A stretch of DNA of 64,000 bases from Xenophilus sp. E41 (lineage in GTDB: Bacteria; Pseudomonadota; Gammaproteobacteria; Burkholderiales; Burkholderiaceae_C), in the NCBI RefSeq assembly GCF_003671765.1, contig NZ_QPIB01000012.1, positions 387,339 to 451,338 of the forward strand, in the 5' to 3' direction. This document shows positions 1 to 64,000 of this stretch, piece after piece. The stretch's first letter is position 1, and every line of letters starts with the position of its first letter. The notes under the pieces were generated by a model, which worked only from the letters and a program-made list of their open reading frames with translations, was not told the DNA's origin and did not search any database. Position numbers and translations under genes: made by a program.

Positions 1-316
1 GCTCCGCCACCAGTTGCAGCCAGCGGGTGAAGACCTTGGCCGCGGCCGACAGCTCGGTGTGCGGCAGCGGGTCGAGCGTGGCGCGAACGCGCGCTGTGAT
101 GGCCTTGCGGTTCAGGCCCGTGGTGACCGACAACTGACTGACGTTGGGCCGCTTGACACCCTGGGCCTGCCAGATGCGGCGGGCCTCGTCGAGCAGCTGC
201 TCGCGCAGCAGTTCGTCCAGGTGCGGGTACTTCACGCCCATGGCCAGGGCCAGGCGCACCAGCGGCCGCATCACGCGTGCGCATGCGCCGAGGGCCCAGT
301 GAAGGCGTTGTTCCAT
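1..316 (-). CDS. DUF6502 family protein (partial, 5' part only)
   Basis: The reverse strand reads an open frame of 105 codons from an ATG at 316 to the window edge, so only the N-terminal part is present. The start MEQRLHWALGACARVMRPLV and the segment GVKYPHLDELLREQLL followed by a helix-turn-helix-like stretch (NVSQLSVTTGLNRKAITARV) are what I recall of the DUF6502 family of Burkholderiales, whose role is unknown. The HTH-like part suggests DNA binding, but that is inference. It is followed by about 90 bases without an obvious gene and then by the end of the pilin operon on the same strand. Assignment is from memory of the family. Confidence 0.7.
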   Translation of the reverse strand, partial: MEQRLHWALGACARVMRPLVRLALAMGVKYPHLDELLREQLLDEARRIWQAQGVKRPNVSQLSVTTGLNRKAITARVRATLDPLPHTELSAAAKVFTRWLQLVAE

Positions 317-407
317 GGATCGGGTTCAGGGGCCGGAAGCGGCGCGGCGCGCCCCCGGCGGGAGTCGGTTGGGCCGCCATTGTGGGGCCTGCGCGCCGAG
401 GACCGCT

Positions 408-947
408 TCAGCTGGCACAGCTGCCGGTGCTGGTGCGCGTGACGCTGGCGCGTCCCGTGGCGCTGACCTTCACGACGCGCTCCTGGCTGCCCACCGGTGC
501 CGCGCGGCGCACCGTGAGCGTGGCCTCGCTCGCGCCGACGCCGGTCGGGTCGAAGCTCAGGCTGTCCTTGCCGCCCGCGGCCCGCAGACGGTAGCCGCCG
601 GCCAGGGCTGCCTGGCGCTGCAGCACGGTCGACCCGCTGCTGACGATCCAGCCCGCCTCCCAATGTCCGTCGCCGGCGCAGTTGAGGCCGTCGGCAGAGG
701 CGCACACCTTGACCGTCGCGTTGCGCTTGATGGCCTCGCTGCGTGCCAGCTGGGTGCCGGCCACCAGCGCGGTGGCGTAGTTGCCCAGCCGGCTGGAGAG
801 CCGCACGTCGTCGAAGGCAGGAACGGCGATCATCAGCAGCACCGCCAGGACGGCGACGGTCACCATCAGCTCGACCAGCGTGAAGGCACGCTGGCGAACA
901 CGTGCCGCCAGGGTGCGGCGGCCGGACACGGAGCGCGGGGCTTGCAT
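408..947 (-). CDS. GspH/FimT-family pseudopilin (minor pilin)
   Basis: 179 residues. A short basic leader is followed by RAFTLVELMV and a hydrophobic helix (about residues 21-43), the class III (type IV pilin) signal and assembly helix with Glu at mature position 5. The residue before the cleavage site is Ala instead of the usual Gly, which may slow prepilin-peptidase processing. The C-terminal part is the GspH/FimT beta-rich domain (GxWExGWIV-like segment near residue 110), with a Cys pair (about 102 and 110) and another Cys near the C-terminus. It is the last gene of the pilE-pilV-pilW-pilX-pilY1 operon, starting three bases after the pilY1 stop. Role: minor pilin priming pilus assembly at the inner membrane. 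A second FimT-like gene lies at 62580. Confidence 0.88.
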   Translation of the reverse strand: MQAPRSVSGRRTLAARVRQRAFTLVELMVTVAVLAVLLMIAVPAFDDVRLSSRLGNYATALVAGTQLARSEAIKRNATVKVCASADGLNCAGDGHWEAGWIVSSGSTVLQRQAALAGGYRLRAAGGKDSLSFDPTGVGASEATLTVRRAAPVGSQERVVKVSATGRASVTRTSTGSCAS

Positions 948-950
948 GGC

Positions 951-3900
951 CTACTTCTGGATGTGCCAGTACACCCGGCCCTTGGACTGCCGGAACGCCG
1001 ACGCCGACGAGGCCTCGCGCGGCTGCAGCCGGTTCTGCTCGGCCCCGATCACGATGTCGTGCGTGGTGCCGTTGTCGTCCTGCACGCGGTAGGCGGTGGG
1101 CGCGAATGCCAGGCCGCCGCCGTCGATGTCCTGCACGCGGCCCTGGCCGTTGGCGTAGTTCAGGTTGTAGACCCTGGCGGCGCCCAGGTCGCTCTTGCAC
1201 ATCTGGGTCGAAGAGGGGTCGGTGGGGATGTGCGTGCTGAAGGTCGTCACCCCCTGCACGGTGATCGACGAGGTGACGACCTGCTCGCCCGCACCCATCG
1301 GCAGGTACCAGCCCTTCTTGACGCTCAGGTCGATGCCCGTCACGCCGGCGTTGCCCAGCGAAGCCGTGCACAGCACCCCCCAGCCGTTGCAGTTGCCGGT
1401 CTCGGCGCTGAGCCAGCTGCTGGTCGTGGGCTGGTCCACGAGCATGTAGAAGCGATTGCTCACCGAGAGCGCGTTGGTGTAGTAGCGCAGCGGCTTCTCG
1501 CGGTCGCCCGAACCGATCATGATGACGTTGGCCCCGCTGCTGTCCGTCACCACGTCGGGGCCGAACAGGAACTTGCGGTTGGGCGCACAGGTCGGCGTGG
1601 TGCCGGGCGCGGTCGGGAGGGTGTCGCAGCCCAGCGCGGCGATCCGGGTCATGGTCCAGCCGCTGGGCGCGCTGCTGCCGATGTCGATGCGGTAGACGTT
1701 GCCGCCGAGGTCGGCCGCGTAGGCCATGGTCGCCTTGCCCGTGGCATCGGTGAGCAGCGTCACCTCGCCGGAGACGGCGCGCTCGGTGTCGAAGGTCTTG
1801 AGCACCGTGCCGCTGGCGGCATCGAGCACGTACACATGGTTGCCCTTGGTGGTGGCGGTGGCACAGGCAGGCGTGGCGGCATCTACGTCCTCGCAGGCGT
1901 CGTAGCCGCCGCCGAACATGACCAGCGGCTGCGTGCCGGCGCCGTAACCCTGGGCCATCAGCACCTTGGCCGCGGACCAGGTCTGGCCGATCCCGCTCAT
2001 GCCGGTGTCGCAGCCGGTGTCGTTGCCCAGGTTCGGGCAGCCCCGCCGCCACTTGAGGGTGGGCGCGGACGGCGTCGAGACGTCGAAGGCGTAGACCTGC
2101 CGGCCGCCGCGGCGCATGGTGGCGAAGATCCACGCCTTGGTGTTGTCGCTGCTTCGGTAGGCCGACACGGGCCCGTCCATGCCGTAGGGCTTGGGCTGCG
2201 GCGTGGGCGTGCCGGCGAGCGGCGTGTAGCCCACGTAGCTGATGGGCGTGGTGTTGTCGCGCAGCCGCTTGAGGTTGCCGTAGAACTCGGGCGGGATGAA
2301 GGACCACAGCTCGCCGCCCGCGCCGCTGCCCGTCTGGTTGCCGTTGACGGCGCGAAGCGCCCCGTCGTTGCCGCCGTAGAACACCACCACGTTGTGGTTC
2401 GTCGCGCTGCCGTAGTCGATGGCCACCGGGCGGGAATGGACCACGTCGCCGTGCACCGACGGACGCATCGGCTTGGGCGTGGTGCCGGCGACGGTGGCGG
2501 TGCCCTCGTCGAGCATGTTGTCTTCGCCGCGCGCCCAGTTGATGAGCCTGGTCCGCTCGGTCGGGTTGGCCGCGCCCAGCGCGGCCTGGGTGATGGCGGC
2601 GTTGTCGTCCGCGAAGTTGCTCAGCGCCGTCGCGCCCGCCGCATAGGTGTACACGGTGCGTGCGGCCACCGTGCCGCCGCGCAGCACGTAGCCCTGAGCG
2701 CCCTTCTCGACGATGTTGCCGTCCGGAAAGTTGGACGCCGACGCCCCCGAATACCAGCGCTCGTCGCGCTGCGACTGGCTGAGGAAGCTCCAGTACGTGT
2801 CGGCGCTGGCCGGCGTCCAGAAGCTGCGCACGTTGGGGTCGATCAGGTTGCTGCCCGTGCCCACGGCGTTGTTGCCGTTCGCGTCCACCAGCTGGATCGT
2901 GCCCTGGCTGTTCCAGCTCAGCTTGTACTGCTTGAGGTTGCCGTTCCAGCGCGGCAGCGCATCCATCTCGGGGCGGAACAGGCCGATGAAGACCTGGTTG
3001 AGGTAGGTGCCCTGCATGTTGGCGCTGATCGGCAGGCTGACCGAGGCGAAGGCGCTGTTCTGCGCCTGGATCTTGTTGAAGATGTTGTTCAGCGCGTTGA
3101 CCAGGGCCGAGCCGATGTTGCCGCTCGGGTCCTTGCTCAGGTCGTAGTAGTCGCCCGAGCTCTTGTCGGCCATGCTGCGCAGGAGGGACGTCCAGCCCGG
3201 GCCCTGGCCGTTGGTGACGGGCATCGCCTCGATCGTGAACACCTTCGCGCCCATGCTGGTCTTCATGAAGCGCGCCCATTCGTCTGCCGTGTTGCCCTGC
3301 GAGCCGCTGGGCGACAGCGTGATCATCGTGGCATCGCCGCCTGCCGCCCGAAGCGCCGCCTCGGAGGTCGCGGTATCGCTGTTGTTGTCCTGCGCGGCCC
3401 CGTTGCTCAGGAAGATCACGTACGTGCCGGTGCAGTTCGCGGTGCTGGGGCCGGTGTAGGCCGTGGCGTCCTTGCCGTCCAGGGCATTGCCGGGCAAGGT
3501 GTAGATCGCGTTCGAGGCCGCATTGCCGGACGCATTGCCGGTGTAGTCGGTCTTCGCCTTGCCATTGCCGGCGATGGGCGCCCCGCTGCTCAGGTAGCGA
3601 TAGACCTCGGCCATGGTCTTGCCTGCCTTGCCGCCGTTGGACTTGTCGCCGTTCTGGTCCAGCGCATCGAAGAGGGCCGCGTACTTGGCCTTGGTCGACG
3701 TGTCCATGGGGCGGACGGCGGCACGCACGTAGCCGCCGTCGGTGTTGGAATTGCCGCCACCGGACTCGGTGAACATCATGATGCCGACGTTGAACTTCGC
3801 GGTCCCGTCCTGGTTGACGGGCAAACTGCTGAAGGCCGTGTTCAGCGCCGCCTTCTCCTGCGTGAAGATCGAGCCCCCGCCGCTGGGCGCCGTCTGACTC

Positions 3901-4061
3901 CAGTTGGCCGAGTTGTCCATCACGAACAGCACGTTGGGCCGCCCGCCGCCGATCTGGCCGCGCGAGGTGAACACGTCGATGTCCTCGGCACGGACGGACA
4001 GCGCGGGCAGGGCCGCCAGCACGGCGGTGCAAAGGGTGGCGAACAGGCGCTGGGTCTTCAT
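951..4061 (-). CDS. pilY1: PilY1, type IV pilus tip adhesin/assembly protein
   Basis: 1036 residues, typical for PilY1. A signal peptide (about residues 1-25, ending VRA-ED) is followed by a von Willebrand A-like region beginning NVLFVMDNSANWS; the canonical MIDAS DxSxS is degenerate here (DNSAN). An EF-hand-like segment DQNGDKSNGG lies near residue 140. The C-terminal half is the PilY1 beta-propeller, with the diagnostic HSRPV and GGGYDACEDVD segments and NHVYVLDAASGTVL. In the family PilY1 is a Ca-binding, tip-associated adhesin that opposes pilus retraction and is exported with the minor pilins. It sits between pilX and gspH/fimT. The start ATG at 4061 has GAGG about 5 bases upstream. Confidence 0.93.
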   Translation of the reverse strand: MKTQRLFATLCTAVLAALPALSVRAEDIDVFTSRGQIGGGRPNVLFVMDNSANWSQTAPSGGGSIFTQEKAALNTAFSSLPVNQDGTAKFNVGIMMFTESGGGNSNTDGGYVRAAVRPMDTSTKAKYAALFDALDQNGDKSNGGKAGKTMAEVYRYLSSGAPIAGNGKAKTDYTGNASGNAASNAIYTLPGNALDGKDATAYTGPSTANCTGTYVIFLSNGAAQDNNSDTATSEAALRAAGGDATMITLSPSGSQGNTADEWARFMKTSMGAKVFTIEAMPVTNGQGPGWTSLLRSMADKSSGDYYDLSKDPSGNIGSALVNALNNIFNKIQAQNSAFASVSLPISANMQGTYLNQVFIGLFRPEMDALPRWNGNLKQYKLSWNSQGTIQLVDANGNNAVGTGSNLIDPNVRSFWTPASADTYWSFLSQSQRDERWYSGASASNFPDGNIVEKGAQGYVLRGGTVAARTVYTYAAGATALSNFADDNAAITQAALGAANPTERTRLINWARGEDNMLDEGTATVAGTTPKPMRPSVHGDVVHSRPVAIDYGSATNHNVVVFYGGNDGALRAVNGNQTGSGAGGELWSFIPPEFYGNLKRLRDNTTPISYVGYTPLAGTPTPQPKPYGMDGPVSAYRSSDNTKAWIFATMRRGGRQVYAFDVSTPSAPTLKWRRGCPNLGNDTGCDTGMSGIGQTWSAAKVLMAQGYGAGTQPLVMFGGGYDACEDVDAATPACATATTKGNHVYVLDAASGTVLKTFDTERAVSGEVTLLTDATGKATMAYAADLGGNVYRIDIGSSAPSGWTMTRIAALGCDTLPTAPGTTPTCAPNRKFLFGPDVVTDSSGANVIMIGSGDREKPLRYYTNALSVSNRFYMLVDQPTTSSWLSAETGNCNGWGVLCTASLGNAGVTGIDLSVKKGWYLPMGAGEQVVTSSITVQGVTTFSTHIPTDPSSTQMCKSDLGAARVYNLNYANGQGRVQDIDGGGLAFAPTAYRVQDDNGTTHDIVIGAEQNRLQPREASSASAFRQSKGRVYWHIQK

Positions 4062-4113
4062 GACGGCCTCGTGGGGGCGTGGATCGGACGCGGGGTGTAC
4101 GGGTCGCCTGGCC

Positions 4114-4740
4114 TCAGGGCGCCGGCGGGACGAGCGGGGCCGTGCAGAAGGCGGCGTACTGCTTCTTGTCGAGCAGCACCCGCACCCCCTGGCGTATCAC
4201 CATCGAGGCCCCGGTGGTGGCGTCGGCTACCGTCGCGGTGATGTTCCACACCGAGCTGTACTGCTCGGGCGCGCCGTTCATGAGCGGGTCGGACGAGGCG
4301 CCGCCCACGACCCCGCCCGCGGCGCCGGCCGTGGCCGTGGCGGAGCCGGTCACCTTCATCGCGCGCACGCATTCCGGAGGCTCGATCTGCACCTTGTAGT
4401 CGGTGGTGCCGTCGTTGTTGATGTCCACGTCGCTCTGGGTGCGCGTGGGGGCGACCATGGACGGGATCGGCTGGCAGGTGCGGTCGGTGGAACTGGCCGA
4501 GCAGCCCGAGGGCCACGACGGCAGCAGCAGCGAGCCGATCACCTCCTCGATGGCGCGGTTGGCCGCCGCTTCTGCCTCGTTGCGCGTCTGCAGGTTGCCG
4601 ACCGCCTGGAGGTTGGTGCCCGAGAGCACGAAGGCCGCGCTCACGGTGAGCATGATCAGCACCAGCATGATCAGGCCGACGATCAGGGCCGCGCCGCGCT
4701 GCGCCGCGCGCGTCCGGGGCCGGCGGGGTATGGCGTTCAT
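4114..4740 (-). CDS. pilX: PilX family minor pilin
   Basis: 208 residues. The N-terminus has the PilX-type leader QRG followed by AALIVGLIMLVLIM, a single hydrophobic helix without Glu5, as is usual for PilX. The conserved NLQTRNEAEAAANRAIEEV segment (residues 48-67) is the PilX N-terminal domain. The start codon overlaps the pilW stop (TCAT on the plus strand, 4737-4740), so translation is probably coupled. The family forms part of the minor-pilin priming complex with PilV, PilW and PilE. It is followed after about 50 bases by pilY1. Confidence 0.87.
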   Translation of the reverse strand: MNAIPRRPRTRAAQRGAALIVGLIMLVLIMLTVSAAFVLSGTNLQAVGNLQTRNEAEAAANRAIEEVIGSLLLPSWPSGCSASSTDRTCQPIPSMVAPTRTQSDVDINNDGTTDYKVQIEPPECVRAMKVTGSATATAGAAGGVVGGASSDPLMNGAPEQYSSVWNITATVADATTGASMVIRQGVRVLLDKKQYAAFCTAPLVPPAP

Positions 4741-5912
4741 GGCGAGATGGGCGCGGGCGAATCACGCCGGGCCGCCACGTTGTTGAGCCGCGCCGTGGTG
4801 GCGAACACGTGCCGCTTGTAGGCGTCGTTGAAGGGGCCGAGCGTCGCCGCGCCGAGCTGGTAGGTGCGCGTGTCGGTGTGGCCGGGGCTCGTCTCCGGGC
4901 TGCGTGCCAGCAGGTGGACCTGCACGGCCACCACGTTGATGAGCTGGTCCGCGGTGCAGCCGGCCGCCCCGGTGCAGTGGACGAAGGCGCCGTCGGGACT
5001 GCCGTCGCCACGGTTCCTGGGCGTCGTGCGCACGGCGCTGTCGGCCCAGTCGACCGCCTTGCTGTAGTCGATCGCGGCACCGGTCTTGCTGAGCGTGTCG
5101 ATGCCCAGCTCCACGCGCATCGATTCGATGCCTTCGATGAGCGCCTGGGCCGGCTGCTGGCCCAGGGTCACGCCGTCGGCGCCCAGGCCGAAGCGCGAAC
5201 GCGCCAGCGTCGGCAGGCCGTCGCCCTGGGTCTGGGCGAAGTCGCGCACGTAGTAGATGTCGGAAATGAAGCCGCGCTTGAGCGCAGGGGTGGCGCAGTC
5301 GCGACGCAGCAGGGTGGTGAAGCCGCTGGTCGCCAGCTCGAAGGACGAGGAGGCCTGGCTGCCGCACTGCGAGGACTGGAAGTACAGCGAATTCGCCACC
5401 TCGGCGGCGCATCCGACGTCGCCCACCGCGCAGGTGTCGGCATGGCGCACGACCAGGATGTCGGTGCCGGCCTTGCGGTTCGTGACCACACCGGCGCAGC
5501 TGGTCGGCACGGTGTCGTAGGTCTGCACGGGGATGGCGAGCAGGCTGCGGCGATACGCTGCGGTCCAGGTCGTGAGGTCGTAGGCCATGCAGGGGTCGGG
5601 CGCGGCGCCGGTGGGCACCTCCGACGGGTCCGGCGCACCGCTCAGGGTGACGTCGTCGAACTGGGGGGTGTAGGTTTCCCAGAAGCCGGCGTGCTCCAGC
5701 TCGCCCTGCAGCACGAAGCTGCCGAGGCGCCCGCTCTCGATCTGACGGTTGACCTTGACCATCTCGCGCTGAGCGTTGCTGATGTTGAGGAACAGCGCGA
5801 TCAGCGCCGCCACCACGATCAGCGTGATGGTGATGGTCACCATCAGCTCGATCAGCGTGACGCCGCGCTGTCGCGAGGCGGGCCTCGAGGTGGGGGCGTG
5901 CCCGGGCCTCAT
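4737..5912 (-). CDS. pilW: PilW family minor pilin
   Basis: 391 residues from the ATG at 5912, chosen because it overlaps the pilV stop as ATGA and places the prepilin leader (RQRG) 16 residues in. The mature end starts VTLIELMVTITITLIVVAAL, with Glu5. The typical PilW segment NRQIESGRLGSFVLQGELEHAGFWE follows (residues 55-80). The rest is a large Cys-containing globular domain. The frame stays open about 90 codons upstream, but that extension is a shadow of pilV. It belongs to the minor-pilin operon, and a second PilW-like gene starts at 63590. Confidence 0.9.
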   Translation of the reverse strand: MRPGHAPTSRPASRQRGVTLIELMVTITITLIVVAALIALFLNISNAQREMVKVNRQIESGRLGSFVLQGELEHAGFWETYTPQFDDVTLSGAPDPSEVPTGAAPDPCMAYDLTTWTAAYRRSLLAIPVQTYDTVPTSCAGVVTNRKAGTDILVVRHADTCAVGDVGCAAEVANSLYFQSSQCGSQASSSFELATSGFTTLLRRDCATPALKRGFISDIYYVRDFAQTQGDGLPTLARSRFGLGADGVTLGQQPAQALIEGIESMRVELGIDTLSKTGAAIDYSKAVDWADSAVRTTPRNRGDGSPDGAFVHCTGAAGCTADQLINVVAVQVHLLARSPETSPGHTDTRTYQLGAATLGPFNDAYKRHVFATTARLNNVAARRDSPAPISP

Positions 5913-6481
5913 GACAGGTTCCCGATGCGCACCAGCGTGGTGATGGTGCGGCGGCACAGGTCGTTGACGCAGGGGCCGCTGCTGCCGTCGTAGGCGTCCT
6001 TGCCGCAGGTGACGCCGGCAGGCGGTGCGGCCACCGGCGCCAGCCCCTGCCACGCGACGGTGACCAGGTATTCGTTGGCGCCGGTCGCCCCCACCGCCTG
6101 GACGCAGCCGCGCCCCCCGATCACGGTGCCCACGGCGCTGGTGCCGGAGCGCTCGGCGGCGCCCTGCAGCGCCGCGCACCACTGGGCGACGTCGATCTGC
6201 TGGCGCGTGCCGGTGGGGGCGCCGCAGGTGGTGCCGGCGCCCACCGGCTGGGCCGTCACGTAGTCGGCGGCATGCAGGCGGTTGATGGCGATGCGGCTGG
6301 CCATGTCCTGCAACAGCACCAGCGCCTGCGAGCGCTGGTAGGCCTCCATTTCCGAGGCCTGCATGCGGGCGTGCAGCCCGACCAGGCCGAAGAGCCCGAA
6401 GGCGAGCAGCAGCAGCGTGACCAGCACCTCGATCAGGCTGGCGCCGCGCTGGAGGCGCGCCGGGCGCGGGGCGGGCCTCAC
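5909..6481 (-). CDS. pilV: PilV family minor pilin
   Basis: About 190 residues. Leader RLQRG, then ASLIEVLVTLLLLAFGLFGLVGLHA, the PilV-type N-terminal helix with Glu5. There is no ATG: two consecutive GTG codons occur at 6484 and 6481, and the second overlaps the upstream pilE stop as GTGA, the usual coupling arrangement, so I chose 6481. The end overlaps the pilW start by four bases. Several Cys residues in the C-terminal part could form disulfides. Function: minor pilin of the type IV pilus/pseudopilus tip complex. Confidence 0.87.
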   Translation of the reverse strand: MRPAPRPARLQRGASLIEVLVTLLLLAFGLFGLVGLHARMQASEMEAYQRSQALVLLQDMASRIAINRLHAADYVTAQPVGAGTTCGAPTGTRQQIDVAQWCAALQGAAERSGTSAVGTVIGGRGCVQAVGATGANEYLVTVAWQGLAPVAAPPAGVTCGKDAYDGSSGPCVNDLCRRTITTLVRIGNLS

Positions 6482-6864
6482 CACTTGCCCTCCGGCGTCT
6501 TCACGCCCTGGCTGTCCAGCGTCAGGTTGCCATCGGACGCCTGGCTCCCCTTGGGCTGGAAGGTGATGGTGAAGGTCGGCGGCCCGCTGCTCGAGAGGGC
6601 GACGTCGTAGTCGTAGCTGGCCGCGATCTCGGTCGGCAGGACGTAGCCACCCGCGATCAGCGCGGTCTTGTCGGCGTAGACGCGCTGGGCCAGCAGGTAC
6701 TGCTGCTCGCGGTTGGCGATGTTCATCATCTCCGCCTGCGCCGCCGAGCGCTTGGAGCGGATGACGTACTGGTTGTAGCTGGGCAGGGCGATGGCGGCCA
6801 GGATCGCCACGATGGCGACCGTGATCAGCACCTCGATCAACGTGAACCCGCGTGCGCGGCGCAT
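6478..6864 (-). CDS. pilE: PilE-like type IV pilin protein
   Basis: 128 residues from the ATG at 6864, giving the short leader MRRARG and a mature end FTLIEVLITVAIVAILAAIA, the classic type IV pilin helix with Glu5. The region IANREQQYLLAQRVYAD is typical of the PilE group of minor pilins of beta- and gammaproteobacteria. It is the first gene of a six-gene minus-strand operon (pilE, pilV, pilW, pilX, pilY1, gspH/fimT); in many relatives pilE comes last. An in-frame GTG lies just upstream, but ATG gives the best prepilin leader. Confidence 0.88.
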   Translation of the reverse strand: MRRARGFTLIEVLITVAIVAILAAIALPSYNQYVIRSKRSAAQAEMMNIANREQQYLLAQRVYADKTALIAGGYVLPTEIAASYDYDVALSSSGPPTFTITFQPKGSQASDGNLTLDSQGVKTPEGKW

Positions 6865-7155
6865 CTGAACCCTCTGAACCTCAACCCTCGGACTACATAT
6901 CGTAACGTTGTAAATGGGAAAAATGAACATTTTTTGACCCTTGAGCTTTTGGACTAAGCCGAAAGCAACGTGGTGGCACCAAGACGGCACGCGGCCGGGG
7001 GTCAGCGCGCGGCCTGCCACGCCAAGCGAAGGCCGCCCGATACGAGCCTCCGCCGGCTGCCCGGCGGCAGTCGCCCACATCGCACGTGGGCGCTGTCCCG
7101 CACGGCCGGGGCCGGCGCCACGCGAGGCTCGACGCCTTCCACGGAGATTCCCACG
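6865..7155. promoter_or_regulatory. Divergent intergenic region, pilE / paoA
   Basis: About 290 bases between the divergent starts of pilE and paoA. A clearly AT-rich island lies at about 6895-6960, unlike the GC-rich surroundings. It contains a 7+7 dyad, AAAAATGAACATTTTT at 6919-6934 (arms AAAAATG/CATTTTT around AA), a possible operator or promoter element of the pilin operon. The remaining GC-rich part up to 7155 shows nothing I recognise except GGAGA at 7143-7147, the ribosome binding site of paoA. No convincing sigma-54 site was found by eye. Confidence 0.4.
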
Positions 7156-7830
7156 ATGACTTCCCGCCTTGCGGCGCCGGCCCTGTCCCGGCGCAACCTG
7201 TTGCTGGCCGGCGGTGCCGGCGCGGCCGGCGTGGCCCTGCCCGGCTGTGCGAGCTCGGGCACCGGCACGGCGGCCCCCCAACCGTCCGGCGCCGCGCCCG
7301 ACGGAGGCGTGCCGCAGAGCGTCTCGCTCACCGTCAACGGCCAGGCGCAGCGCCTGGAACTGGACACCCGCACCACCCTGCTCGACGCGCTGCGCGAGCA
7401 CCTGCAGCTTGGCGGCACCAAGAAGGGCTGCGACCACGGCCAGTGCGGCGCCTGCACGGTGCTGGTCGATGGGCGCCGCATCAACGCCTGCCTCACGCTG
7501 GCCGTGATGCACGAGGGCGCCCAGGTGACGACCATCGAGGGCCTGGGCACCCCCACCCGCATGCATCCGCTGCAGGCCGCCTTCGTCAAGCACGACGGCT
7601 ACCAGTGCGGCTACTGCACCCCCGGTCAGATCTGCTCGGCCGTCGGCGCGCTGGACGAGCTGCGCCGCGGCGTGCCCAGCCACGTGAGCGGCGACATCAC
7701 CGCCCAGCCGCTGCTGTCGGCCGACGAGCTGCGCGAACGCATGAGCGGCAACATCTGCCGCTGCGGCGCGTACTCGAACATCGTGGACGCGATCACCGAG
7801 GTGGCGCAGACGCCCGGAGGCCGCGCATGA
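7156..7830 (+). CDS. paoA: Aldehyde oxidoreductase iron-sulfur subunit, PaoA-like (Tat-exported)
   Basis: 224 residues from the ATG at 7156, which has GGAGA 8 bases upstream. The N-terminus carries a Tat signal ([20 protein letters not shown]), then a plant-type [2Fe-2S] domain ([15 protein letters not shown] near residue 95, closing Cys in NACLTL) and a C-terminal four-helix [2Fe-2S] domain ([10 protein letters not shown] near 155 and NICRCGAY near 200). These are the two clusters of xanthine-oxidase-family small subunits. Length and the Tat signal match E. coli PaoA of the periplasmic aldehyde oxidoreductase PaoABC. First gene of a three-gene operon with ATGA overlaps. Confidence 0.85.
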
Positions 7831-8783
7831 AGGCCTTCAGCTACGAACGGGCCGCGACGCCCGAAGCCGCTGCGGCCGCCGTGGCGCAGCGCCCGGGCGC
7901 CAAGTTCATCGCCGGCGGCACCAACCTGCTCGACCTCATGAAGCTGCAGATCGAGACGCCCGCGCACCTGGTGGACGTGAACGCGCTCGGCCTGGACCGC
8001 ATCGAGGCCGCACCCGACGGCGGCCTGCGCATCGGCGCCCTGGTGCGCAACACCGACCTGGCGGCCGACGCGCGCGTGCGGCGCGACTACGGCGTGCTCT
8101 CGCGCGCGCTGCTGGCCGGCGCATCCGGCCAGCTGCGCAACAAGGCCACCACCGCCGGCAACCTGCTGCAGCGCACCCGCTGCCCCTACTTCTACGACAC
8201 GGCCCAGCCCTGCAACAAGCGTCAGCCGGGCAGCGGCTGCTCCGCCATCGGCGGCGTGGCGCGGCAGCTGGCGGTGATCGGCGGCAGCGAGGCCTGCATC
8301 GCCACGCACCCGAGCGACATGGCGGTGGCCATGCGCGCGCTCGACGCCACCGTGGAGACGGTGCACGCCAGCGGCGAACGGCGCCGCATCCCGATCGCGG
8401 ACTTCCACCGCCTGCCCGGCAACACGCCCGAGGTCGAGACGGCCCTCAAGCCCGGCGAGCTGATCACCGCCGTGACGCTGCCGCCGCCGGTGGGCGGCGT
8501 GCAGCTCTACCGCAAGGTGCGCGACCGCGCGTCCTATGCCTTCGCGCTGGTGTCGGTCGCGGCGATCGTCCAGCGCGACGGCCGCGCCCGCGTCGCCTTC
8601 GGCGGCCTGGCGCCCAAGCCCTGGCGGGTGGAGGCGGCCGAGCCCGCGCTCGCGACCGACCTGCGCGCCGGCACGGCCAGCCTCTTCGCCGGAGCCCGGC
8701 CCGCCCCCGACAACGCGTTCAAGCTCACGCTGGCCGAACGCACCCTGGCCGCCACGCTGGCGGAAGCAAAGGCACGCGCATGA
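7827..8783 (+). CDS. paoB: Aldehyde oxidoreductase FAD-binding subunit, PaoB-like
   Basis: 318 residues, the same length as E. coli PaoB as I recall it. FAD-binding motif of the xanthine-oxidase medium subunit: [14 protein letters not shown] near residue 27 and [15 protein letters not shown] near 110. The cysteines in [20 protein letters not shown] fit the extra [4Fe-4S] cluster typical of PaoB and absent from most homologues. The start ATG overlaps the paoA stop (ATGA), and the end overlaps paoC the same way. It passes electrons from the molybdenum subunit towards the acceptor and is exported with PaoA. Confidence 0.85.
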
Positions 8784-10990
8784 AGTTCGACACCCCCGCC
8801 ACCACCAACCCGATCGACCAGCTGCAGGTCGTCGGGCGGCCGACCCCGCGCATCGACGGCCCGCGCAAGACCACCGGCACCGCCCGCTATGCCTACGAGC
8901 AGCGCGAGACGCCCACCACGCCGGCCTACGGCTACGTGCTGGGCGCGGGCATCGCCAAGGGCCGCATCGTTTCGATGGACGTATCGGCCGCGCGCGCTGC
9001 ACCGGGCGTGCTGGCCATCGTCACGGCCGAGAACGCCGGCAAGCTCGACAAGGGCCAGTACAACACCGCGCCGCTGCTGGGCGGCCCGCAGATCGCCCAC
9101 TACCACCAGGCCATCGCCGTGGTGGTGGCCGACACCTTCGAGCGGGCGCGAGACGCCGCGCACCGCATCCGCGTGCGTTACGAGGCCACCCCCGGCGCCT
9201 TCGACCTCGCGGCCGTGAAGGACGGCGCGCCGCTGGCCAAGCCCGGCCCCGACGGCGGCCCGCCGCAGACCGCCGTGGGCGACTTCGCCGGCGCCTTCGC
9301 GGCCGCGCCGGTGAAGCTCGACGCCACCTACGAAACGCCCGACCACAGCCACGCCATGATGGAGCCGCATGCCTCCATCGCGGCCTGGCAGGGCGACCGC
9401 CTCACGGTGTGGACCTCCAACCAGATGATCGACTGGTGCACCGGCGACCTCGCCAAGACCCTGGGCATTCCCAAGGAGAAGGTGCGCCTGGTCTCGCCCT
9501 TCGTGGGCGGCGGCTTCGGCGGCAAGCTCTTCGTGCGTGCCGATGCGCTGCTGGCCGCACTGGGGGCGCGCGCGGCTGGCCGGCCGGTCAAGGTGGCACT
9601 GCAGCGGCCGCTGATCGGCAACAACACCACGCACCGGCCCGCGACCATCCAGCGCATCCGCCTGGGCGCGACGGCCGACGGGCGGCTCACCGCCATCGCG
9701 CACGAGAGCTGGTCGGGCGACCAGCCCGAAGGCCAGCCCGAGACGGCCGTGGGCCAGACACGCCTGCTGTATGCCGCGCCCAACCGCATGACGGCCATGC
9801 GCCTGGCGGTGCTGCACCTGCCCGAGGGCAATGCCATGCGCGCGCCGGGCGAGGCGCCGGGGATGATGGCGCTGGAGATCGCGATGGACGAGATGGCGGA
9901 GAAGCTGGGCCTCGACCCGGTGGAGTTCCGCATCCGCAACGACACGCAGGTCGACCCCGAGAAGCCGCAGCGCGCCTTCTCGCAGCGCCGGCTCGTCGAC
10001 TGCCTGCGCATCGGCGCCGAGCGCTTCGGCTGGAACCGCCGCAGCGCCCGGCCCGCGCAGGTGCGCGACGGCCGCTGGCTGGTCGGCCTGGGCGTGGCCG
10101 CCGCCTTCCGCAACAACCTGCTGACCCAATCGGCCGCGCGCGTGCGGCTGGGCCGCGACGGCATCGTCACGGTCGAGACCGACATGACCGACATCGGCAC
10201 CGGCAGCTACACCATCCTTGCCCAGACCGCGGCCGAGATGATGGGCGTGGGTCTGGACCGGGTGAACGTGCGCCTGGGCGACTCGACGCTGCCGGCCTCC
10301 TGCGGTTCGGGCGGCCAGTGGGGCGCGAACAACTCGACCTCGGGCGTGTACGCGGCCTGCATGAAGCTGCGCGAGGCCGTGGCCCGCAAGCTGGGCATGG
10401 ACCCAGTCGAGGCCACCTTCGCCGACGGCCGCGTGCGCGGCGGCGGGCGGGCGCTGCCGCTCGCGCAGGCAGCCGGCGACGGCGAACTGGTGGCCGAGGA
10501 CCACATCGAGTACGGCGACCTCGACAAGAAGTACCAGCAGTCGACCTTCGGCGCGCACTTCGTCGAAGTGGGCGTGGACCCGGCCACGGCCGAGATCCGC
10601 GTGCGGCGCATGCTGGCCGTCTGCGCGGCCGGACGCATCATCAACCCGACCTCGGCGCGCAGCCAGGTGATCGGCGCGATGACCATGGGCGTGGGCGCGG
10701 CGCTGATGGAGGAGCTGGCGATCGACAAGCGCCGCGGCTTCTTCGTCAACCACGACCTGGCGGGCTACGAGGTGCCGGTACATGCCGACATCCCGCACCA
10801 GGACGTGGTGTTCCTGGACGAGACCGACCCGATCTCCTCGCCGATGAAGGCCAAGGGCGTCGGCGAGCTGGGCATCTGCGGTGTCGCGGCAGCAGTGGCC
10901 AATGCGGTCTACAACGCGAGCGGCGTGCGCGTGCGGCACTACCCGGTGACGCTGGACAAGCTGCTGGCCGGGCTGCCGATGCCGGCTTGA
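8780..10990 (+). CDS. paoC: Aldehyde oxidoreductase molybdenum-binding subunit, PaoC-like
   Basis: 736 residues, close to PaoC of E. coli. Molybdopterin-binding xanthine dehydrogenase large-subunit domains: N-terminal [20 protein letters not shown], the glycine-rich [10 protein letters not shown] near residue 245, the arginine-containing [15 protein letters not shown] segment, and the C-terminal GVGELGIC with the catalytic Glu of the family. It oxidises aldehydes to acids, probably in the periplasm because the complex is carried by the Tat signal of PaoA. The maturation chaperone PaoD/XdhC is not in the window; moaC lies at 60169. Substrate specificity cannot be read from the sequence. Confidence 0.86.
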
Positions 10991-11001
10991 AGCCGGGGGC
11001 T

Positions 11002-11031
11002 GGGCTTCGACAGGCTCCGCCCGAACGCTGG
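11002..11031. repeat. Short dispersed-type repeat (CTTCGACAGGCTC motif)
   Basis: The stretch TTCGACAGGCTCCGCCCGAA just after the paoC stop resembles a short, partly palindromic intergenic repeat that I recall as abundant in Burkholderiales genomes (TTCGACAGGCTCAGCCCGAA). Only one copy is seen in this window. It may act as a hairpin behind paoC but has no T-tract. Confidence 0.45.
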
Positions 11032-11040
11032 GGTGAAATC

Positions 11041-11107
11041 GTCACGAACGTGACGAATTCGGCCGCAGCCCGCGCCGGGTGTGGGCTCGCGGCCGATTGC
11101 ACTTTGC
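11041..11107. repeat. Dispersed repeat family B, copy 1
   Basis: GTCACGAACGTGACGAATTC, then GGCCGCA, a variable GC-rich centre, and GCGGCCGATTGCACTTTGC. The same outer parts recur at 21010-21077. Each copy contains a GTCACG/CGTGAC-type small dyad and a GCGGCCGA/TTCGGCCGC pairing that could form a long stem. Both copies lie just downstream of a minus-strand gene (RidA here, PhoX at 21109). Confidence 0.75.
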
Positions 11108-11112
11108 CGTTT

Positions 11113-11574
11113 TCAGCGCCTGGCGGGCAGGTACATCGTGGCCTCGACCTCGACCAGCACGCCGTCGCCCGGCAGGAAGCGGTTCACCTCGACCACCGTG
11201 CTGACCGGCGGCTCGCCGGGGTAGAAGAGGCCGCGCACGCGGTTGAAGAAGGCGTAGTGCGGCAGGTGGGTGAAGTACTGCACCAGCTTCACCACGTCGT
11301 CCATCGTGCCGCCGTGCTCGGCCGCGATCTGTCGGATGCGCTCGAGCACGAACCAACTCTGCGCCACGATCGGCGCCTCGAACACGTCGACCGACATCTG
11401 CCCCGTGGCATAGCCCAGGCCGCGCAACGGCGCCTGCGCGGCCTCGGGCAGTTCCTCGTAAGTGGACACGGCGCGGCGCGTGGCCGGGTCGACGGCGACG
11501 ACGCCGCTCATGAAAACGAAATCGCCCACGCGCTTGGCAGCGGCGTAGCGGGCCATGGGTTTGCCCATGCTCAT
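11113..11574 (-). CDS. RidA/YjgF-family protein
   Basis: 153 residues from the ATG at 11574, which has GGAG 7 bases upstream; in-frame ATGs at 11568 and 11556 are alternatives. The fold-typical segments are VGDFVFMSGVVAVDP, the AQSWFVLERIRQI helix, DVVKLVQYFTHLPHYAFFNRV and the C-terminal LVEVEATMYLPARR (RidA signature end). Classical RidA hydrolyses 2-aminoacrylate/2-aminocrotonate imines; this protein is longer, about 20-25 residues above classical RidA, so it may belong to an Rid subgroup of unknown substrate. It lies about 95 bases after the AceE/MdeB-like E1 gene on the same strand, suggesting a shared transcript concerned with 2-keto acids. Confidence 0.82.
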   Translation of the reverse strand: MSMGKPMARYAAAKRVGDFVFMSGVVAVDPATRRAVSTYEELPEAAQAPLRGLGYATGQMSVDVFEAPIVAQSWFVLERIRQIAAEHGGTMDDVVKLVQYFTHLPHYAFFNRVRGLFYPGEPPVSTVVEVNRFLPGDGVLVEVEATMYLPARR

Positions 11575-11668
11575 GGGAAGGCTCCGGGAAGTTGGACGCG
11601 ACAGGTACGGCGCATTCTGCGCCGCGTCGACGTCCGGGCAGCAACCTGCATGCCCGCGCGCCGCCGCC

Positions 11669-14413
11669 TCAGCCCAGCGCGAACTTCGCCGCCCGCACGA
11701 TCGCCGCCGCGTCGACGCCGAAGAAGCGTCGCAGCTCGGCGCGCGTGTCGCTGCGCCCGAAGCCGTCGGTGCCCAGCGTGAGGTAGCGGCGGCCTTCGGG
11801 CACGAAGGCGCGCACGCTCTCGGGCACGGCGCGCACGTAGTCGGTGGCGGCGATGACGGGGCCCTCGCTGTGCGCGAGCTGCTTCGCCACGAAGGGCGTG
11901 CCGGCCTCGGGCTCGCCGGCCAGCGCGCGTGCCTCGCAGGCCCGGCCGTCGCGCGCGAGTTCGCTCCAGCTGGTGACGCTGAACACCGTGGCGTCGATGC
12001 CTTCCTCGGCCAGCTGCTGCGCGGCCTTGACCACCTCGGTGAGGATGGCGCCCGAGCCCATGAGCGTGACCTTTCTTGCAGACGAAATCGTGCCGGGGCG
12101 CGTGCCGGACGGACGCGACCAGCGATCGAAACGATAGCAACCGCGCAGCAGGTCGGCATGCACCTCGGTCGGCACGTCGGGCTGCGCGTAGTTCTCGTTC
12201 ATGAGCGTGATGTAGTGGAAGACATCCTGCTGCTCCACCAGCATCTCGCGCATGCCGGCATCCACGATGACGGCCATCTCGCCGGCGAAGGCCGGGTCCC
12301 AGGCCTTGCAGTTGGGAATGGTCGCGGCCACCAGGTGGCTGCTGCCGTCCTGGTGCTGCAGCCCTTCGCCGCCCAGCGTCGTGCGCCCCGAGGTGGCGCC
12401 CAGCAGGAAGCCGCGCGCACGCTGGTCGGCCGCGGCCCAGATCGCATCGCCCACGCGCTGGAAGCCGAACATCGAGTAGTAGATGTAGAAGGGCAGCATG
12501 GCCAGGCCGTGCACGCTGTAGCTGGTCGCGGCCGCCGTCCAGCTGGCGATGGCGCCGGCCTCGCTGATGCCCTCCTCGAGGATCTGCCCGTCCGTCGCCT
12601 CGCGGTAGCTCAGCACCGAGCCGATGTCCTCCGGCGCGTAGCGCTGGCCCACACTCGAATAGATGCCGACCTGCTTGAAGAGGTTGGCCATGCCGAAGGT
12701 GCGCGCCTCGTCGGCCACGATGGGCACGATGCGCGGGCCGAGCTCGCGGTCCTTGAGCAGTTGCCCCAGCAGGCGCACGAAGGCCATGGTGGTGCTCATC
12801 TCCTTGCCAGCGGCCTCGGTGGCGAACTTCGCGTAACTCGCGAGCGGCGGCACGGGCACCACGTCGCAAGCCGTCTCGCGCCGCGGCAGCGCGCCGCCGA
12901 GCGCGGCGCGGCGCTCGCGCAGGTAGCGCATCTCGGCGCTGTCCTCGGCCGGCTTGTAGAAGGAAAGCGAGGTGGCCTGCTCGTCGGTGAGCGGCAGGTT
13001 GAAGCGGTTGCGGAACTCGATGAGGTCGCTCTCGTCGAGCTTCTTCTGCGAGTGCGTGGTCATCTTGCCCTGGCCGGCCGTGCCCATGCCGTAGCCCTTC
13101 TTGGTGTGGGCAAGGATGACGACCGGCTGGCCGGTGTGCGCGGCCGCGGCGGCATACGCGGCGTGGATCTTCACCAGGTCATGCCCGCCGCGCTTGAGGC
13201 GATCGATCTGCTCGTCGGTCATGCCCTGCGCGAGGCGCGCGAGCTCGGGGTCCTGGCCGAAGAAGTTGTCGCGGTTGAAGCGCCCGTCCTTGGCCGCGAA
13301 GGTCTGCATCTGGCCGTCGACGGTGTGGGCGAAGGCGCGCGCCAGTGCGCCTTGCGTGTCTCGCGCGAAGAGGCCGTCCCAGTCGCTGCCCCACACCAGC
13401 TTGATGACCTTCCAGCCCGCGCCCGAGAAGAGCTGCTCCAGCTCGTCGATGATGCGGCCGTTGCCGCGCACGGGGCCGTCCAGTCGCTGCAGGTTGCAGT
13501 TGACCACCCACACCAGGTTGTCGAGCTTCTCGCGCGCGGCCAGCGTGAGGGCGCTCATCGATTCGGGCTCGTCCATCTCGCCGTCGCCGAAGACGCCCCA
13601 GACCTTGCGGCCTTCGCAGTTCAGAAGGTTGCGGTGCGTGAGGTAGCGCATGAAGCGCGCGTGGTAGATGCTGCTGATCGGGCCGATGCCCATCGAGCCG
13701 GTCGGGAACTGCCAGAAGTCCGGCATCAGGTAGGGGTGCGGGTAGCTCGACAGGCCTTGGGCACCCTGCGTCGATGCGGCCAGCTCCTGGCGGTAGTGCA
13801 GCAGGTCGTTCTCGCTCAGCCGGCCTTCGAGGAAGGCGCGGGCGTACACGCCCGGCGCGCTGTGCGGCTGGAAGAACACCAGGTCGCCGCCATGCGGCTC
13901 TGGCCCCCCACGCTCCCCCACTGCGTGTGGGTCGCTGCCCCCCCGAGGGGGGCGCTCGCCGCTTGGGGCGGCCCGGCGCGGCTCGGTCCTCGCGTGGAAG
14001 AAGTGGTTGAACCCCGTCTCGAACAGGTCCGCCGCGCTCGCGTAACTCGCGATGTGGCCGCCGAGTTCGCCGTACGCCTGGTTGGCCCGCACCACCATCG
14101 CCAGCGCGTTCCAGCGCATCAGCGAGGCGAGGCGCTCCTCGATCGCCAGGTCGCCGGGGAAGGCCGGCTGCTCGTCCACCGCGATCGTGTTGACGTACGG
14201 CGTCGCCAGCGCGGGCTGCCAGCCGATGCGCTCGCGCCGTGCGAGCCGGGCCAGTTCGTCGAGCATCTGCCGTGCGCGCGCCGGGCCCTGCGACTCCACC
14301 AGCGCCAGGAAGGCGTCGCGCCATTCGGCCGTCTCGGCCGGATCGGGGTCGTGGGCGTCGGTGGCGCCCTGGAGGAGGGCACGCATCTGGTCGGCGGACA
14401 TCGGGGCGTTCAT
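11669..14413 (-). CDS. Homodimeric pyruvate dehydrogenase-type E1 component (AceE/MdeB-like)
   Basis: 914 residues from the ATG at 14413. Thiamine-diphosphate E1 of the homodimeric AceE type: SMGIGPISSIYHARFMRYL, the ThDP motif GVFGDGEMDEPES, HTKKGYGMG, and the C-terminal transketolase-like half (QGR-type region GGEGLQHQDGSSHL). It decarboxylates a 2-keto acid and acetylates lipoyl-E2. No E2/E3 genes are adjacent; instead a divergent Lrp/AsnC regulator (14520) and a RidA-like gene flank it. This arrangement recalls mdeR-mdeA-mdeB of Pseudomonas putida, where MdeB is a 2-ketobutyrate dehydrogenase E1, so the substrate may be 2-ketobutyrate (inference). Odd feature: about 30 Arg/Pro/Gly-rich residues (about 144-171) are inserted between HFFHAR and GGDLVFF, encoded by a GC-rich repeat. 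The family is normally about 885-900 residues. Confidence 0.9.
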   Translation of the reverse strand: MNAPMSADQMRALLQGATDAHDPDPAETAEWRDAFLALVESQGPARARQMLDELARLARRERIGWQPALATPYVNTIAVDEQPAFPGDLAIEERLASLMRWNALAMVVRANQAYGELGGHIASYASAADLFETGFNHFFHARTEPRRAAPSGERPPRGGSDPHAVGERGGPEPHGGDLVFFQPHSAPGVYARAFLEGRLSENDLLHYRQELAASTQGAQGLSSYPHPYLMPDFWQFPTGSMGIGPISSIYHARFMRYLTHRNLLNCEGRKVWGVFGDGEMDEPESMSALTLAAREKLDNLVWVVNCNLQRLDGPVRGNGRIIDELEQLFSGAGWKVIKLVWGSDWDGLFARDTQGALARAFAHTVDGQMQTFAAKDGRFNRDNFFGQDPELARLAQGMTDEQIDRLKRGGHDLVKIHAAYAAAAAHTGQPVVILAHTKKGYGMGTAGQGKMTTHSQKKLDESDLIEFRNRFNLPLTDEQATSLSFYKPAEDSAEMRYLRERRAALGGALPRRETACDVVPVPPLASYAKFATEAAGKEMSTTMAFVRLLGQLLKDRELGPRIVPIVADEARTFGMANLFKQVGIYSSVGQRYAPEDIGSVLSYREATDGQILEEGISEAGAIASWTAAATSYSVHGLAMLPFYIYYSMFGFQRVGDAIWAAADQRARGFLLGATSGRTTLGGEGLQHQDGSSHLVAATIPNCKAWDPAFAGEMAVIVDAGMREMLVEQQDVFHYITLMNENYAQPDVPTEVHADLLRGCYRFDRWSRPSGTRPGTISSARKVTLMGSGAILTEVVKAAQQLAEEGIDATVFSVTSWSELARDGRACEARALAGEPEAGTPFVAKQLAHSEGPVIAATDYVRAVPESVRAFVPEGRRYLTLGTDGFGRSDTRAELRRFFGVDAAAIVRAAKFALG
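13900..13982. repeat. GC-rich palindromic repeat (family C) inserted in frame in the E1 gene
   Basis: The stretch holds CCCCCCACGCTCCCCCACTG, then CGTGTGGGTCGCTG, CCCCCCGAGGGGGG and CGCTCGCCGCTTGGGGCGGC. It is a string of nested dyads (CCCCC/GGGGG, CACGC/GCGTG) of the kind I know as an abundant intergenic repeat in Comamonadaceae. Here it lies inside a reading frame, adds no stop codon and no frameshift, and encodes the extra residues about 144-171 of the E1 protein. No second copy occurs in the window, so the repeat assignment rests on its structure and my recollection. Confidence 0.6.
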
Positions 14414-14438
14414 GCATTGCACTCTAGGCCGAAGGCAG

Positions 14439-14453
14439 CGAAATGAGGTTTCG
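14439..14453. promoter_or_regulatory. Candidate operator in the divergent aceE-like / lrp intergenic region
   Basis: The 106-base gap between the divergent starts (14413 and 14520) holds the dyad CGAAATGAGGTTTCG, followed by a second CGAAATG at 14452-14458, giving a direct repeat 13 bases apart. Lrp/AsnC regulators bind degenerate dyads of about 15 bases, usually in the promoter between regulator and target, so this is a reasonable binding site. No footprint or second example is available. Confidence 0.4.
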
Positions 14454-14519
14454 AAATGCACCGCAAGTTGGGGTCGCGCCGGCATAAACTGCCGCCAATC
14501 GAACTGGAGGCAGCATTTC

Positions 14520-14996
14520 ATGCAACTCGACGCGCTCGACCTGCGCATCCTGGACGAACTGCAACGCGATGGCGCGCTGTCGAACGTCGAACTGGCGCGG
14601 CGCGTGCACCTCTCGCCTTCGCCCTGCCTGGCGCGCGTGAAGGCGCTCGAGGCGGCCGGCGTGATCGACCGCTACGTGGCACTGTGCAGCGCACCGGCAC
14701 TCGGGCTCGGGTTGAACGTGTTCATCTCGATCAGCCTGAAGACCCAGAGCAAGCAGTCGCTGGCCGACTTCGAGCGCCGCATCGCCGAGCACGACGAGGT
14801 GATGGAGTGCTACCTCATGACCGGCGACAGCGACTACCTGATCCGCATCGCGGTGGCCGACATGGCGGCGCTGGAGAAATTCATCCTCGAGCAGCTCACG
14901 CCGACGCCGGGCATCGAGAAGATCCGCTCCAGCTTCGCCCTCAAGCAGGTCCGTTACAAGACAGCGCTGCCGCTGCCGGCACGCTCGGGCGATTGA
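14520..14996 (+). CDS. Lrp/AsnC family transcriptional regulator
   Basis: 158 residues from the ATG at 14520, with GGAGG 9 bases upstream. N-terminal winged helix-turn-helix (LDALDLRILDELQRDGALSN, then VELARRVHLSPSPCLARVKAL) and C-terminal RAM domain (VMECYLMTGDSDYLIRI), exactly the Lrp architecture and length. It is divergent from the E1 gene, the usual arrangement for a local activator of an amino-acid or keto-acid catabolic gene. By analogy with P. putida MdeR it may sense methionine, 2-aminobutyrate or branched-chain ligands; the ligand cannot be deduced here. Confidence 0.93.
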   Translation: MQLDALDLRILDELQRDGALSNVELARRVHLSPSPCLARVKALEAAGVIDRYVALCSAPALGLGLNVFISISLKTQSKQSLADFERRIAEHDEVMECYLMTGDSDYLIRIAVADMAALEKFILEQLTPTPGIEKIRSSFALKQVRYKTALPLPARSGD

Positions 14997-15107
14997 GCCA
15001 GTGTGTGCAGAAGCGGACTCGCATGCAAGTGAGTGCGTGCTCCAACACGAATGGCCTTGAGCCGCAAGGGAATGGCGCCGCCATCGGTGCGAGCGCGGTT
15101 ACACTTC

Positions 15108-15128
15108 AAATGACAATCACTCTCATTT
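15108..15128 (+). promoter_or_regulatory. Fur box upstream of TonB-dependent receptor
   Basis: AAATGACAATCACTCTCATT is a close match to the Fur box seen before siderophore receptors in betaproteobacteria (AATGATAATCATTCTCATT). It lies about 90 bases before the chosen receptor start, consistent with iron repression. Confidence 0.7.
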
Positions 15129-15219
15129 GAAGAGCGGCAAGCCTTTGAGCTTCCGCGGCCGGCGACGATCGGCCGCAGGACGGTTCGGCAGGCGCGGCGC
15201 CGCCTTCCGCCGATCCGAC

Positions 15220-17427
15220 ATGAAGCCAGCCTCCCTACGGCGCCCCGTGGCGCCCGCCCGCCTGACGCCGCTCGCCATTTGCCTCGCCGCCGCCCTGCCC
15301 GCGCTCGCCTGGGCGCAACAGGCCGTGCCGGAGGCGCCGGCCGCGACCGCCACCCTGCCCGCCGTGCAGGTCGAAGCCGCCGGCGACCCGGAGACCACCG
15401 AAGGCACCGGCTCGTACACCACCGGCGCCTCGCGCACGGCGACGCCGCTGAGCCTGAGCCTGCGCGAGACGCCGCAGTCGGTCACGGTGGTCACGCAACA
15501 GCGCATCGAGGACCAGCGGCTGCGCACCATCACCGACGTGATGAACAACACCACCGGCGTGTCGGTGAACCAGTACGAGACCAGCCGCGGCCAGTTCGTC
15601 TCGCGCGGCTTCAAGATCAACACGCTGCTGATCGACGGCGTGCCCACCACCTGGGAGCAGCCGTGGAGCTCGGGGGAGATCTTCACCAGCCTGGCGATGT
15701 ACGACCGCGTGGAGGTGGTGCGCGGCGCCACCGGCCTGACCACCGGCGCGGGCGACCCGTCGGCGGCCGTGAACCTGGTGCGCAAGCGCGCCAGCAGCAA
15801 AGTCTTCACCGGCAACGTGGAGCTGGACTACGGCAGCTGGGCCAACCGCCGCGCGATGGTCGACCTGTCGACGCCGGTCAACGCGGCCGGCACCGTGCGC
15901 GCTCGCGTGGTCGGCGAGCTGGAAGACAAGAACAGCTACGTCCGCGGCCTGAACAACCGCAACGAGACCCTGTTCGCCACCCTCGAGGCCGACCTGACGC
16001 CGCAGACGCTGCTGACGGCGGGCTTCAGCCACCAGAAGCTCAAGACCAAGGGCCCGATGTGGGGCGGCCTGCCGGTCTGGTACGCCGAAGGGCTGATGAC
16101 GAACTGGGACGTCTCCAAGTCCACCGCGGCCGACTGGACGCGCTGGGACACGACCTACGACACGTATTTCGCCTCGCTGGAGCACCGCTTCGACAACGGC
16201 TGGAGGCTCAAGGCCAGCTACACCCGCGGCGACCGCAAGGCCGACTCGCACCTGCTGTACCTCTCCGGCGCGCCGAGCCTGCTCTCGGGCCTGGGCCTGT
16301 ACACCTTCGCGGCCTCCTACCTGGTGAAGACGAAGCAGGACGACATCGGCCTGCAGGCCGGCGGCCCGTTCCAGCTCTTCGGCCGCGAGCACGAGGCGGT
16401 GTTCGGCTATGCGAGCTCGACGCAGAAGTTCCACGCCGACAGCCGCCCCGCCACGCCCTCGGTCGGCTTCGCCTCGAACTTCAACACCTGGAACGGCTCT
16501 TTCCCCGAACCCTCCTGGGGGCCGCTCACCTACTACGGCAAGAGCGAGACGCGGCAGGACGCCGTCTACGGCGCCGCACGCTTCAACGTGGCCGAGCCGC
16601 TCAAGCTCATCGTGGGCACGCGCGTCACCAACTACCGCCGCTGGGGCGACGACATCTACAGCAACCCCTACAGCATCCGCGCCAAGAGCGAAGTCACGCC
16701 CTACGCGGGCGTGGTCTTCGACATCACGAAGCAGCTGTCGGCCTACGCCAGCTACACCAGCATCTTCCAGCCGCAGACGCAGCGCGACATCGGCGGCAAC
16801 ACGCTCGACCCGATCAAGGGCAAGGCCTTCGAAGCGGGCCTGAAGGGCGAGTTCCTCGACGGCAAGCTCAACGCCTCGGCCTCGGTCTTCCACATCAAGC
16901 AGAACAACCTGGCAGTGGCGACGACGGACCGCCTCGTGGGCATCGGCGGCCTGCCGGAGACGGCGTACCGCGCCTCGGACGGCGCCACCAGCAAGGGCTT
17001 CGAGCTGGAGGTCTCGGGCGAGATCGCGCCGCGCTGGAACCTGGCGGCCGGCTACACGCAATACACGCTCAAGGACGCGGACGGCACGCAGGTCAATACC
17101 ATCTTCCCGCGCAAGCTGCTGCGCGTGTTCACCACCTACCGACTGACCGGCGCGCTGGCCGGGCTGACGCTGGGCGGCGGCGTGAGCTGGCAGGGCCGCA
17201 CCTATACCGATGCGGTCAACCCGCTGGGCGCGACGCAGCGCATCAACCAGGGCGCCTACGGCCTGGTCAACCTGATGGCGCGCTACGACTTCAACGACCG
17301 CCTCTCGGCACAGCTGAACATCGACAACGTGACCAGCAAGAAGACCTACGGCATGTTCGACGCCTACGACCAGATCACCTACGGCGCGCCGCGCAGCGCG
17401 ACGGTGTCGATGAAGTACCGCTTCTGA
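15220..17427 (+). CDS. TonB-dependent siderophore receptor
   Basis: 735 residues from the ATG at 15220. The frame is open back to a TTG at 15127, but that codon lies in the Fur box and the extension is Arg-rich, so I rejected it. Signal peptide to about residue 34 (LAWA-QQ). Plug domain: TPLSLSLRETPQSVTVVTQQ and VEVVRGATGLTTGAGDPSAAVNLVRK, the siderophore-receptor pattern (FhuE/FpvA/FoxA-like). A 22-strand barrel follows, ending ATVSMKYRF with the C-terminal Phe needed for outer-membrane insertion. No siderophore synthesis or ABC import genes are adjacent, so it may take up foreign siderophores; the ligand is unknown. Confidence 0.92.
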   Translation: MKPASLRRPVAPARLTPLAICLAAALPALAWAQQAVPEAPAATATLPAVQVEAAGDPETTEGTGSYTTGASRTATPLSLSLRETPQSVTVVTQQRIEDQRLRTITDVMNNTTGVSVNQYETSRGQFVSRGFKINTLLIDGVPTTWEQPWSSGEIFTSLAMYDRVEVVRGATGLTTGAGDPSAAVNLVRKRASSKVFTGNVELDYGSWANRRAMVDLSTPVNAAGTVRARVVGELEDKNSYVRGLNNRNETLFATLEADLTPQTLLTAGFSHQKLKTKGPMWGGLPVWYAEGLMTNWDVSKSTAADWTRWDTTYDTYFASLEHRFDNGWRLKASYTRGDRKADSHLLYLSGAPSLLSGLGLYTFAASYLVKTKQDDIGLQAGGPFQLFGREHEAVFGYASSTQKFHADSRPATPSVGFASNFNTWNGSFPEPSWGPLTYYGKSETRQDAVYGAARFNVAEPLKLIVGTRVTNYRRWGDDIYSNPYSIRAKSEVTPYAGVVFDITKQLSAYASYTSIFQPQTQRDIGGNTLDPIKGKAFEAGLKGEFLDGKLNASASVFHIKQNNLAVATTDRLVGIGGLPETAYRASDGATSKGFELEVSGEIAPRWNLAAGYTQYTLKDADGTQVNTIFPRKLLRVFTTYRLTGALAGLTLGGGVSWQGRTYTDAVNPLGATQRINQGAYGLVNLMARYDFNDRLSAQLNIDNVTSKKTYGMFDAYDQITYGAPRSATVSMKYRF

Positions 17428-17455
17428 GGAGGCGGGCGCGCGCGCCGCTGCGGCT

Positions 17456-18580
17456 TCAGTCGGGAAAGTCGTCGAGCTGCTCCGGCTCGCGCACCGGCGT
17501 CGCATTGCTGCTGCCCCGAAAGCGCGCCGCCGCCTCGTAGGCCGCCTGGCGCAGCCGCATGACGGAGCCCAGCGGCCGGTGCGCCTGAAGCGCGTGCCAC
17601 GGCGAGAAGGACATGCCGTCGTTCACGGCCGCCACCCGCGCGTCGCTCCAGGCGTCCTGCGGTGCGGCACTCAGGTGCGCGACGGTCACGTAGGGGCTGC
17701 GGTCCTCGGGCCAGGGGACCGAGGCGTCCTCGATGGGCATGGCCTCCAGGTCGACGCACAGCTGCACGCGCAGGTCCCAGCGGCCGCCGTGCGTGCGGAA
17801 GTGCGCCACCACCGCTTCGCGCAAGGCGTCGGGACGGTCGTCCATGTCGAGCTTGCGATCGGTGAGCGCCACGAGTTCGGCCGACACCGGTACCAGCGAG
17901 AGCTTGGCCATGTAGGGCCCGTAGAGCAGCGGCACCTGTGTGAAGAAGGTCTCGCCCAGGATGTGCGTGAGCGGATGTCCGCCCATCGCCTTGAGCGTGG
18001 CGCTTTCGCCGCCCACCTTTTCGACCAGCGACTCGACGCCGCGCAGGGCTGCCGACAGCACGCGCTTGGCGCCGTCCGCACGGTCGGTGGTGGCCGCGAG
18101 CAGCTTGAGGTTGGCGAGGAATTTCTTGCCCGTCGGCGCGCTGAAGGCCGGCCCGTTGGCCATGAGAAAGTCCTGCGTGGCCCGCCCCTGCGCGCCGGGC
18201 ACCCGCGGCCCCTCGACCCCGACCAGCTTGAGCCCCACAGCGCGCGGCGTAGAGACGCGATCGTCCAGCAGATCGCCCGGTGGGGTGGAGAAGCGCATCA
18301 CCACGGGGTAGGCGCGCGGCTGCGCGAACACGCCCTGCGCGTAAGGCGCGGGAAGGCCGTCGAGCACCTGCAGCTGCGCGCGCAGGATGCCGTGCCCCTT
18401 GGCGTGCACGCTGCGAAAGGCGTGCCCCTCGTCGGCCTGCACCTTGCGGCTGATCTGCAGCATGGTGTCGACCAATTCCTGCGCGGTCTCGGCCTCGTCC
18501 TCCTCGCGCTGCTCGAAAGCCGGGTCGTAGGCAAGCGGGCGCAGGGCGTGCGTGGATAGGGAATGCGCGGAGGTGGTCAT
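17456..18580 (-). CDS. Catalase-family (heme) protein
   Basis: 374 residues from the ATG at 18580, which overlaps the stop of the upstream molybdoenzyme gene (TCAT, 18577-18580). Catalase-like segments: FRSVHAKGHGILRAQL (with the catalytic His region), the RFSTPPGD loop near 105, GLKLVGVEGP and DFLMANGPAFSAP. These belong to the small catalase-related proteins, which lack the flavodoxin-like C-terminus of large catalases and often show peroxidase/peroxygenase rather than full catalase activity. There is no signal peptide. Coupling to an FdhF/YdeP-type enzyme suggests a role in acid, formate or oxidative stress (inference). Confidence 0.82.
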   Translation of the reverse strand: MTTSAHSLSTHALRPLAYDPAFEQREEDEAETAQELVDTMLQISRKVQADEGHAFRSVHAKGHGILRAQLQVLDGLPAPYAQGVFAQPRAYPVVMRFSTPPGDLLDDRVSTPRAVGLKLVGVEGPRVPGAQGRATQDFLMANGPAFSAPTGKKFLANLKLLAATTDRADGAKRVLSAALRGVESLVEKVGGESATLKAMGGHPLTHILGETFFTQVPLLYGPYMAKLSLVPVSAELVALTDRKLDMDDRPDALREAVVAHFRTHGGRWDLRVQLCVDLEAMPIEDASVPWPEDRSPYVTVAHLSAAPQDAWSDARVAAVNDGMSFSPWHALQAHRPLGSVMRLRQAAYEAAARFRGSSNATPVREPEQLDDFPD

Positions 18581-20889
18581 GGACGGAATTCTTCTGACGA
18601 GGGTGGGAGAACATGGCCCTGCAGGCGGATGGGAATCCACTTCGCCGCGGGCACGTGGCTGCGCGCCGCGCGATGCCACAGCGGCAGCAGCGGGTTGCAT
18701 TCGGGGAAATAGCCGGCGGCGCAGCCTCGCGGGATGTCGTAGGCCACCAGCCGCAGCGCGCGCACCGTGCGCGCCACGCCGTCGGAGGTCGCTGCGTGCG
18801 CGTCCACCAGTGCACCGGGCTCGAAGCCGAGGCGCTCGATGTCGTGCGGGTGCAGCAGCAGCACCTGCCGCGTGCCGGAGATGCCGCGGAAGCGGTCGTC
18901 GAGGCTGTAGATGGTGGTGTTGAATTGATCGTCGCTGCGCATCGTCATGAGGCGCAGCACGTCGGGCCCTTCCGCCGGCAGGTCCGGGTCGGCGGCCAGG
19001 CCCTCCGGTGCCTTGAACTGCGCCTTGCCGCTCTCGGTCTTCCAGCGCCGCTCGCGCGCGGCATTGGGCTTGGCGAAGCCGCCCGGCTGCTCGAAGCGCG
19101 CGTTGAAGTCGGCGAACACCTCGGGCCAGGTGGCTTCGATGGCCTCGCGCACCCGCGCGTAGTCCCGCGTCCAGGCGGCCCAGGGCACGCGCGGGTTGGG
19201 CGGCAGCGTGGCCTGCGCGATGCCCGCCACGATGGCGATTTCCGAACGCAGCGTCGGCGCAGCCGGCTCGGCCACGCCGTGCGAGGCGTGGATGAAGCCG
19301 CTCGAGTCCTCCACCGACACCACCTGCTCCACGCCGTCCTGCCGGTCCTTCTCGATGCGACCCAGGCAGGGCAGCAGCCAGGCGTCGCGGCCGGGCACCA
19401 GGTGGGTGTGGTTGAGCTTGGTGGCCACGTGCACCGTGAGCGCGAGCCGCTCCCAGGCCGGCTCGATGCGGTCGGTGTCGGGCACGGCACGCAGGAAGTT
19501 GCCGCCCAGCCCGACGAAGGCACGCACGCTTTCGTCGAGCACGCCTTCGCAGGTCTCGACCGTGGCGCGGCCCTTGTGGCGCGGCGGCTCGAAGCCGTAG
19601 AGCGCCTGCAGCCGGTCCAGCGGCACCAGCTCGGGCTTCTCGCTGATGCCGACGGTGCGCTGGCCCTGCACGTTGGAGTGCCCGCGCACCGGGCAGATGC
19701 CCGCGCCGGGGCGGCCGATGTGGCCACCCATGAGCAGCAGGTTGGTCAGCATCTGCACGTTCTCGACGCCGCGCCGGTGCTGCGTGAGGCCCATGCCGTA
19801 GACCACGATGGCGGCGCGTGCGCGCGAGAAGACGGCGGCGACCTCCTCGAGCGCCTCACGGGGCAACGCCGACTCGGCGCACAGGTCGTCCCAGGCCAGG
19901 CCGTCCAGCCAAGTCACGAAGCCCTCGAATCCCTGCGTGTGCTCGGCGATGAAGGCATGGTCGATCAGCGGCGCATCGCCGCGCGCACGGGCCTGCGCGT
20001 CCAGCGCGAGCAGCGCCTTGCACACGCCGGCCACGGCTGCGATGTCGCCACCCACCTTCACCTGCAGGTAGTGCGTGCTGACCGCCGTGTCGGCCGGCGT
20101 GAGCATCTGCAGCGGCGACTGCGGGTCGACGAAGCGCGTCAGCCCCGGCTCGCGCAGCGGGTTGAAGGTGACGATGGGCACGCCGCGGTCGCGGGCCTCC
20201 TTCAGCGGGTGCAGCATGCGCGGGCTGTTGACGCCCGGGTTCTGTCCGAAGAAGAGGATGCAGTCGGTGTGCTCGAAGTCCTCCAGCGTCACGGTGCCGA
20301 CCGGCACGCCGATGGTCTCGGGCAGTGCCACCGAGGTGCTCTCGTGGCACATGTTGGAGCTGTCGGGCAGGTTGTTGTTGCCGTACAGGCGCGCCAGCAG
20401 CTGGTAGAGATAGCTCGCCTCGAGCGAGGCGCGACCAGAGGCGTAGAACACCGTACCGTTGGCGTCCTCGGCCTGCAGCGCCCGCAGACGTTCGCCGATC
20501 GCGACGAAGGCCTCGTCCCAACCGGTCTCGGCATAGCGGTCGCTCGCGGCGTCATAGCGCATCGGTGCCGTGAGCCGGCCGCCTGCCTCGAGCGCATGGT
20601 CGCTCCAGGACCGCAGTTCGGCCACGGTGTGCGCCGCGAAGAAGTCGGGAGGCAGCCGCTTGTCGGTGAGCTCCCAGGCCGTGGCCTTGGCACCGTTCTC
20701 GCAGAACTCGGCCATGCGCGGCGCGCCGGGCTTGGACCAGGCGCAGCTCACGCAGGCGAAACCGCCGGGCTTGTTCTGGCGCAGCAGCGCCGCCGCGCCG
20801 GTGATGGGAATGTGTTCGCGCAAGAGCGAGCCGCTCACCGCCTTGAGCGAGCCCCAGCCGCCTGCGGGGGGCGTGGTCGTGTTCGTCAT
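18577..20889 (-). CDS. FdhF/YdeP family molybdopterin oxidoreductase
   Basis: 770 residues from the ATG at 20889, with AGAGG 5 bases upstream. The N-terminus shows CVSCAWSKPGAPRMAEFCEN, the modified Cys cluster of the YdeP subgroup of molybdopterin oxidoreductases. Conserved segments follow: ASGRASLEASYLYQLLARLYG and SSNMCHESTSVALPETIGV (residues 160-200), GMGLTQHRRGVENVQML, the glycine-rich VRGHSNVQGQRT, and the C-terminal dinucleotide-binding domain (RSDDQFNTTIYSLDDRFRG). Related proteins include E. coli YdeP (acid resistance) and cytoplasmic formate-dehydrogenase alpha subunits. No FdhD-like accessory gene is adjacent. It is followed, with a four-base overlap, by the catalase-family gene. 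Confidence 0.88.
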   Translation of the reverse strand: MTNTTTPPAGGWGSLKAVSGSLLREHIPITGAAALLRQNKPGGFACVSCAWSKPGAPRMAEFCENGAKATAWELTDKRLPPDFFAAHTVAELRSWSDHALEAGGRLTAPMRYDAASDRYAETGWDEAFVAIGERLRALQAEDANGTVFYASGRASLEASYLYQLLARLYGNNNLPDSSNMCHESTSVALPETIGVPVGTVTLEDFEHTDCILFFGQNPGVNSPRMLHPLKEARDRGVPIVTFNPLREPGLTRFVDPQSPLQMLTPADTAVSTHYLQVKVGGDIAAVAGVCKALLALDAQARARGDAPLIDHAFIAEHTQGFEGFVTWLDGLAWDDLCAESALPREALEEVAAVFSRARAAIVVYGMGLTQHRRGVENVQMLTNLLLMGGHIGRPGAGICPVRGHSNVQGQRTVGISEKPELVPLDRLQALYGFEPPRHKGRATVETCEGVLDESVRAFVGLGGNFLRAVPDTDRIEPAWERLALTVHVATKLNHTHLVPGRDAWLLPCLGRIEKDRQDGVEQVVSVEDSSGFIHASHGVAEPAAPTLRSEIAIVAGIAQATLPPNPRVPWAAWTRDYARVREAIEATWPEVFADFNARFEQPGGFAKPNAARERRWKTESGKAQFKAPEGLAADPDLPAEGPDVLRLMTMRSDDQFNTTIYSLDDRFRGISGTRQVLLLHPHDIERLGFEPGALVDAHAATSDGVARTVRALRLVAYDIPRGCAAGYFPECNPLLPLWHRAARSHVPAAKWIPIRLQGHVLPPSSEEFRP

Positions 20890-21009
20890 CGGGCCTCTGG
20901 CGGCTCGTCGCCGCAAAAGCCCTCAGGCTCGCCACCGCCTCGGCCCGGCAGCGTCGGTGGGCAGGAAGCGCGGCCGTAGGCGCGCGTGCCCGCCGCTCAT
21001 GGCCCGATC

Positions 21010-21077
21010 GTCACGGATGTGACGAATTCGGCCGCAACGCCCGTCTGGCGGGCGCTGGCGGCCGATTGCACTTTGCA
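21010..21077. repeat. Dispersed repeat family B, copy 2
   Basis: GTCACGGATGTGACGAATTC, GGCCGCA, a variable centre (ACGCCCGTCTGGCGGGCGCT, itself a small hairpin) and GGCGGCCGATTGCACTTTGC. The outer parts match 11041-11107 base for base over most of their length. It lies about 30 bases beyond the stop of the PhoX-like gene, between that gene and the molybdoenzyme gene. Confidence 0.75.
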
Positions 21078-21108
21078 GGATCGGCCCGCCAAGGGGCCGA
21101 GCGGGTCG

Positions 21109-23403
21109 TCAGAGCCCGACCAGCCCGCCGTCGTCCTTCGTGATCACCAGCGTGGCCGAACGCGGACGCGCCGTGCCGCCCTGCGGCCAGTGGCTGCCGA
21201 ACTTCGACGGGTCGCCGATGCTGGCCACCGGCGTGGTCTCGCCCGGGTGCTGGATGTTGACGAAGAGCGCGCGGCCGTCGCCCGACTCGGCGATGCCGGT
21301 CAGTTCGCAATCCGCCGGCCCGACCAGGAAGCGGCGCAGCCCCGCATCGCCCGGCGCCTTGCCGACGAAAGTGGCCTGCTGGGCGGTGGTGCTGCCGCTG
21401 ACGTTGGTGATGGTCTTCGCACCGCCGTCGCCGACCTGGCCCGGCAGGGCCGCGAGCAGCATGCAGTTGGTCACATCGGTGTAGGCGCCATCGTCCGTCT
21501 CCAGCCACAGGAGGCCCGGCGTGGCGTGGCTGAACCACATGCCGTCGGGGCTGGAGAAGTCGTTGTCGGCCGACAGCTGCGAAATGTTGACGTCGGCCGA
21601 CGCCGTGGAGCGTGCGCCGAAGAGGTACACGTCCCACTTGAAAGTGGTGGCCGCCGGGTCGGCGCCGTCGTCGGCGAAGCGGATGATGTGGCCGTTGGGG
21701 TTGCCGGTCTGCGCCGTCTGCGCCGGGCCCTTGGGGTCGTTGTAGAAGCGCGGGTTGGCCGCGTCGGTGGCGGTGATGGGACGCGAGGACGCGTTGGTGT
21801 TGGTCAGCGTGACGTAGACCTCGCCGTTCTTCGGGTTCACCGCGGTCCACTCGGGCCGGTCCATCTTGGTGGCGCCGGCGGCGTCGGCCGCCAGGCGCGC
21901 ATGGATCACCACGTCGGCCGCGTCGGCGAAGGCGAAGGTGGCGTTGCTGGCGGTGATGTTGTTGACGCCCAGCTTGAGCTCCAGCCACACGCCGGTGCCG
22001 TCGGCATTGAACTTCGCCACGTACAGCCGCCCGTCGTCCATGTACTTGTCGCCCGCGGCCAGGCCGCCGCCGACGTCGGCCGGGTCCCAGGCCTTGGTGG
22101 ACACGAACTTGTAGATGTACTCGTTGCGCGAGTCGTCGCCCATGTACCAGACCAGTGGCTTGCCGGCCGCGACCGGGCCGAGGCAGGCGCCTTCGTGGCC
22201 GAAGCGGCCCAGGGCGGTGCGCTTCTTCGGCGTGCTGGCGGGGGCGAAGGGGTCGATCTCGACCACCCAGCCGTAGGTGTTGTGGCCGTTGCGGTAGTCG
22301 TCGGCGGCGGTGGCGCCGATGGCCTGCGTGTTCCAGCGGCCGTACTGGCCGTCGGCGGTGTCGGGCGTCACGGTGGCCCACAGCTCGCGGCCGTTGCCGC
22401 CGACGCCGTAGCGCGCGAAGGAGGTCGTTTCCTTGGCAGTGCGCGTGGTGTCGCTGGCCGCGATGCGGCGGAAATAGCCGGCCCAGTTCTCCTCGCAGGT
22501 GAGGTAGGTGCCCCAGGGCGTGGTGCCGTTGGCGCAGTTGTTCACCGTGCCGCGGGTCTTGCTGCCGTCGGGCGAGTACTTGGTCTTGAGCAGCTCGGCC
22601 TTGGCGGCCGGGCCCGAGAAGGCCATCTCGGTCAGCGTGTGCACACGGCGGTTGAAGCTGGAGGACTGCTTGTAGCTCCACACGCCCGAGCCGTCCTTGC
22701 TCACCTCGATGACGGACACGCCGTGCAGGAAGAACTCGCGCTGCACCTCGCCCGCCACGGTGCGCACCTGCGACGCACCGCTGCCGGTGGTGGTCTGGCC
22801 GGCGGGGTGCAGGAAGAGCGGCGTGATGGCCTCGTGGTTCATCACCAGCAGGCCGCGGTCGGCGGCGGTGGCGCTCCACTTGCCCGAGGCATCGACGCCG
22901 AAGAAGGTCATGCCGTCGTGGTGGTCGCCCGCGCGGCGGTCGTAGGTCGCGGGGTCGTCGGTGCCGTCGTTGGCATAGGCGGGCACGCCGGCGGCGATCG
23001 GGTCGCCCAGGCGGTACAGCACGGTGGCCGTGTAGCCCGCGGGGACGATGACGACATCGGCCAGGCTCTTGGCCACGGCGTTGAACTTCAGCTCGGGCGC
23101 CGGCGCTGGCGCGGGGGCCGGCGCGGGAGCGGGCGCCGGGCTCGGTGCCGGCGCGGGGGCCGGCGCCGGGGCAGGCGCGGGTGCGCCCACGATCGGGAAG
23201 CCGCCGCCACCGCCGCCCCCACCGCCGCAGGCGGTGAGCAGCGCGGCGCCGCCGCTGGCGACACCGAAGCCCAGCATCCGCCGCCTGCTCAGGCGCGCGG
23301 CGATCAGCTCGCCCATCGCGGGGCTGGCAGGGTTGTCGGTGGGGTTGTGGCCGATGTCGTCCGGATCGATCGCCGGAGTGCCGAGGCTGTGGGGTGCCTT
23401 CAT
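21109..23403 (-). CDS. PhoX-family (DUF839) phosphatase-like lipoprotein
   Basis: 764 residues. Twin-arginine motif SRRRMLGFG at residues 39-47, followed directly by a lipobox (LLTAC), a run of nine Gly and an Ala-Pro repeat linker (about residues 74-104), then the PhoX/DUF839 beta-propeller: RAGDHHDGMTFFGV, LVMNHEAITP, TYLTCEENWAGYF, GRFGHEGAC and PDGMWFSHATPGLLWLETDD. PhoX enzymes are Ca/Fe-dependent alkaline phosphatases exported by Tat. Here export seems to be by Tat with lipid anchoring at the Cys, the linker holding the catalytic domain off the membrane. No phosphate (Pho) box was recognised upstream. The phosphatase function is by family only; some members are uncharacterised. Confidence 0.87.
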   Translation of the reverse strand: MKAPHSLGTPAIDPDDIGHNPTDNPASPAMGELIAARLSRRRMLGFGVASGGAALLTACGGGGGGGGGFPIVGAPAPAPAPAPAPAPSPAPAPAPAPAPAPAPELKFNAVAKSLADVVIVPAGYTATVLYRLGDPIAAGVPAYANDGTDDPATYDRRAGDHHDGMTFFGVDASGKWSATAADRGLLVMNHEAITPLFLHPAGQTTTGSGASQVRTVAGEVQREFFLHGVSVIEVSKDGSGVWSYKQSSSFNRRVHTLTEMAFSGPAAKAELLKTKYSPDGSKTRGTVNNCANGTTPWGTYLTCEENWAGYFRRIAASDTTRTAKETTSFARYGVGGNGRELWATVTPDTADGQYGRWNTQAIGATAADDYRNGHNTYGWVVEIDPFAPASTPKKRTALGRFGHEGACLGPVAAGKPLVWYMGDDSRNEYIYKFVSTKAWDPADVGGGLAAGDKYMDDGRLYVAKFNADGTGVWLELKLGVNNITASNATFAFADAADVVIHARLAADAAGATKMDRPEWTAVNPKNGEVYVTLTNTNASSRPITATDAANPRFYNDPKGPAQTAQTGNPNGHIIRFADDGADPAATTFKWDVYLFGARSTASADVNISQLSADNDFSSPDGMWFSHATPGLLWLETDDGAYTDVTNCMLLAALPGQVGDGGAKTITNVSGSTTAQQATFVGKAPGDAGLRRFLVGPADCELTGIAESGDGRALFVNIQHPGETTPVASIGDPSKFGSHWPQGGTARPRSATLVITKDDGGLVGL

Positions 23404-23520
23404 GGGATTTGCCTGGTCAGGTGGAGGTCAGTGGAAAGACCCCGAACCGTAGGCAAGCCACATGACATGGCCGCGAATGGGATGTGTCAGTGGCGTGACA
23501 GCGCGCGCACCGCGCGCCCC

Positions 23521-24693
23521 TCAGCGCCGCGCGACGTCGCCCGAGGACGGGTCGAGCCCGCGCGGCCAGAAGGCCCACAGGCGCAGCGGCTGCTTCATGC
23601 GCGCAGCGAAGCGGCCAGCCTCCGCGCCGGTGCCGGCGAAGAAGTCCGCCCGCACGCTGCCGACGATGGCGCTGCCCGTGTCCTGCGCGACGACCAGGCG
23701 CTGCAGCTGCGCCGTCGGCCCGCTCGAGGCCAGCCACAGCGGCGTGCCGTAGGGGATCGCGTCGCGGTCCACCGCCACCGAGCGGCCGGCCGTGAGCGGC
23801 ACGCCTTGCGCCCCGCGCGGGCCGAAGGCGGCGTCGACCTCGCCCAGCGGCTCCTCGCGGAAGAAGGTGTAGCGCGGGTTGCTCCACAGCATCTGCTGCA
23901 CGCGCTGCGGGTTCTGCTGCGCCCAGGCCTTGACGTCCTCGGGCCAGCGGCCGATTGGGCTCACGCCCTGGGCGGCGAGCCAGGCCTGCACGCTGCGGTA
24001 GCCCTGCTCGTTGGTGCCGGCGAAGGCCAGGCGCACGGTGCGCTGGCGGCCGTCGGGTTCGGTGATGCGCAGGCGCCCCGAACCCTGGATGTGGAGCATG
24101 AGCACGTCGATGGGGTCGGCCATCCAGGCGATCTCGCGGCCGCGCAGCGCGGCCTGGGCCTGCGGATCGGTGTCGATCTGCTGGCGCGTGTACCAGGGCT
24201 TGCGCGGTGCCCAGCCGGCCGGCAGGCCGTACAGCGGCACGCCGTGCGTGGCGGTGGGCTGGCGGGTGCCGTCGAAGATGGGCTCGTAGTAGCTGGTGAG
24301 CAGCCCTTCCTGCTGGCCGGCGGGAGACTCGACGCGGTACGGCTGCAACCGTTCCATCATCCATTCGCGCTGCTCCTCGGGCGTGGCGATGGACAGGCGG
24401 CGCACGTCGCCGCACAGCGGCGCGAAGGCGGCGTTGGGGCGCTGGCAGTTGGACAGCAGCGCGACCCAGCCGTCGCTCAGGGAGTCTTCCGCGAAGCCCG
24501 GCAGCTCGGCCCAGGTGGCGGGCACCCAGCGCGTCTTGGGGTGGGTGAGGGGGCCGCTCAGGGGCGGCAGCGGTGCCGGCTCGGTGGGCGTGGGCGAAGG
24601 CTGGGGCACGCGCACCGGCGGCCCGGAAGAGCAGCCCACCACCATTGCTACGATCGCGACGGCGGCGGCCAGCCCCCAACTTCTTTTGCTCAT
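23521..24693 (-). CDS. mltA: Membrane-bound lytic murein transglycosylase A (MltA)
   Basis: 390 residues from the ATG at 24693. Lipoprotein signal with lipobox VVGCSS (residues 18-23) and a Pro-rich linker. MltA domain: EGLLTSYYEPIFDGTRQPT near residue 130 and DVLMLHIQGSGRLRI (HIQGSGR) near 200. The 3D (Asp-box) domain at the C-terminus has VAQDTGSAIVGSVRADFFAGTG with the catalytic Asp. It cleaves peptidoglycan glycan strands from the periplasmic face of the outer membrane. The ATG overlaps head-to-head with the ATG of a small plus-strand ORF at 24692. Confidence 0.94.
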   Translation of the reverse strand: MSKRSWGLAAAVAIVAMVVGCSSGPPVRVPQPSPTPTEPAPLPPLSGPLTHPKTRWVPATWAELPGFAEDSLSDGWVALLSNCQRPNAAFAPLCGDVRRLSIATPEEQREWMMERLQPYRVESPAGQQEGLLTSYYEPIFDGTRQPTATHGVPLYGLPAGWAPRKPWYTRQQIDTDPQAQAALRGREIAWMADPIDVLMLHIQGSGRLRITEPDGRQRTVRLAFAGTNEQGYRSVQAWLAAQGVSPIGRWPEDVKAWAQQNPQRVQQMLWSNPRYTFFREEPLGEVDAAFGPRGAQGVPLTAGRSVAVDRDAIPYGTPLWLASSGPTAQLQRLVVAQDTGSAIVGSVRADFFAGTGAEAGRFAARMKQPLRLWAFWPRGLDPSSGDVARR

Positions 24694-24817
24694 GAGCCTG
24701 ATTTTGCTTGAAGCCCTCGCGGCACTCGTGGTCCTTGTCCTCATCGTCTGGTGGACGATGTTCCATGGCCGCAAGGGCGGCGAGCTGCCCTCGGACGAAG
24801 ACGAGAACAAGCGCTGA
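24692..24817 (+). CDS. 41-residue single-pass membrane microprotein
   Basis: ATG at 24692 shares two bases with the mltA start codon on the other strand. The 41-residue product has one strongly hydrophobic helix (residues 3-22, with VVLVLIVWWTMF), a short basic patch HGRKGG and an acidic tail (PSDEDENK), the look of a real small membrane protein. I do not recognise a named family, though similar small proteins beside mltA come to mind in Comamonadaceae. No clear ribosome binding site precedes the ATG. Confidence 0.5.
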   Translation: MSLILLEALAALVVLVLIVWWTMFHGRKGGELPSDEDENKR

Positions 24818-25129
24818 GCCCGGTCCGTGCAGGGCCGCCCGGGGCCTGCCGAGGCCCTGTCGGACGGCATGCCGGCCCGCGGTGCGTCCGCGCCGCAAGC
24901 CGCCTTCCGACAGCCTCGAATCTGCTATTTTTTTGATAGCGCTTCGCGCAGCAACGGCGCGGTTCGTGACGCATTTGACGACGCGCAAGATGTCACGTTC
25001 GGATACGGAACCGCGGCTCAGTTCGCTTCTCATAATGCGCTCCGCAGCGCGTGCCGGGCCCCCCTGGCGCAGTCCGCGGTCCGCATCCGCCAACCGGCGG
25101 CGGTCTCACCATCCAAGGAGCGAAATCCA
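24818..25129 (+). promoter_or_regulatory. Upstream region of OmpA-like lipoprotein gene
   Basis: About 310 bases without a gene. It contains a half-copy of repeat family A (24924-24940), a TTGACG at 24974-24979 that could be a -35 box, and AAGGAG at 25115-25120, a good ribosome binding site for the OmpA-like gene. The rest shows nothing recognisable. Confidence 0.35.
24924..24940. repeat. Repeat family A, isolated left end
   Basis: GCTATTTTTTTGATAGC, a 5+5 palindrome around a T-run, corresponds to the left-end dyad (GCTATC...GATAGC) of the longer repeat found complete at 43884, 47135, 49458, 50983, 60010 and 61041. The following GCTTCGCGCAG loosely continues the element and then similarity fades. 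Confidence 0.6.
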
Positions 25130-25783
25130 ATGAAAACCCAACTCGTCCTCTGCACCTCGGCCCTCGCGGTCGCCTTGACCGGCTGCGCCGGCATGTCCGA
25201 CACGCAACGCAACGTGGGCATCGGCGCCGGCGCGGGCGCCCTGGGCGGCGCGGCCATCGGTGCGGCCACCGGCAACAGCCGCAGCGCGGCGGTCGGCGGC
25301 GCGATCGGCGCCGGCGTGGGCGCCCTCGGCGGCTACCTGTGGTCGCAGCGCATGGAAGCCCAGAAGCGCCAGATGGAGCAGGCCACGCAGGGCACCGGCA
25401 TCGCCGTGTCGCAGACGGCGAACAACGAGCTCAAGCTCGCGATCCCGAGCGACGCCGGCTTCGACACCGGCCGCGCCAACATCAAGCCGCAGCTGGCCAG
25501 CGTGCTCGACCAGTTCGCCGGCGGCCTGCGCAACAACCCGAACGCCGAGGTGTCCATCATCGGCCACACCGACAGCACCGGCAGCGACGCCATCAACAAC
25601 CCGCTGTCGCTGGAGCGCGCGGCCAGCACGCGTGACTTCCTGGTTGCCCGCGGCGTGCCGACGCAGGCCATCCGCATCGACGGCCGCGGCTCGCGCGAGC
25701 CGGTCGCCGACAACGCCACCGACGCCGGCCGCGCGAAGAACCGCCGCGTCGAGATCTACGTGGGCGAGCGCGCGCCACGCTGA
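25130..25783 (+). CDS. OmpA-domain lipoprotein (YiaD/Pal-like)
   Basis: 217 residues from the ATG at 25130, with AAGGAG 9 bases upstream. Lipobox ALTGCAG (Cys near residue 19), then a glycine-zipper region (VGIGAGAGALGGAAIGAATG, residues 30-65) that may insert in membranes, and a C-terminal OmpA domain (about 105-215) with VSIIGHTDSTGSDAINNPLS and RAKNRRVEIYV, the peptidoglycan diaminopimelate-binding loop. It probably tethers the outer membrane to peptidoglycan. A hairpin terminator follows at 25801. Confidence 0.9.
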   Translation: MKTQLVLCTSALAVALTGCAGMSDTQRNVGIGAGAGALGGAAIGAATGNSRSAAVGGAIGAGVGALGGYLWSQRMEAQKRQMEQATQGTGIAVSQTANNELKLAIPSDAGFDTGRANIKPQLASVLDQFAGGLRNNPNAEVSIIGHTDSTGSDAINNPLSLERAASTRDFLVARGVPTQAIRIDGRGSREPVADNATDAGRAKNRRVEIYVGERAPR

Positions 25784-25800
25784 TCGGCCCTCGCCCCAGG

Positions 25801-25835
25801 ACCCGCGGCCGCGCGTCGCGGGTTTTTCTTTTTCG
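25801..25835 (+). terminator. Rho-independent terminator after the OmpA-like gene
   Basis: Stem ACCCGCG (25801-25807) and CGCGGGT (25817-25823) followed by TTTTTCTTTTT. It lies 18 bases past the stop codon and is well formed. Confidence 0.8.
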
Positions 25836-25846
25836 GCGCGGCCCTC

Positions 25847-26485
25847 TCAGGCGCCGTCGTCGACGCCGCGCAGCAGGTTGGCCAGCTCGACCGCCGACTT
25901 GACCTCCATCTTGTCGAACACGCGGGCGCGGTGCACTTCCACCGTGCGCACGCTGATGGCGAGTTCGTCCGCGATCAGCTTGTTGGGCAGGCCCGCGACC
26001 ACGCGTCGCATCACCTCGCGTTCGCGCTCGGTGAGCTCGACGACGCGGCGCGTGATCTGCTGGCGCTGGCGCCGCTCGTCGATGGCCCGCTGCGACTGCA
26101 CGAGCGCCTGCTCGATGCGGTCGACCAGCGCGTTGTCCGAGAAGGGCTTCTCGCAGAAATCGAAGGCGCCGCGCTTGACGGCATCGACGGCCGTGGGCAC
26201 GTCGGCATGGCCGGTCAGGAAGATGACGGGCATCTCCGCCAGCTGGCCGTGCTCCGCGAGCCGGTCGAACAGCACCAGGCCGCTGGTGCCGGGCATGCGC
26301 ACGTCCAGCAGCAGGCAGCGCGGCTGCTCGCGCCCGGGGCTTTCGGACAGCCGCTGCTCGAAGGCCTCGGCGCTGGCGTAGTGCTCGCTCGACAGGCGGC
26401 GCGAGCGCAGCAGCCAGGCCAGGGCCTCGCGCACGCTGGCGTCGTCGTCGACGATGAAGATCAGGGCATCGATCAGGGGTTGCAT
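25847..26485 (-). CDS. FixJ/NarL-type response regulator (DctR-like)
   Basis: 212 residues from the ATG at 26485. Receiver domain with the acidic pocket (FIVDDD), phosphoacceptor Asp in CLLLDVRMPG (about residue 59), FLTGHADVPTAV and the Lys of FCEKPF. The C-terminal LuxR-type HTH shows ELTEREREVMRRVVAGLPNK and LAISVRTVEVHRARVFDKM. This is the FixJ arrangement. It starts 11 bases after its sensor kinase gene (26497-28662). The pair resembles DctS/DctR of Rhodobacter, which controls C4-dicarboxylate uptake, but no transporter gene is near, so the signal is unproven. Confidence 0.9.
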   Translation of the reverse strand: MQPLIDALIFIVDDDASVREALAWLLRSRRLSSEHYASAEAFEQRLSESPGREQPRCLLLDVRMPGTSGLVLFDRLAEHGQLAEMPVIFLTGHADVPTAVDAVKRGAFDFCEKPFSDNALVDRIEQALVQSQRAIDERRQRQQITRRVVELTEREREVMRRVVAGLPNKLIADELAISVRTVEVHRARVFDKMEVKSAVELANLLRGVDDGA

Positions 26486-26496
26486 CCGCTCGTCTT

Positions 26497-28662
26497 TCAG
26501 GAAAACTGGGGCTCGCCGCCGTCCAGCCGCGGCGCGGGCTCGGCCACCGGCAGCGTGAAGCGGAAGACGGTGCCGTGCGGCCGGTTGGGCTCGTACAGCA
26601 ACACGCCGCCGTGCTGCTCGACCACGGTGCGGCACAGGCTCAGGCCCAGGCCCATGCCGTCGGGCCGCGTGGTGAAGAAGGGGGTGAACAGGCGCGCCGC
26701 GACCTCGTCGTCGATGCCGCAGCCCAGGTCCGCCACCGAGAAGGCCAGCCAGCGCCGCACGTCGCTGCCGGCCTCGCCACCGCGTGCGCTCACCGGCCCT
26801 TCGGCACGGCGCACCTGCAGGGTGAGCACGCGTTCCGACCGATCCGCGCGGTCCATGGCCTGCATGCCGTTGCGCGACAGGTTCAGCAGCACCTGCTCGA
26901 CCAGCGTGCGGTCGCAGAACACCGGCGGCAGGCGCGGCTCGACGTCGAGCACGAGCTGCACGCCGAGCTTGTGCGCCTGCAGCCGCACCAGCGGCATCAC
27001 GGCCTCGAGCAGCGCGGCCGGCTGGGCGCGCTCGCGCGCACGGTCGCGCCGGCGCACGAAGTCGTGCACGCTGCGGATCACCTGGCCGGCGCGGTCGGCC
27101 TGCTCGGCGATGCGCCGCATGGCCATGGCGATGTCGTCGCGGTCGACGGGCGTGACCTCGCCCGGGGCCGCCAGCAGGTTCATCGAGCCGCTGGCGTAGC
27201 TGGCGATGGCCGCCAGCGGCTGCGTGAGCTCGTGGCTCATGAGCGAGGCCATCTCGCCCACGGTGGCCAGGCGCGCGCTGGCCTGCAGCCGCTCCTGGCT
27301 GGCGCGCGACAGCTCTTCCACGCGGCGCTGCTCGCTGATGTCGATGAAGGCGCTCATCCAGCCGGTCTGCACGCGCTGCGCGTTGATCAGCGGCGCTTCG
27401 AAGATCAGCACCGGGAAACGCTTGCCGTCCTTGCGCTGGAACACCGACTCGAAGCCCTCGCGCGCCGTGCCGCCGCTGGCCTGCCGCTGGCGCTGGCGCT
27501 GGCGGTACTCGTGCGCCAGTTCGGCCGGCCAGTAGGGCGCGTCGCTCGAGGTGCCCAGCAGCTCCTCGGCGCTGAAGCCGACCATCTCGCAGAAGGCGGG
27601 ATTGACGTAGGTGATGCGGCCCTGCAGGTCGCGCGCGCGCAGGCCGGTAATGACCGAGTCCTCCATGGCCTTGCGGAAGGCCAGCGCGTCGGACAGGTTG
27701 TCCTCGGCCGCGACGCGGCGCCGCGTGTCGCGCGCCAGCAGCACCAGCACCGACACCAGCGCGATCGACATGGCCGTCACCAGGCCGGTCAGCACGTTGG
27801 GGAACAGGTCGGGCGCGGCACGCCAGCCGTCGACGCGCAGCACCAGCGCGTTGCCCGGCAGGTCGAGCAGCTGCTGTGCGGTGAACACCCGGTTGCCCAG
27901 GCGCCGCGCGGTGCCCAGGCTCACGAGGCGGGTGCCGTCGGTCTCGGTCAGCGAGACCTCCTGGCCGCGCATCAGTGCCGGCCCCAGCAGCTCGTTGAGC
28001 ATGGCGCGCAGCGAATAGGTGGCGACCAGGAAGCCGCCGTCCTCCAGCGGCAGGCAGCTTTCCATGGCCTCGATGCCGCCGGCCATGCCGGCCGGGTGCA
28101 TCAGCGGCACGTAGTGGCTGGGCGAATACGCGATGCCGCGCAGGCGGCGGGCGCCGGTGCAGGCCAGCGCCACGTCGGTCTGCGCGTCGGCCCGGGTGGT
28201 GAGGTCGAACACGGAGGCGCGAAAGGGCGTGTCGACGGCGCGCAGCAGGCGCATGTCGGGCGCGCGCCATTCGATGCGCAGCCATTCGCGGTGCCGGCGC
28301 AGCAGTTCGGCCGCGGCCGCCGTCTGCGCGGCGTCGCCCGGCAGGGCCTGCAGCGCCTGCAGGTCCTGCACGTTGCGTGCGAGGCCGGCGCGCACGTCGG
28401 CCACCGCGTCGGCGGTGTCGCGGTCCAGCCGCGTCTGCACCTGCTCGACCTCGTGCCGCCCGGCCAGCCAGACCACGGTGACCAGCAGCGCCAGCACCAG
28501 CACCGCGAGCAGCACCCAGAGGAACCACCGGCGCCACAGCGACCGCAGCGCGCGCCAGCTGCGCTTCCAGGGCGGCACGGCGGGCGCCGCGGCCACCGGC
28601 GGCGGCAGGGGCACGGCCGCGGTATCCGTCGGCGCGGCCTGCGCGGGGAGGGTGGCGCTCAT
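26497..28662 (-). CDS. PAS-domain sensor histidine kinase (DctS-like)
   Basis: 721 residues. Pro/Ala-rich cytosolic N-terminus, first membrane helix at about 44-67, a periplasmic sensing domain of about 220 residues, second helix at about 290-312, a PAS domain (ITGLRARDLQGRITYVNPAF, FVGFSAEELLG-like) at about 340-460, then HisKA with the phospho-His in MSHELTQPLAAIASYAS and HATPase (NLSRNGMQAMD, DLGCGIDD, GMGLGLSLCRTVVEQHGG). The kinase core is of the FixL/DctB type. It is encoded with its FixJ-type regulator and lies 25 bases after the nitrilase gene, so it may be the third gene of a yhdP-nit-kinase-regulator transcript. Confidence 0.9.
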   Translation of the reverse strand: MSATLPAQAAPTDTAAVPLPPPVAAAPAVPPWKRSWRALRSLWRRWFLWVLLAVLVLALLVTVVWLAGRHEVEQVQTRLDRDTADAVADVRAGLARNVQDLQALQALPGDAAQTAAAAELLRRHREWLRIEWRAPDMRLLRAVDTPFRASVFDLTTRADAQTDVALACTGARRLRGIAYSPSHYVPLMHPAGMAGGIEAMESCLPLEDGGFLVATYSLRAMLNELLGPALMRGQEVSLTETDGTRLVSLGTARRLGNRVFTAQQLLDLPGNALVLRVDGWRAAPDLFPNVLTGLVTAMSIALVSVLVLLARDTRRRVAAEDNLSDALAFRKAMEDSVITGLRARDLQGRITYVNPAFCEMVGFSAEELLGTSSDAPYWPAELAHEYRQRQRQRQASGGTAREGFESVFQRKDGKRFPVLIFEAPLINAQRVQTGWMSAFIDISEQRRVEELSRASQERLQASARLATVGEMASLMSHELTQPLAAIASYASGSMNLLAAPGEVTPVDRDDIAMAMRRIAEQADRAGQVIRSVHDFVRRRDRARERAQPAALLEAVMPLVRLQAHKLGVQLVLDVEPRLPPVFCDRTLVEQVLLNLSRNGMQAMDRADRSERVLTLQVRRAEGPVSARGGEAGSDVRRWLAFSVADLGCGIDDEVAARLFTPFFTTRPDGMGLGLSLCRTVVEQHGGVLLYEPNRPHGTVFRFTLPVAEPAPRLDGGEPQFS

Positions 28663-28687
28663 CCGGCCTCTGCGTTCGGCTGGGGAC

Positions 28688-29503
28688 TCACAGCACGCGG
28701 TGCGTCAGCGCCGGCAGCTGGGCGCGGCATTCGCGCAGGCGGGCGGCGTCGAGTTCGGCGAGTACCACGCCCTCGCCGGTGGCGCGCTGCGCGACGATGC
28801 TGCCCCAGGGATCGGCCACCAGCGTCTGGCCCCAGGTCTGGCGGCCGTTCTCGTGGGTGCCGCCCTGCGCGGGGGCGGCGACCCAGGCGAGGTTCTCGAT
28901 GGCGCGGGCGCGCAGCAGGGTTTCCCAGTGCGCCATGCCGGTGGTGCGGGTGAAGGCGCTGGGCACCAGCAGCAGGTCGGCGCCTTCACGGGCCAGTGCA
29001 CGGTACAGCTCGGGAAAGCGCAGGTCGTAGCAGACCGACAGGCCCACGCGCCAGCGGTGGCCGTCGCGCGAGGGCAGCTCGAACACCACGGGCTGCGCGC
29101 CCGGCGCGATGACGCGCGCCTCGTCGTAGCGCTCCATGCCGTTGTCGAAGCAGAAGAGGTGGATCTTGTCGTAGCGCGCCACGCACTCGCCCTCGGGCGA
29201 CCAGGCGAAGGAGGTGTTGTAGACGTGGGCCTCGTCGGGCGCCTGCAGCGGCAGCGTGCCGCCGACGATCCACAGGCCCAGCGCCCGCGCCCGCTCGGCC
29301 AGGAAGCGCTGCACCGGGCCGTCGCCGGGCGGCTCGCGCAGTGCGAGCTTGTCGGTGTCCTTGCGGCCCATCATGCAGAAGTACTCGGGCAGGGCGGCGA
29401 GCTCGGCGCCCGCGGCGGCGGCCTCGGCCAGCAGCGCGCCGGCGCGCTCGAGGTTGGCGTCTCGCTCGACGCCTGACACCATCTGGATCGCGGCGATCTT
29501 CAT
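28688..29503 (-). CDS. Carbon-nitrogen hydrolase, Nit1/deaminated-glutathione-amidase-like
   Basis: 271 residues. Nitrilase-superfamily catalytic triad is intact: Glu40 (LPEYF), Lys113 (RYDKIHLF) and Cys158 (SVCYDLRFPELYR). Overall length and the segments MKIAAIQMVSG and ENGRQTWGQTLVADPWG place it with the Nit1/YbeM group, which repairs deaminated glutathione; general omega-amidase activity is possible. The ATG overlaps the yhdP stop by four bases (ATGA), a gene order that I recall as common in Burkholderiales. Confidence 0.9.
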   Translation of the reverse strand: MKIAAIQMVSGVERDANLERAGALLAEAAAAGAELAALPEYFCMMGRKDTDKLALREPPGDGPVQRFLAERARALGLWIVGGTLPLQAPDEAHVYNTSFAWSPEGECVARYDKIHLFCFDNGMERYDEARVIAPGAQPVVFELPSRDGHRWRVGLSVCYDLRFPELYRALAREGADLLLVPSAFTRTTGMAHWETLLRARAIENLAWVAAPAQGGTHENGRQTWGQTLVADPWGSIVAQRATGEGVVLAELDAARLRECRAQLPALTHRVL

Positions 29504-32500
29504 GGGCGGTTCTCCTGGGGACTGGCGCTGCTCTCGCGGGCGAATCCGGGCAGCGCAGGCAACGAAGGCAACGCGGGCAGCTTCGGCAGCTCTTCCTGCA
29601 GCGCGCTGCCCACGCGCCGCGGCACCTTGGTCACGCGCGGGTCGGCCCAGGTGCCGTCGATCTGGAACTCCTGGGTCGCCGCGACGGCGAGCGGCTTGCT
29701 GAGCACCATCTGCGCCAGGAAGGTGCCCAGGCCGATGGCGGGGTTGATGGCGGTCGCCACCAGCGCGGCGGTGCCGGCGTTGATCTCCGGCACCACCACG
29801 ACACGCAGATTCTGCGTCTCGCGCGCGATGTCGGCCGAGCCGTCCATCAGCACGGCGGCGTTGACGCCCTTCATCTGCAGGTTGTTGGTGGTGGCGATGC
29901 CGTCGGCGATGCGCGCGTCCCCGCGGATGAAGTCGAAAGCGAAGCCGGCGCTGAAGATGTCGCGGAAATCCAGCGTCAGGCGTCGCGGCAGGGCCTGCAG
30001 GCTCAACACGCCGAGCAGCTTGGCGATGCCCGGCTCGGCCTTGAGGAACTGGCCCGAGGCCATGTCCAGGTGCATCTGGCCGCCCAGGCTGGGGTAGTCG
30101 ATCGAGAAGGGCGAGCCGCGCCAGTGCACTTCGCCCGCCAGCTCGCCCTTGCCGCGCGCCAGCACGCCTTTCATGCCGAAGCGCTCCAGCAGCGCGCCGG
30201 CGTCGGCGATGTCGAGCTTGAAATTCATCGCCGTGCGCCGCGGCGCCCGGCCGCCGGCGTTGGCGGCGGCGGCCCAGGAGCCCTGGGCGCTGAAGGCGCC
30301 TTCGGGCGTGGTGAGGGCCAGCTTGTTGAGGCGCCACTCGCGGGTGGCGCCGCCGCGGTTGACGGCATCGATCTCGGCGCGGCCGAGCTTGCGGCCGAGC
30401 AGTTCGAAGTCGTCGACCACCACGTCCAGCGCGGGCAGGTCGCCGGGTTCCTCGTCGAGCAGCGACTCGACCTGCTTCGCCTCGCTGGGCTCGATCTTCA
30501 GCCGCGCCAGCCGGGCATAGAGGCGGCCGGCCTGCTGCACGCGGTATTCGGCATAGCCGCTGAGCTCGCGCGCGTCGATGTTGGCGCGCCAGAGCGTGCC
30601 CTCGCGCGTGCCACCCATCACCACGTCGTGCAGCGTGCGGCCTGCCACGGCGAACTCGGCGGCGCGGATCGCCACCAGCGTGGGCACCCAGGCCGACTCC
30701 TCGGCCTCGCTCGCAGGCGCCACGGCCTGCGTGCTGCCCGCGTTCTCCTCGAACACCTTGCGCCAGGCTTCCACGTCGACCCGGGGCAGGGCGATGTTGG
30801 CGAGCACGCCGCTCTCGGGCAGCGCGCCGGACTCGACCGCCGCCTGCCCGATGCGCACCGCGCCGCGCAGCACCCGGGCGGCGCCGCCCGCCAGCTCGCG
30901 CTCGTACTGGGCCGAAGCGGCGCTGCCCAGCGTCATCTCGAACTGGTCGCGCGTGGCCCGGCCCTCGCGGTCGCGCCGCAGCACCGTCTGCGCGATGTGC
31001 AGCGGCAGGCTGTCGCCGGCCGCCTTGCCCAGCGGGGCCGGCAGGTCCAGCGCCAGGCCTTGCAGACTGCTCTCGAGGCTGAACTCGGGCGTTTCGTCCC
31101 GCATGCCGAAGCTGGCGGTGTAGGTGGTTCCGCCCTGCATCTGGCGCGCCAGCCGCGCCAGCCAGTCGGCCTCGCGGGCGGCGCGCAGCCCGTCGGCGGT
31201 GACGTTGCCGGTGGCGCGCAGGCTGAAGTCCTGGCCGGCCGACGAGTAGCGGCCCTTGCCTTCGACGCGCACGTCGCCGCCGCCGAAGCGCGCCTGGACG
31301 CCCGCCAGCGAGAAGCCGCTCTCGGTGAAGCTGAGCGTGCCGCGTGCCTGCGTGAGCGGCGGCGCCTCGGGCGCCAGGCGCAGCTCGTTGTCGGCCAGCA
31401 CCACGCCGGCCTGCACCTTGGCCTTGTCCATGGCATCGAGCGGCAGCTCGAGCTTGAGGCGGTAGTCGCCGCCACCGGTGGCGCGCACGCCGGCCACGAA
31501 ATCGCGCGCGTCGCCCAGCAGCGGCGCGCCCACGCGCAGCACGTCGCCCAGCGGGCCGCGGGCCTGCGCGTCGACCTGGAGCACGCCGTGGTCGAGGTTG
31601 GGGATGCGCGCCTCGCCCTTGACCATCTCGACCGCGGTCGCGCCGGCGATGCGCGCGCGGGCGTTGTTCACCTGCATGCTCGCGCGATCGAAGACCAGTT
31701 CGCCCGACAGGGCCGTGAGCGGCGGCCAGGCGGAGGGCTTGCCCCCGGCCTCGTGGGGCACATAGGCGTAGTGCACATCGTGGACCTTGGCCGCGATGCG
31801 GAACTCGCCCTGCTTCGGGTCGAGGAAGGGCATGTCCCACAGGTCGCCGCGCAGGCGGAAGTCGACACCGCTGGCCTCGCCCTTCGTCACGGCATCGCGC
31901 ACGTAGTCGCGCACGTCCTTGGGGATGTCCATCGGCAGGTAGCGCCAGACGCGGGTGCCGTCGGCGCGCGTCAGCTGGCCCTTGAGGTCCAGCACGCCGG
32001 GGAAGCGCGACTTGCTGCCCGACTTCGCAGGATCGCTGGTGCGCCAGGCCAGTTCGGCCGCACCCTGCGCATCGGCGTTGGCGAAGCGCAGGTCGGGCAG
32101 GGTGAGCTCGATGCGCTCGCCGTCGCGCTTCCAGCGCAGCCGACCGCTGAACTGCGCCAGCGGCAGCACCGGGTCCTCGAACACGCCAGGCAGGTCCAGC
32201 GCGCCGTTGGCCATCGCCAGCGACGCGGTGCCCCCAGCCTGCGTCATCTCGAATTCGGCGTCGAGGCCACGCACGCCGGGCACGCCCACCGGCGGCCGGG
32301 CCTGGGCGATGCGGGCGGCGGGGGTCGAGGCGTCGACGCTGGAGGCCAGGCTCAGGCCCGTCACGCGGCCGCGGGCCTGGTAGGTCCGCGGCGTTTCGAG
32401 CGGCCCCTGCCAGGTGACGTCGATGCCCTCCACCAGGCCGCGCGGCGCGCGGGCCGCGATGACGCGGTGGGCCTCGTCGCCGATGGGCAGGCGGTTGGCA

Positions 32501-33621
32501 ATCAGGGCCAGGGCGCCCAGGTCCAGCCGGTCGGCGCGGAAGGCACCGCTCTCGGGCGTGCGGCCCTTGGCCGGCACGCGCTGGAACCACAGGTTGCCGC
32601 CCGGCCAGCGCATGCCGCTGCCGGTGGTGAACTGCAGGTCGCGGGTCGAGAAGGCGAACAGGTCGGCGCTGCTGTGCACGGCCAGCCGCCCGGTGACTTG
32701 GCTGAGCACCAGCGGCTCCAGCGACTCGCCCAGCACGGCATTGACGCGGGCCAGCCCCAGGTCGGCGGCGCCGCCCACCGGCCGGCCGTCGTCGACGTCG
32801 ACCCAGGCGCGCAGGGCGCCGTTGCCCTCGCGGATGCGGGCGTCCAGCGTCACGTACTGGCCCAGGCGCGTCACGTCGATGCGCGGCAGTTCGGCGTAGA
32901 GCTGGCCGTCCCAGCTCTGCCAGTTGCCGCGGCGCACCGACAGCAGCGGCTGGCGGAAGTCGCCCTGCACGGTGAAGCGATCGCCCCAGCCGGCCGGGGG
33001 CGTGGCGTCGAGCCGCATCAGGTGCCGGCGCGCGCTGTTGCGCGACACGAAACGCACGTCGCCCAGGAGCAGCGGGGGGGCGCCGCGCTTCTCGTCGGTC
33101 CAGCGCACGGTGCCGCGCTCGACGACGAACTCGCGCTGCGAGAAGAACCAGTCGGCCGAGCGGGTGTCCTCGCCGCCGTCCTTCGACAGGTCCAGGCCCG
33201 CGACGTGCAGCCGCCCGGCGGCGTCCAGGCGCACCTCGGCCTCGGGGCGGTCGATGTAGAGCTGCTCGAAGCTCAAGTGCCACAGCGAGCGCGGCGAGAC
33301 GCTCGCCACCACCCGCGCCAGGCGCAGCGCGTCGCGCTGCTGCGCGTCCTGCAGCACCACGTCGCGCAGCTCGATGGTGGGGAAAAGCCCCTTGGATTCT
33401 GCGGTGATCGACCCGATGCGCACGGGGGCGCCAATGGCCTTGCTGGCCTGCTGCTCCAGGGCACCACGGTAGTCGGCGATTCGCGGCACAATCCACGCGT
33501 GTAGGACCACGACGGACAGCGCGAAGACCAGCCATGCGGCGATCAGCAGCCCCAGCAGCCAACGCGCCGTCACAGCCGTCATCTTGAGCAGTCGTGAAGG
33601 GGAAGGCGTCGTGACGTTCAT
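29500..33621 (-). CDS. yhdP: YhdP family AsmA-like lipid-transport protein
   Basis: 1373 residues. A single N-terminal membrane helix (about 18-45: LLGLLIAAWLVFALSVVVLH) anchors a very long, beta-rich periplasmic body of repeated amphipathic strands, and the C-terminal segments (GVLSLQALPRRLTLDFRDIF, TNNLQMKGVNAAVLMDG, INPAIGLGTFLAQMVL) are the DUF3971/AsmA_2 end of YhdP. In E. coli YhdP, with TamB and YdbH, bridges inner and outer membranes to move phospholipids. It is divergent from glnE: only 25 bases separate the two starts. It leads a minus-strand operon with the nitrilase gene. Confidence 0.93.
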   Translation of the reverse strand: MNVTTPSPSRLLKMTAVTARWLLGLLIAAWLVFALSVVVLHAWIVPRIADYRGALEQQASKAIGAPVRIGSITAESKGLFPTIELRDVVLQDAQQRDALRLARVVASVSPRSLWHLSFEQLYIDRPEAEVRLDAAGRLHVAGLDLSKDGGEDTRSADWFFSQREFVVERGTVRWTDEKRGAPPLLLGDVRFVSRNSARRHLMRLDATPPAGWGDRFTVQGDFRQPLLSVRRGNWQSWDGQLYAELPRIDVTRLGQYVTLDARIREGNGALRAWVDVDDGRPVGGAADLGLARVNAVLGESLEPLVLSQVTGRLAVHSSADLFAFSTRDLQFTTGSGMRWPGGNLWFQRVPAKGRTPESGAFRADRLDLGALALIANRLPIGDEAHRVIAARAPRGLVEGIDVTWQGPLETPRTYQARGRVTGLSLASSVDASTPAARIAQARPPVGVPGVRGLDAEFEMTQAGGTASLAMANGALDLPGVFEDPVLPLAQFSGRLRWKRDGERIELTLPDLRFANADAQGAAELAWRTSDPAKSGSKSRFPGVLDLKGQLTRADGTRVWRYLPMDIPKDVRDYVRDAVTKGEASGVDFRLRGDLWDMPFLDPKQGEFRIAAKVHDVHYAYVPHEAGGKPSAWPPLTALSGELVFDRASMQVNNARARIAGATAVEMVKGEARIPNLDHGVLQVDAQARGPLGDVLRVGAPLLGDARDFVAGVRATGGGDYRLKLELPLDAMDKAKVQAGVVLADNELRLAPEAPPLTQARGTLSFTESGFSLAGVQARFGGGDVRVEGKGRYSSAGQDFSLRATGNVTADGLRAAREADWLARLARQMQGGTTYTASFGMRDETPEFSLESSLQGLALDLPAPLGKAAGDSLPLHIAQTVLRRDREGRATRDQFEMTLGSAASAQYERELAGGAARVLRGAVRIGQAAVESGALPESGVLANIALPRVDVEAWRKVFEENAGSTQAVAPASEAEESAWVPTLVAIRAAEFAVAGRTLHDVVMGGTREGTLWRANIDARELSGYAEYRVQQAGRLYARLARLKIEPSEAKQVESLLDEEPGDLPALDVVVDDFELLGRKLGRAEIDAVNRGGATREWRLNKLALTTPEGAFSAQGSWAAAANAGGRAPRRTAMNFKLDIADAGALLERFGMKGVLARGKGELAGEVHWRGSPFSIDYPSLGGQMHLDMASGQFLKAEPGIAKLLGVLSLQALPRRLTLDFRDIFSAGFAFDFIRGDARIADGIATTNNLQMKGVNAAVLMDGSADIARETQNLRVVVVPEINAGTAALVATAINPAIGLGTFLAQMVLSKPLAVAATQEFQIDGTWADPRVTKVPRRVGSALQEELPKLPALPSLPALPGFARESSASPQENRP

Positions 33622-33646
33622 TGAGGATCGCGCTGTGTCGGAAATT

Positions 33647-36424
33647 ATGACCGCCGGCCCCGGGCCGGGTTCCTCCGTGGCGGGCGTCGGCGAGGACGCG
33701 ACGCCGCCGTCTGCCCACTCCCGTTTCGTGCAACGCCTGCGGCGCCGTTATGCCGCGGAACTGCCCCTGTTGCCTGTAGGCGCGCCGGTGCGCGGCCACA
33801 TGGAGACCGCCTACGGCGTGCTGCGCGAGCGCGGCCACGCCCCCGGCGATGCCCTGCGCATCGTGCGCCAGCTGGTGATGGAGCGCCTGGTGTCGCTCGA
33901 CTGCGACGGTGCCGCCCCGTGCGCGCTGTCGCAAGTGACGCAGGCCGTGACGCAGCTGGCCGAATTCGCGCTCGACGCCGCCTGCAAGGTCGCCTTCGCC
34001 GAACTCGACGCGGCGCACGGCGAGCCGCTGGGCCCCGAGGGCGCCCGGGCCCAGCTGTGGGTGGTGGGCATGGGCAAGCTCGGCGCGCGGGAGCTCAATG
34101 TCTCCAGCGACATCGACCTCATCTACCTGTACGACCACGACGGCGAGACCGCCGGCGACGCCAGCGGCCGCGGCCGGCTGTCGAACCAGGAGTACTTCGC
34201 CCGCGCCGTGAAGCGCATCTACCAGCTCGTGGGCGAGACGACCGAGCACGGCTTCGTCTTCCGCGTCGACCTGGCGCTGCGTCCCAACGGCAATTCGGGC
34301 CCGAGCGTGGTCTCGCTCGACGCGCTGGAGGAATACCTGCAGGTGCAGGGACGCGAGTGGGAGCGCTTCGCCTGGCTCAAGAGCCGCGTGGTCGCGCCCA
34401 CCGCCGTGGTGACGGGCGGGCTGGCACAGGGGCTGCGCGGCGTCGTGCTGCCCTTCGTGTTCCGCCGCTACCTCGACTACAGCGTGTTCGACGCGCTGCG
34501 CGTGCTGCACCGGCAGATCCGCGACCAGGCGGCGCGCCGCAGCGCCGGCCGGCCCGAGCGCGCCAACGACGTCAAGCTCTCGCGTGGCGGCATCCGCGAG
34601 ATCGAGTTCACGGTCCAGCTGCTGCAGGTGGTGCGCGGCGGCCAGTTCCCCGAACTGCGCACGCGGCCCACGCTCGATGCGCTGCAGCGGCTGGCGCGCG
34701 CCGGGCTGATGCCGCAGGCCACGGCCGATGCACTGGCGCGCGCCTACGAGTTCCTGCGCCGCGTCGAACATCGCATCCAGTACCTGGACGACCAGCAGAC
34801 CCACATGCTGCCGGTGGCCGACGACGATCTGCGCTGGATCGCCCGCACCCTGGGTTTCGCCGACTGCTGCGCCTTCCTGTCCGAGCTGGACGCCCACCGT
34901 GAGTTCGTGGCCGAGGAATTCGACAAGCTGCTGGGCGGTGGCGAGAAGCGCTGCAACGGCGGCCAGTGCAAGGGCGGCCCCAAGGGCGCCGCGCCCATCG
35001 ACCTGGCCGAGCTCCTGGCCGAGTTGCCGCCGCCCTTCGCCGAGCGGGTGAAGGCCTGGTGCGACCATCCGCGCGTGCTGGCGCTGCGCGACGAGGCCCG
35101 CGCCCGGCTGCGCCAGCTGGTGCGGCGCACCGGCCAGTGGCTGCAGGAGCCGGACGGCGAGGGCGCCGGCCAGACGACCAGCCACATCGAGGCCGCCTTG
35201 CGCTGGGCCGACTGGATCGAACCCCTGCTGCGCCGCGAGAGCTACCTGGCGCTGCTGGTGGAACGGCCCGGCGTGCACGAGCGGCTCCTGCGCCTGCTCG
35301 GCTCGGCCAAGTGGCCGGCGCGCTACCTCATGCAGCACCCCGGCGTGATCGACGAACTGGCCGGCGTGGAAATGCTGCGCGGCCGCTTCAACGCCGCCGA
35401 ATTCGAAGAAGAGGTCGAAGCCCGGCGCAGCTCGCTGTCGAGCACGGGCGAGGCCGACGAGGAGGCGCTGCTCAACGTGCTGCGCCGCGCCCACCATGCC
35501 GAGGTGTTCCGCACGCTGGCGCGCGACGTCGACGGGCGCCTCACGGTCGAACAGGTCGCCGACGACCTGAGTGCGCTGGCCGACGCGGTGCTGCGCGTCA
35601 CGGCCCGCTGGTGCTGGAGCCACGTGCGCAACCGCCACCGCGAGCAGCCGCAGTTCGCCATCATCGGCTACGGCAAGCTGGGCGGGAAGGAGCTGGGCTA
35701 CGGCAGCGACCTGGACATCGTGTTCGTCTACGACGACGAGGACGAGAGCGCCGGCGACGTGTACGCCGCCTACGTGCGCAAGCTGATCAACTGGCTCACG
35801 GTGAAGACCGCCGAGGGCGACCTGTTCGAGATCGACACCGCCCTGCGGCCCAACGGCAATTCGGGCCTGCTGACCACCACCTTCGAGGCCTACGAGAAGT
35901 ACCAACTGGGCCGCGGCAGCAACACCGCGTGGACCTGGGAGCACCAGGCCATGACGCGTGCCCGCTACGTGCTGGGCGACGCGAGCCTGGGCGCGCGCTT
36001 CGACGGCGTTCGCGAGGCGGTGATCACCGCGCCGCGCGACATCGAGGCGCTGCGCCGCGAGATCGTCGCCATGCGCGAGAAGGTGCGGGCCGCGCACCCC
36101 ATCAAGCCGGACCGCTTCGACGTCAAGCACAGCCCCGGCGGCATGGTCGATGCGGAGTTCGCGGTGCAGTTCCTGGTGCTGTCGGCCTCGGCGGCGCACC
36201 CGGCGCTGGTGCCCAACCTCGGCAACATCGCGCTGCTGCTGCGGGCGGAAGCGGCCGGCCTGCTGCCCGAGGGCGTGGGTCGCGACGCGGCGGCCGCGTA
36301 TCGCGAACTGCGCCGCCTGCAGCACCGCGCCCGCCTCAACGAGGAACCGACCCAGTTCCCGCCGGCCCTGCTGGCGCCGCAGCGCGACGCCATGCTGGCG
36401 CTCTGGAGGGCGGTCTTTGGATAG
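33647..36424 (+). CDS. glnE: Bifunctional glutamine synthetase adenylyltransferase/adenylyl-removing enzyme
   Basis: 925 residues from the ATG at 33647; in-frame GTG codons at 33611 and 33635 are alternatives. Two nucleotidyltransferase cores are seen: WVVGMGKLGARELNVSSDID (adenylyl removal, N-terminal) and IGYGKLGGKELGYGSDLDIV (adenylylation, C-terminal), each followed by an RPNGNSG-type motif and a helical GlnD-type domain. GlnE attaches or removes AMP on glutamine synthetase in response to PII proteins. Length is within the family range (E. coli about 946). The final bases contain the start of rlpA. Confidence 0.95.
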   Translation: MTAGPGPGSSVAGVGEDATPPSAHSRFVQRLRRRYAAELPLLPVGAPVRGHMETAYGVLRERGHAPGDALRIVRQLVMERLVSLDCDGAAPCALSQVTQAVTQLAEFALDAACKVAFAELDAAHGEPLGPEGARAQLWVVGMGKLGARELNVSSDIDLIYLYDHDGETAGDASGRGRLSNQEYFARAVKRIYQLVGETTEHGFVFRVDLALRPNGNSGPSVVSLDALEEYLQVQGREWERFAWLKSRVVAPTAVVTGGLAQGLRGVVLPFVFRRYLDYSVFDALRVLHRQIRDQAARRSAGRPERANDVKLSRGGIREIEFTVQLLQVVRGGQFPELRTRPTLDALQRLARAGLMPQATADALARAYEFLRRVEHRIQYLDDQQTHMLPVADDDLRWIARTLGFADCCAFLSELDAHREFVAEEFDKLLGGGEKRCNGGQCKGGPKGAAPIDLAELLAELPPPFAERVKAWCDHPRVLALRDEARARLRQLVRRTGQWLQEPDGEGAGQTTSHIEAALRWADWIEPLLRRESYLALLVERPGVHERLLRLLGSAKWPARYLMQHPGVIDELAGVEMLRGRFNAAEFEEEVEARRSSLSSTGEADEEALLNVLRRAHHAEVFRTLARDVDGRLTVEQVADDLSALADAVLRVTARWCWSHVRNRHREQPQFAIIGYGKLGGKELGYGSDLDIVFVYDDEDESAGDVYAAYVRKLINWLTVKTAEGDLFEIDTALRPNGNSGLLTTTFEAYEKYQLGRGSNTAWTWEHQAMTRARYVLGDASLGARFDGVREAVITAPRDIEALRREIVAMREKVRAAHPIKPDRFDVKHSPGGMVDAEFAVQFLVLSASAAHPALVPNLGNIALLLRAEAAGLLPEGVGRDAAAAYRELRRLQHRARLNEEPTQFPPALLAPQRDAMLALWRAVFG

Positions 36425-37580
36425 GCGGCTCGGGTGGCTCGCCCTGGCGGGCGCGCTGGCATTGGCGGGCTGCGCGAGCGGCCCACGCGGCGGCCGCGAC
36501 GGCGCGCCGAGCGCAGTCCCCAGCGGCCTCGACCGGGTGCCCGATGCCGAGCCGCGCGTCGAGCCCGTGCGCAGCAGCGGCGGCACCAGCAAGCCCTACA
36601 CCGTGCTCGGCCGGGCCTACACGCCGATCACCGACGACCGCCCCTTCCGCGAGAGCGGCCTGGCCTCGTGGTACGGCACCGGCTTCCATGCCCAGTCCAC
36701 CGCCAGCGGCGAGCCCTACGACATGTACGCGATGACAGCCGCGCACAAGACGCTGCCGCTGCCCAGCTACGTGCGCGTGCGCAACCCGGCCAACGGCCGC
36801 GAGGTGATCGTGCGCGTGAACGACCGCGGGCCGTTCCACGACGGGCGCATCATCGACCTCAGCTACACGGCGGCCCTGCGCCTGGATTTGCTGCGCGGCG
36901 TGGCGCCGGTGGAGATCGAGCGCATCACCAACGAAGACATCCGCACCGGCGCCTGGCGGCGTGAGGGCGACACGCGGCTGGCCGCCGCGCCGGCACCACA
37001 GGCGACACCACGCAGCGACGCGGTGGCCGTGCCGGCCGCCTGGGCGAGCCCGGTCGCGGCACCGCCGGGCGATCGGGCGCCAGCGGCGGCGCGCCCCACG
37101 GGCATGCTGCTCGCGCAGGCCACGCCGCTGCCCACCGAGACCGACACCGGCGCACCGACCGCCAGCGACGCCGCACCACCGCCGCGCTTTCGCGGCATGG
37201 AGGTGACCGACCTGCCGGCGCTCACCCCGGCGTCGCCACCGCCGCCCGCGGCCGCGCCGGCACCCGCACCCGCACCCGCACCCGCGAGCACGGTGCCCGC
37301 CGCGCCCCCTGCCGGTCCGTCGGCCGCCCGCGCCAGCGCGCCCGCGCCGGGTTTCTGGGTGCAGCTCGGCGCCTTCCGCGAACGTGAGGGCGCCGACGGC
37401 CTGCAGGCCCAGGCCGGACGCGCGCTGCCGACGCTGGCGGCGCAGCTGCGGGTGTTCAGCGAGAACGGGACGCACCGGCTCCAGGCCGGGCCCTTCGCCA
37501 CGCGCGAGGCGGCCAACGACACGGCCACGCAGTTGCGCAACGGGATGCGCCTGGCACCGATCGTGGTCGAGCGGCGCTGA
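36417..37580 (+). CDS. rlpA: RlpA-family septal ring lytic transglycosylase
   Basis: 387 residues from a TTG at 36417. The start is decided by GGAGGG at 36405-36410, 6 bases upstream, and by the lipoprotein signal it yields (LAGALALAGCAS, Cys near residue 19). The TTG overlaps the last codons of glnE. The double-psi beta-barrel (residues about 75-165) carries GLASWYGTGFHAQSTASGE and VRVNDRGPFHDGRIIDLS with the catalytic residues. A long Ala/Pro linker including four AP repeats follows, then a C-terminal SPOR domain (about 310-387, FWVQLGAFREREGAD) that binds denuded glycan at the septum. Confidence 0.92.
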   Translation: MDRRLGWLALAGALALAGCASGPRGGRDGAPSAVPSGLDRVPDAEPRVEPVRSSGGTSKPYTVLGRAYTPITDDRPFRESGLASWYGTGFHAQSTASGEPYDMYAMTAAHKTLPLPSYVRVRNPANGREVIVRVNDRGPFHDGRIIDLSYTAALRLDLLRGVAPVEIERITNEDIRTGAWRREGDTRLAAAPAPQATPRSDAVAVPAAWASPVAAPPGDRAPAAARPTGMLLAQATPLPTETDTGAPTASDAAPPPRFRGMEVTDLPALTPASPPPPAAAPAPAPAPAPASTVPAAPPAGPSAARASAPAPGFWVQLGAFREREGADGLQAQAGRALPTLAAQLRVFSENGTHRLQAGPFATREAANDTATQLRNGMRLAPIVVERR

Positions 37581-37593
37581 GCGCCGCCCGCAT

Positions 37594-38481
37594 CTACGCC
37601 GGGAATTCGGCCGCGATGCGCGCGAGCTTGTCGGGGTTGCGCTGCGCGTGGATGCGCACGATGCGCCCGTCTTCCCATTCGAAGGCCTGCACCGACTCCA
37701 GCACGCCGTCGACATAGCGCAGCAGGCCGGGCGCGCCGTTGACCTCGGCCACCACGAGCTTCAGCGCGCCCGCATGCCGGCGCGCGACGGCGAAGTACAG
37801 CTGCGCCACGCGCTGCCCACCCACCAGCGGCCGGCCGAAGGAGGGCACCCTGCCGCCGCCGTCGCCGATCAGGGCGACGTCTTCGGCGAGCAGCGCCTTC
37901 AGGCCCTGGAGGTCGCCACGCGCCGAGGCCTCGGCGAAGCTGCGCAGCAGCGCCATCTGCCGCTCGCGCGCCACGGTGAAGCGCGGCCGCCCCTCCTGCA
38001 CGGCCGCCTTGGCGCGGTGCACCAGCTGGCGGCAGGCGGCCTCGCTCTTGCCCAGCGTGGCCGCGACTTCCGCGTAGTCGAGGTCGAAGACCTCGCGCAG
38101 CAGGAAGGCGGCGCGTGCATCGGGCGCAAGCCGCTCGAGCACGGCGAGGAAGGCGACAGACAGCGTGTCGGCCCGCTCCACGATGGCCTCGGGCGTGGCC
38201 GGGCCGTCTGCATCGGTCTCGACCATGGGCTCGGGCAACCAGGTGCCGACGTAGTGTTCGCGCTGGCGCTGGGCGGAGCGCAGACGGTCGAGCGCCAGGC
38301 GCGTGGTGACGGTCACCAGCCAGGCTTCGGCGTTGTCCAGCGTGTGGTGGTCCGCCTCGTGCCAGCGCAGCCAGGCGTCCTGCACGATGTCCTCGGCCTC
38401 GGCGACGGAGCCGAGCATGCGGTAGGCGATGCCCTTGAGGCGGGGGCGGTGGCGATCGAAGGTGCGGGTGGCGTCGTCCAT
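37594..38481 (-). CDS. ECF41-type RNA polymerase sigma factor (SigJ-like)
   Basis: 295 residues. Region 2 (LKGIAYRMLGSVAEAEDIVQ) and region 4 (FLLREVFDLDYAEVAATLGK) of an ECF sigma factor are followed by a SnoaL-like C-terminal domain of about 100 residues. The ECF41 hallmarks are visible: the DGGGR motif (IGDGGGRVPSFG) and the terminal NPDKL. In ECF41 this extension takes the place of an anti-sigma factor. The family's usual neighbour, a carboxymuconolactone-decarboxylase/oxidoreductase gene, is absent; the nearest genes are the diiron protein, the glutathione peroxidase and the lipid-modifying operon. Confidence 0.9.
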   Translation of the reverse strand: MDDATRTFDRHRPRLKGIAYRMLGSVAEAEDIVQDAWLRWHEADHHTLDNAEAWLVTVTTRLALDRLRSAQRQREHYVGTWLPEPMVETDADGPATPEAIVERADTLSVAFLAVLERLAPDARAAFLLREVFDLDYAEVAATLGKSEAACRQLVHRAKAAVQEGRPRFTVARERQMALLRSFAEASARGDLQGLKALLAEDVALIGDGGGRVPSFGRPLVGGQRVAQLYFAVARRHAGALKLVVAEVNGAPGLLRYVDGVLESVQAFEWEDGRIVRIHAQRNPDKLARIAAEFPA

Positions 38482-38543
38482 GGAACCAGACGCGCGGGCG
38501 GCCCGGTTTGTGACAGGCCCCGCCCCGCCGCCCGCCTGCCCGC

Positions 38544-39401
38544 TCAGGCGCCCTGGTACTCGGGCTTGTTGCCCAGCGAGGCCGTGAGTTCCTTGCGGTA
38601 GCGGTTGAGCTCCTGCACCGTCTTGAAGCTGCGGTTGAGCAGCAGGCTCAGGTTGTGCAGGATGCGGTCGCCGACCTTGTTCTCCCACACGGCGTCGAAC
38701 TTGATCTGCTTGTCCAGCCAGTGCTCGAGCCAGTCCGGGTCGGGCATGCGGCTCTGGATGGTGTCGCGCGGGAACAGCGCCTTGTTCACGTGGAGGTTGG
38801 TCGGGTGCAGCGCCTGCGCGGTACGGCGGGCGCTGGCCATGAGCACGCCGACCTTGGCGAAGGCGGCCCGCGCCTCGTCGCCGAACTTCTCCATGGCACG
38901 CTTCATGTAGCGCAGGTAGGCGCCGCCGTGGCGGGCCTCGTCCTGCGAGAGCGTGGTGTAGATGTGCTTGATGACCGGCTCGGTGTGCCACTCTGCGGCA
39001 CGGCGATACCAGTGGTTCAGGCGGATCTCGCCGCAGAAGTGCAGCATCAGCGTCTCGAGCGGCGGCGCCGGGTCGAAGTCGAAGCGCACGTCGTGCAGTT
39101 CCTGCTCGGTGGGCACGAGTTCGGGCCGGAAGCGCTTGAGGTACTCCATCAGCACCAGCGAGTGCTTCTGCTCCTCGAAGAACCAGATCGACATGAAGGC
39201 GGAGAAGTCGCTGTCGTGCCGGTTGTCGCGCAGGAACATCTCGGTGGCCGGCAACGCAGCCCACTCGGTGATGGCGTTCATGCGCACGGTCTGGGCCTGC
39301 TCGTCGGAGAGCATGCCCGCATCGAAGGACTGCCACGGGATGTCCCGGTCCATGTCCCAGCGGACCGACTCGAGTTGCCTGAAGAGTTCCGGATACAGCA
39401 T
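38544..39401 (-). CDS. Ferritin-like diiron protein (acyl-ACP desaturase-like fold)
   Basis: 285 residues from the ATG at 39401, which has GGGGAAG about 6 bases upstream; an upstream ATG at 39413 lacks a ribosome binding site and lies almost on the predicted transcription start. Four-helix diiron ligands are complete: Glu46, Glu77-x2-His80 (FEEQKH), Glu125 (CGEIRLNHWY) and Glu155-x2-His158 (QDEARH). This is the ferritin/ribonucleotide-reductase-like pattern, and the spacing and helices resemble class II (acyl-ACP) desaturases. Substrate unknown. It might desaturate or oxidise acyl chains or act in iron/oxygen handling; proximity to the lipid operon at 40423 makes a lipid role attractive (inference). 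Confidence 0.75.
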   Translation of the reverse strand: MLYPELFRQLESVRWDMDRDIPWQSFDAGMLSDEQAQTVRMNAITEWAALPATEMFLRDNRHDSDFSAFMSIWFFEEQKHSLVLMEYLKRFRPELVPTEQELHDVRFDFDPAPPLETLMLHFCGEIRLNHWYRRAAEWHTEPVIKHIYTTLSQDEARHGGAYLRYMKRAMEKFGDEARAAFAKVGVLMASARRTAQALHPTNLHVNKALFPRDTIQSRMPDPDWLEHWLDKQIKFDAVWENKVGDRILHNLSLLLNRSFKTVQELNRYRKELTASLGNKPEYQGA

Positions 39402-39423
39402 TGTCTTCCCCATAGAACGCCGA

Positions 39424-39429
39424 TTTTAG
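39424..39429 (-). promoter_or_regulatory. Candidate -10 box of the diiron-protein gene
   Basis: On the minus strand CACTAAAATCGG contains TAAAAT, which would place transcription start about 7 bases later, next to the upstream ATG at 39413. This supports the internal ATG (39401) with its own ribosome binding site. No -35 was identified with confidence. Confidence 0.35.
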
Positions 39430-39535
39430 TGGGCCACCTTTCCTGTGCTGGCAGCTTTGCGGCCAACGCGCGATGATGCAGGTACGCCATTTGCTGCCCG
39501 GCGGATGAGCCCCCAGCCGATCCAGGAGTATTCGC

Positions 39536-40135
39536 ATGCGTGCCGCACTCGCCAGTCTCGCCCTCGCCCTGACCACCGGGCTGGGCCTCGCCCCCGCCAC
39601 TTTCGCGCAGACCGCGCCCGCCAAGACGGCACCCGCGGCACCGGCCGATTCCGCCTGCCCCCCCATCCTGCAACACACCTTCGCGCGGCTGCAGGATGAA
39701 AAACCCCAGTCCCTGTGCCAGTACGCGGGCAAGGTGGTGCTGGTCGTCAACACCGCCAGCTTCTGCGGCTTCACGCCGCAATACAAGGGGCTGGAGGAGC
39801 TCGACCGCAAATACCGCGACAAGGGCCTCGTCGTGCTGGGCTTTCCGTCGAACGACTTCGCCCAGGAATCGGGCAGCAACAAGGAGATCGCCGACTTCTG
39901 CGAAAGCACCTTCGGCGTCAAGTTCCCGATGTTCGTGAAGTCCTCGGTGCGCGGCGGCGACGCCAACCCGCTCTTCAAGGAACTGGCCAAGCAGACCGGC
40001 ACGACGCCCAAATGGAACTTCTACAAGTACCTGATCGCCCGCGACGGCAAGGTGGTGGACGCGTATTCCAGCATGACCTCGCCGGACGACAAGGCCTTCA
40101 TCCAGACCATTGAAAGTCAACTCAGGACAAATTGA
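39536..40135 (+). CDS. Periplasmic glutathione/thioredoxin peroxidase (GPx family)
   Basis: 199 residues, ATG with AGGAG 8 bases upstream. Signal peptide to about residue 24 (ATFA-QT). GPx domain: peroxidatic Cys in VNTASFCGFTPQYKG, the second Cys in DFCESTFGVKFPMF (probable resolving Cys, as in thioredoxin-dependent GPx), and Trp-Asn in KWNFYKYLI. The usual catalytic Gln of the FPCNQF motif is Asp here (FPSNDF), a variant I recall in other bacterial members. It reduces hydroperoxides, possibly lipid peroxides, in the periplasm. Confidence 0.9.
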   Translation: MRAALASLALALTTGLGLAPATFAQTAPAKTAPAAPADSACPPILQHTFARLQDEKPQSLCQYAGKVVLVVNTASFCGFTPQYKGLEELDRKYRDKGLVVLGFPSNDFAQESGSNKEIADFCESTFGVKFPMFVKSSVRGGDANPLFKELAKQTGTTPKWNFYKYLIARDGKVVDAYSSMTSPDDKAFIQTIESQLRTN

Positions 40136-40422
40136 GACTGACTAGTTCACAAAATGACGGATAGGTATTAGCATGGACCCATGCGTCCAAATCCGGTCCG
40201 TCGGCTGCTCACAATCGCTTACCAAAGGCCGGGGAACCGTCGAAGTTCGCCTACGCTCCTAGAGAAGACCGGGGCGCATCATCGCCCCACGGTTTTCATG
40301 CTGCGAAGCCTTTCGGGTCTGTTCCCGAATGGAATCCCGAGGCGACTCTTCTCCTCCTCCCTCCCTCCCTCCTTCGTTTCGGGGCGCTTCGCAGCATTTT
40401 TATTTTTCGGGGGTGTGCGGCC
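40136..40422 (+). other. Intergenic region between the GPx gene and the lipid-modification operon
   Basis: About 290 bases without a convincing gene. It holds a hairpin GGGGCG-CATCAT-CGCCCC (40271-40288) followed by ACGGTTTT, a possible terminator for the GPx gene, a pyrimidine run of CTCC/CCTC repeats at 40351-40372, and an AT-rich stretch (TTTTTATTTTTC, about 40397-40408) just ahead of the GTG start at 40423. The base composition is lower in GC than its neighbours. Confidence 0.45.
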
Positions 40423-41778
40423 GTGAGCAGCGGCGCGCCCTCCCGCCGGGTCGCCGTCATCGGCGCCGGCATCTCCGGCCTCGCAGCAGCCTACGCGCTG
40501 CGCCATGAGGCCCAGGTCACCCTCTTCGAAGCCGAGCCCCGCCTCGGCGGCCACGCCAACACCGTCGACGTGACGCTGCCGGTGGACGGCACGCCGGTCA
40601 CGCACGGCGTCGACACCGGCTTCCTGGTCTACAACGACCGCACCTACCCCCAGCTCATCGGCCTGCTGGCCGCCCTGGGCGTGGACACGGCCGAATCGGA
40701 CATGTCCTTCTCGGTGCAGGCGCCGCGGCCCGGCCGTTCGCCGCTGGAGTGGAGCGGCAGCAACCTGGCCACCGTGTTCGCGCAGCCGTCCAACCTGCTG
40801 TCGCCGCGCTTCCTGGGCATGCTGGCCGACCTGCTTCGCTTCAACCGGCTCACGACCCGGATCGCCCTGAGCGGGACCCAGGCCGAGCGCGCCGAGCCGC
40901 TGGGCGAGTTCCTCGACCGCCATCGCTTCGGCATGCCCTTCCGCGAGGGCTACTTCCTGCCGATGGTGGGCTGCATCTGGAGCTGCCCGACGGCGCAGAT
41001 GCTGCAGTTCCCGGTCGCGACGCTGATCCGCTTCTGCCACAACCACGGCCTGCTGCAGGTCGCCGACCGGCCGCAATGGCGCACGGTGCGCGGCGGTTCG
41101 CGTCACTACGTGCAGCGCATCGCCGCGGCGCTCGAACAGGCGGGCACCGAGATCCACGCCGGCACCCCGGTGCGCCGCCTGCTGCGCGCCGCCGACGGCG
41201 TGCGGGTGCACACCGACGCCGGCACGCGCCGCTTCGACCACCTAGTGCTGGCCACCCACTCCGACCAGGCCCTGGGGCTGCTGGGTGCCGACGCCACCCC
41301 CGACGAGCGGGCCGTGCTCGGCGCGATCCGCTACCACCGCAACCGCGCGGTGCTGCACACCGACGCCGCCATGCTGCCCACGCGCCGCGCCGCCTGGGCC
41401 GCCTGGAACTACGAGCGCGCCGGCGACGCCGCGCAGGAGTCGGGCGCCGTGTGCCTGCACTACCTGCTCAACCGGCTGCAGCCGCTGCCGTGGCCGCAGC
41501 CGGTGATGGTGTCGCTGAATCCGGTGCGCCCGGTGGCGCGTACTGCGGTCATGGCCGAATTCGACTATGCCCACCCGGTCTTCGACCTCGCGGCCCTGCG
41601 TGCGCAGGCCGAGGTGCCGGCGCTGCAGGGGCTGCGCAACACCTGGTTCGCCGGCGCCTGGATGGGCTACGGCTTCCACGAGGACGGGCTGAAGGCCGGG
41701 CTGGCCGCCGCCGACGGCGTGCGCCAACGGCTCGCTGCAACGACCATGGCAGGCGTGGACCTGCTGCAGGCCGCATGA
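40423..41778 (+). CDS. FAD-dependent amine-oxidase-like oxidoreductase (lipid-modification operon)
   Basis: 451 residues from a GTG. Rossmann FAD motif VAVIGAGISGLAAAYALR at residues 9-26, the following FEAEPRLGGHANTVD, and the C-terminal flavin-binding NTWFAGAWMGYGFHEDGLKA. The group is annotated as NAD(P)/FAD-dependent oxidoreductase or amine oxidase and is nearly always next to DUF1365 and a CFA-synthase-like gene. In Rhodobacter a protein of this type (UfaD) acts in furan-fatty-acid formation by introducing a second double bond in an acyl chain; that role is assigned here only by family and context. First gene of a seven-gene operon; the next start overlaps its stop (ATGA). Confidence 0.85.
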   Translation: MSSGAPSRRVAVIGAGISGLAAAYALRHEAQVTLFEAEPRLGGHANTVDVTLPVDGTPVTHGVDTGFLVYNDRTYPQLIGLLAALGVDTAESDMSFSVQAPRPGRSPLEWSGSNLATVFAQPSNLLSPRFLGMLADLLRFNRLTTRIALSGTQAERAEPLGEFLDRHRFGMPFREGYFLPMVGCIWSCPTAQMLQFPVATLIRFCHNHGLLQVADRPQWRTVRGGSRHYVQRIAAALEQAGTEIHAGTPVRRLLRAADGVRVHTDAGTRRFDHLVLATHSDQALGLLGADATPDERAVLGAIRYHRNRAVLHTDAAMLPTRRAAWAAWNYERAGDAAQESGAVCLHYLLNRLQPLPWPQPVMVSLNPVRPVARTAVMAEFDYAHPVFDLAALRAQAEVPALQGLRNTWFAGAWMGYGFHEDGLKAGLAAADGVRQRLAATTMAGVDLLQAA

Positions 41779-42638
41779 ACACGCCGCTGGCCCGCCCGGC
41801 GCCTGCGCGCGCCGCGGTGCCGCAGCCTTCCGGCACGGTCGATGCGCACGCGCCGGCGAGGCTGCTGATCGGCTTCGGTGAAGTGCGCCATGCGCGCCTG
41901 CGGCCGAAGGCAAACGCCTTCGCGTATCCCACCTACTTCCTCATGTTGCCGATGCGCAGCCTGCGCAACGGCACGGCCGCGGCAGGCGCCTTGCGGGTGA
42001 ACCGGCCCGGATGGCTGTCCTTCCACGACCGCGACCACGGCGACGGCCGCGGCCCCGAGGCGGGCGGCGCGCTGGCCTGGCTCGACGAGCTGCTCGCGCA
42101 GCATGGCATCCGCGACGCCACGGGCGAGGCCTGGCTGCACTGCTATCCGCGCGTCATGGGCTACACCTTCAAGCCGGTGAGCTTCTGGTACTGCCACGCG
42201 GCCGACGGCGCGCTGCGCGCCATCGTGGTGGAGGTGAACAACACCTTCGGCGAACGCCACTGCTACCTGCTCGAGCAGCCGGTCTACGGCATGGCGCTGC
42301 ACACCGCCAAGCGCTTCCACGTCTCGCCCTTCTGCCGCGTCGAGGGCAGCTACCGATTCCGCTTCTTCGTCGACGAGCAGCGCACCCGCACCGTGACGCG
42401 CATCGACCACCACGACGACGAAGGCGTGCTGCTGCAGACCAGCGTGAGCGGCCAGCTGGTGCCGCTGACGCGCGCGACGGTGCGCCATGCGCTGTGGCGG
42501 CACCCGGCGATGACCTTCGGCGTCATCGCGCGCATCCACTGGCAGGCCGCGCGGCTGTGGCTCAAGCGCGTGCCCTTCTTCACCAAGCCTGCGCGGCCGG
42601 AACAGTTCGTGTCGCGCGACGCCGACGCCCCGAATTGA
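41775..42638 (+). CDS. DUF1365 family protein
   Basis: 287 residues from an ATG overlapping the previous stop. Family marks: LLIGFGEVRHARLRPKANAF, the HCYPRVMGYTFKPVSFWYCH core (residues 120-140), VEVNNTFGERHCYLL and KRFHVSPFCRVEGSYRFRF. The biochemical role is unknown; the family almost always sits between the FAD oxidoreductase and the CFA-like methyltransferase, so a part in acyl-chain modification or substrate delivery is likely. It has no signal peptide or clear membrane helix. Confidence 0.88.
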   Translation: MNTPLARPAPARAAVPQPSGTVDAHAPARLLIGFGEVRHARLRPKANAFAYPTYFLMLPMRSLRNGTAAAGALRVNRPGWLSFHDRDHGDGRGPEAGGALAWLDELLAQHGIRDATGEAWLHCYPRVMGYTFKPVSFWYCHAADGALRAIVVEVNNTFGERHCYLLEQPVYGMALHTAKRFHVSPFCRVEGSYRFRFFVDEQRTRTVTRIDHHDDEGVLLQTSVSGQLVPLTRATVRHALWRHPAMTFGVIARIHWQAARLWLKRVPFFTKPARPEQFVSRDADAPN

Positions 42639-42657
42639 AGCCCGTGCACCCCACGCC

Positions 42658-43899
42658 ATGACCCTGTCCACCACCGCCCCCCACTTCGCGCTGCCCCAGG
42701 ACGCACCGCGCGCCGCCCGCACCGTGCTGGGCCTGCTGCAGCGCCTGGCGCACGGCTCGCTCTCGGTGCAATTGCCCGACGGCCAGGTGCAGCACTTCGG
42801 CGCCGCGCCCGGCGCGCGTCCGACGGCCTCGATGACGCTGCGCAACTGGACGGTGTGCGCAGCCGCGCTGAAGTCCGGCGACATCGGCTTCGCCGAGAGC
42901 TACATCGCCGGCGACTGGAGCACGCCCGACCTGCCGGCGCTGCTGGAGCTGTTCATCGCCAACCGGCGCGCGGTCGAGGACGTGGTCTACGGCAACTGGC
43001 TGGGCCGCCTGGCCTACCGCGTGCGCCACCTCCTGCAGCGCAACAGCAAGGCCGGCAGCGCCCGCAACATCCAGGCGCACTACGACCTGGGCAATGCCTT
43101 CTACCGCCTGTGGCTGGACGAGACGATGAACTACTCGTCGGCCCTCTTCGGCGACGACCGCGACCAGCCGATGGCCCAGGCCCAGCGCGCCAAGGTGTGG
43201 CGCGCGCTGCACCTGGCCGGCGTGCGGCCCGGCGACCGGGTGCTGGAGATCGGCTGCGGCTGGGGCGCCCTGGCCGAGATGGCGACGACGGAATTCGGCG
43301 CCCGCGTGACCGGCGTGACGCTCTCGCACGAGCAGCTGGCCTTCGCCCGCGACCGGCTCGCAGGCCACGGCGTGGACGCCGCGCGCGCCGACCTGCGGCT
43401 GCAGGACTACCGCGACATCGCCCTGCCGGCCGGCGACGCGGGCTACGACGCCATCTGCTCGATCGAGATGGTCGAGGCCGTCGGCCGCGAGTACTGGCCG
43501 ACCTACTTCGGCGCCGTCGCCCGCCTGCTCAAGCCGGGCGGTCGTGCGTGCATCCAGAGCATCGTCATCGACGACGCGCTGTGGCCGCGCTACATCCGCT
43601 CGACCGACTTCATCCAGCAGTACATCTTTCCCGGCGGCTGCCTGCCCTGCCCGTCGCAGCTCAAGGCCCAGGCCGAGGCGGCGGGGCTCGCGCTGGTGGA
43701 CGAATTCGCCTTCGGCGCCGACTACGCCGAGACGCTGCGCCGCTGGCGCGAACGCTTCCTGGCCGAGCGCCAGGCCGTGCTGCAACTGGGTTTCGACGAA
43801 AGGTTCATGCGCATATGGGAGTTCTACCTCGCGTACTGCGAAGCGGCCTTCATGCAGGCCAACATCGACGTGGTGCAGTACACGCTACAAAAACGATAG
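42658..43899 (+). CDS. Cyclopropane-fatty-acyl-phospholipid-synthase-like methyltransferase
   Basis: 413 residues. SAM-binding motif I VLEIGCGWGALAE at about residue 195, the CFA-synthase segments AHYDLGNAFYRLWLDETMNYSSA (about 140-162), TDFIQQYIFPGGCLP and WEFYLAYCEAAFM. It methylates acyl chains of phospholipids. In this operon context a UfaM-like role (methylating a diene on the way to furan fatty acid) is as likely as cyclopropanation. The last residues (TLQKR) and the TAG stop are supplied by the left end of a repeat-family-A copy starting at 43884, so the native C-terminus may have been altered by the insertion. Confidence 0.9.
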   Translation: MTLSTTAPHFALPQDAPRAARTVLGLLQRLAHGSLSVQLPDGQVQHFGAAPGARPTASMTLRNWTVCAAALKSGDIGFAESYIAGDWSTPDLPALLELFIANRRAVEDVVYGNWLGRLAYRVRHLLQRNSKAGSARNIQAHYDLGNAFYRLWLDETMNYSSALFGDDRDQPMAQAQRAKVWRALHLAGVRPGDRVLEIGCGWGALAEMATTEFGARVTGVTLSHEQLAFARDRLAGHGVDAARADLRLQDYRDIALPAGDAGYDAICSIEMVEAVGREYWPTYFGAVARLLKPGGRACIQSIVIDDALWPRYIRSTDFIQQYIFPGGCLPCPSQLKAQAEAAGLALVDEFAFGADYAETLRRWRERFLAERQAVLQLGFDERFMRIWEFYLAYCEAAFMQANIDVVQYTLQKR

Positions 43900-43945
43900 C
43901 TGCCTGCGCAGGATTGGCGGGCGCCGCAGCTCTTTTCGGCTTGAA
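43884..43945 (+). repeat. Repeat family A, copy spanning a gene junction
   Basis: Starts GCTACAAAAACGATAGCTGC, continues with CTGCGCAGGATTGGCGGGCG and ends TTTTCGGCTTGAA. It matches the family A pattern (dyad GCTAnC...GATAGC, then CTGCGCAGG-type centre with GGGCG, then GGCTTGAA). It provides the stop codon of the CFA-like gene and, in another frame, an open, hydrophobic stretch joined to the next gene. Confidence 0.8.
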
Positions 43946-44441
43946 TTCGATGGCCCAGGCCTCGGCCCAGCCGACGCCTGCGCTCGCCAACGCCCTGCCC
44001 GATGCACGGCCCGCCGGCAGCACGCGGCTGCGCGTGTGGGGCTTGGACATCTACGACGCCAGCCTGTGGGTGGCACCGGGCTTTCGGGCCGACGCCTGGG
44101 CGCAGGGGCGCTTCGCGCTCGAGCTGCACTACCTGCGCAGCTTCGACGGCGAGGACATCGCGCGCCGCTCGCTGGACGAGATGCGCCGCCAGGGCCCGGT
44201 GAGCGACGCGCAGGCGCAGGCCTGGCTGGCCGCCATGCGGGCCGCCTTCCCCGACGTGAAGAAGGGGGACCGGATCACCGGCGTGCACGAGCCCGGCGTC
44301 GGTGCGCGCTTCTTCCACAACGGCGAGCCACGCCCGGCGGTGCGAGACCCGGTGTTCGCGCAGCGCTTCTTCGCCATCTGGCTGGACGCGCGCACCTCGG
44401 AGCCGGCGCTGCGCGAGGCGCTGCTCGCGCCCGCGCGCTGA
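43914..44441 (+). CDS. Chalcone-isomerase-like domain protein, probable repeat-derived signal peptide
   Basis: About 175 residues if started at the TTG at 43914; the first ATG is at 43950. The mature part (LRVWGLDIYDASLWVAPGF, LELHYLRSFDGEDIARRSLD, GVGARFFHNGEP) is the chalcone-isomerase-like (fatty-acid-binding-like) domain found beside these CFA/DUF1365 operons. From TTG the protein begins with a good signal peptide (AGAAALFGLNSMAQASA-QP), wholly within repeat family A; from ATG 43950 only MAQASA remains and no export signal is left. Homologues are usually exported, which favours the earlier start, but no ribosome binding site is evident. Its function is unknown; the fold can bind fatty acids. 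Confidence 0.72.
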   Translation: MAGAAALFGLNSMAQASAQPTPALANALPDARPAGSTRLRVWGLDIYDASLWVAPGFRADAWAQGRFALELHYLRSFDGEDIARRSLDEMRRQGPVSDAQAQAWLAAMRAAFPDVKKGDRITGVHEPGVGARFFHNGEPRPAVRDPVFAQRFFAIWLDARTSEPALREALLAPAR

Positions 44442-44443
44442 CC

Positions 44444-45763
44444 ATGCCGCCCGAGCAGCCGTCGCCATCGCGCGCCTTCGGCCCGGCCCAGGGCCTGCGC
44501 TACGGGCTGCTCGGCCTGCCGCTGGCTTTCGTCGCCCTGCCGCTGTACGTGCAGCTGCCGCACCACTATGCCGCGAGCTACGGCGTGCCGCTGGCCGCGC
44601 TGGGCGCGGTGCTGCTGGGCGCGCGGCTGCTCGATGCGGTGGTCGATCCGCTGCTGGGGCGTGCATGCGACGGGCTGTTCCGCCGCTCCCCGCGGGCCGT
44701 GCTGGCCGCCGGCGCGGTGGCAGCGGCGCTGCTGGCGGCCGGCTTCGCGGGGCTGTTCTTTCCGCAGGCGCTGGTCGACCCCGCACGCACCGGCTGGCTG
44801 CTCGGCGTCGCCGGTGCGCTGCTGGCGCTGTGCTATCTCGGCTACAGCCTGCTCTCGATTGCGCACCAGTCCTGGGGCGCGCTGCTGGGCGGCGACGCGG
44901 CCATGCGCAGCCGCGTGGTCGGCTGGCGCGAGGGCCTGGGCCTGGCCGGCGTGGTGCTGGCCTCGGTGCTGCCCGGCCTGGCGGGGCTGCCGGCGATGGT
45001 CGGCTTCTTCGTGCTGGCGCTGGGCGCCGGCTGGCTGGCCTGGACGCGCGCGCCGCGCCCCGCCGCAGCCTCGGTGGTCGCGACCGTCGAGGCCACGATG
45101 CTCTGGCTGCCGCTGCGCCGGCCGGCCTTCCGGCGCCTGCTGGGCGTCTTCGTGCTCAACGGCATCGCGAGCGCCGTGCCGGCCACGCTGGTGCTCTTCT
45201 TCGTGCAGGACCGGCTGCAGGCGCCGCCCGCGATGGAGCCGGCTTTTCTCGGCAGCTACTTCGTCTGCGCCGCAGCCTCGATCCCGCTGTGGCTGCGCCT
45301 CGCGCCGCGCCTCGGGCTGGCGCGCACCTGGCTCTTCGGCATGGGGCTGTCGGTGGCCGTGTTCGCGTGGACCGCGGCACTCGGTGCCGGCGATGCCGTG
45401 CCCTTCCTCGCCGTGTGCGTGCTCTCGGGCATCGCGCTGGGCACCGACCTCGTGCTGCCCAGCGCCCTGCTGGCCGGCCAGATCGCCGAAGCCGCCGACC
45501 AGCCGCGCGCCGGCGCGTACTTCGGCTGGTGGAACTTCGCCACCAAGCTCAACCTGGCCCTGGCCGCCGGGTTGGCGCTGCCGTTGCTCGGTGCCGCCGG
45601 CTATGTGCCCGGCACGCGCGATGCCGAGGGCCTGCGCGCGCTCGGCTGGGCGTACGCGGTGCTGCCCTGCCTGCTCAAGCTTCTCGCCGCCGGCGCCCTG
45701 TGGGCGCTGGTGATCCGGCCGCGCGCGGCCTCGTCTTCCTCCCCCCTCGCCGATCCCCCATGA
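44444..45763 (+). CDS. MFS_2 (MelB-type) permease of the lipid-modification operon
   Basis: 439 residues with about 11-12 hydrophobic helices. The loop LLDAVVDPLLGRACDGL near residue 60 is the MelB/GPH signature (D-A-xx-DP), and HQSWGALLGGDA and the later GTDLVLPSALLAGQIAE fit the same family. It starts two bases after the preceding stop (TGACCATG) and its stop overlaps the DUF3833 start. The equivalent gene is a constant member of the FAD/DUF1365/CFA clusters; the substrate is unknown and could be a lipid or precursor. Confidence 0.87.
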   Translation: MPPEQPSPSRAFGPAQGLRYGLLGLPLAFVALPLYVQLPHHYAASYGVPLAALGAVLLGARLLDAVVDPLLGRACDGLFRRSPRAVLAAGAVAAALLAAGFAGLFFPQALVDPARTGWLLGVAGALLALCYLGYSLLSIAHQSWGALLGGDAAMRSRVVGWREGLGLAGVVLASVLPGLAGLPAMVGFFVLALGAGWLAWTRAPRPAAASVVATVEATMLWLPLRRPAFRRLLGVFVLNGIASAVPATLVLFFVQDRLQAPPAMEPAFLGSYFVCAAASIPLWLRLAPRLGLARTWLFGMGLSVAVFAWTAALGAGDAVPFLAVCVLSGIALGTDLVLPSALLAGQIAEAADQPRAGAYFGWWNFATKLNLALAAGLALPLLGAAGYVPGTRDAEGLRALGWAYAVLPCLLKLLAAGALWALVIRPRAASSSSPLADPP

Positions 45764-46311
45764 ACTCCTCGCCCTCCCGCCGCCGCCTGCTCGGCCTGGC
45801 CCTGGCCGTCGGCACCGTTGCCGGGCTGGCCGGCTGTGCCAGCCCCACGCCGGCCGACTACGCCAACGAGAAGCCGGTGCTCTCGCTGCGCGACTACTTC
45901 AACGGCCGCGTCGAGGCCCACGGCATGTTCCAGGACCGCGGCGGCAAGGTCGTCAAGCGCTTCGACGTGGTGATGGACTGCCGCTGGAACGGCGACGAAG
46001 GCGTGCTCGACGAACGCTTCACCTACGGCGACGGTAGCACGCAGCGCCGCGTATGGACGCTGCGCGCACTGCCCGACGGCCGCTTCACCGGCACCGCGCC
46101 CGACGTCGTCGGCACGGCCCAGGGCCAGCAGCGCGGCAACGTCTTCCAGTGGAACTACACGCTGCGCCAGCCCGTGGGCGAGCGCACCTTCGACGTGCAG
46201 ATGGACGACTGGATGTACCTGTTGAACGAGCGCGTGATGCTCAACCGGGCACGCATGAGCAAGTTCGGCGTGGAGGTGGGGCAGGTCACGCTCACCTTCA
46301 TCAAACGCTGA
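45760..46311 (+). CDS. DUF3833 family lipoprotein
   Basis: 183 residues; ATG overlaps the permease stop (ATGA). Lipoprotein signal: basic SRRRLLG, hydrophobic run and lipobox AGLAGCAS (Cys near 26). The body FNGRVEAHGMFQDRGGKVVKRF, DERFTYGDG and DDWMYLLNERVMLNRARMSKFG is DUF3833. Unknown function; a standard partner in the same operon type, presumably in the periplasm or outer membrane, perhaps handling modified acyl chains. Confidence 0.87.
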   Translation: MNSSPSRRRLLGLALAVGTVAGLAGCASPTPADYANEKPVLSLRDYFNGRVEAHGMFQDRGGKVVKRFDVVMDCRWNGDEGVLDERFTYGDGSTQRRVWTLRALPDGRFTGTAPDVVGTAQGQQRGNVFQWNYTLRQPVGERTFDVQMDDWMYLLNERVMLNRARMSKFGVEVGQVTLTFIKR

Positions 46312-46323
46312 AGGCGAGCGCGC

Positions 46324-47133
46324 ATGCCCTGGTTCGCCCCCCTCAACCCGCCGCTGGCCGACTGGCGCGGCAAGACGGCCTGGATCGTCGGCGCCTCCTC
46401 CGGCATCGGCCTGGCGGTGGCGACGGCGCTCGCGGCGCGCGGCGCCCGCGTCGCCGTGTCGGCGCGGCACCGCGAGGCGCTCGACGCGCTGGCGGCGCGG
46501 CACCGCGTGGCCGAGGGCGAGCCGCCGCGCATCGTGGTGCTGCCGCTGGACGTGACCGACGCCGAGGCCGTGGGCGAAGCGCACACGGGCCTGTGCGATG
46601 CCTTCGGCGGTACGCCGGACTTCGTGCTGGTGTGTGCCGCCACCTACAGCCCGCTGCGCGCCGATGCCTTCGACCTGGCCACCATGCGCCGCCACCAGCA
46701 GGTCAACTACGTCGGCACGCTGAACGTGCTGGCCGCCGTGCTGCCGGCCCAGCTCGCACGTGGCAGCGGCCACGTGTCGCTGGTGGCCAGCGTGGCGGGC
46801 TTTCGCGGCCTGCCCAAGAGCCTGGCCTACGGCCCCACCAAGGCGGCGCTCACGAACTTGGCCGAGGTGCTGTACGCCGACCTGCATGCGCGCGGCATCG
46901 GCGTGAGCGTGGTGCAGCCGGGTTTCGTCGAGACGCCGCTGACGGCGCAGAACGACTTCGAGATGCCGGCGCTCGTCTCGCCCGCGCAGGCGGCCGACGC
47001 GATGCTGGCCGGCTGGGCGCGCGGCGCCTTCGAGATCGACTTCCCGCGCCGCTTCACGGCCTGGATGAAGCTGCTGCGCGTGCTGCCCTACCGCTGGTAC
47101 TTCGCGGCGGTGCATCGCTTCACGGGGCTTTGA
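46324..47133 (+). CDS. Short-chain dehydrogenase/reductase (operon member)
   Basis: 269 residues. NAD(P)-binding TGxxxGIG variant WIVGASSGIGLAVA at about residues 20-33, catalytic Ser in LVASVAGF, Tyr-x3-Lys in AYGPTKAALTN (about residues 175-185). It lies 12 bases after DUF3833 and is the last gene of the operon begun at 40423. Substrate unknown; a lipid or ketone intermediate is inferred. It is followed by a family-A repeat and a hairpin. Confidence 0.88.
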   Translation: MPWFAPLNPPLADWRGKTAWIVGASSGIGLAVATALAARGARVAVSARHREALDALAARHRVAEGEPPRIVVLPLDVTDAEAVGEAHTGLCDAFGGTPDFVLVCAATYSPLRADAFDLATMRRHQQVNYVGTLNVLAAVLPAQLARGSGHVSLVASVAGFRGLPKSLAYGPTKAALTNLAEVLYADLHARGIGVSVVQPGFVETPLTAQNDFEMPALVSPAQAADAMLAGWARGAFEIDFPRRFTAWMKLLRVLPYRWYFAAVHRFTGL

Positions 47134-47134
47134 C

Positions 47135-47199
47135 GCTATCGAATCGATAGCTGCCCGCGCAGACGGGTCGTGCGCTGCAGGCCGATTCGGCCCATGAAA
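47135..47199 (+). repeat. Repeat family A, intergenic copy
   Basis: Starts one base after the SDR stop: GCTATCGAATCGATAGCTGC, CCGCGCAGACGGGTCG, then GCAGGCCGATTCGGCCCATG and AAA. It is the best-preserved example of the pattern together with 60010 and 50983. The left dyad (GCTATCGA/TCGATAGC) is perfect. Confidence 0.85.
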
Positions 47200-47203
47200 T
47201 AAG

Positions 47204-47225
47204 AAAGGCGCCCGCAGGCGCCTTT
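47204..47225 (-). terminator. Hairpin terminator, convergent SDR / GST genes
   Basis: Perfect stem AAAGGCGCC (47204-47212) and GGCGCCTTT (47217-47225) with loop CGCA. On the minus strand it is followed by CTTATTTC, giving a usable T-tract about 20 bases after the GST stop; on the plus strand the T-tract is poor, so it mainly serves the GST gene. Confidence 0.75.
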
Positions 47226-47244
47226 GTGGCCGCGCAGCCGCGCT

Positions 47245-47859
47245 TCAGGCCGGCCGGGTGTCGGCGAAGCTCGGGCGCTGCAGCAGCTTCTCGTGCAGGC
47301 GGTCGAGGTTGGGGAACTGGTCGCGCCAGTCGATCTCGGGGAAGCGGAAGGCGATCCAGCCCAGCGCGCAGCCCACCGCGATGTCGGACAGGCTCAGGTG
47401 GATGCCGCTGCAGAAGGGCTTGTCGCCCAGGCCTTTGGCCATGGCGGCGATGCCCTGTTCGACCTTGGCACGCTGGCGGTCCATCCAGGCCTGGCTGCGC
47501 TCGCCATCGGCGCGCTTGCGCCAGGTGGCTTCCATGCGCCAGAGCACGCCGGCGTCCATCACGCCGTCGGCCAGCGCTTCCCAGGTCTTGACCTCGGCGC
47601 GTTCGCGGCCCGACGCGGGGATCAGCTTGCCGACCGGCGACAGGGTGTCGAGGTACTCGACGATCACGCGCGAGTCGAACATCGCCTCGCTGCCGTCCAT
47701 GATGAGGCAGGGCACCTTGCCCAGGGGGTTGGAGGTGGCGATGGTGGTCTCGTCGGCCCACACGTCCTCCTGCACGAACTGGTAGTCCAGCCGCTTCTCG
47801 GCCATGACCACGCGCACCTTGCGCACGTAGGGGCTGGCGGTCGATCCGATCAGTTTCAT
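47245..47859 (-). CDS. Glutathione S-transferase family protein
   Basis: 204 residues with GAGGGA about 10 bases upstream of the ATG. N-terminal thioredoxin-like domain (MKLIGSTASPYVRKVRVV, then PLGKVPCLIMD and the conserved glutathione-contacting DSRVIVEYLD) and an all-helical C-terminal domain with HLSLSDIAVGCALGW. This is close to the YibF/GST N-3 type found in proteobacteria. Soluble; substrate unknown. Divergent from purB. Confidence 0.9.
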   Translation of the reverse strand: MKLIGSTASPYVRKVRVVMAEKRLDYQFVQEDVWADETTIATSNPLGKVPCLIMDGSEAMFDSRVIVEYLDTLSPVGKLIPASGRERAEVKTWEALADGVMDAGVLWRMEATWRKRADGERSQAWMDRQRAKVEQGIAAMAKGLGDKPFCSGIHLSLSDIAVGCALGWIAFRFPEIDWRDQFPNLDRLHEKLLQRPSFADTRPA

Positions 47860-47979
47860 TGCGGGCGGGTCCCTCGGGATGTGGTTCTTGGCGCCCCGGG
47901 GCCGGGCCTCCAGCCCGCCCCAGGGTCAAGGCGAGCGGCCGGACGCCGGGTCGCCTTGGGGGTAGCGCTTTGATTCTAG

Positions 47980-49449
<1,470 letters not shown>

Positions 49450-49457
49450 TCCCTTTC

Positions 49458-49520
49458 TTTCAAGCGAAATCGGCCTGCAGCGCCCGTCCATCGGGCGCGA
49501 CGCGCTACCAAAACAAGAGC
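49458..49520 (-). repeat. Repeat family A, reverse-oriented copy
   Basis: TTTCAAGCGAAATCGGCCTG, CAGCGCCCGTCCATCGGGCG, then GCGCTACCAAAACAAGAGC. It is the reverse complement of the family pattern, lying between purB and yaeQ. The left-end dyad is degraded. Confidence 0.75.
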
Positions 49521-49528
49521 AATCACCC

Positions 49529-50089
49529 GTGGCGCTCAAATCCACCATCTTCAAGGCCAACGTGGCCGTGGCCGACATCGACCACGGCTACTACGCCGAC
49601 CATGCACTGACCCTGGCGCGCCACCCCAGCGAGACCGACGAGCGGATGATGATCCGGCTCGTGGCGCTGGCGCTCAACGCGCACCAGCTGCAGGACACCT
49701 GCGGCGGCGACGGCACGCTGGCCTTCGGCGCCGGGCTGTCGGACCCCGACGAGCCTGACGTGTGGCTGCGCGACTTCACCGGCCGCGCGCGCCTGTGGAT
49801 CGAGGTCGGCCAGCCCGAGGACAAGCCGGTCATCAAGGCCTGCGGCAAGGCCGACCAGGTCATCGTCTATGCCTTCGCCCATTCGGCCGACATCTGGTGG
49901 CGCGGTATCGAAACCAAGCTCACGCGGCCGCAGAACCTGCAGGTCTGGCGCATCCCGACGGCCGCCTCGCAGCAGCTCGCCACGCTGGCCCAGCGCAGCA
50001 TGCAGCTGCAGGCCACGGTGCAGGAAGGCGCGCTGATGCTGGGCGACGGCAGCACGACGGTCGACATCGAGCCGCTGCGCTGGAAGTAG
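49529..50089 (+). CDS. yaeQ: YaeQ family protein
   Basis: 186 residues from a GTG, matching the family length (about 180). Family marks are ALKSTIFKANVAVADIDHGY, LTLARHPSETDERMMIRL, FGAGLSDPDEPDVWLRD and WIEVGQPEDKPVIKACGKAD. YaeQ has a PD-(D/E)XK-nuclease-like fold (the Glu and Gln/Asp of IEVGQPE sit in the expected place) but no established biochemical role; E. coli YaeQ has been linked to RfaH-like suppression. It lies just behind a family-A repeat. Confidence 0.92.
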   Translation: MALKSTIFKANVAVADIDHGYYADHALTLARHPSETDERMMIRLVALALNAHQLQDTCGGDGTLAFGAGLSDPDEPDVWLRDFTGRARLWIEVGQPEDKPVIKACGKADQVIVYAFAHSADIWWRGIETKLTRPQNLQVWRIPTAASQQLATLAQRSMQLQATVQEGALMLGDGSTTVDIEPLRWK

Positions 50090-50105
50090 GCGCGGCGCCT
50101 GCCCC

Positions 50106-50411
50106 TCAGGCGCCCGGCATCGCCGCGCCGCACTGCCAGCAGCGCTCGAAGCCACCTTCGACGAATTCGCCGCACGCGCAGTGCCACTGGCGCTGCGGCG
50201 GATGCTGCAGCGCATGCAGCAGGCGGCGCGCCCGCTCGAGCTGCGCGTCGTCGTCGATCCAGATCTCGGGCAGGCACTGGTCCGGCGGCAACTGGCCGGC
50301 CACGGCGCACAGGAACTCGCGCTGCACCGAGGCGCCCACGCCCTCGCTGCGCAGCACGTCGGCCCACAGCGTCGCGATCGCGAGGTTGGGGGCTTGGGCG
50401 AGGCGGCGCAT
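50106..50411 (-). CDS. DUF2007-type protein with C-terminal zinc ribbon
   Basis: 101 residues. N-terminal part LAQAPNLAIATLWADVLRSE with GVGASVQREFLCAVAGQLP and LPEIWIDDDAQLERARRLL matches the DUF2007 (putative signal-transducing) domain. The C-terminus has CACGEFVEGGFERCWQCG, two CxC/CxxC pairs fit for a zinc ribbon. It starts 15 bases after the stop of the DUF3717/DUF1289 gene, so the two probably share a transcript. Function unknown. Confidence 0.75.
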   Translation of the reverse strand: MRRLAQAPNLAIATLWADVLRSEGVGASVQREFLCAVAGQLPPDQCLPEIWIDDDAQLERARRLLHALQHPPQRQWHCACGEFVEGGFERCWQCGAAMPGA

Positions 50412-50425
50412 GCGGCGGCGCTGGC

Positions 50426-50887
50426 TCAGGCGGGCGGCGCCTCGGGATCGGTGCCGGGGCTGGGGTCGGCCGGTGCGGCGTCGGCCTCGCGGGCCCGCTC
50501 GGCATAGCGGTTGAAGCGCCAGGCCGTGTCTTCCATCGTGATGCGGCGCCAGGTCTGGCGCTTTTCGGCGGGCGTCATGGCGGGCCAGTGTTGCACCTCG
50601 TCGAAGCTGCGTCCACAGCCCTTGCACTGGTCGTCGCCCTGGCTGGTGGAGCAGATGGCAATGCAGGGCGTGTCGGGCGTGGTCTCGTACCAGCCGAGCC
50701 AGGCGGCCCAAGCCTTGGCGGGGAAGCCGACCTCGTCGACCTCGTCCTCGCGGTAGAAGACCATGAGCGCATACACCTCGGCCAGCGCCCGCACTTCGGG
50801 CGCGAGCGTGACGCCGTCGGGCGAGGGCTTCTTCTCGCGCCAGAAGTTGATGGCGGCCTCGATGTCGGTGATGTGGATGGCGGCCAT
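50426..50887 (-). CDS. DUF3717-DUF1289 fusion protein
   Basis: 153 residues from the ATG at 50887; a TTG two codons earlier is an alternative. Residues 1-65 (IHITDIEAAINFWREKKPS and ALAEVYALMVFYRED) match DUF3717, and residues 75-120 (PCIAICSTSQGDDQCKGCGR, then SFDEVQHWPAMTPAEKRQTW) match DUF1289, a small Cys-rich domain with four Cys that could bind a metal. An acidic, Pro/Ala-rich tail follows. Neither domain has a known function. Confidence 0.78.
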   Translation of the reverse strand: MAAIHITDIEAAINFWREKKPSPDGVTLAPEVRALAEVYALMVFYREDEVDEVGFPAKAWAAWLGWYETTPDTPCIAICSTSQGDDQCKGCGRSFDEVQHWPAMTPAEKRQTWRRITMEDTAWRFNRYAERAREADAAPADPSPGTDPEAPPA

Positions 50888-50982
50888 GGGCAAGCGTGTC
50901 TCTCGGCGGGCCGGGGATGATAGTGCGCGGTCCGCGCGGTGGATGTCGGACCAATGCCCCGCGGATGCCCAAGGGAATGATT

Positions 50983-51045
50983 GCTATGAAAACAATAGCT
51001 CTCCGCCCAGGAAAGACGGGCGTTGCAGGCCGATTCCTTTTGAAA
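50983..51045 (+). repeat. Repeat family A, intergenic copy upstream of the riboswitch
   Basis: GCTATGAAAACAATAGCTCT, CCGCCCAGGAAAGACGGGCG, then TTGCAGGCCGATTCCTTTTG and AAA. It lies between the small DUF genes (minus) and the yybP-ykoY riboswitch (plus). It has no open frame that looks coding. Confidence 0.82.
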
Positions 51046-51099
51046 GGCCGCGTTTGCGAGGTTGTCAGGAGCGAAACGCGGATGCTTTAATCGCGGCCA

Positions 51100-51264
51100 C
51101 GAAGGGGAGTAGCTCCCGCCCGTTGTCCACGCAGCGGGTATCGCCAGGTCGTCAATACGAAGCAGATAACACTTCCGGCCTGTCGGGCGACGCGCATCGC
51201 ACAGCCGAGTTGCGCGCACGCCGAGCAAGACCTTCGATTTGAACCCCCAAGGTTCGGTCGAAGG
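51100..51264 (+). promoter_or_regulatory. yybP-ykoY (manganese) riboswitch upstream of terC
   Basis: The conserved marks of the yybP-ykoY aptamer are present: AAGGGGAGTAGC at 51102-51113 and GAGCAAGACCTTCG at 51223-51236, with P1 formed by CGAAGG (51100-51105) and CCTTCG (51231-51236). A second pairing competes: CCTTCGA (51231-51237) with TCGAAGG (51258-51264), enclosing GAACC/GGTTC (51241-51245/51251-51255). So P1 and the downstream hairpin exclude each other, a plausible switch. The hairpin has no T-tract, so control may be by Rho or translation rather than intrinsic termination. The element controls a TerC protein, as the family usually does. Confidence 0.85.
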
Positions 51265-51364
51265 CTTGATGACAGATCCCTCCGGAACACCCGGCGCTTC
51301 AGTCTCACGTCGTTCCGACCGTCACCGGCCGGAATGAATCGAAACGCACTGGAGTGTTCTGCAC

Positions 51365-52102
51365 ATGGAACTGTTTTCCGCGCAGTGGCTGTCGGCCCTG
51401 CTTGCCATCATCCTGATCGACCTCGTCCTCGCGGGCGACAACGCGATCGTCATCGCGCTGGCCGCACGCGGCCTGCCCTCGCACCTGCAGAAGAAGGCCA
51501 TCGTCTGGGGCACCGTCGGCGCGATCGTCGTGCGCTCGGTCATGACGATCGGCGTGGTGTGGCTGCTCAAGATCCCCGGCCTGATGCTGGTCGGCGGCCT
51601 GGGGCTGCTGTACATCGCCTGGAAGCTGCTGGCCGACACGCATTCGGACGAGGAGAGCCATGGCCCCGGCGCGACCACCTTCTGGGGCGCGATGAAGACC
51701 ATCGTGATCGCCGATGCGCTGATGGGCATCGACAACGTGCTGGGCGTGGCCGGTGCCGCGCACGGCGACTTCACGCTGGTGGTGCTGGGCCTGCTGATCA
51801 GCGTGCCGATCGTGGTCTTCGGCAGCACGCTGGTGCTCAAGCTGGTGCAGCGCTTCCCGGTCATCATCCAGCTGGGTGCCGCGGTGCTCGCCTTCACGGC
51901 CGGCAAGATGATCGTCAACGAGAAGCTGCTGGCCCCCTGGTTCGCGGGCGAGGCCCCGGCCAACCAGGCCGCCTACTGGGGCGTGTGCGTGCTGGCCATC
52001 GTCGGCGTGCTCACGGCCGGCTGGCTCACCAACCGCCGCAAGCCGGGCTCGGAGCGCATCGAGCAGGCGGAAGTCGCAGCGCGGGTGAACCCGATTGACT
52101 GA
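51365..52102 (+). CDS. TerC family membrane protein (probable manganese exporter, YjbE-type)
   Basis: 245 residues, about 7 membrane helices. TerC motif ILIDLVLAGDNAIVIALAAR (Asp19 and Asp25) and its repeat DALMGIDNVLGVAGAAHGD, the acidic pair thought to bind the metal. The ATG has GGAG 10 bases upstream. TerC proteins behind yybP-ykoY elements (Alx, MeeF/MeeY type) export Mn2+, and this one is most likely induced by high manganese through the riboswitch at 51100. It is probably co-transcribed with the next gene. Confidence 0.92.
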   Translation: MELFSAQWLSALLAIILIDLVLAGDNAIVIALAARGLPSHLQKKAIVWGTVGAIVVRSVMTIGVVWLLKIPGLMLVGGLGLLYIAWKLLADTHSDEESHGPGATTFWGAMKTIVIADALMGIDNVLGVAGAAHGDFTLVVLGLLISVPIVVFGSTLVLKLVQRFPVIIQLGAAVLAFTAGKMIVNEKLLAPWFAGEAPANQAAYWGVCVLAIVGVLTAGWLTNRRKPGSERIEQAEVAARVNPID

Positions 52103-52148
52103 TTCCGCATCCCACGTTTTCATCCACTGACGGAAGAAGGAGCGCCCC

Positions 52149-52613
52149 ATGGACAAGATCATTCTCTATGTCGACGACGCGGCCTATGCGCGTGAGCACC
52201 TGCAGCGGCTCGCGCCGGCGGCAGACAGCGCCGCGGCGCGGCACTGGGTCCTGGTGGCCTGCGCTCCGCGCATGACGCACCGCATCAGCAAGTGGGTGAG
52301 CCACAGCGCCCGCGAGAACTGGCGTGCCAAGTGGTTCGCGCGTGCGCAGGAGGCGCTGGTGCCGGCGCTCCAGCACGGTGGCGCGACGGTGACGGCGGTG
52401 CTCGCCAAGGGCCCGCTGACCGAACTCACGCAACGCCTCCAGCTGGAGCACGGCACGGCCCAGGTGGTCGACGCGCGCCGGCCCAAGGTGGGTGTCGACA
52501 TGGAACCGGTGGTGCACGGCAAGACGCCGGCCGGCCAGTCGGGCTGGGCCCTGCCGGGTGCCGTGATGGGCATGGGCGCACTGCTCGTGCTGGCGAACGA
52601 ACTGGCCGAATGA
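52149..52613 (+). CDS. Conserved hypothetical protein downstream of terC
   Basis: 154 residues, with GAAGGAG 6 bases before the ATG. The N-terminal KIILYVDDAAYAREHLQRL and the alternating strand/helix pattern resemble a universal-stress-protein or Rossmann-like fold, without the ATP-binding GxxGx9G motif. The C-terminal 25 residues (ALPGAVMGMGALLVLANEL) form one hydrophobic helix, perhaps a tail anchor. It follows terC by 46 bases and precedes a strong terminator, so it likely shares the manganese-controlled transcript. No function is known to me. Confidence 0.75.
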   Translation: MDKIILYVDDAAYAREHLQRLAPAADSAAARHWVLVACAPRMTHRISKWVSHSARENWRAKWFARAQEALVPALQHGGATVTAVLAKGPLTELTQRLQLEHGTAQVVDARRPKVGVDMEPVVHGKTPAGQSGWALPGAVMGMGALLVLANELAE

Positions 52614-52659
52614 GCCGACGAATCACCGCGTGCGCCACCGGCGCACGCTGCTGTCACAC

Positions 52660-52695
52660 ACGCCGCAGGGCCAGGCGCCCTGCGGCGTTTTTCTT
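52660..52695 (+). terminator. Strong Rho-independent terminator after the terC operon
   Basis: Stem ACGCCGCAGGG (52660-52670) with CCCTGCGGCGT (52678-52688), loop CCAGGCG, followed by TTTTTCTTT. It lies about 50 bases past the stop of the gene at 52149. Confidence 0.88.
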
Positions 52696-52742
52696 TGCGC
52701 ACGCTCGCCCCAGCGCTGCCGCCGCGGCGCTATGCTGGCGCC

Positions 52743-53096
52743 ATGCGACTGATCCTCAAATGGCTCCTGAGCGCGCTGGCCCTGCTGGCGGTGTCGTACC
52801 TCTACAGCGGCGTGCAGGTCACCAGCTTCACCCACGCGCTGATCGCGGCTGCGGTGATCGGGCTGCTCAACATGGTGGTGCGGCCGGTGCTGGTGGTGCT
52901 GACGCTGCCCGTCACCATCGTCACGCTGGGGCTGTTCCTCTTCGTCATCAACGCGCTGCTCTTCTGGGCCGCCTCGGGCCTCCTGAGCGGCTTTCACGTG
53001 AGCGGCTTCCTGGCGGCGCTGATCGGCTCGCTGCTGTACTCGCTGCTGGGCGTGGTGATCGAGTCCGCGCTGGGCGGCCTGTTCGCGCGCCGCTGA
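52743..53096 (+). CDS. Phage-holin-family-like four-helix membrane protein (PF04020 type)
   Basis: 117 residues, four hydrophobic helices (about 4-22, 28-48, 58-78, 85-110). The segment IGLLNMVVRPVLVVLTLPVTIVT and the following LGLFLFVINALLFW are typical of the small membrane proteins annotated as phage holin family / DUF360. Despite the name, most are chromosomal and of unknown role. It is preceded by the terC-operon terminator and ends 13 bases from the convergent NRPS gene. Confidence 0.88.
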   Translation: MRLILKWLLSALALLAVSYLYSGVQVTSFTHALIAAAVIGLLNMVVRPVLVVLTLPVTIVTLGLFLFVINALLFWAASGLLSGFHVSGFLAALIGSLLYSLLGVVIESALGGLFARR

Positions 53097-53109
53097 GGCG
53101 CCGCCACGA

Positions 53110-58383
<5,274 letters not shown>

Positions 58384-58517
58384 GAAGCGCACGGCGCATG
58401 AAATGCCCTCGATAGTAATTCCTAAGTTCTAGTTTCTTTCCGCGCTTGCCGGTTCACGGACGTGAGATATGACACGGACGGCCCGACCAAGTCGAAGGCG
58501 AGCGCCCACTGCGTCGT

Positions 58518-60050
58518 TCAAAGCGGCTTCTCGTTCATCTGCTCGCGCGCCTTCACGTCCACTTCGCGCGCCCGTGTGTCGATGATCGAGGCCTCGTAAT
58601 GGTCGATGCGCAGCGGGCCGCGGCCATCGGCATTGGCGCGCACCAGTTCCTGCGCTGCCTTGAGGCGGTCGCGCGCCGCGACGTAGTCGAGGATGGCGAC
58701 GTTGGCTTCGGCGTCGGCCCGGATGGCGCGCAGGGTGTCGCCCTGCTCGTTGTAGAGCGCCGACAGGGTGCGCCACGCGCCGTGGTCGCGCGGGTGGGTC
58801 GCCACCCAGTCGCGCAGGGGCGCCGTCATCGGGCCGGGGTTGCGGGTGGCGATGGCGGCCTGGGCGGCGAGCATCATCTCGGCCCGGTCCTTGGCCTTGG
58901 CGTTGAGCAGCGCGGCGGCCGCCGGAGCGTTGCGGGCCGCCAGTTCGATCTCCGCCGAGAGCAGCCGCGCCAGCCGCGACGCCGCCGCGTCGCCGCGGGT
59001 GCGCACCACCAGCCGTTCGGCCAGGGTGCGGGCGCTGCGCACGTCCCGCAGTTCCGACGCGCCCAGGGCCGCGGCATAGAGCGTGCCGGCCTGCTGGGCC
59101 GGCGAACTCTTGCCGAATTCGCTGCTGTCGGCCGCCTCGACCCACTGTCGCAACACGTCCACGCCCGGACGCGTGAGCACGCGGGCGCGGGCGCTGATCA
59201 TCGCGTGGTCCATCTCCAGCGGCAGCGGGGGCACGGCCTCGGCGCGGAACTGGAAGCGCGCCTGCATCTCGGTGATGCGCTCGCTGGTCAGCGGGTGGCT
59301 GCGCAGGTAGGGGTAGGCGCCGTTGTCGTTCAGGCGCGAGGCGTACTGCAGCCGCTCGAACATGCTCGCGGCGCCGCGTGGCGAGAAGCCGGCCTGCGTC
59401 ATGACGCCGTAGCCGATGCGGTCGGCCTCGCGCTCCATGTCGCGCGAGAAGTCGAGCTGCTTCTGCTGCGCGAAGGCCGAGCCGCCGGTCATCATGGCGG
59501 CACCCAGGTCGCCGCCGCTGCGGCTCTTGGAGGCGGCCACCGCGCCGAGGATCATCGCCGCGATGAGCCAGGGCGCCTGGCGGCTCTGCTGGGTCAGCAT
59601 GCGCGAGATGTGCCGCTGCGTGACGTGCGACAGCTCGTGGCCGAGCACGGCGGCCAGCTCGTCGCGGCTGCCCACGACGGCGATCAGCCCCATGTTCAGG
59701 CCCAGGTAGCCGCCGGGCAGCGCGAAGGCGTTGATTGTGCGGTCGTGGCCGAGCATCACGGTCCAGGCGTAGCGCTCGTCGAGCTCGGGCGTGAGCTCGC
59801 CGCGGGTGCGCGCCGCGGCCATCAGGCGCTGCCAGATCTCCTGCACGTAGTCGACCATCACCGGGTCGTCGACATAGTCCGGGTCGCGGTACAGCTCGCG
59901 GGCGATGCGGTCACCGAGCTGGCGCTCGGCGGTGGCGGTCATCTCGGCGCCGTCGCTCATGCCCGGCAGCACCTGGGCACGTGCCGCGGGCATGGCCAGC
60001 AGCTGCGACGCTATCAAAGCAATAGCTGTCGCCGCCCGCCAGACGGGCAT
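58518..60050 (-). CDS. BepA-like M48 metallopeptidase with TPR domain, repeat-derived signal peptide
   Basis: 510 residues from the ATG at 60050. Signal peptide [20 protein letters not shown] ending ARA-Q; its first 15 residues and the start codon are encoded inside repeat family A (60010-60073). Peptidase M48 domain with zinc motif [12 protein letters not shown] near residue 135, the third ligand region [13 protein letters not shown], and a C-terminal half of helical TPR-like repeats (about 300-510), the architecture of BepA/YfgC. BepA is a periplasmic protease/chaperone of outer-membrane assembly (LptD). Divergent from moaC. Confidence 0.9.
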
Positions 60051-60073
60051 TGCAGGCCGATTCGGCTTGAAAA
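60010..60073. repeat. Repeat family A, copy encoding the M48 signal peptide
   Basis: GCTATCAAAGCAATAGCTGT, CGCCGCCCGCCAGACGGGCA, then TTGCAGGCCGATTCGGCTTG and AAAA. A near-consensus copy. Read on the minus strand in the protease frame it gives [20 protein letters not shown], containing the start codon and the hydrophobic core of the signal peptide. Confidence 0.88.
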
Positions 60074-60168
60074 CTCGAGAAAGGGAGAAGGGCGGGCAGT
60101 GGGTCAAGCAGCGGTCCTTGTCGAACGTCCGGGCCCGTATGATGCGCTCCCGCCCGCTTCGTTCACCC

Positions 60169-60657
60169 ATGCCGACTTCTGCGCTCACCCACTTCGATGC
60201 CCAGGGCCAGGCCCACATGGTGGATGTGGCCGCCAAGCCGGCCACCCACCGCGTGGCCGTCGCCACCGGCGCCATCGAGATGCGCGCCGAGACATTGGCG
60301 CTGATCGAGTCCGGCGGCGCGAAGAAGGGCGACGTGCTGGGCGTGGCGCGCATCGCCGGCATCCAGGCCGCCAAGAAGACCAGCGACCTCATCCCGCTGT
60401 GCCACCCGCTGGCCCTGACCCGCGTGGCCGTGGCCTTCGAGACCGCCGCCGCGCCGGTGCCGCAGGTGCGCTGCACCGCCACCGTCGAGACCGTCGGCCC
60501 CACCGGCGTCGAGATGGAGGCGTTGACCGCGGTGCAGGTGGCCCTGCTCACCGTCTACGACATGTGCAAGGCGGCCGACCGCGGCATGACGATCACCGGC
60601 GTGCACGTGGTGGAGAAGCACGGCGGCAAGTCGGGCAGCTGGGTGGCCGGCGCCTGA
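60169..60657 (+). CDS. moaC: Cyclic pyranopterin monophosphate synthase
   Basis: 162 residues, typical MoaC length. Motifs: [19 protein letters not shown], the active-site region [14 protein letters not shown] (about residue 72), [20 protein letters not shown] and [27 protein letters not shown] with the catalytic Asp and Lys. It forms cPMP in molybdenum-cofactor synthesis, needed by the PaoABC and FdhF/YdeP-type enzymes of this window. A TATGAT at 60138-60143 may be its -10 box. Confidence 0.96.
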
Positions 60658-60673
60658 GCGCTGGCCGGCTTCT

Positions 60674-62302
60674 TCAGTTCGCCGGCAGGCTGCCCACCCA
60701 ACGCAGGTAGTCCTCCGGATAGGCGGCGCGAAAGCGCGCCAGCTGGGCCTGCACCTCGTCCTCGTCGCCCAGCAGCGAGGCCGCCTGGATGCGCTTGACC
60801 ACCACGCGGGGCTCCGGCGAGAAGTGCAGCATCTCGCCCGCCAAGCCGTACATGGCCGCCGCGTTGCCGCGCGTGACCGGCGTCAGGGTCAATTCGGCAA
60901 ATTTCACGGCATCGCCGAAGAACCACGAGCGGCCGCGCAAGCGGTCGAGCGTGTGCTCGCGCCAGGCGGGCAGACGCTCGGCGCGGGGCAGGTAGATCTG
61001 GCTCACACGGGTGTAGTCCCAGGCGGCCGCTGCCAACAATGCTATCGAAATCGTAGCTGCCAGCGCAGCCAGGACGGGCGCAAACGCCCGGTTTGACCCG
61101 GAATCGGCGGCCGGACGGCCGGGCCAGAGGAAGCCCAGGCAGAGGCCGAACACCAGCTGGAAGGGCGCGTACCAGAGCGGGTACTCGAGCAGGCTGTGCA
61201 GCACGATCACGCCCAGCAGGCCCCACACCATGATCCGCGCCGGATCGCGTTCGGCCCAGGGCCGCGCCCGCAGCACCATCCAGGCGAAGCCGCCGCAGAT
61301 CGCCACGGCGGCAGGGATCCCCAGCGTCACCGCCAGGTGCAGCGGGAGGTTGTGCGCGTTGTCCAGGATTTCGACAAAGCGCTCGCCGGCATACAGGTGG
61401 CTGTAGTGCGCGTAGCTCAGCTCCCCCCAGCCCCAACCGCGCCAGGGGTGCTGCGCGATCAACTCGAGCACGTTCTGCCAGAGCACGAGACGGCCGTGGC
61501 CCGGCGGGGCGCCCTCGCGCAGGCGCGAGATCATGCCTTCGACGCTGCCGCTGGCGCTGGCGAGGCGGGGGAGGAGCCAGGCGGCCGCAGCGTACAGCGG
61601 GAGCAGCGCAAGTAAGCGCCATGGACCCGCCAGCCGCGGCCCACCCTGCTCCGCCGTTCGCCGCTGTCTTGCGCCCAGCCAAGCCGCGGCGCCGACTATG
61701 CAGACCAATTGAAGCAGGCCGGTGCGCGAAGTCGACGCGGCCAGGCCGAGCACCAGCCAGGCGGCAGCCGCTGACCACGGCAGCCGCGCGCCGCCCGATG
61801 CACGGGCCTGCAGCCAGAGCACCGCCACCAGTCCCATCCCGCACAGGGAGGCGAACTGGTTGCGCTGCCGAAGGTTGCCATAGGCCATGCCCAAGGGCTC
61901 CATGGGAACCGCGCCCCACGGCTTCAACCAAGCCGCATGCCCGAAGTACTGTGCCATGCCGATCAGGACGCTCAGGCATGCCGCCCATGCGACGCCGCGG
62001 GCGATGGCGAGCGACCGACCGGCAGCCTGCGCATCGTCCGGACCGCTGGAACGGCCGGCGAGCAACCCGCAGCCGACCACGAGCAGCGCCCCCGCGACGC
62101 CCGCCCCGCTCTGCCCTGTGCAGGCGAGGGCAGCCAGCAGGACGGCACAGGCGACCCGCAAGCCAGCCGCACGCGTACCCGCTCGCCGATCGACTGTCGC
62201 CCAGGCGAGCAGCACGGAGCAGCCCGCGCCCCAGAGCGCCTGCCATGCACTGCCCAACGGTCCTGCCGTCAGCGGGAACAGGAAGGGCGCCGCTACCAGC
62301 AC
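60674..62302 (-). CDS. PglL/TfpO-type O-oligosaccharyltransferase (Wzy/O-antigen ligase superfamily)
   Basis: About 542 residues from a GTG at 62302; no ATG precedes in frame. About 11-12 membrane helices. PglL/PilO marks: the NLRQRNQFASL loop near residue 142, SASTSRTGLLQ-like LAASTSRTG, the large periplasmic loop with GHGRLVLWQNVLELI and the DNAHNLPLHLAV motif, HSLLEYPLWYAPFQLV (about 372-387), then a C-terminal Wzy_C_2 domain. Such enzymes transfer undecaprenyl-linked glycan to Ser/Thr of pilins and other exported proteins. It is divergent from a pilin cluster starting at 62580, fitting pilin glycosylation. The helix near residues 402-426 (SNRAFAPVLAALAATISIAL) is encoded by a family-A repeat. 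Confidence 0.85.
   Translation of the reverse strand: MLVAAPFLFPLTAGPLGSAWQALWGAGCSVLLAWATVDRRAGTRAAGLRVACAVLLAALACTGQSGAGVAGALLVVGCGLLAGRSSGPDDAQAAGRSLAIARGVAWAACLSVLIGMAQYFGHAAWLKPWGAVPMEPLGMAYGNLRQRNQFASLCGMGLVAVLWLQARASGGARLPWSAAAAWLVLGLAASTSRTGLLQLVCIVGAAAWLGARQRRTAEQGGPRLAGPWRLLALLPLYAAAAWLLPRLASASGSVEGMISRLREGAPPGHGRLVLWQNVLELIAQHPWRGWGWGELSYAHYSHLYAGERFVEILDNAHNLPLHLAVTLGIPAAVAICGGFAWMVLRARPWAERDPARIMVWGLLGVIVLHSLLEYPLWYAPFQLVFGLCLGFLWPGRPAADSGSNRAFAPVLAALAATISIALLAAAAWDYTRVSQIYLPRAERLPAWREHTLDRLRGRSWFFGDAVKFAELTLTPVTRGNAAAMYGLAGEMLHFSPEPRVVVKRIQAASLLGDEDEVQAQLARFRAAYPEDYLRWVGSLPAN
61041..61098. repeat. Repeat family A, copy inside the PglL-like gene
   Basis: GCTATCGAAATCGTAGCTGC, CAGCGCAGCCAGGACGGGCG, then CAAACGCCCGGTTTGACC. 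It keeps the left dyad and centre, while the right end is diverged. On the minus strand it is translated in the same phase as the copy at 60010, giving NRAFAPVLAALAATISIA against [18 protein letters not shown]. Confidence 0.78.
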
Positions 62303-62579
62303 GGTCGCCGCGTGGCGGCGGCCGGGCCCTCGCGTCCGGGCCGACCCGGCCGAGCCGCTCAGCGGCCCCCCGCGGCAGTCCGACGAACGGCGCGTGCGCC
62401 TGGATCGGCGGCGTTCTCTTTATTCACAAAATTAAACATGATGAAACATTCGTCTGCTGCTAGTTTGCAACTGTGTGCGAGAGCACCATAAAGCAGCATG
62501 CAAGACGACGCCGGCAGCCGAAACGCGGTCGGCGTGACGCGCGTCGGCCACGTTGCCGTACGCATAGATCGAGGACGGG
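62303..62579. promoter_or_regulatory. Divergent intergenic region, pglL-like / fimT
   Basis: About 280 bases. The part from 62410 to 62475 is AT-rich (TTATTCACAAAATTAAACAT, then GATGAAACATTCG), unlike its surroundings, and probably holds promoters for both directions. TTGCAACTGTGTG near 62464 could be part of a sigma-54 type site, but no matching GG element lies at the right distance. No gene is supported. Confidence 0.4.
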
Positions 62580-63071
62580 ATGAAAACACAGACGATGACG
62601 GCCGCGACGCGGGTGGGGCTGGACGGCTTCACCCTGATCGAGGCCATGGTGGTGGTCGCGCTGGTCGCCATTCTGGCGGCATTGGCGGCGCCTTCCTTCA
62701 CGACGCTGATCGCGAATCAGCGGGTGAACTCGTCCGCACAGGAGCTGCAGACGCTGTTCCAGTTCGCACGTGCAGAAGCCGTCTATCAGCGCACCGCCAG
62801 CACCGTCACGGCCACCGGCCAGAAATGGGAAGCCAAGGTCGGCACGAAGGTGCTTCGTGAAACGGTGCTGCCCGACGCCGTGACGGTGACGCCGGCCTCC
62901 GCCAACGGCGTGAGCTTCGACGTCACCGGGGCCGCGAAGCCGGCCGCCGGCAGCGCGCCGTACCTGGTGTCGGTGTCTGCCGCCAAGGCGTCGAGGCTCC
63001 AGTGCGTCAGCGTGACGGGGGCGGGCCTGGTCCGCCAGGCCCGCAAGCTGGCCACCGAGAGCTGTTCCTGA
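62580..63071 (+). CDS. GspH/FimT-family pseudopilin, second minor-pilin cluster
   Basis: 163 residues. Leader ending LDG followed by FTLIEAMVVVALVAILAALA, the type IV pilin signal with Gly at -1 and Glu5. GspH/FimT-type body NQRVNSSAQELQTLFQFARA at residues 44-63 and a Cys pair near the C-terminus. First gene of a plus-strand minor-pilin set (fimT, pilV, pilW) running off the window. It differs clearly in sequence from the FimT-like protein at 408-947. Confidence 0.88.
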   Translation: MKTQTMTAATRVGLDGFTLIEAMVVVALVAILAALAAPSFTTLIANQRVNSSAQELQTLFQFARAEAVYQRTASTVTATGQKWEAKVGTKVLRETVLPDAVTVTPASANGVSFDVTGAAKPAAGSAPYLVSVSAAKASRLQCVSVTGAGLVRQARKLATESCS

Positions 63072-63093
63072 TCCCGCTGTGCGACCCCTAGCC

Positions 63094-63627
63094 ATGCGCC
63101 CCCATTCCATGTCCCAGTCATCCCGCGTCAGCGGCTTCGGCCTGATCGAAGTGCTTGTGGCCGTCCTCCTCGTCAGCATCGGGCTGCTGGGCGCAGCCGG
63201 CATGCACGTGCGCGCCGTCGAATACACCATGGACACCGAACGACGCCAGATGGCAGCCATGGTGGCATCGGAACTGATGGAAACCATGCGCAGCGACACC
63301 ACCACCGTGCTGCAGGCCACTGGCGCCCCCAAGACCGATCTGGGCGGCTACGCGAAGGCGAAGGACGCCGCCCTACCCACGGTCACCACCGCCGACTGCA
63401 TGCCGCTCAGCAGCAATCCGGGCAAACGCCTCGGGTGCTGGGGCGCTCGTGCCAAGCGCGTCATCCCCGAACTGCCCGACGCCCTCATCACGAGCACCTT
63501 CACGGTTGAAGCTGACGCAGCGACCAATGTGGTCTCGATCACCGTGGCTTGGCCGGTCAAGAAAGGGCAATGCCTGGACGGTAAAGACAATGACTACTGC
63601 ATCTACACCCTGCGCTCGCGCCTTTGA
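63094..63627 (+). CDS. pilV: PilV family minor pilin, second cluster
   Basis: 177 residues from the ATG at 63094 (an ATG at 63109 is also possible). Leader ending VSG, then FGLIEVLVAVLLVSIGLLGA with Glu5, and VEYTMDTERRQMAAMVASEL, typical PilV. Four Cys residues lie in the C-terminal half. It overlaps the next gene by 38 bases, suggesting tightly coupled translation. Part of the second minor-pilin set. Confidence 0.88.
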   Translation: MRPHSMSQSSRVSGFGLIEVLVAVLLVSIGLLGAAGMHVRAVEYTMDTERRQMAAMVASELMETMRSDTTTVLQATGAPKTDLGGYAKAKDAALPTVTTADCMPLSSNPGKRLGCWGARAKRVIPELPDALITSTFTVEADAATNVVSITVAWPVKKGQCLDGKDNDYCIYTLRSRL

Positions 63628-64000
63628 GGCACGCGCCCGCCGCGCCAGTGGCGTCCAGCAGCGAGGCATCTCCCTGGTGGAGATCATGGTGGCAATGGCC
63701 ATCGGCCTGGTCATCGTGCTGATCGCTACCACGGTCTACACGCAGGGCGTCTCCAACTTCAGCTTCCGCACGGGCCAGAGCGAGAACCTCGGCAACAGCC
63801 GTTATGCGCTGGACACGATCGAAGCCGCGTTCACCAAGGCCGGGTACCGCCGCGATCCGACCCAACAGATGAAGCTCGCCTTCCCGGCCAACGCGACGGC
63901 CTACAAGAATGGGTGCCAGTTCGCCGCGGGCGAGGCCATCAAGGTGGTCAGCGTGGGCGTGCTGTGCATCCGGTTCCAGGCGCGCGACAAGGACGAAAAG
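63590..64000 (+). CDS. pilW: PilW family minor pilin, second cluster (partial)
   Basis: 137 codons from the ATG at 63590 to the window end; the C-terminal part is missing. Leader ending QQRG, then ISLVEIMVAMAIGLVIVLIA with Glu5, followed by NSRYALDTIEAAFTKAGYRR, the usual PilW start. It begins inside the last 38 bases of pilV in a different frame. Probably followed beyond the window by pilX and pilY1 genes, by analogy with 951-4740. Confidence 0.87.
   Translation, partial: MTTASTPCARAFEARARRASGVQQRGISLVEIMVAMAIGLVIVLIATTVYTQGVSNFSFRTGQSENLGNSRYALDTIEAAFTKAGYRRDPTQQMKLAFPANATAYKNGCQFAAGEAIKVVSVGVLCIRFQARDKDEK

Follow-up and report, generated by a model that had tools for sequence, protein, structure and literature searches.

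A dispersed 63-bp repeat as coding sequence for the predicted signal-peptide core of BepA-like M48 proteases in 13 genera

Results

A protease gene read through a dispersed repeat

The window analysed here is a stretch of 64,000 nucleotides from Xenophilus sp. E41 (contig NZ_QPIB01000012.1, positions 387,339 to 451,338), which carries a gene for a predicted periplasmic protease of the M48 family (Table 1). The product matches Pfam Peptidase_M48 with 115 bits and, as its best NCBIfam match, M48_BAM_BepA (residues 11-474 aligned); since the latter score of 224 bits falls below the equivalog cut-off of 570 bits, we call the protein BepA-like and not BepA. The gene diverges from moaC. On its other side it adjoins a minus-strand ORF of 1760 amino acids at 53110-58392, which looks by sequence alone like a non-ribosomal peptide synthetase, while the minus-strand ORF at 60674-62302 presumably encodes a PglL/O-antigen-ligase-like protein.

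Table 1. Features of the M48 protease locus (positions in the window)
Feature	Position	Strand	Evidence or remark
BepA-like periplasmic M48 protease gene	58518-60107 with the preferred TTG start; 58518-60050 with the in-repeat ATG	-	Pfam, NCBIfam, orthologues
Remainder of the predicted signal peptide, 11 residues after the repeat	59976-60008	-	Predicted cleavage before Q (59975-59973)
Dispersed repeat copy	60010-60072	-	About 21 in-frame codons of the predicted signal peptide; 59.3 bits, E = 3.7e-17, model R1
ATG proposed as start in the initial annotation	60048-60050	-	ACG, ACG, GCG and CTG in the four nearest orthologues
TTG, preferred start	60105-60107	-	Conserved in 5/5 repeat-bearing congeners; anti-SD duplex -5.1 kcal/mol
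AAGGA, Shine-Dalgarno-like	60115-60119	-	7 nt upstream of the TTG; conserved in the five
moaC, divergent neighbour	60169-60657	+	Pfam MoaC; start overlaps the open frame upstream of the M48 gene
Second, diverged repeat copy	61041-61100	-	Inside ORF 60674-62302; 28.2 bits, E = 2e-7

The 5' end of the protease frame runs through a repeat unit that reads GCTAT..TTGAAA on the plus strand. The initial annotation had placed a dispersed repeat at 60010-60073, and the element proved real, with a length of 63 bp; it was scored by profile search with a model (R1) of 29 other copies of the same genome, gathered with this copy as query but with the copy itself left out of the model. Mapping over the whole genome found at least 150 copies, and among the matches listed all had E values of 4.3e-10 or lower. 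A 23-base core pattern, allowing up to three mismatches, matched three times in the window and never in 100 shuffles. The edges of the unit are sharp in 100 other copies, with a conserved block extending from GCTAT to GAAA that is often preceded by a T. The copies at 47135 and 50983 named in the initial annotation are both matched by the model. The family had been described there as otherwise intergenic, which fits most copies; it does not hold for 7 of 100 others, which a codon score places in frame in genes, nor for the copy at 61041, which lies within an ORF. Further matches of the model in the window are found at 43884-43945, 49458-49520 and 12077-12138, with a partial one at 21037-21072.

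No Rfam family matched positions 46000-61500 of the window up to an E value of 1. RNAalifold run on 29 copies gave five pairs, none of them with a compensatory change, and the palindromic segments of the repeat are visible in the consensus only. Target-site duplications of 5-9 nt were absent from 100 copies, and shorter ones showed no excess, 3-nt duplications occurring in 3/100 copies (about 2 expected) and 4-nt duplications in 1/100 (about 0.5 expected); the duplication by which a MITE would be recognised was not found in these copies.

On the minus strand the M48 frame stays open through the repeat, as the initial annotation had read it, and the ATG that it noted at 60050-60048 is present. 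The repeat-encoded peptide, of the pattern FKxxRPxxxxxRALxAxxLIA, has a basic part and after it a hydrophobic one, and is continued by the remainder of the leader up to a cleavage point predicted from the -3/-1 rule for signal-peptide cleavage. The features of a Sec signal peptide, namely a basic n-region, a hydrophobic core and an AxA motif (AHA in G012), are present by sequence in all five repeat-bearing genomes of the genus. The earlier view that the repeat encodes the hydrophobic part of the leader is supported: the core of the predicted M48 signal peptide comes from a dispersed repeat, and the stretch presumably functions in export.

Distribution and register of the repeat in M48 leaders

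At an E value of 1e-6 the repeat occurs in 101 of 399 genomes of the family, representing 44 of 141 genera; this survey scored no more than 13 copies in each genome, and its copy numbers are lower bounds. When genera beyond the own one were first scanned, three loci matched weakly at their M48 signal peptides. A second profile was built on 30 dispersed copies drawn from four further genera, and it placed the repeat within the M48 signal peptide in 28 of 59 parsed orthologue loci, belonging to 13 genera and all in one phase; 60 loci were given for this count (L065-L067 not among them), in one orientation, and the single unparsed one, L257, scored 23.6 when both orientations were considered. Scoring in both orientations, for which 63 loci were given and L065, L067 and L270 were unparsed, covered 27 of the 28 and found the same orientation in all. 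These proportions reflect the sampling, as 30 genomes were picked for their many repeat matches and their 29 parsed loci supply 20 of the 28 positives, the others being 5 of 14 in the genus itself and 3 of 16 loci of other genera not so chosen (the best 16 of 22 matched genomes outside the genus).

The distance from the end of the repeat to A|Q, scanned over 8-12 residues, is exactly 11 residues in 22 of the 28 loci, 10 in two and 9 in one; for the last three, either no cleavage site was found (L258, L260) or a wrong one was taken (L267). Two loci below the score limit, L045 and L047, have the best match in the locus, taken in the orientation of the 28, at the same register. L057 (score 29.0) carries the repeat in its signal peptide with a longer spacer; it fails the distance filter and stands outside the 28. 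The initial annotation had supposed that the repeat replaced an ancestral signal peptide in this lineage, a view that finds no support in a repeat held within the same signal peptide in so many genera and mostly at one register. Together, the 13 genera and the shared register imply either that the repeat predates this species group or that several gains took place at a single position.

Hydrophobic bias of the encoded core

Over the last eight complete repeat codons the hydropathy of M48 copies ranges from 2.0 to 3.3, compared to medians of 0.79 for 100 dispersed copies of this genome and 0.74 for 30 of other genera (p = 2.2e-4 and 1.7e-8, values that are too small because related rows and species are not independent). 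Charged residues are absent from these codons in all 28 M48 copies but present in 80/100 dispersed copies of this genome and 22/30 of other genera. Stops in frame follow the same trend, with none in the 28 M48 copies versus 11/100 and 8/30 in the two dispersed sets. Variable sites inside the repeat are almost evenly distributed over the codon positions (7, 8, 10), and in the five repeat-bearing congeners this count gave no clear signature of purifying selection beyond hydropathy. The M48 copies look selected for a hydrophobic core, and the element looks like an old, domesticated coding repeat and not like a replacement private to this genome.

Other copies inside genes

A codon score trained on 24 long ORFs of the window was applied to 100 other copies, seven of which lie within genes whose reading frame continues through the repeat; in four cases this is the frame that the M48 gene uses. 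We take these genes, from their translations, to be HemD, NadD-like, a small membrane protein, UvrD-like, DapE, an oxidoreductase and MutL. The M48 copy itself fails the test, its upstream side scoring low (-0.02). In DapE (L161, L182-L195) an in-frame insert of about 22 codons is found in five congeners and absent in eight, and the gene of G005 contains a shortened, possibly decayed repeat piece. In HemD (L105, L196-L209) the repeat piece measures 21 codons in five congeners, and the other nine have about 10-13 codons. The encoded peptide reads AAIDLIA in HemD and AAIEKIA in DapE; the M48 signal peptide and the two membrane ORFs have no charged residue there. The diverged copy at 61041 occupies the same place in G002 and G012, making three species in all (the PglL-like ORF of G008 was left out of the codon-position count).

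Descent of the M48 copies

Among M48 copies of other genera, 12/23 carry GAAGC in place of ATAGC, versus 0/30 dispersed copies there (p = 5e-6). This variant suggests shared descent of the M48 copies, although it alters a residue, from Ile to Ser, and could be convergent. When presence of the repeat was mapped on an M48 tree, built by a quick method with SH-aLRT only and with several long branches flagged, seven changes were needed compared to a mean of 19.9 for shuffled labels, and none of 500 shuffles was as low.

The genus itself is divided. Of its 14 genomes, the five with the repeat in the M48 gene have 146-150 matches among the 150 scored, while the nine others have 0-14 matches at an E value of 0.01 and an M48 leader without the DNA signature of the repeat. 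Residual similarity at the right register is weak in these nine, 0.7% to 15% of positions scoring as high (best of five registers), and they either lost the signature or never had it. The copy in the M48 gene fits the repeat dialect of its own genome in four of the five (log-odds +4 to +10; -1.5 in G008), in contrast to the M48 copies of other genera, whose log-odds range from -5 to -35. The fit in four of five agrees with a later insertion or conversion. Because the nine congeners lack the signature, the copy in the five may have been refreshed or inserted a second time, and the data are compatible both with one old insertion followed by conversion and with a second insertion.

An independent gain, in which the five acquired their copy separately at the same spot as the other genera and replaced an ancestral core, is a lesser possibility that we nevertheless keep in view. 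Besides the missing signature and near absence of the family in the nine congeners and the dialect match in four of the five, it would account for the restriction of the DapE insert and the HemD piece to the same five genomes, apart from the possibly decayed DapE piece of G005. However, the 11-residue register is that of most other genera, and G005 has LIASQ across the junction without a repeat signature; since this motif is shared across the junction, the G005 core may be homologous. We regard as rather doubtful the related idea that recurrent gene conversion or re-insertion keeps the leader repeat-like, so that it tracks the dialect of each genome's selfish repeat and loses its repeat character where the family dies out.

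Translation start of the M48 gene

In the initial annotation the repeat provided the start codon, ATG 60050, as well as the signal peptide, a leader of 25 residues. A start at this in-frame ATG would produce a short and well-formed signal peptide. Yet it is missing from all four nearest orthologues, which are 94-96% identical and all carry the repeat (Table 1), and since these keep the repeat without the ATG they must start elsewhere. No purine-rich site precedes it, its anti-SD duplex, tested one codon off, reaches -1.3 kcal/mol, and the nine congeners without repeat signature place an ATG well upstream of the hydrophobic core. Both the orthologue codons and the weak duplex disfavour a start at this position, which we consider improbable. 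In G328 and G032, the sole ATG, GTG or TTG near the signal peptide sits inside the repeat, at a codon other than 60050, and because it is the only candidate there an in-repeat start may hold in those two genomes.

The nearest upstream ATG, GTG or TTG common to the five repeat-bearing congeners is the TTG at 60107, and G005, the next relative and one without repeat signature, has an ATG one codon from this position. Over the 12 codons between TTG and repeat, variable sites are evenly distributed among codon positions (4, 6, 4), so that translation of this segment is only putative. Further upstream, ATG 60170 lies 32 codons before the repeat, is conserved in all five and forms a stronger duplex than the TTG (-8.1 versus -5.1 kcal/mol); as it mirrors, on the other strand, the CATG with which moaC itself begins, it was set aside as a secondary candidate. 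In other genera, 14 of the 23 repeat-bearing loci have a GTG two codons upstream of the repeat, with a ribosome-site duplex of -5.2 to -9.5 kcal/mol in the 9 of those 14 that were tested. From these candidates we infer that translation starts outside the repeat in most genomes, at the GTG in many and at TTG 60107 here; the repeat probably does not supply the start codon in Xenophilus sp. E41.

Origin of the family and chance similarity

The M48 leader is a repeat site common to many genera, and it could be imagined as the source that seeded the dispersed copies. This is very unlikely: the M48 copies, with GAAGC and an uncharged core, are the unusual members and not the centre of the family, and the dispersed unit has sharp ends. 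Signal peptides are low in complexity and resemble each other, but a chance similarity of hydrophobic leader DNA to a GC-rich repeat is hardly credible and is refuted for the high-scoring copies by the background, in which the 99.99th percentile of 946,792 scores is -17 and some of the few scores exceeding 40 (maximum 51.3) belong to loci where other copies were already known (L031-L033, L052), whereas the copy studied here scores 78 and the 28 loci 19.8-78, the weakest, below about 25, being arguable.

Discussion

What we observed is the repeat itself, the frame and register in which it is read, the range of genera that carry it and the hydrophobic bias; on this basis we propose the following history. 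In the distant past, a copy of a dispersed, family-wide repeat (Comamonadaceae, judging by named relatives) would have landed close to the 5' end of the BepA-like M48 gene. Read on one strand and in one frame, it would have contributed a basic stretch and then a hydrophobic segment, which may have been taken over as the n- and h-region of a Sec signal peptide. Selection would then have excluded charged and stop codons from the M48 copy, with little change in its register relative to the cleavage site. The translation start would lie outside the repeat in most genomes, often at a GTG two codons upstream and here at TTG 60107. We give this history as a whole, an old insertion domesticated as a signal peptide with a start mostly outside it, a probability of roughly three in four; its export step, its start codon and a single old insertion as opposed to several are what we infer.

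Parallels for parts of this history are known, both for in-frame repeats and for a repeat within one predicted signal peptide of Yersinia. Some protein-coding genes contain Rickettsia palindromic elements (RPE; Ogata et al. 2000, 2002, after the accessible part of the review PMC10969869), a case in which a short dispersed element sits in frame inside unrelated conserved genes and adds a recurrent peptide. Likewise, the present repeat has many dispersed copies in one genome (at least 150) and stands in frame in unrelated conserved genes, DapE and HemD, while being absent from orthologues. In contrast to RPE, a hairpin kept by compensating changes was not seen by RNAalifold in 29 copies, the unit measures 63 bp against about 150 bp (the likeness drawn here being one of kind), and a copy has been kept at a single site across 13 genera, now as a putative targeting signal. 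We suggest that the 63-bp repeat works like an RPE-type in-frame coding repeat that turned into part of a signal peptide.

The enterobacterial RU-2/YAPL repeat, according to the accessible text on it (Delihas 2007; PMC2759123, PMC2229807), was proposed to contribute to the signal peptide predicted for the Yersinia protein YPO1552, as the 63-bp repeat does for the protease here. There the host protein is putatively exported and belongs to Y. pestis and Y. pseudotuberculosis, whereas the present host is a conserved BepA-like protease followed through 13 genera, in which most copies share one register and a bias in hydropathy was measured. The beta-proteobacterial repeat element BRE of Bordetella and Comamonadaceae, as described in the accessible part of Hot et al. 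2011 (PMC3110155), is also dispersed and usually intergenic with some copies in coding sequence; it is about 90 bp long, partly tandem and present in at most 29 copies per genome, and was compared with the 63-bp repeat by description only. Searches of the accessible literature, with most subscription papers outside their scope, brought up no description of this repeat from Comamonadaceae and none of a BepA signal peptide encoded by a repeat.

Short length, palindromic segments and many copies also recall REP/REPIN elements with their Y1 (RAYT) transposases. One Y1_Tnp gene each is found in 13 of the 14 congeners. A repeat copy lies near Y1_Tnp in four of the six loci fetched, possibly through one ancestral adjacency; in L280, L282, L283 and L284, from four of the five repeat-rich congeners, it stands a few hundred bases from the Y1-type (RAYT-like) gene. 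Unlike in REP/REPIN systems, the gene is also present in 8/9 congeners nearly devoid of the repeat, and we treat a link between repeat and Y1 transposase as a lead only.

Gene callers should be wary of the in-repeat ATG, an attractive start that is probably wrong. In the literature compared here, as far as accessible (PMC10969869, PMC2759123, PMC2229807, PMC3110155), in-frame repeats in bacterial genes are described mostly as tolerated inserts. At one orthologous site across many genera, an in-frame repeat here has a likely job, and its hydropathy bias points to selection. The M48 leaders offer a natural series in which to ask by what steps a repeat is incorporated into a protein, and whether dispersed copies keep rewriting the M48 leader.
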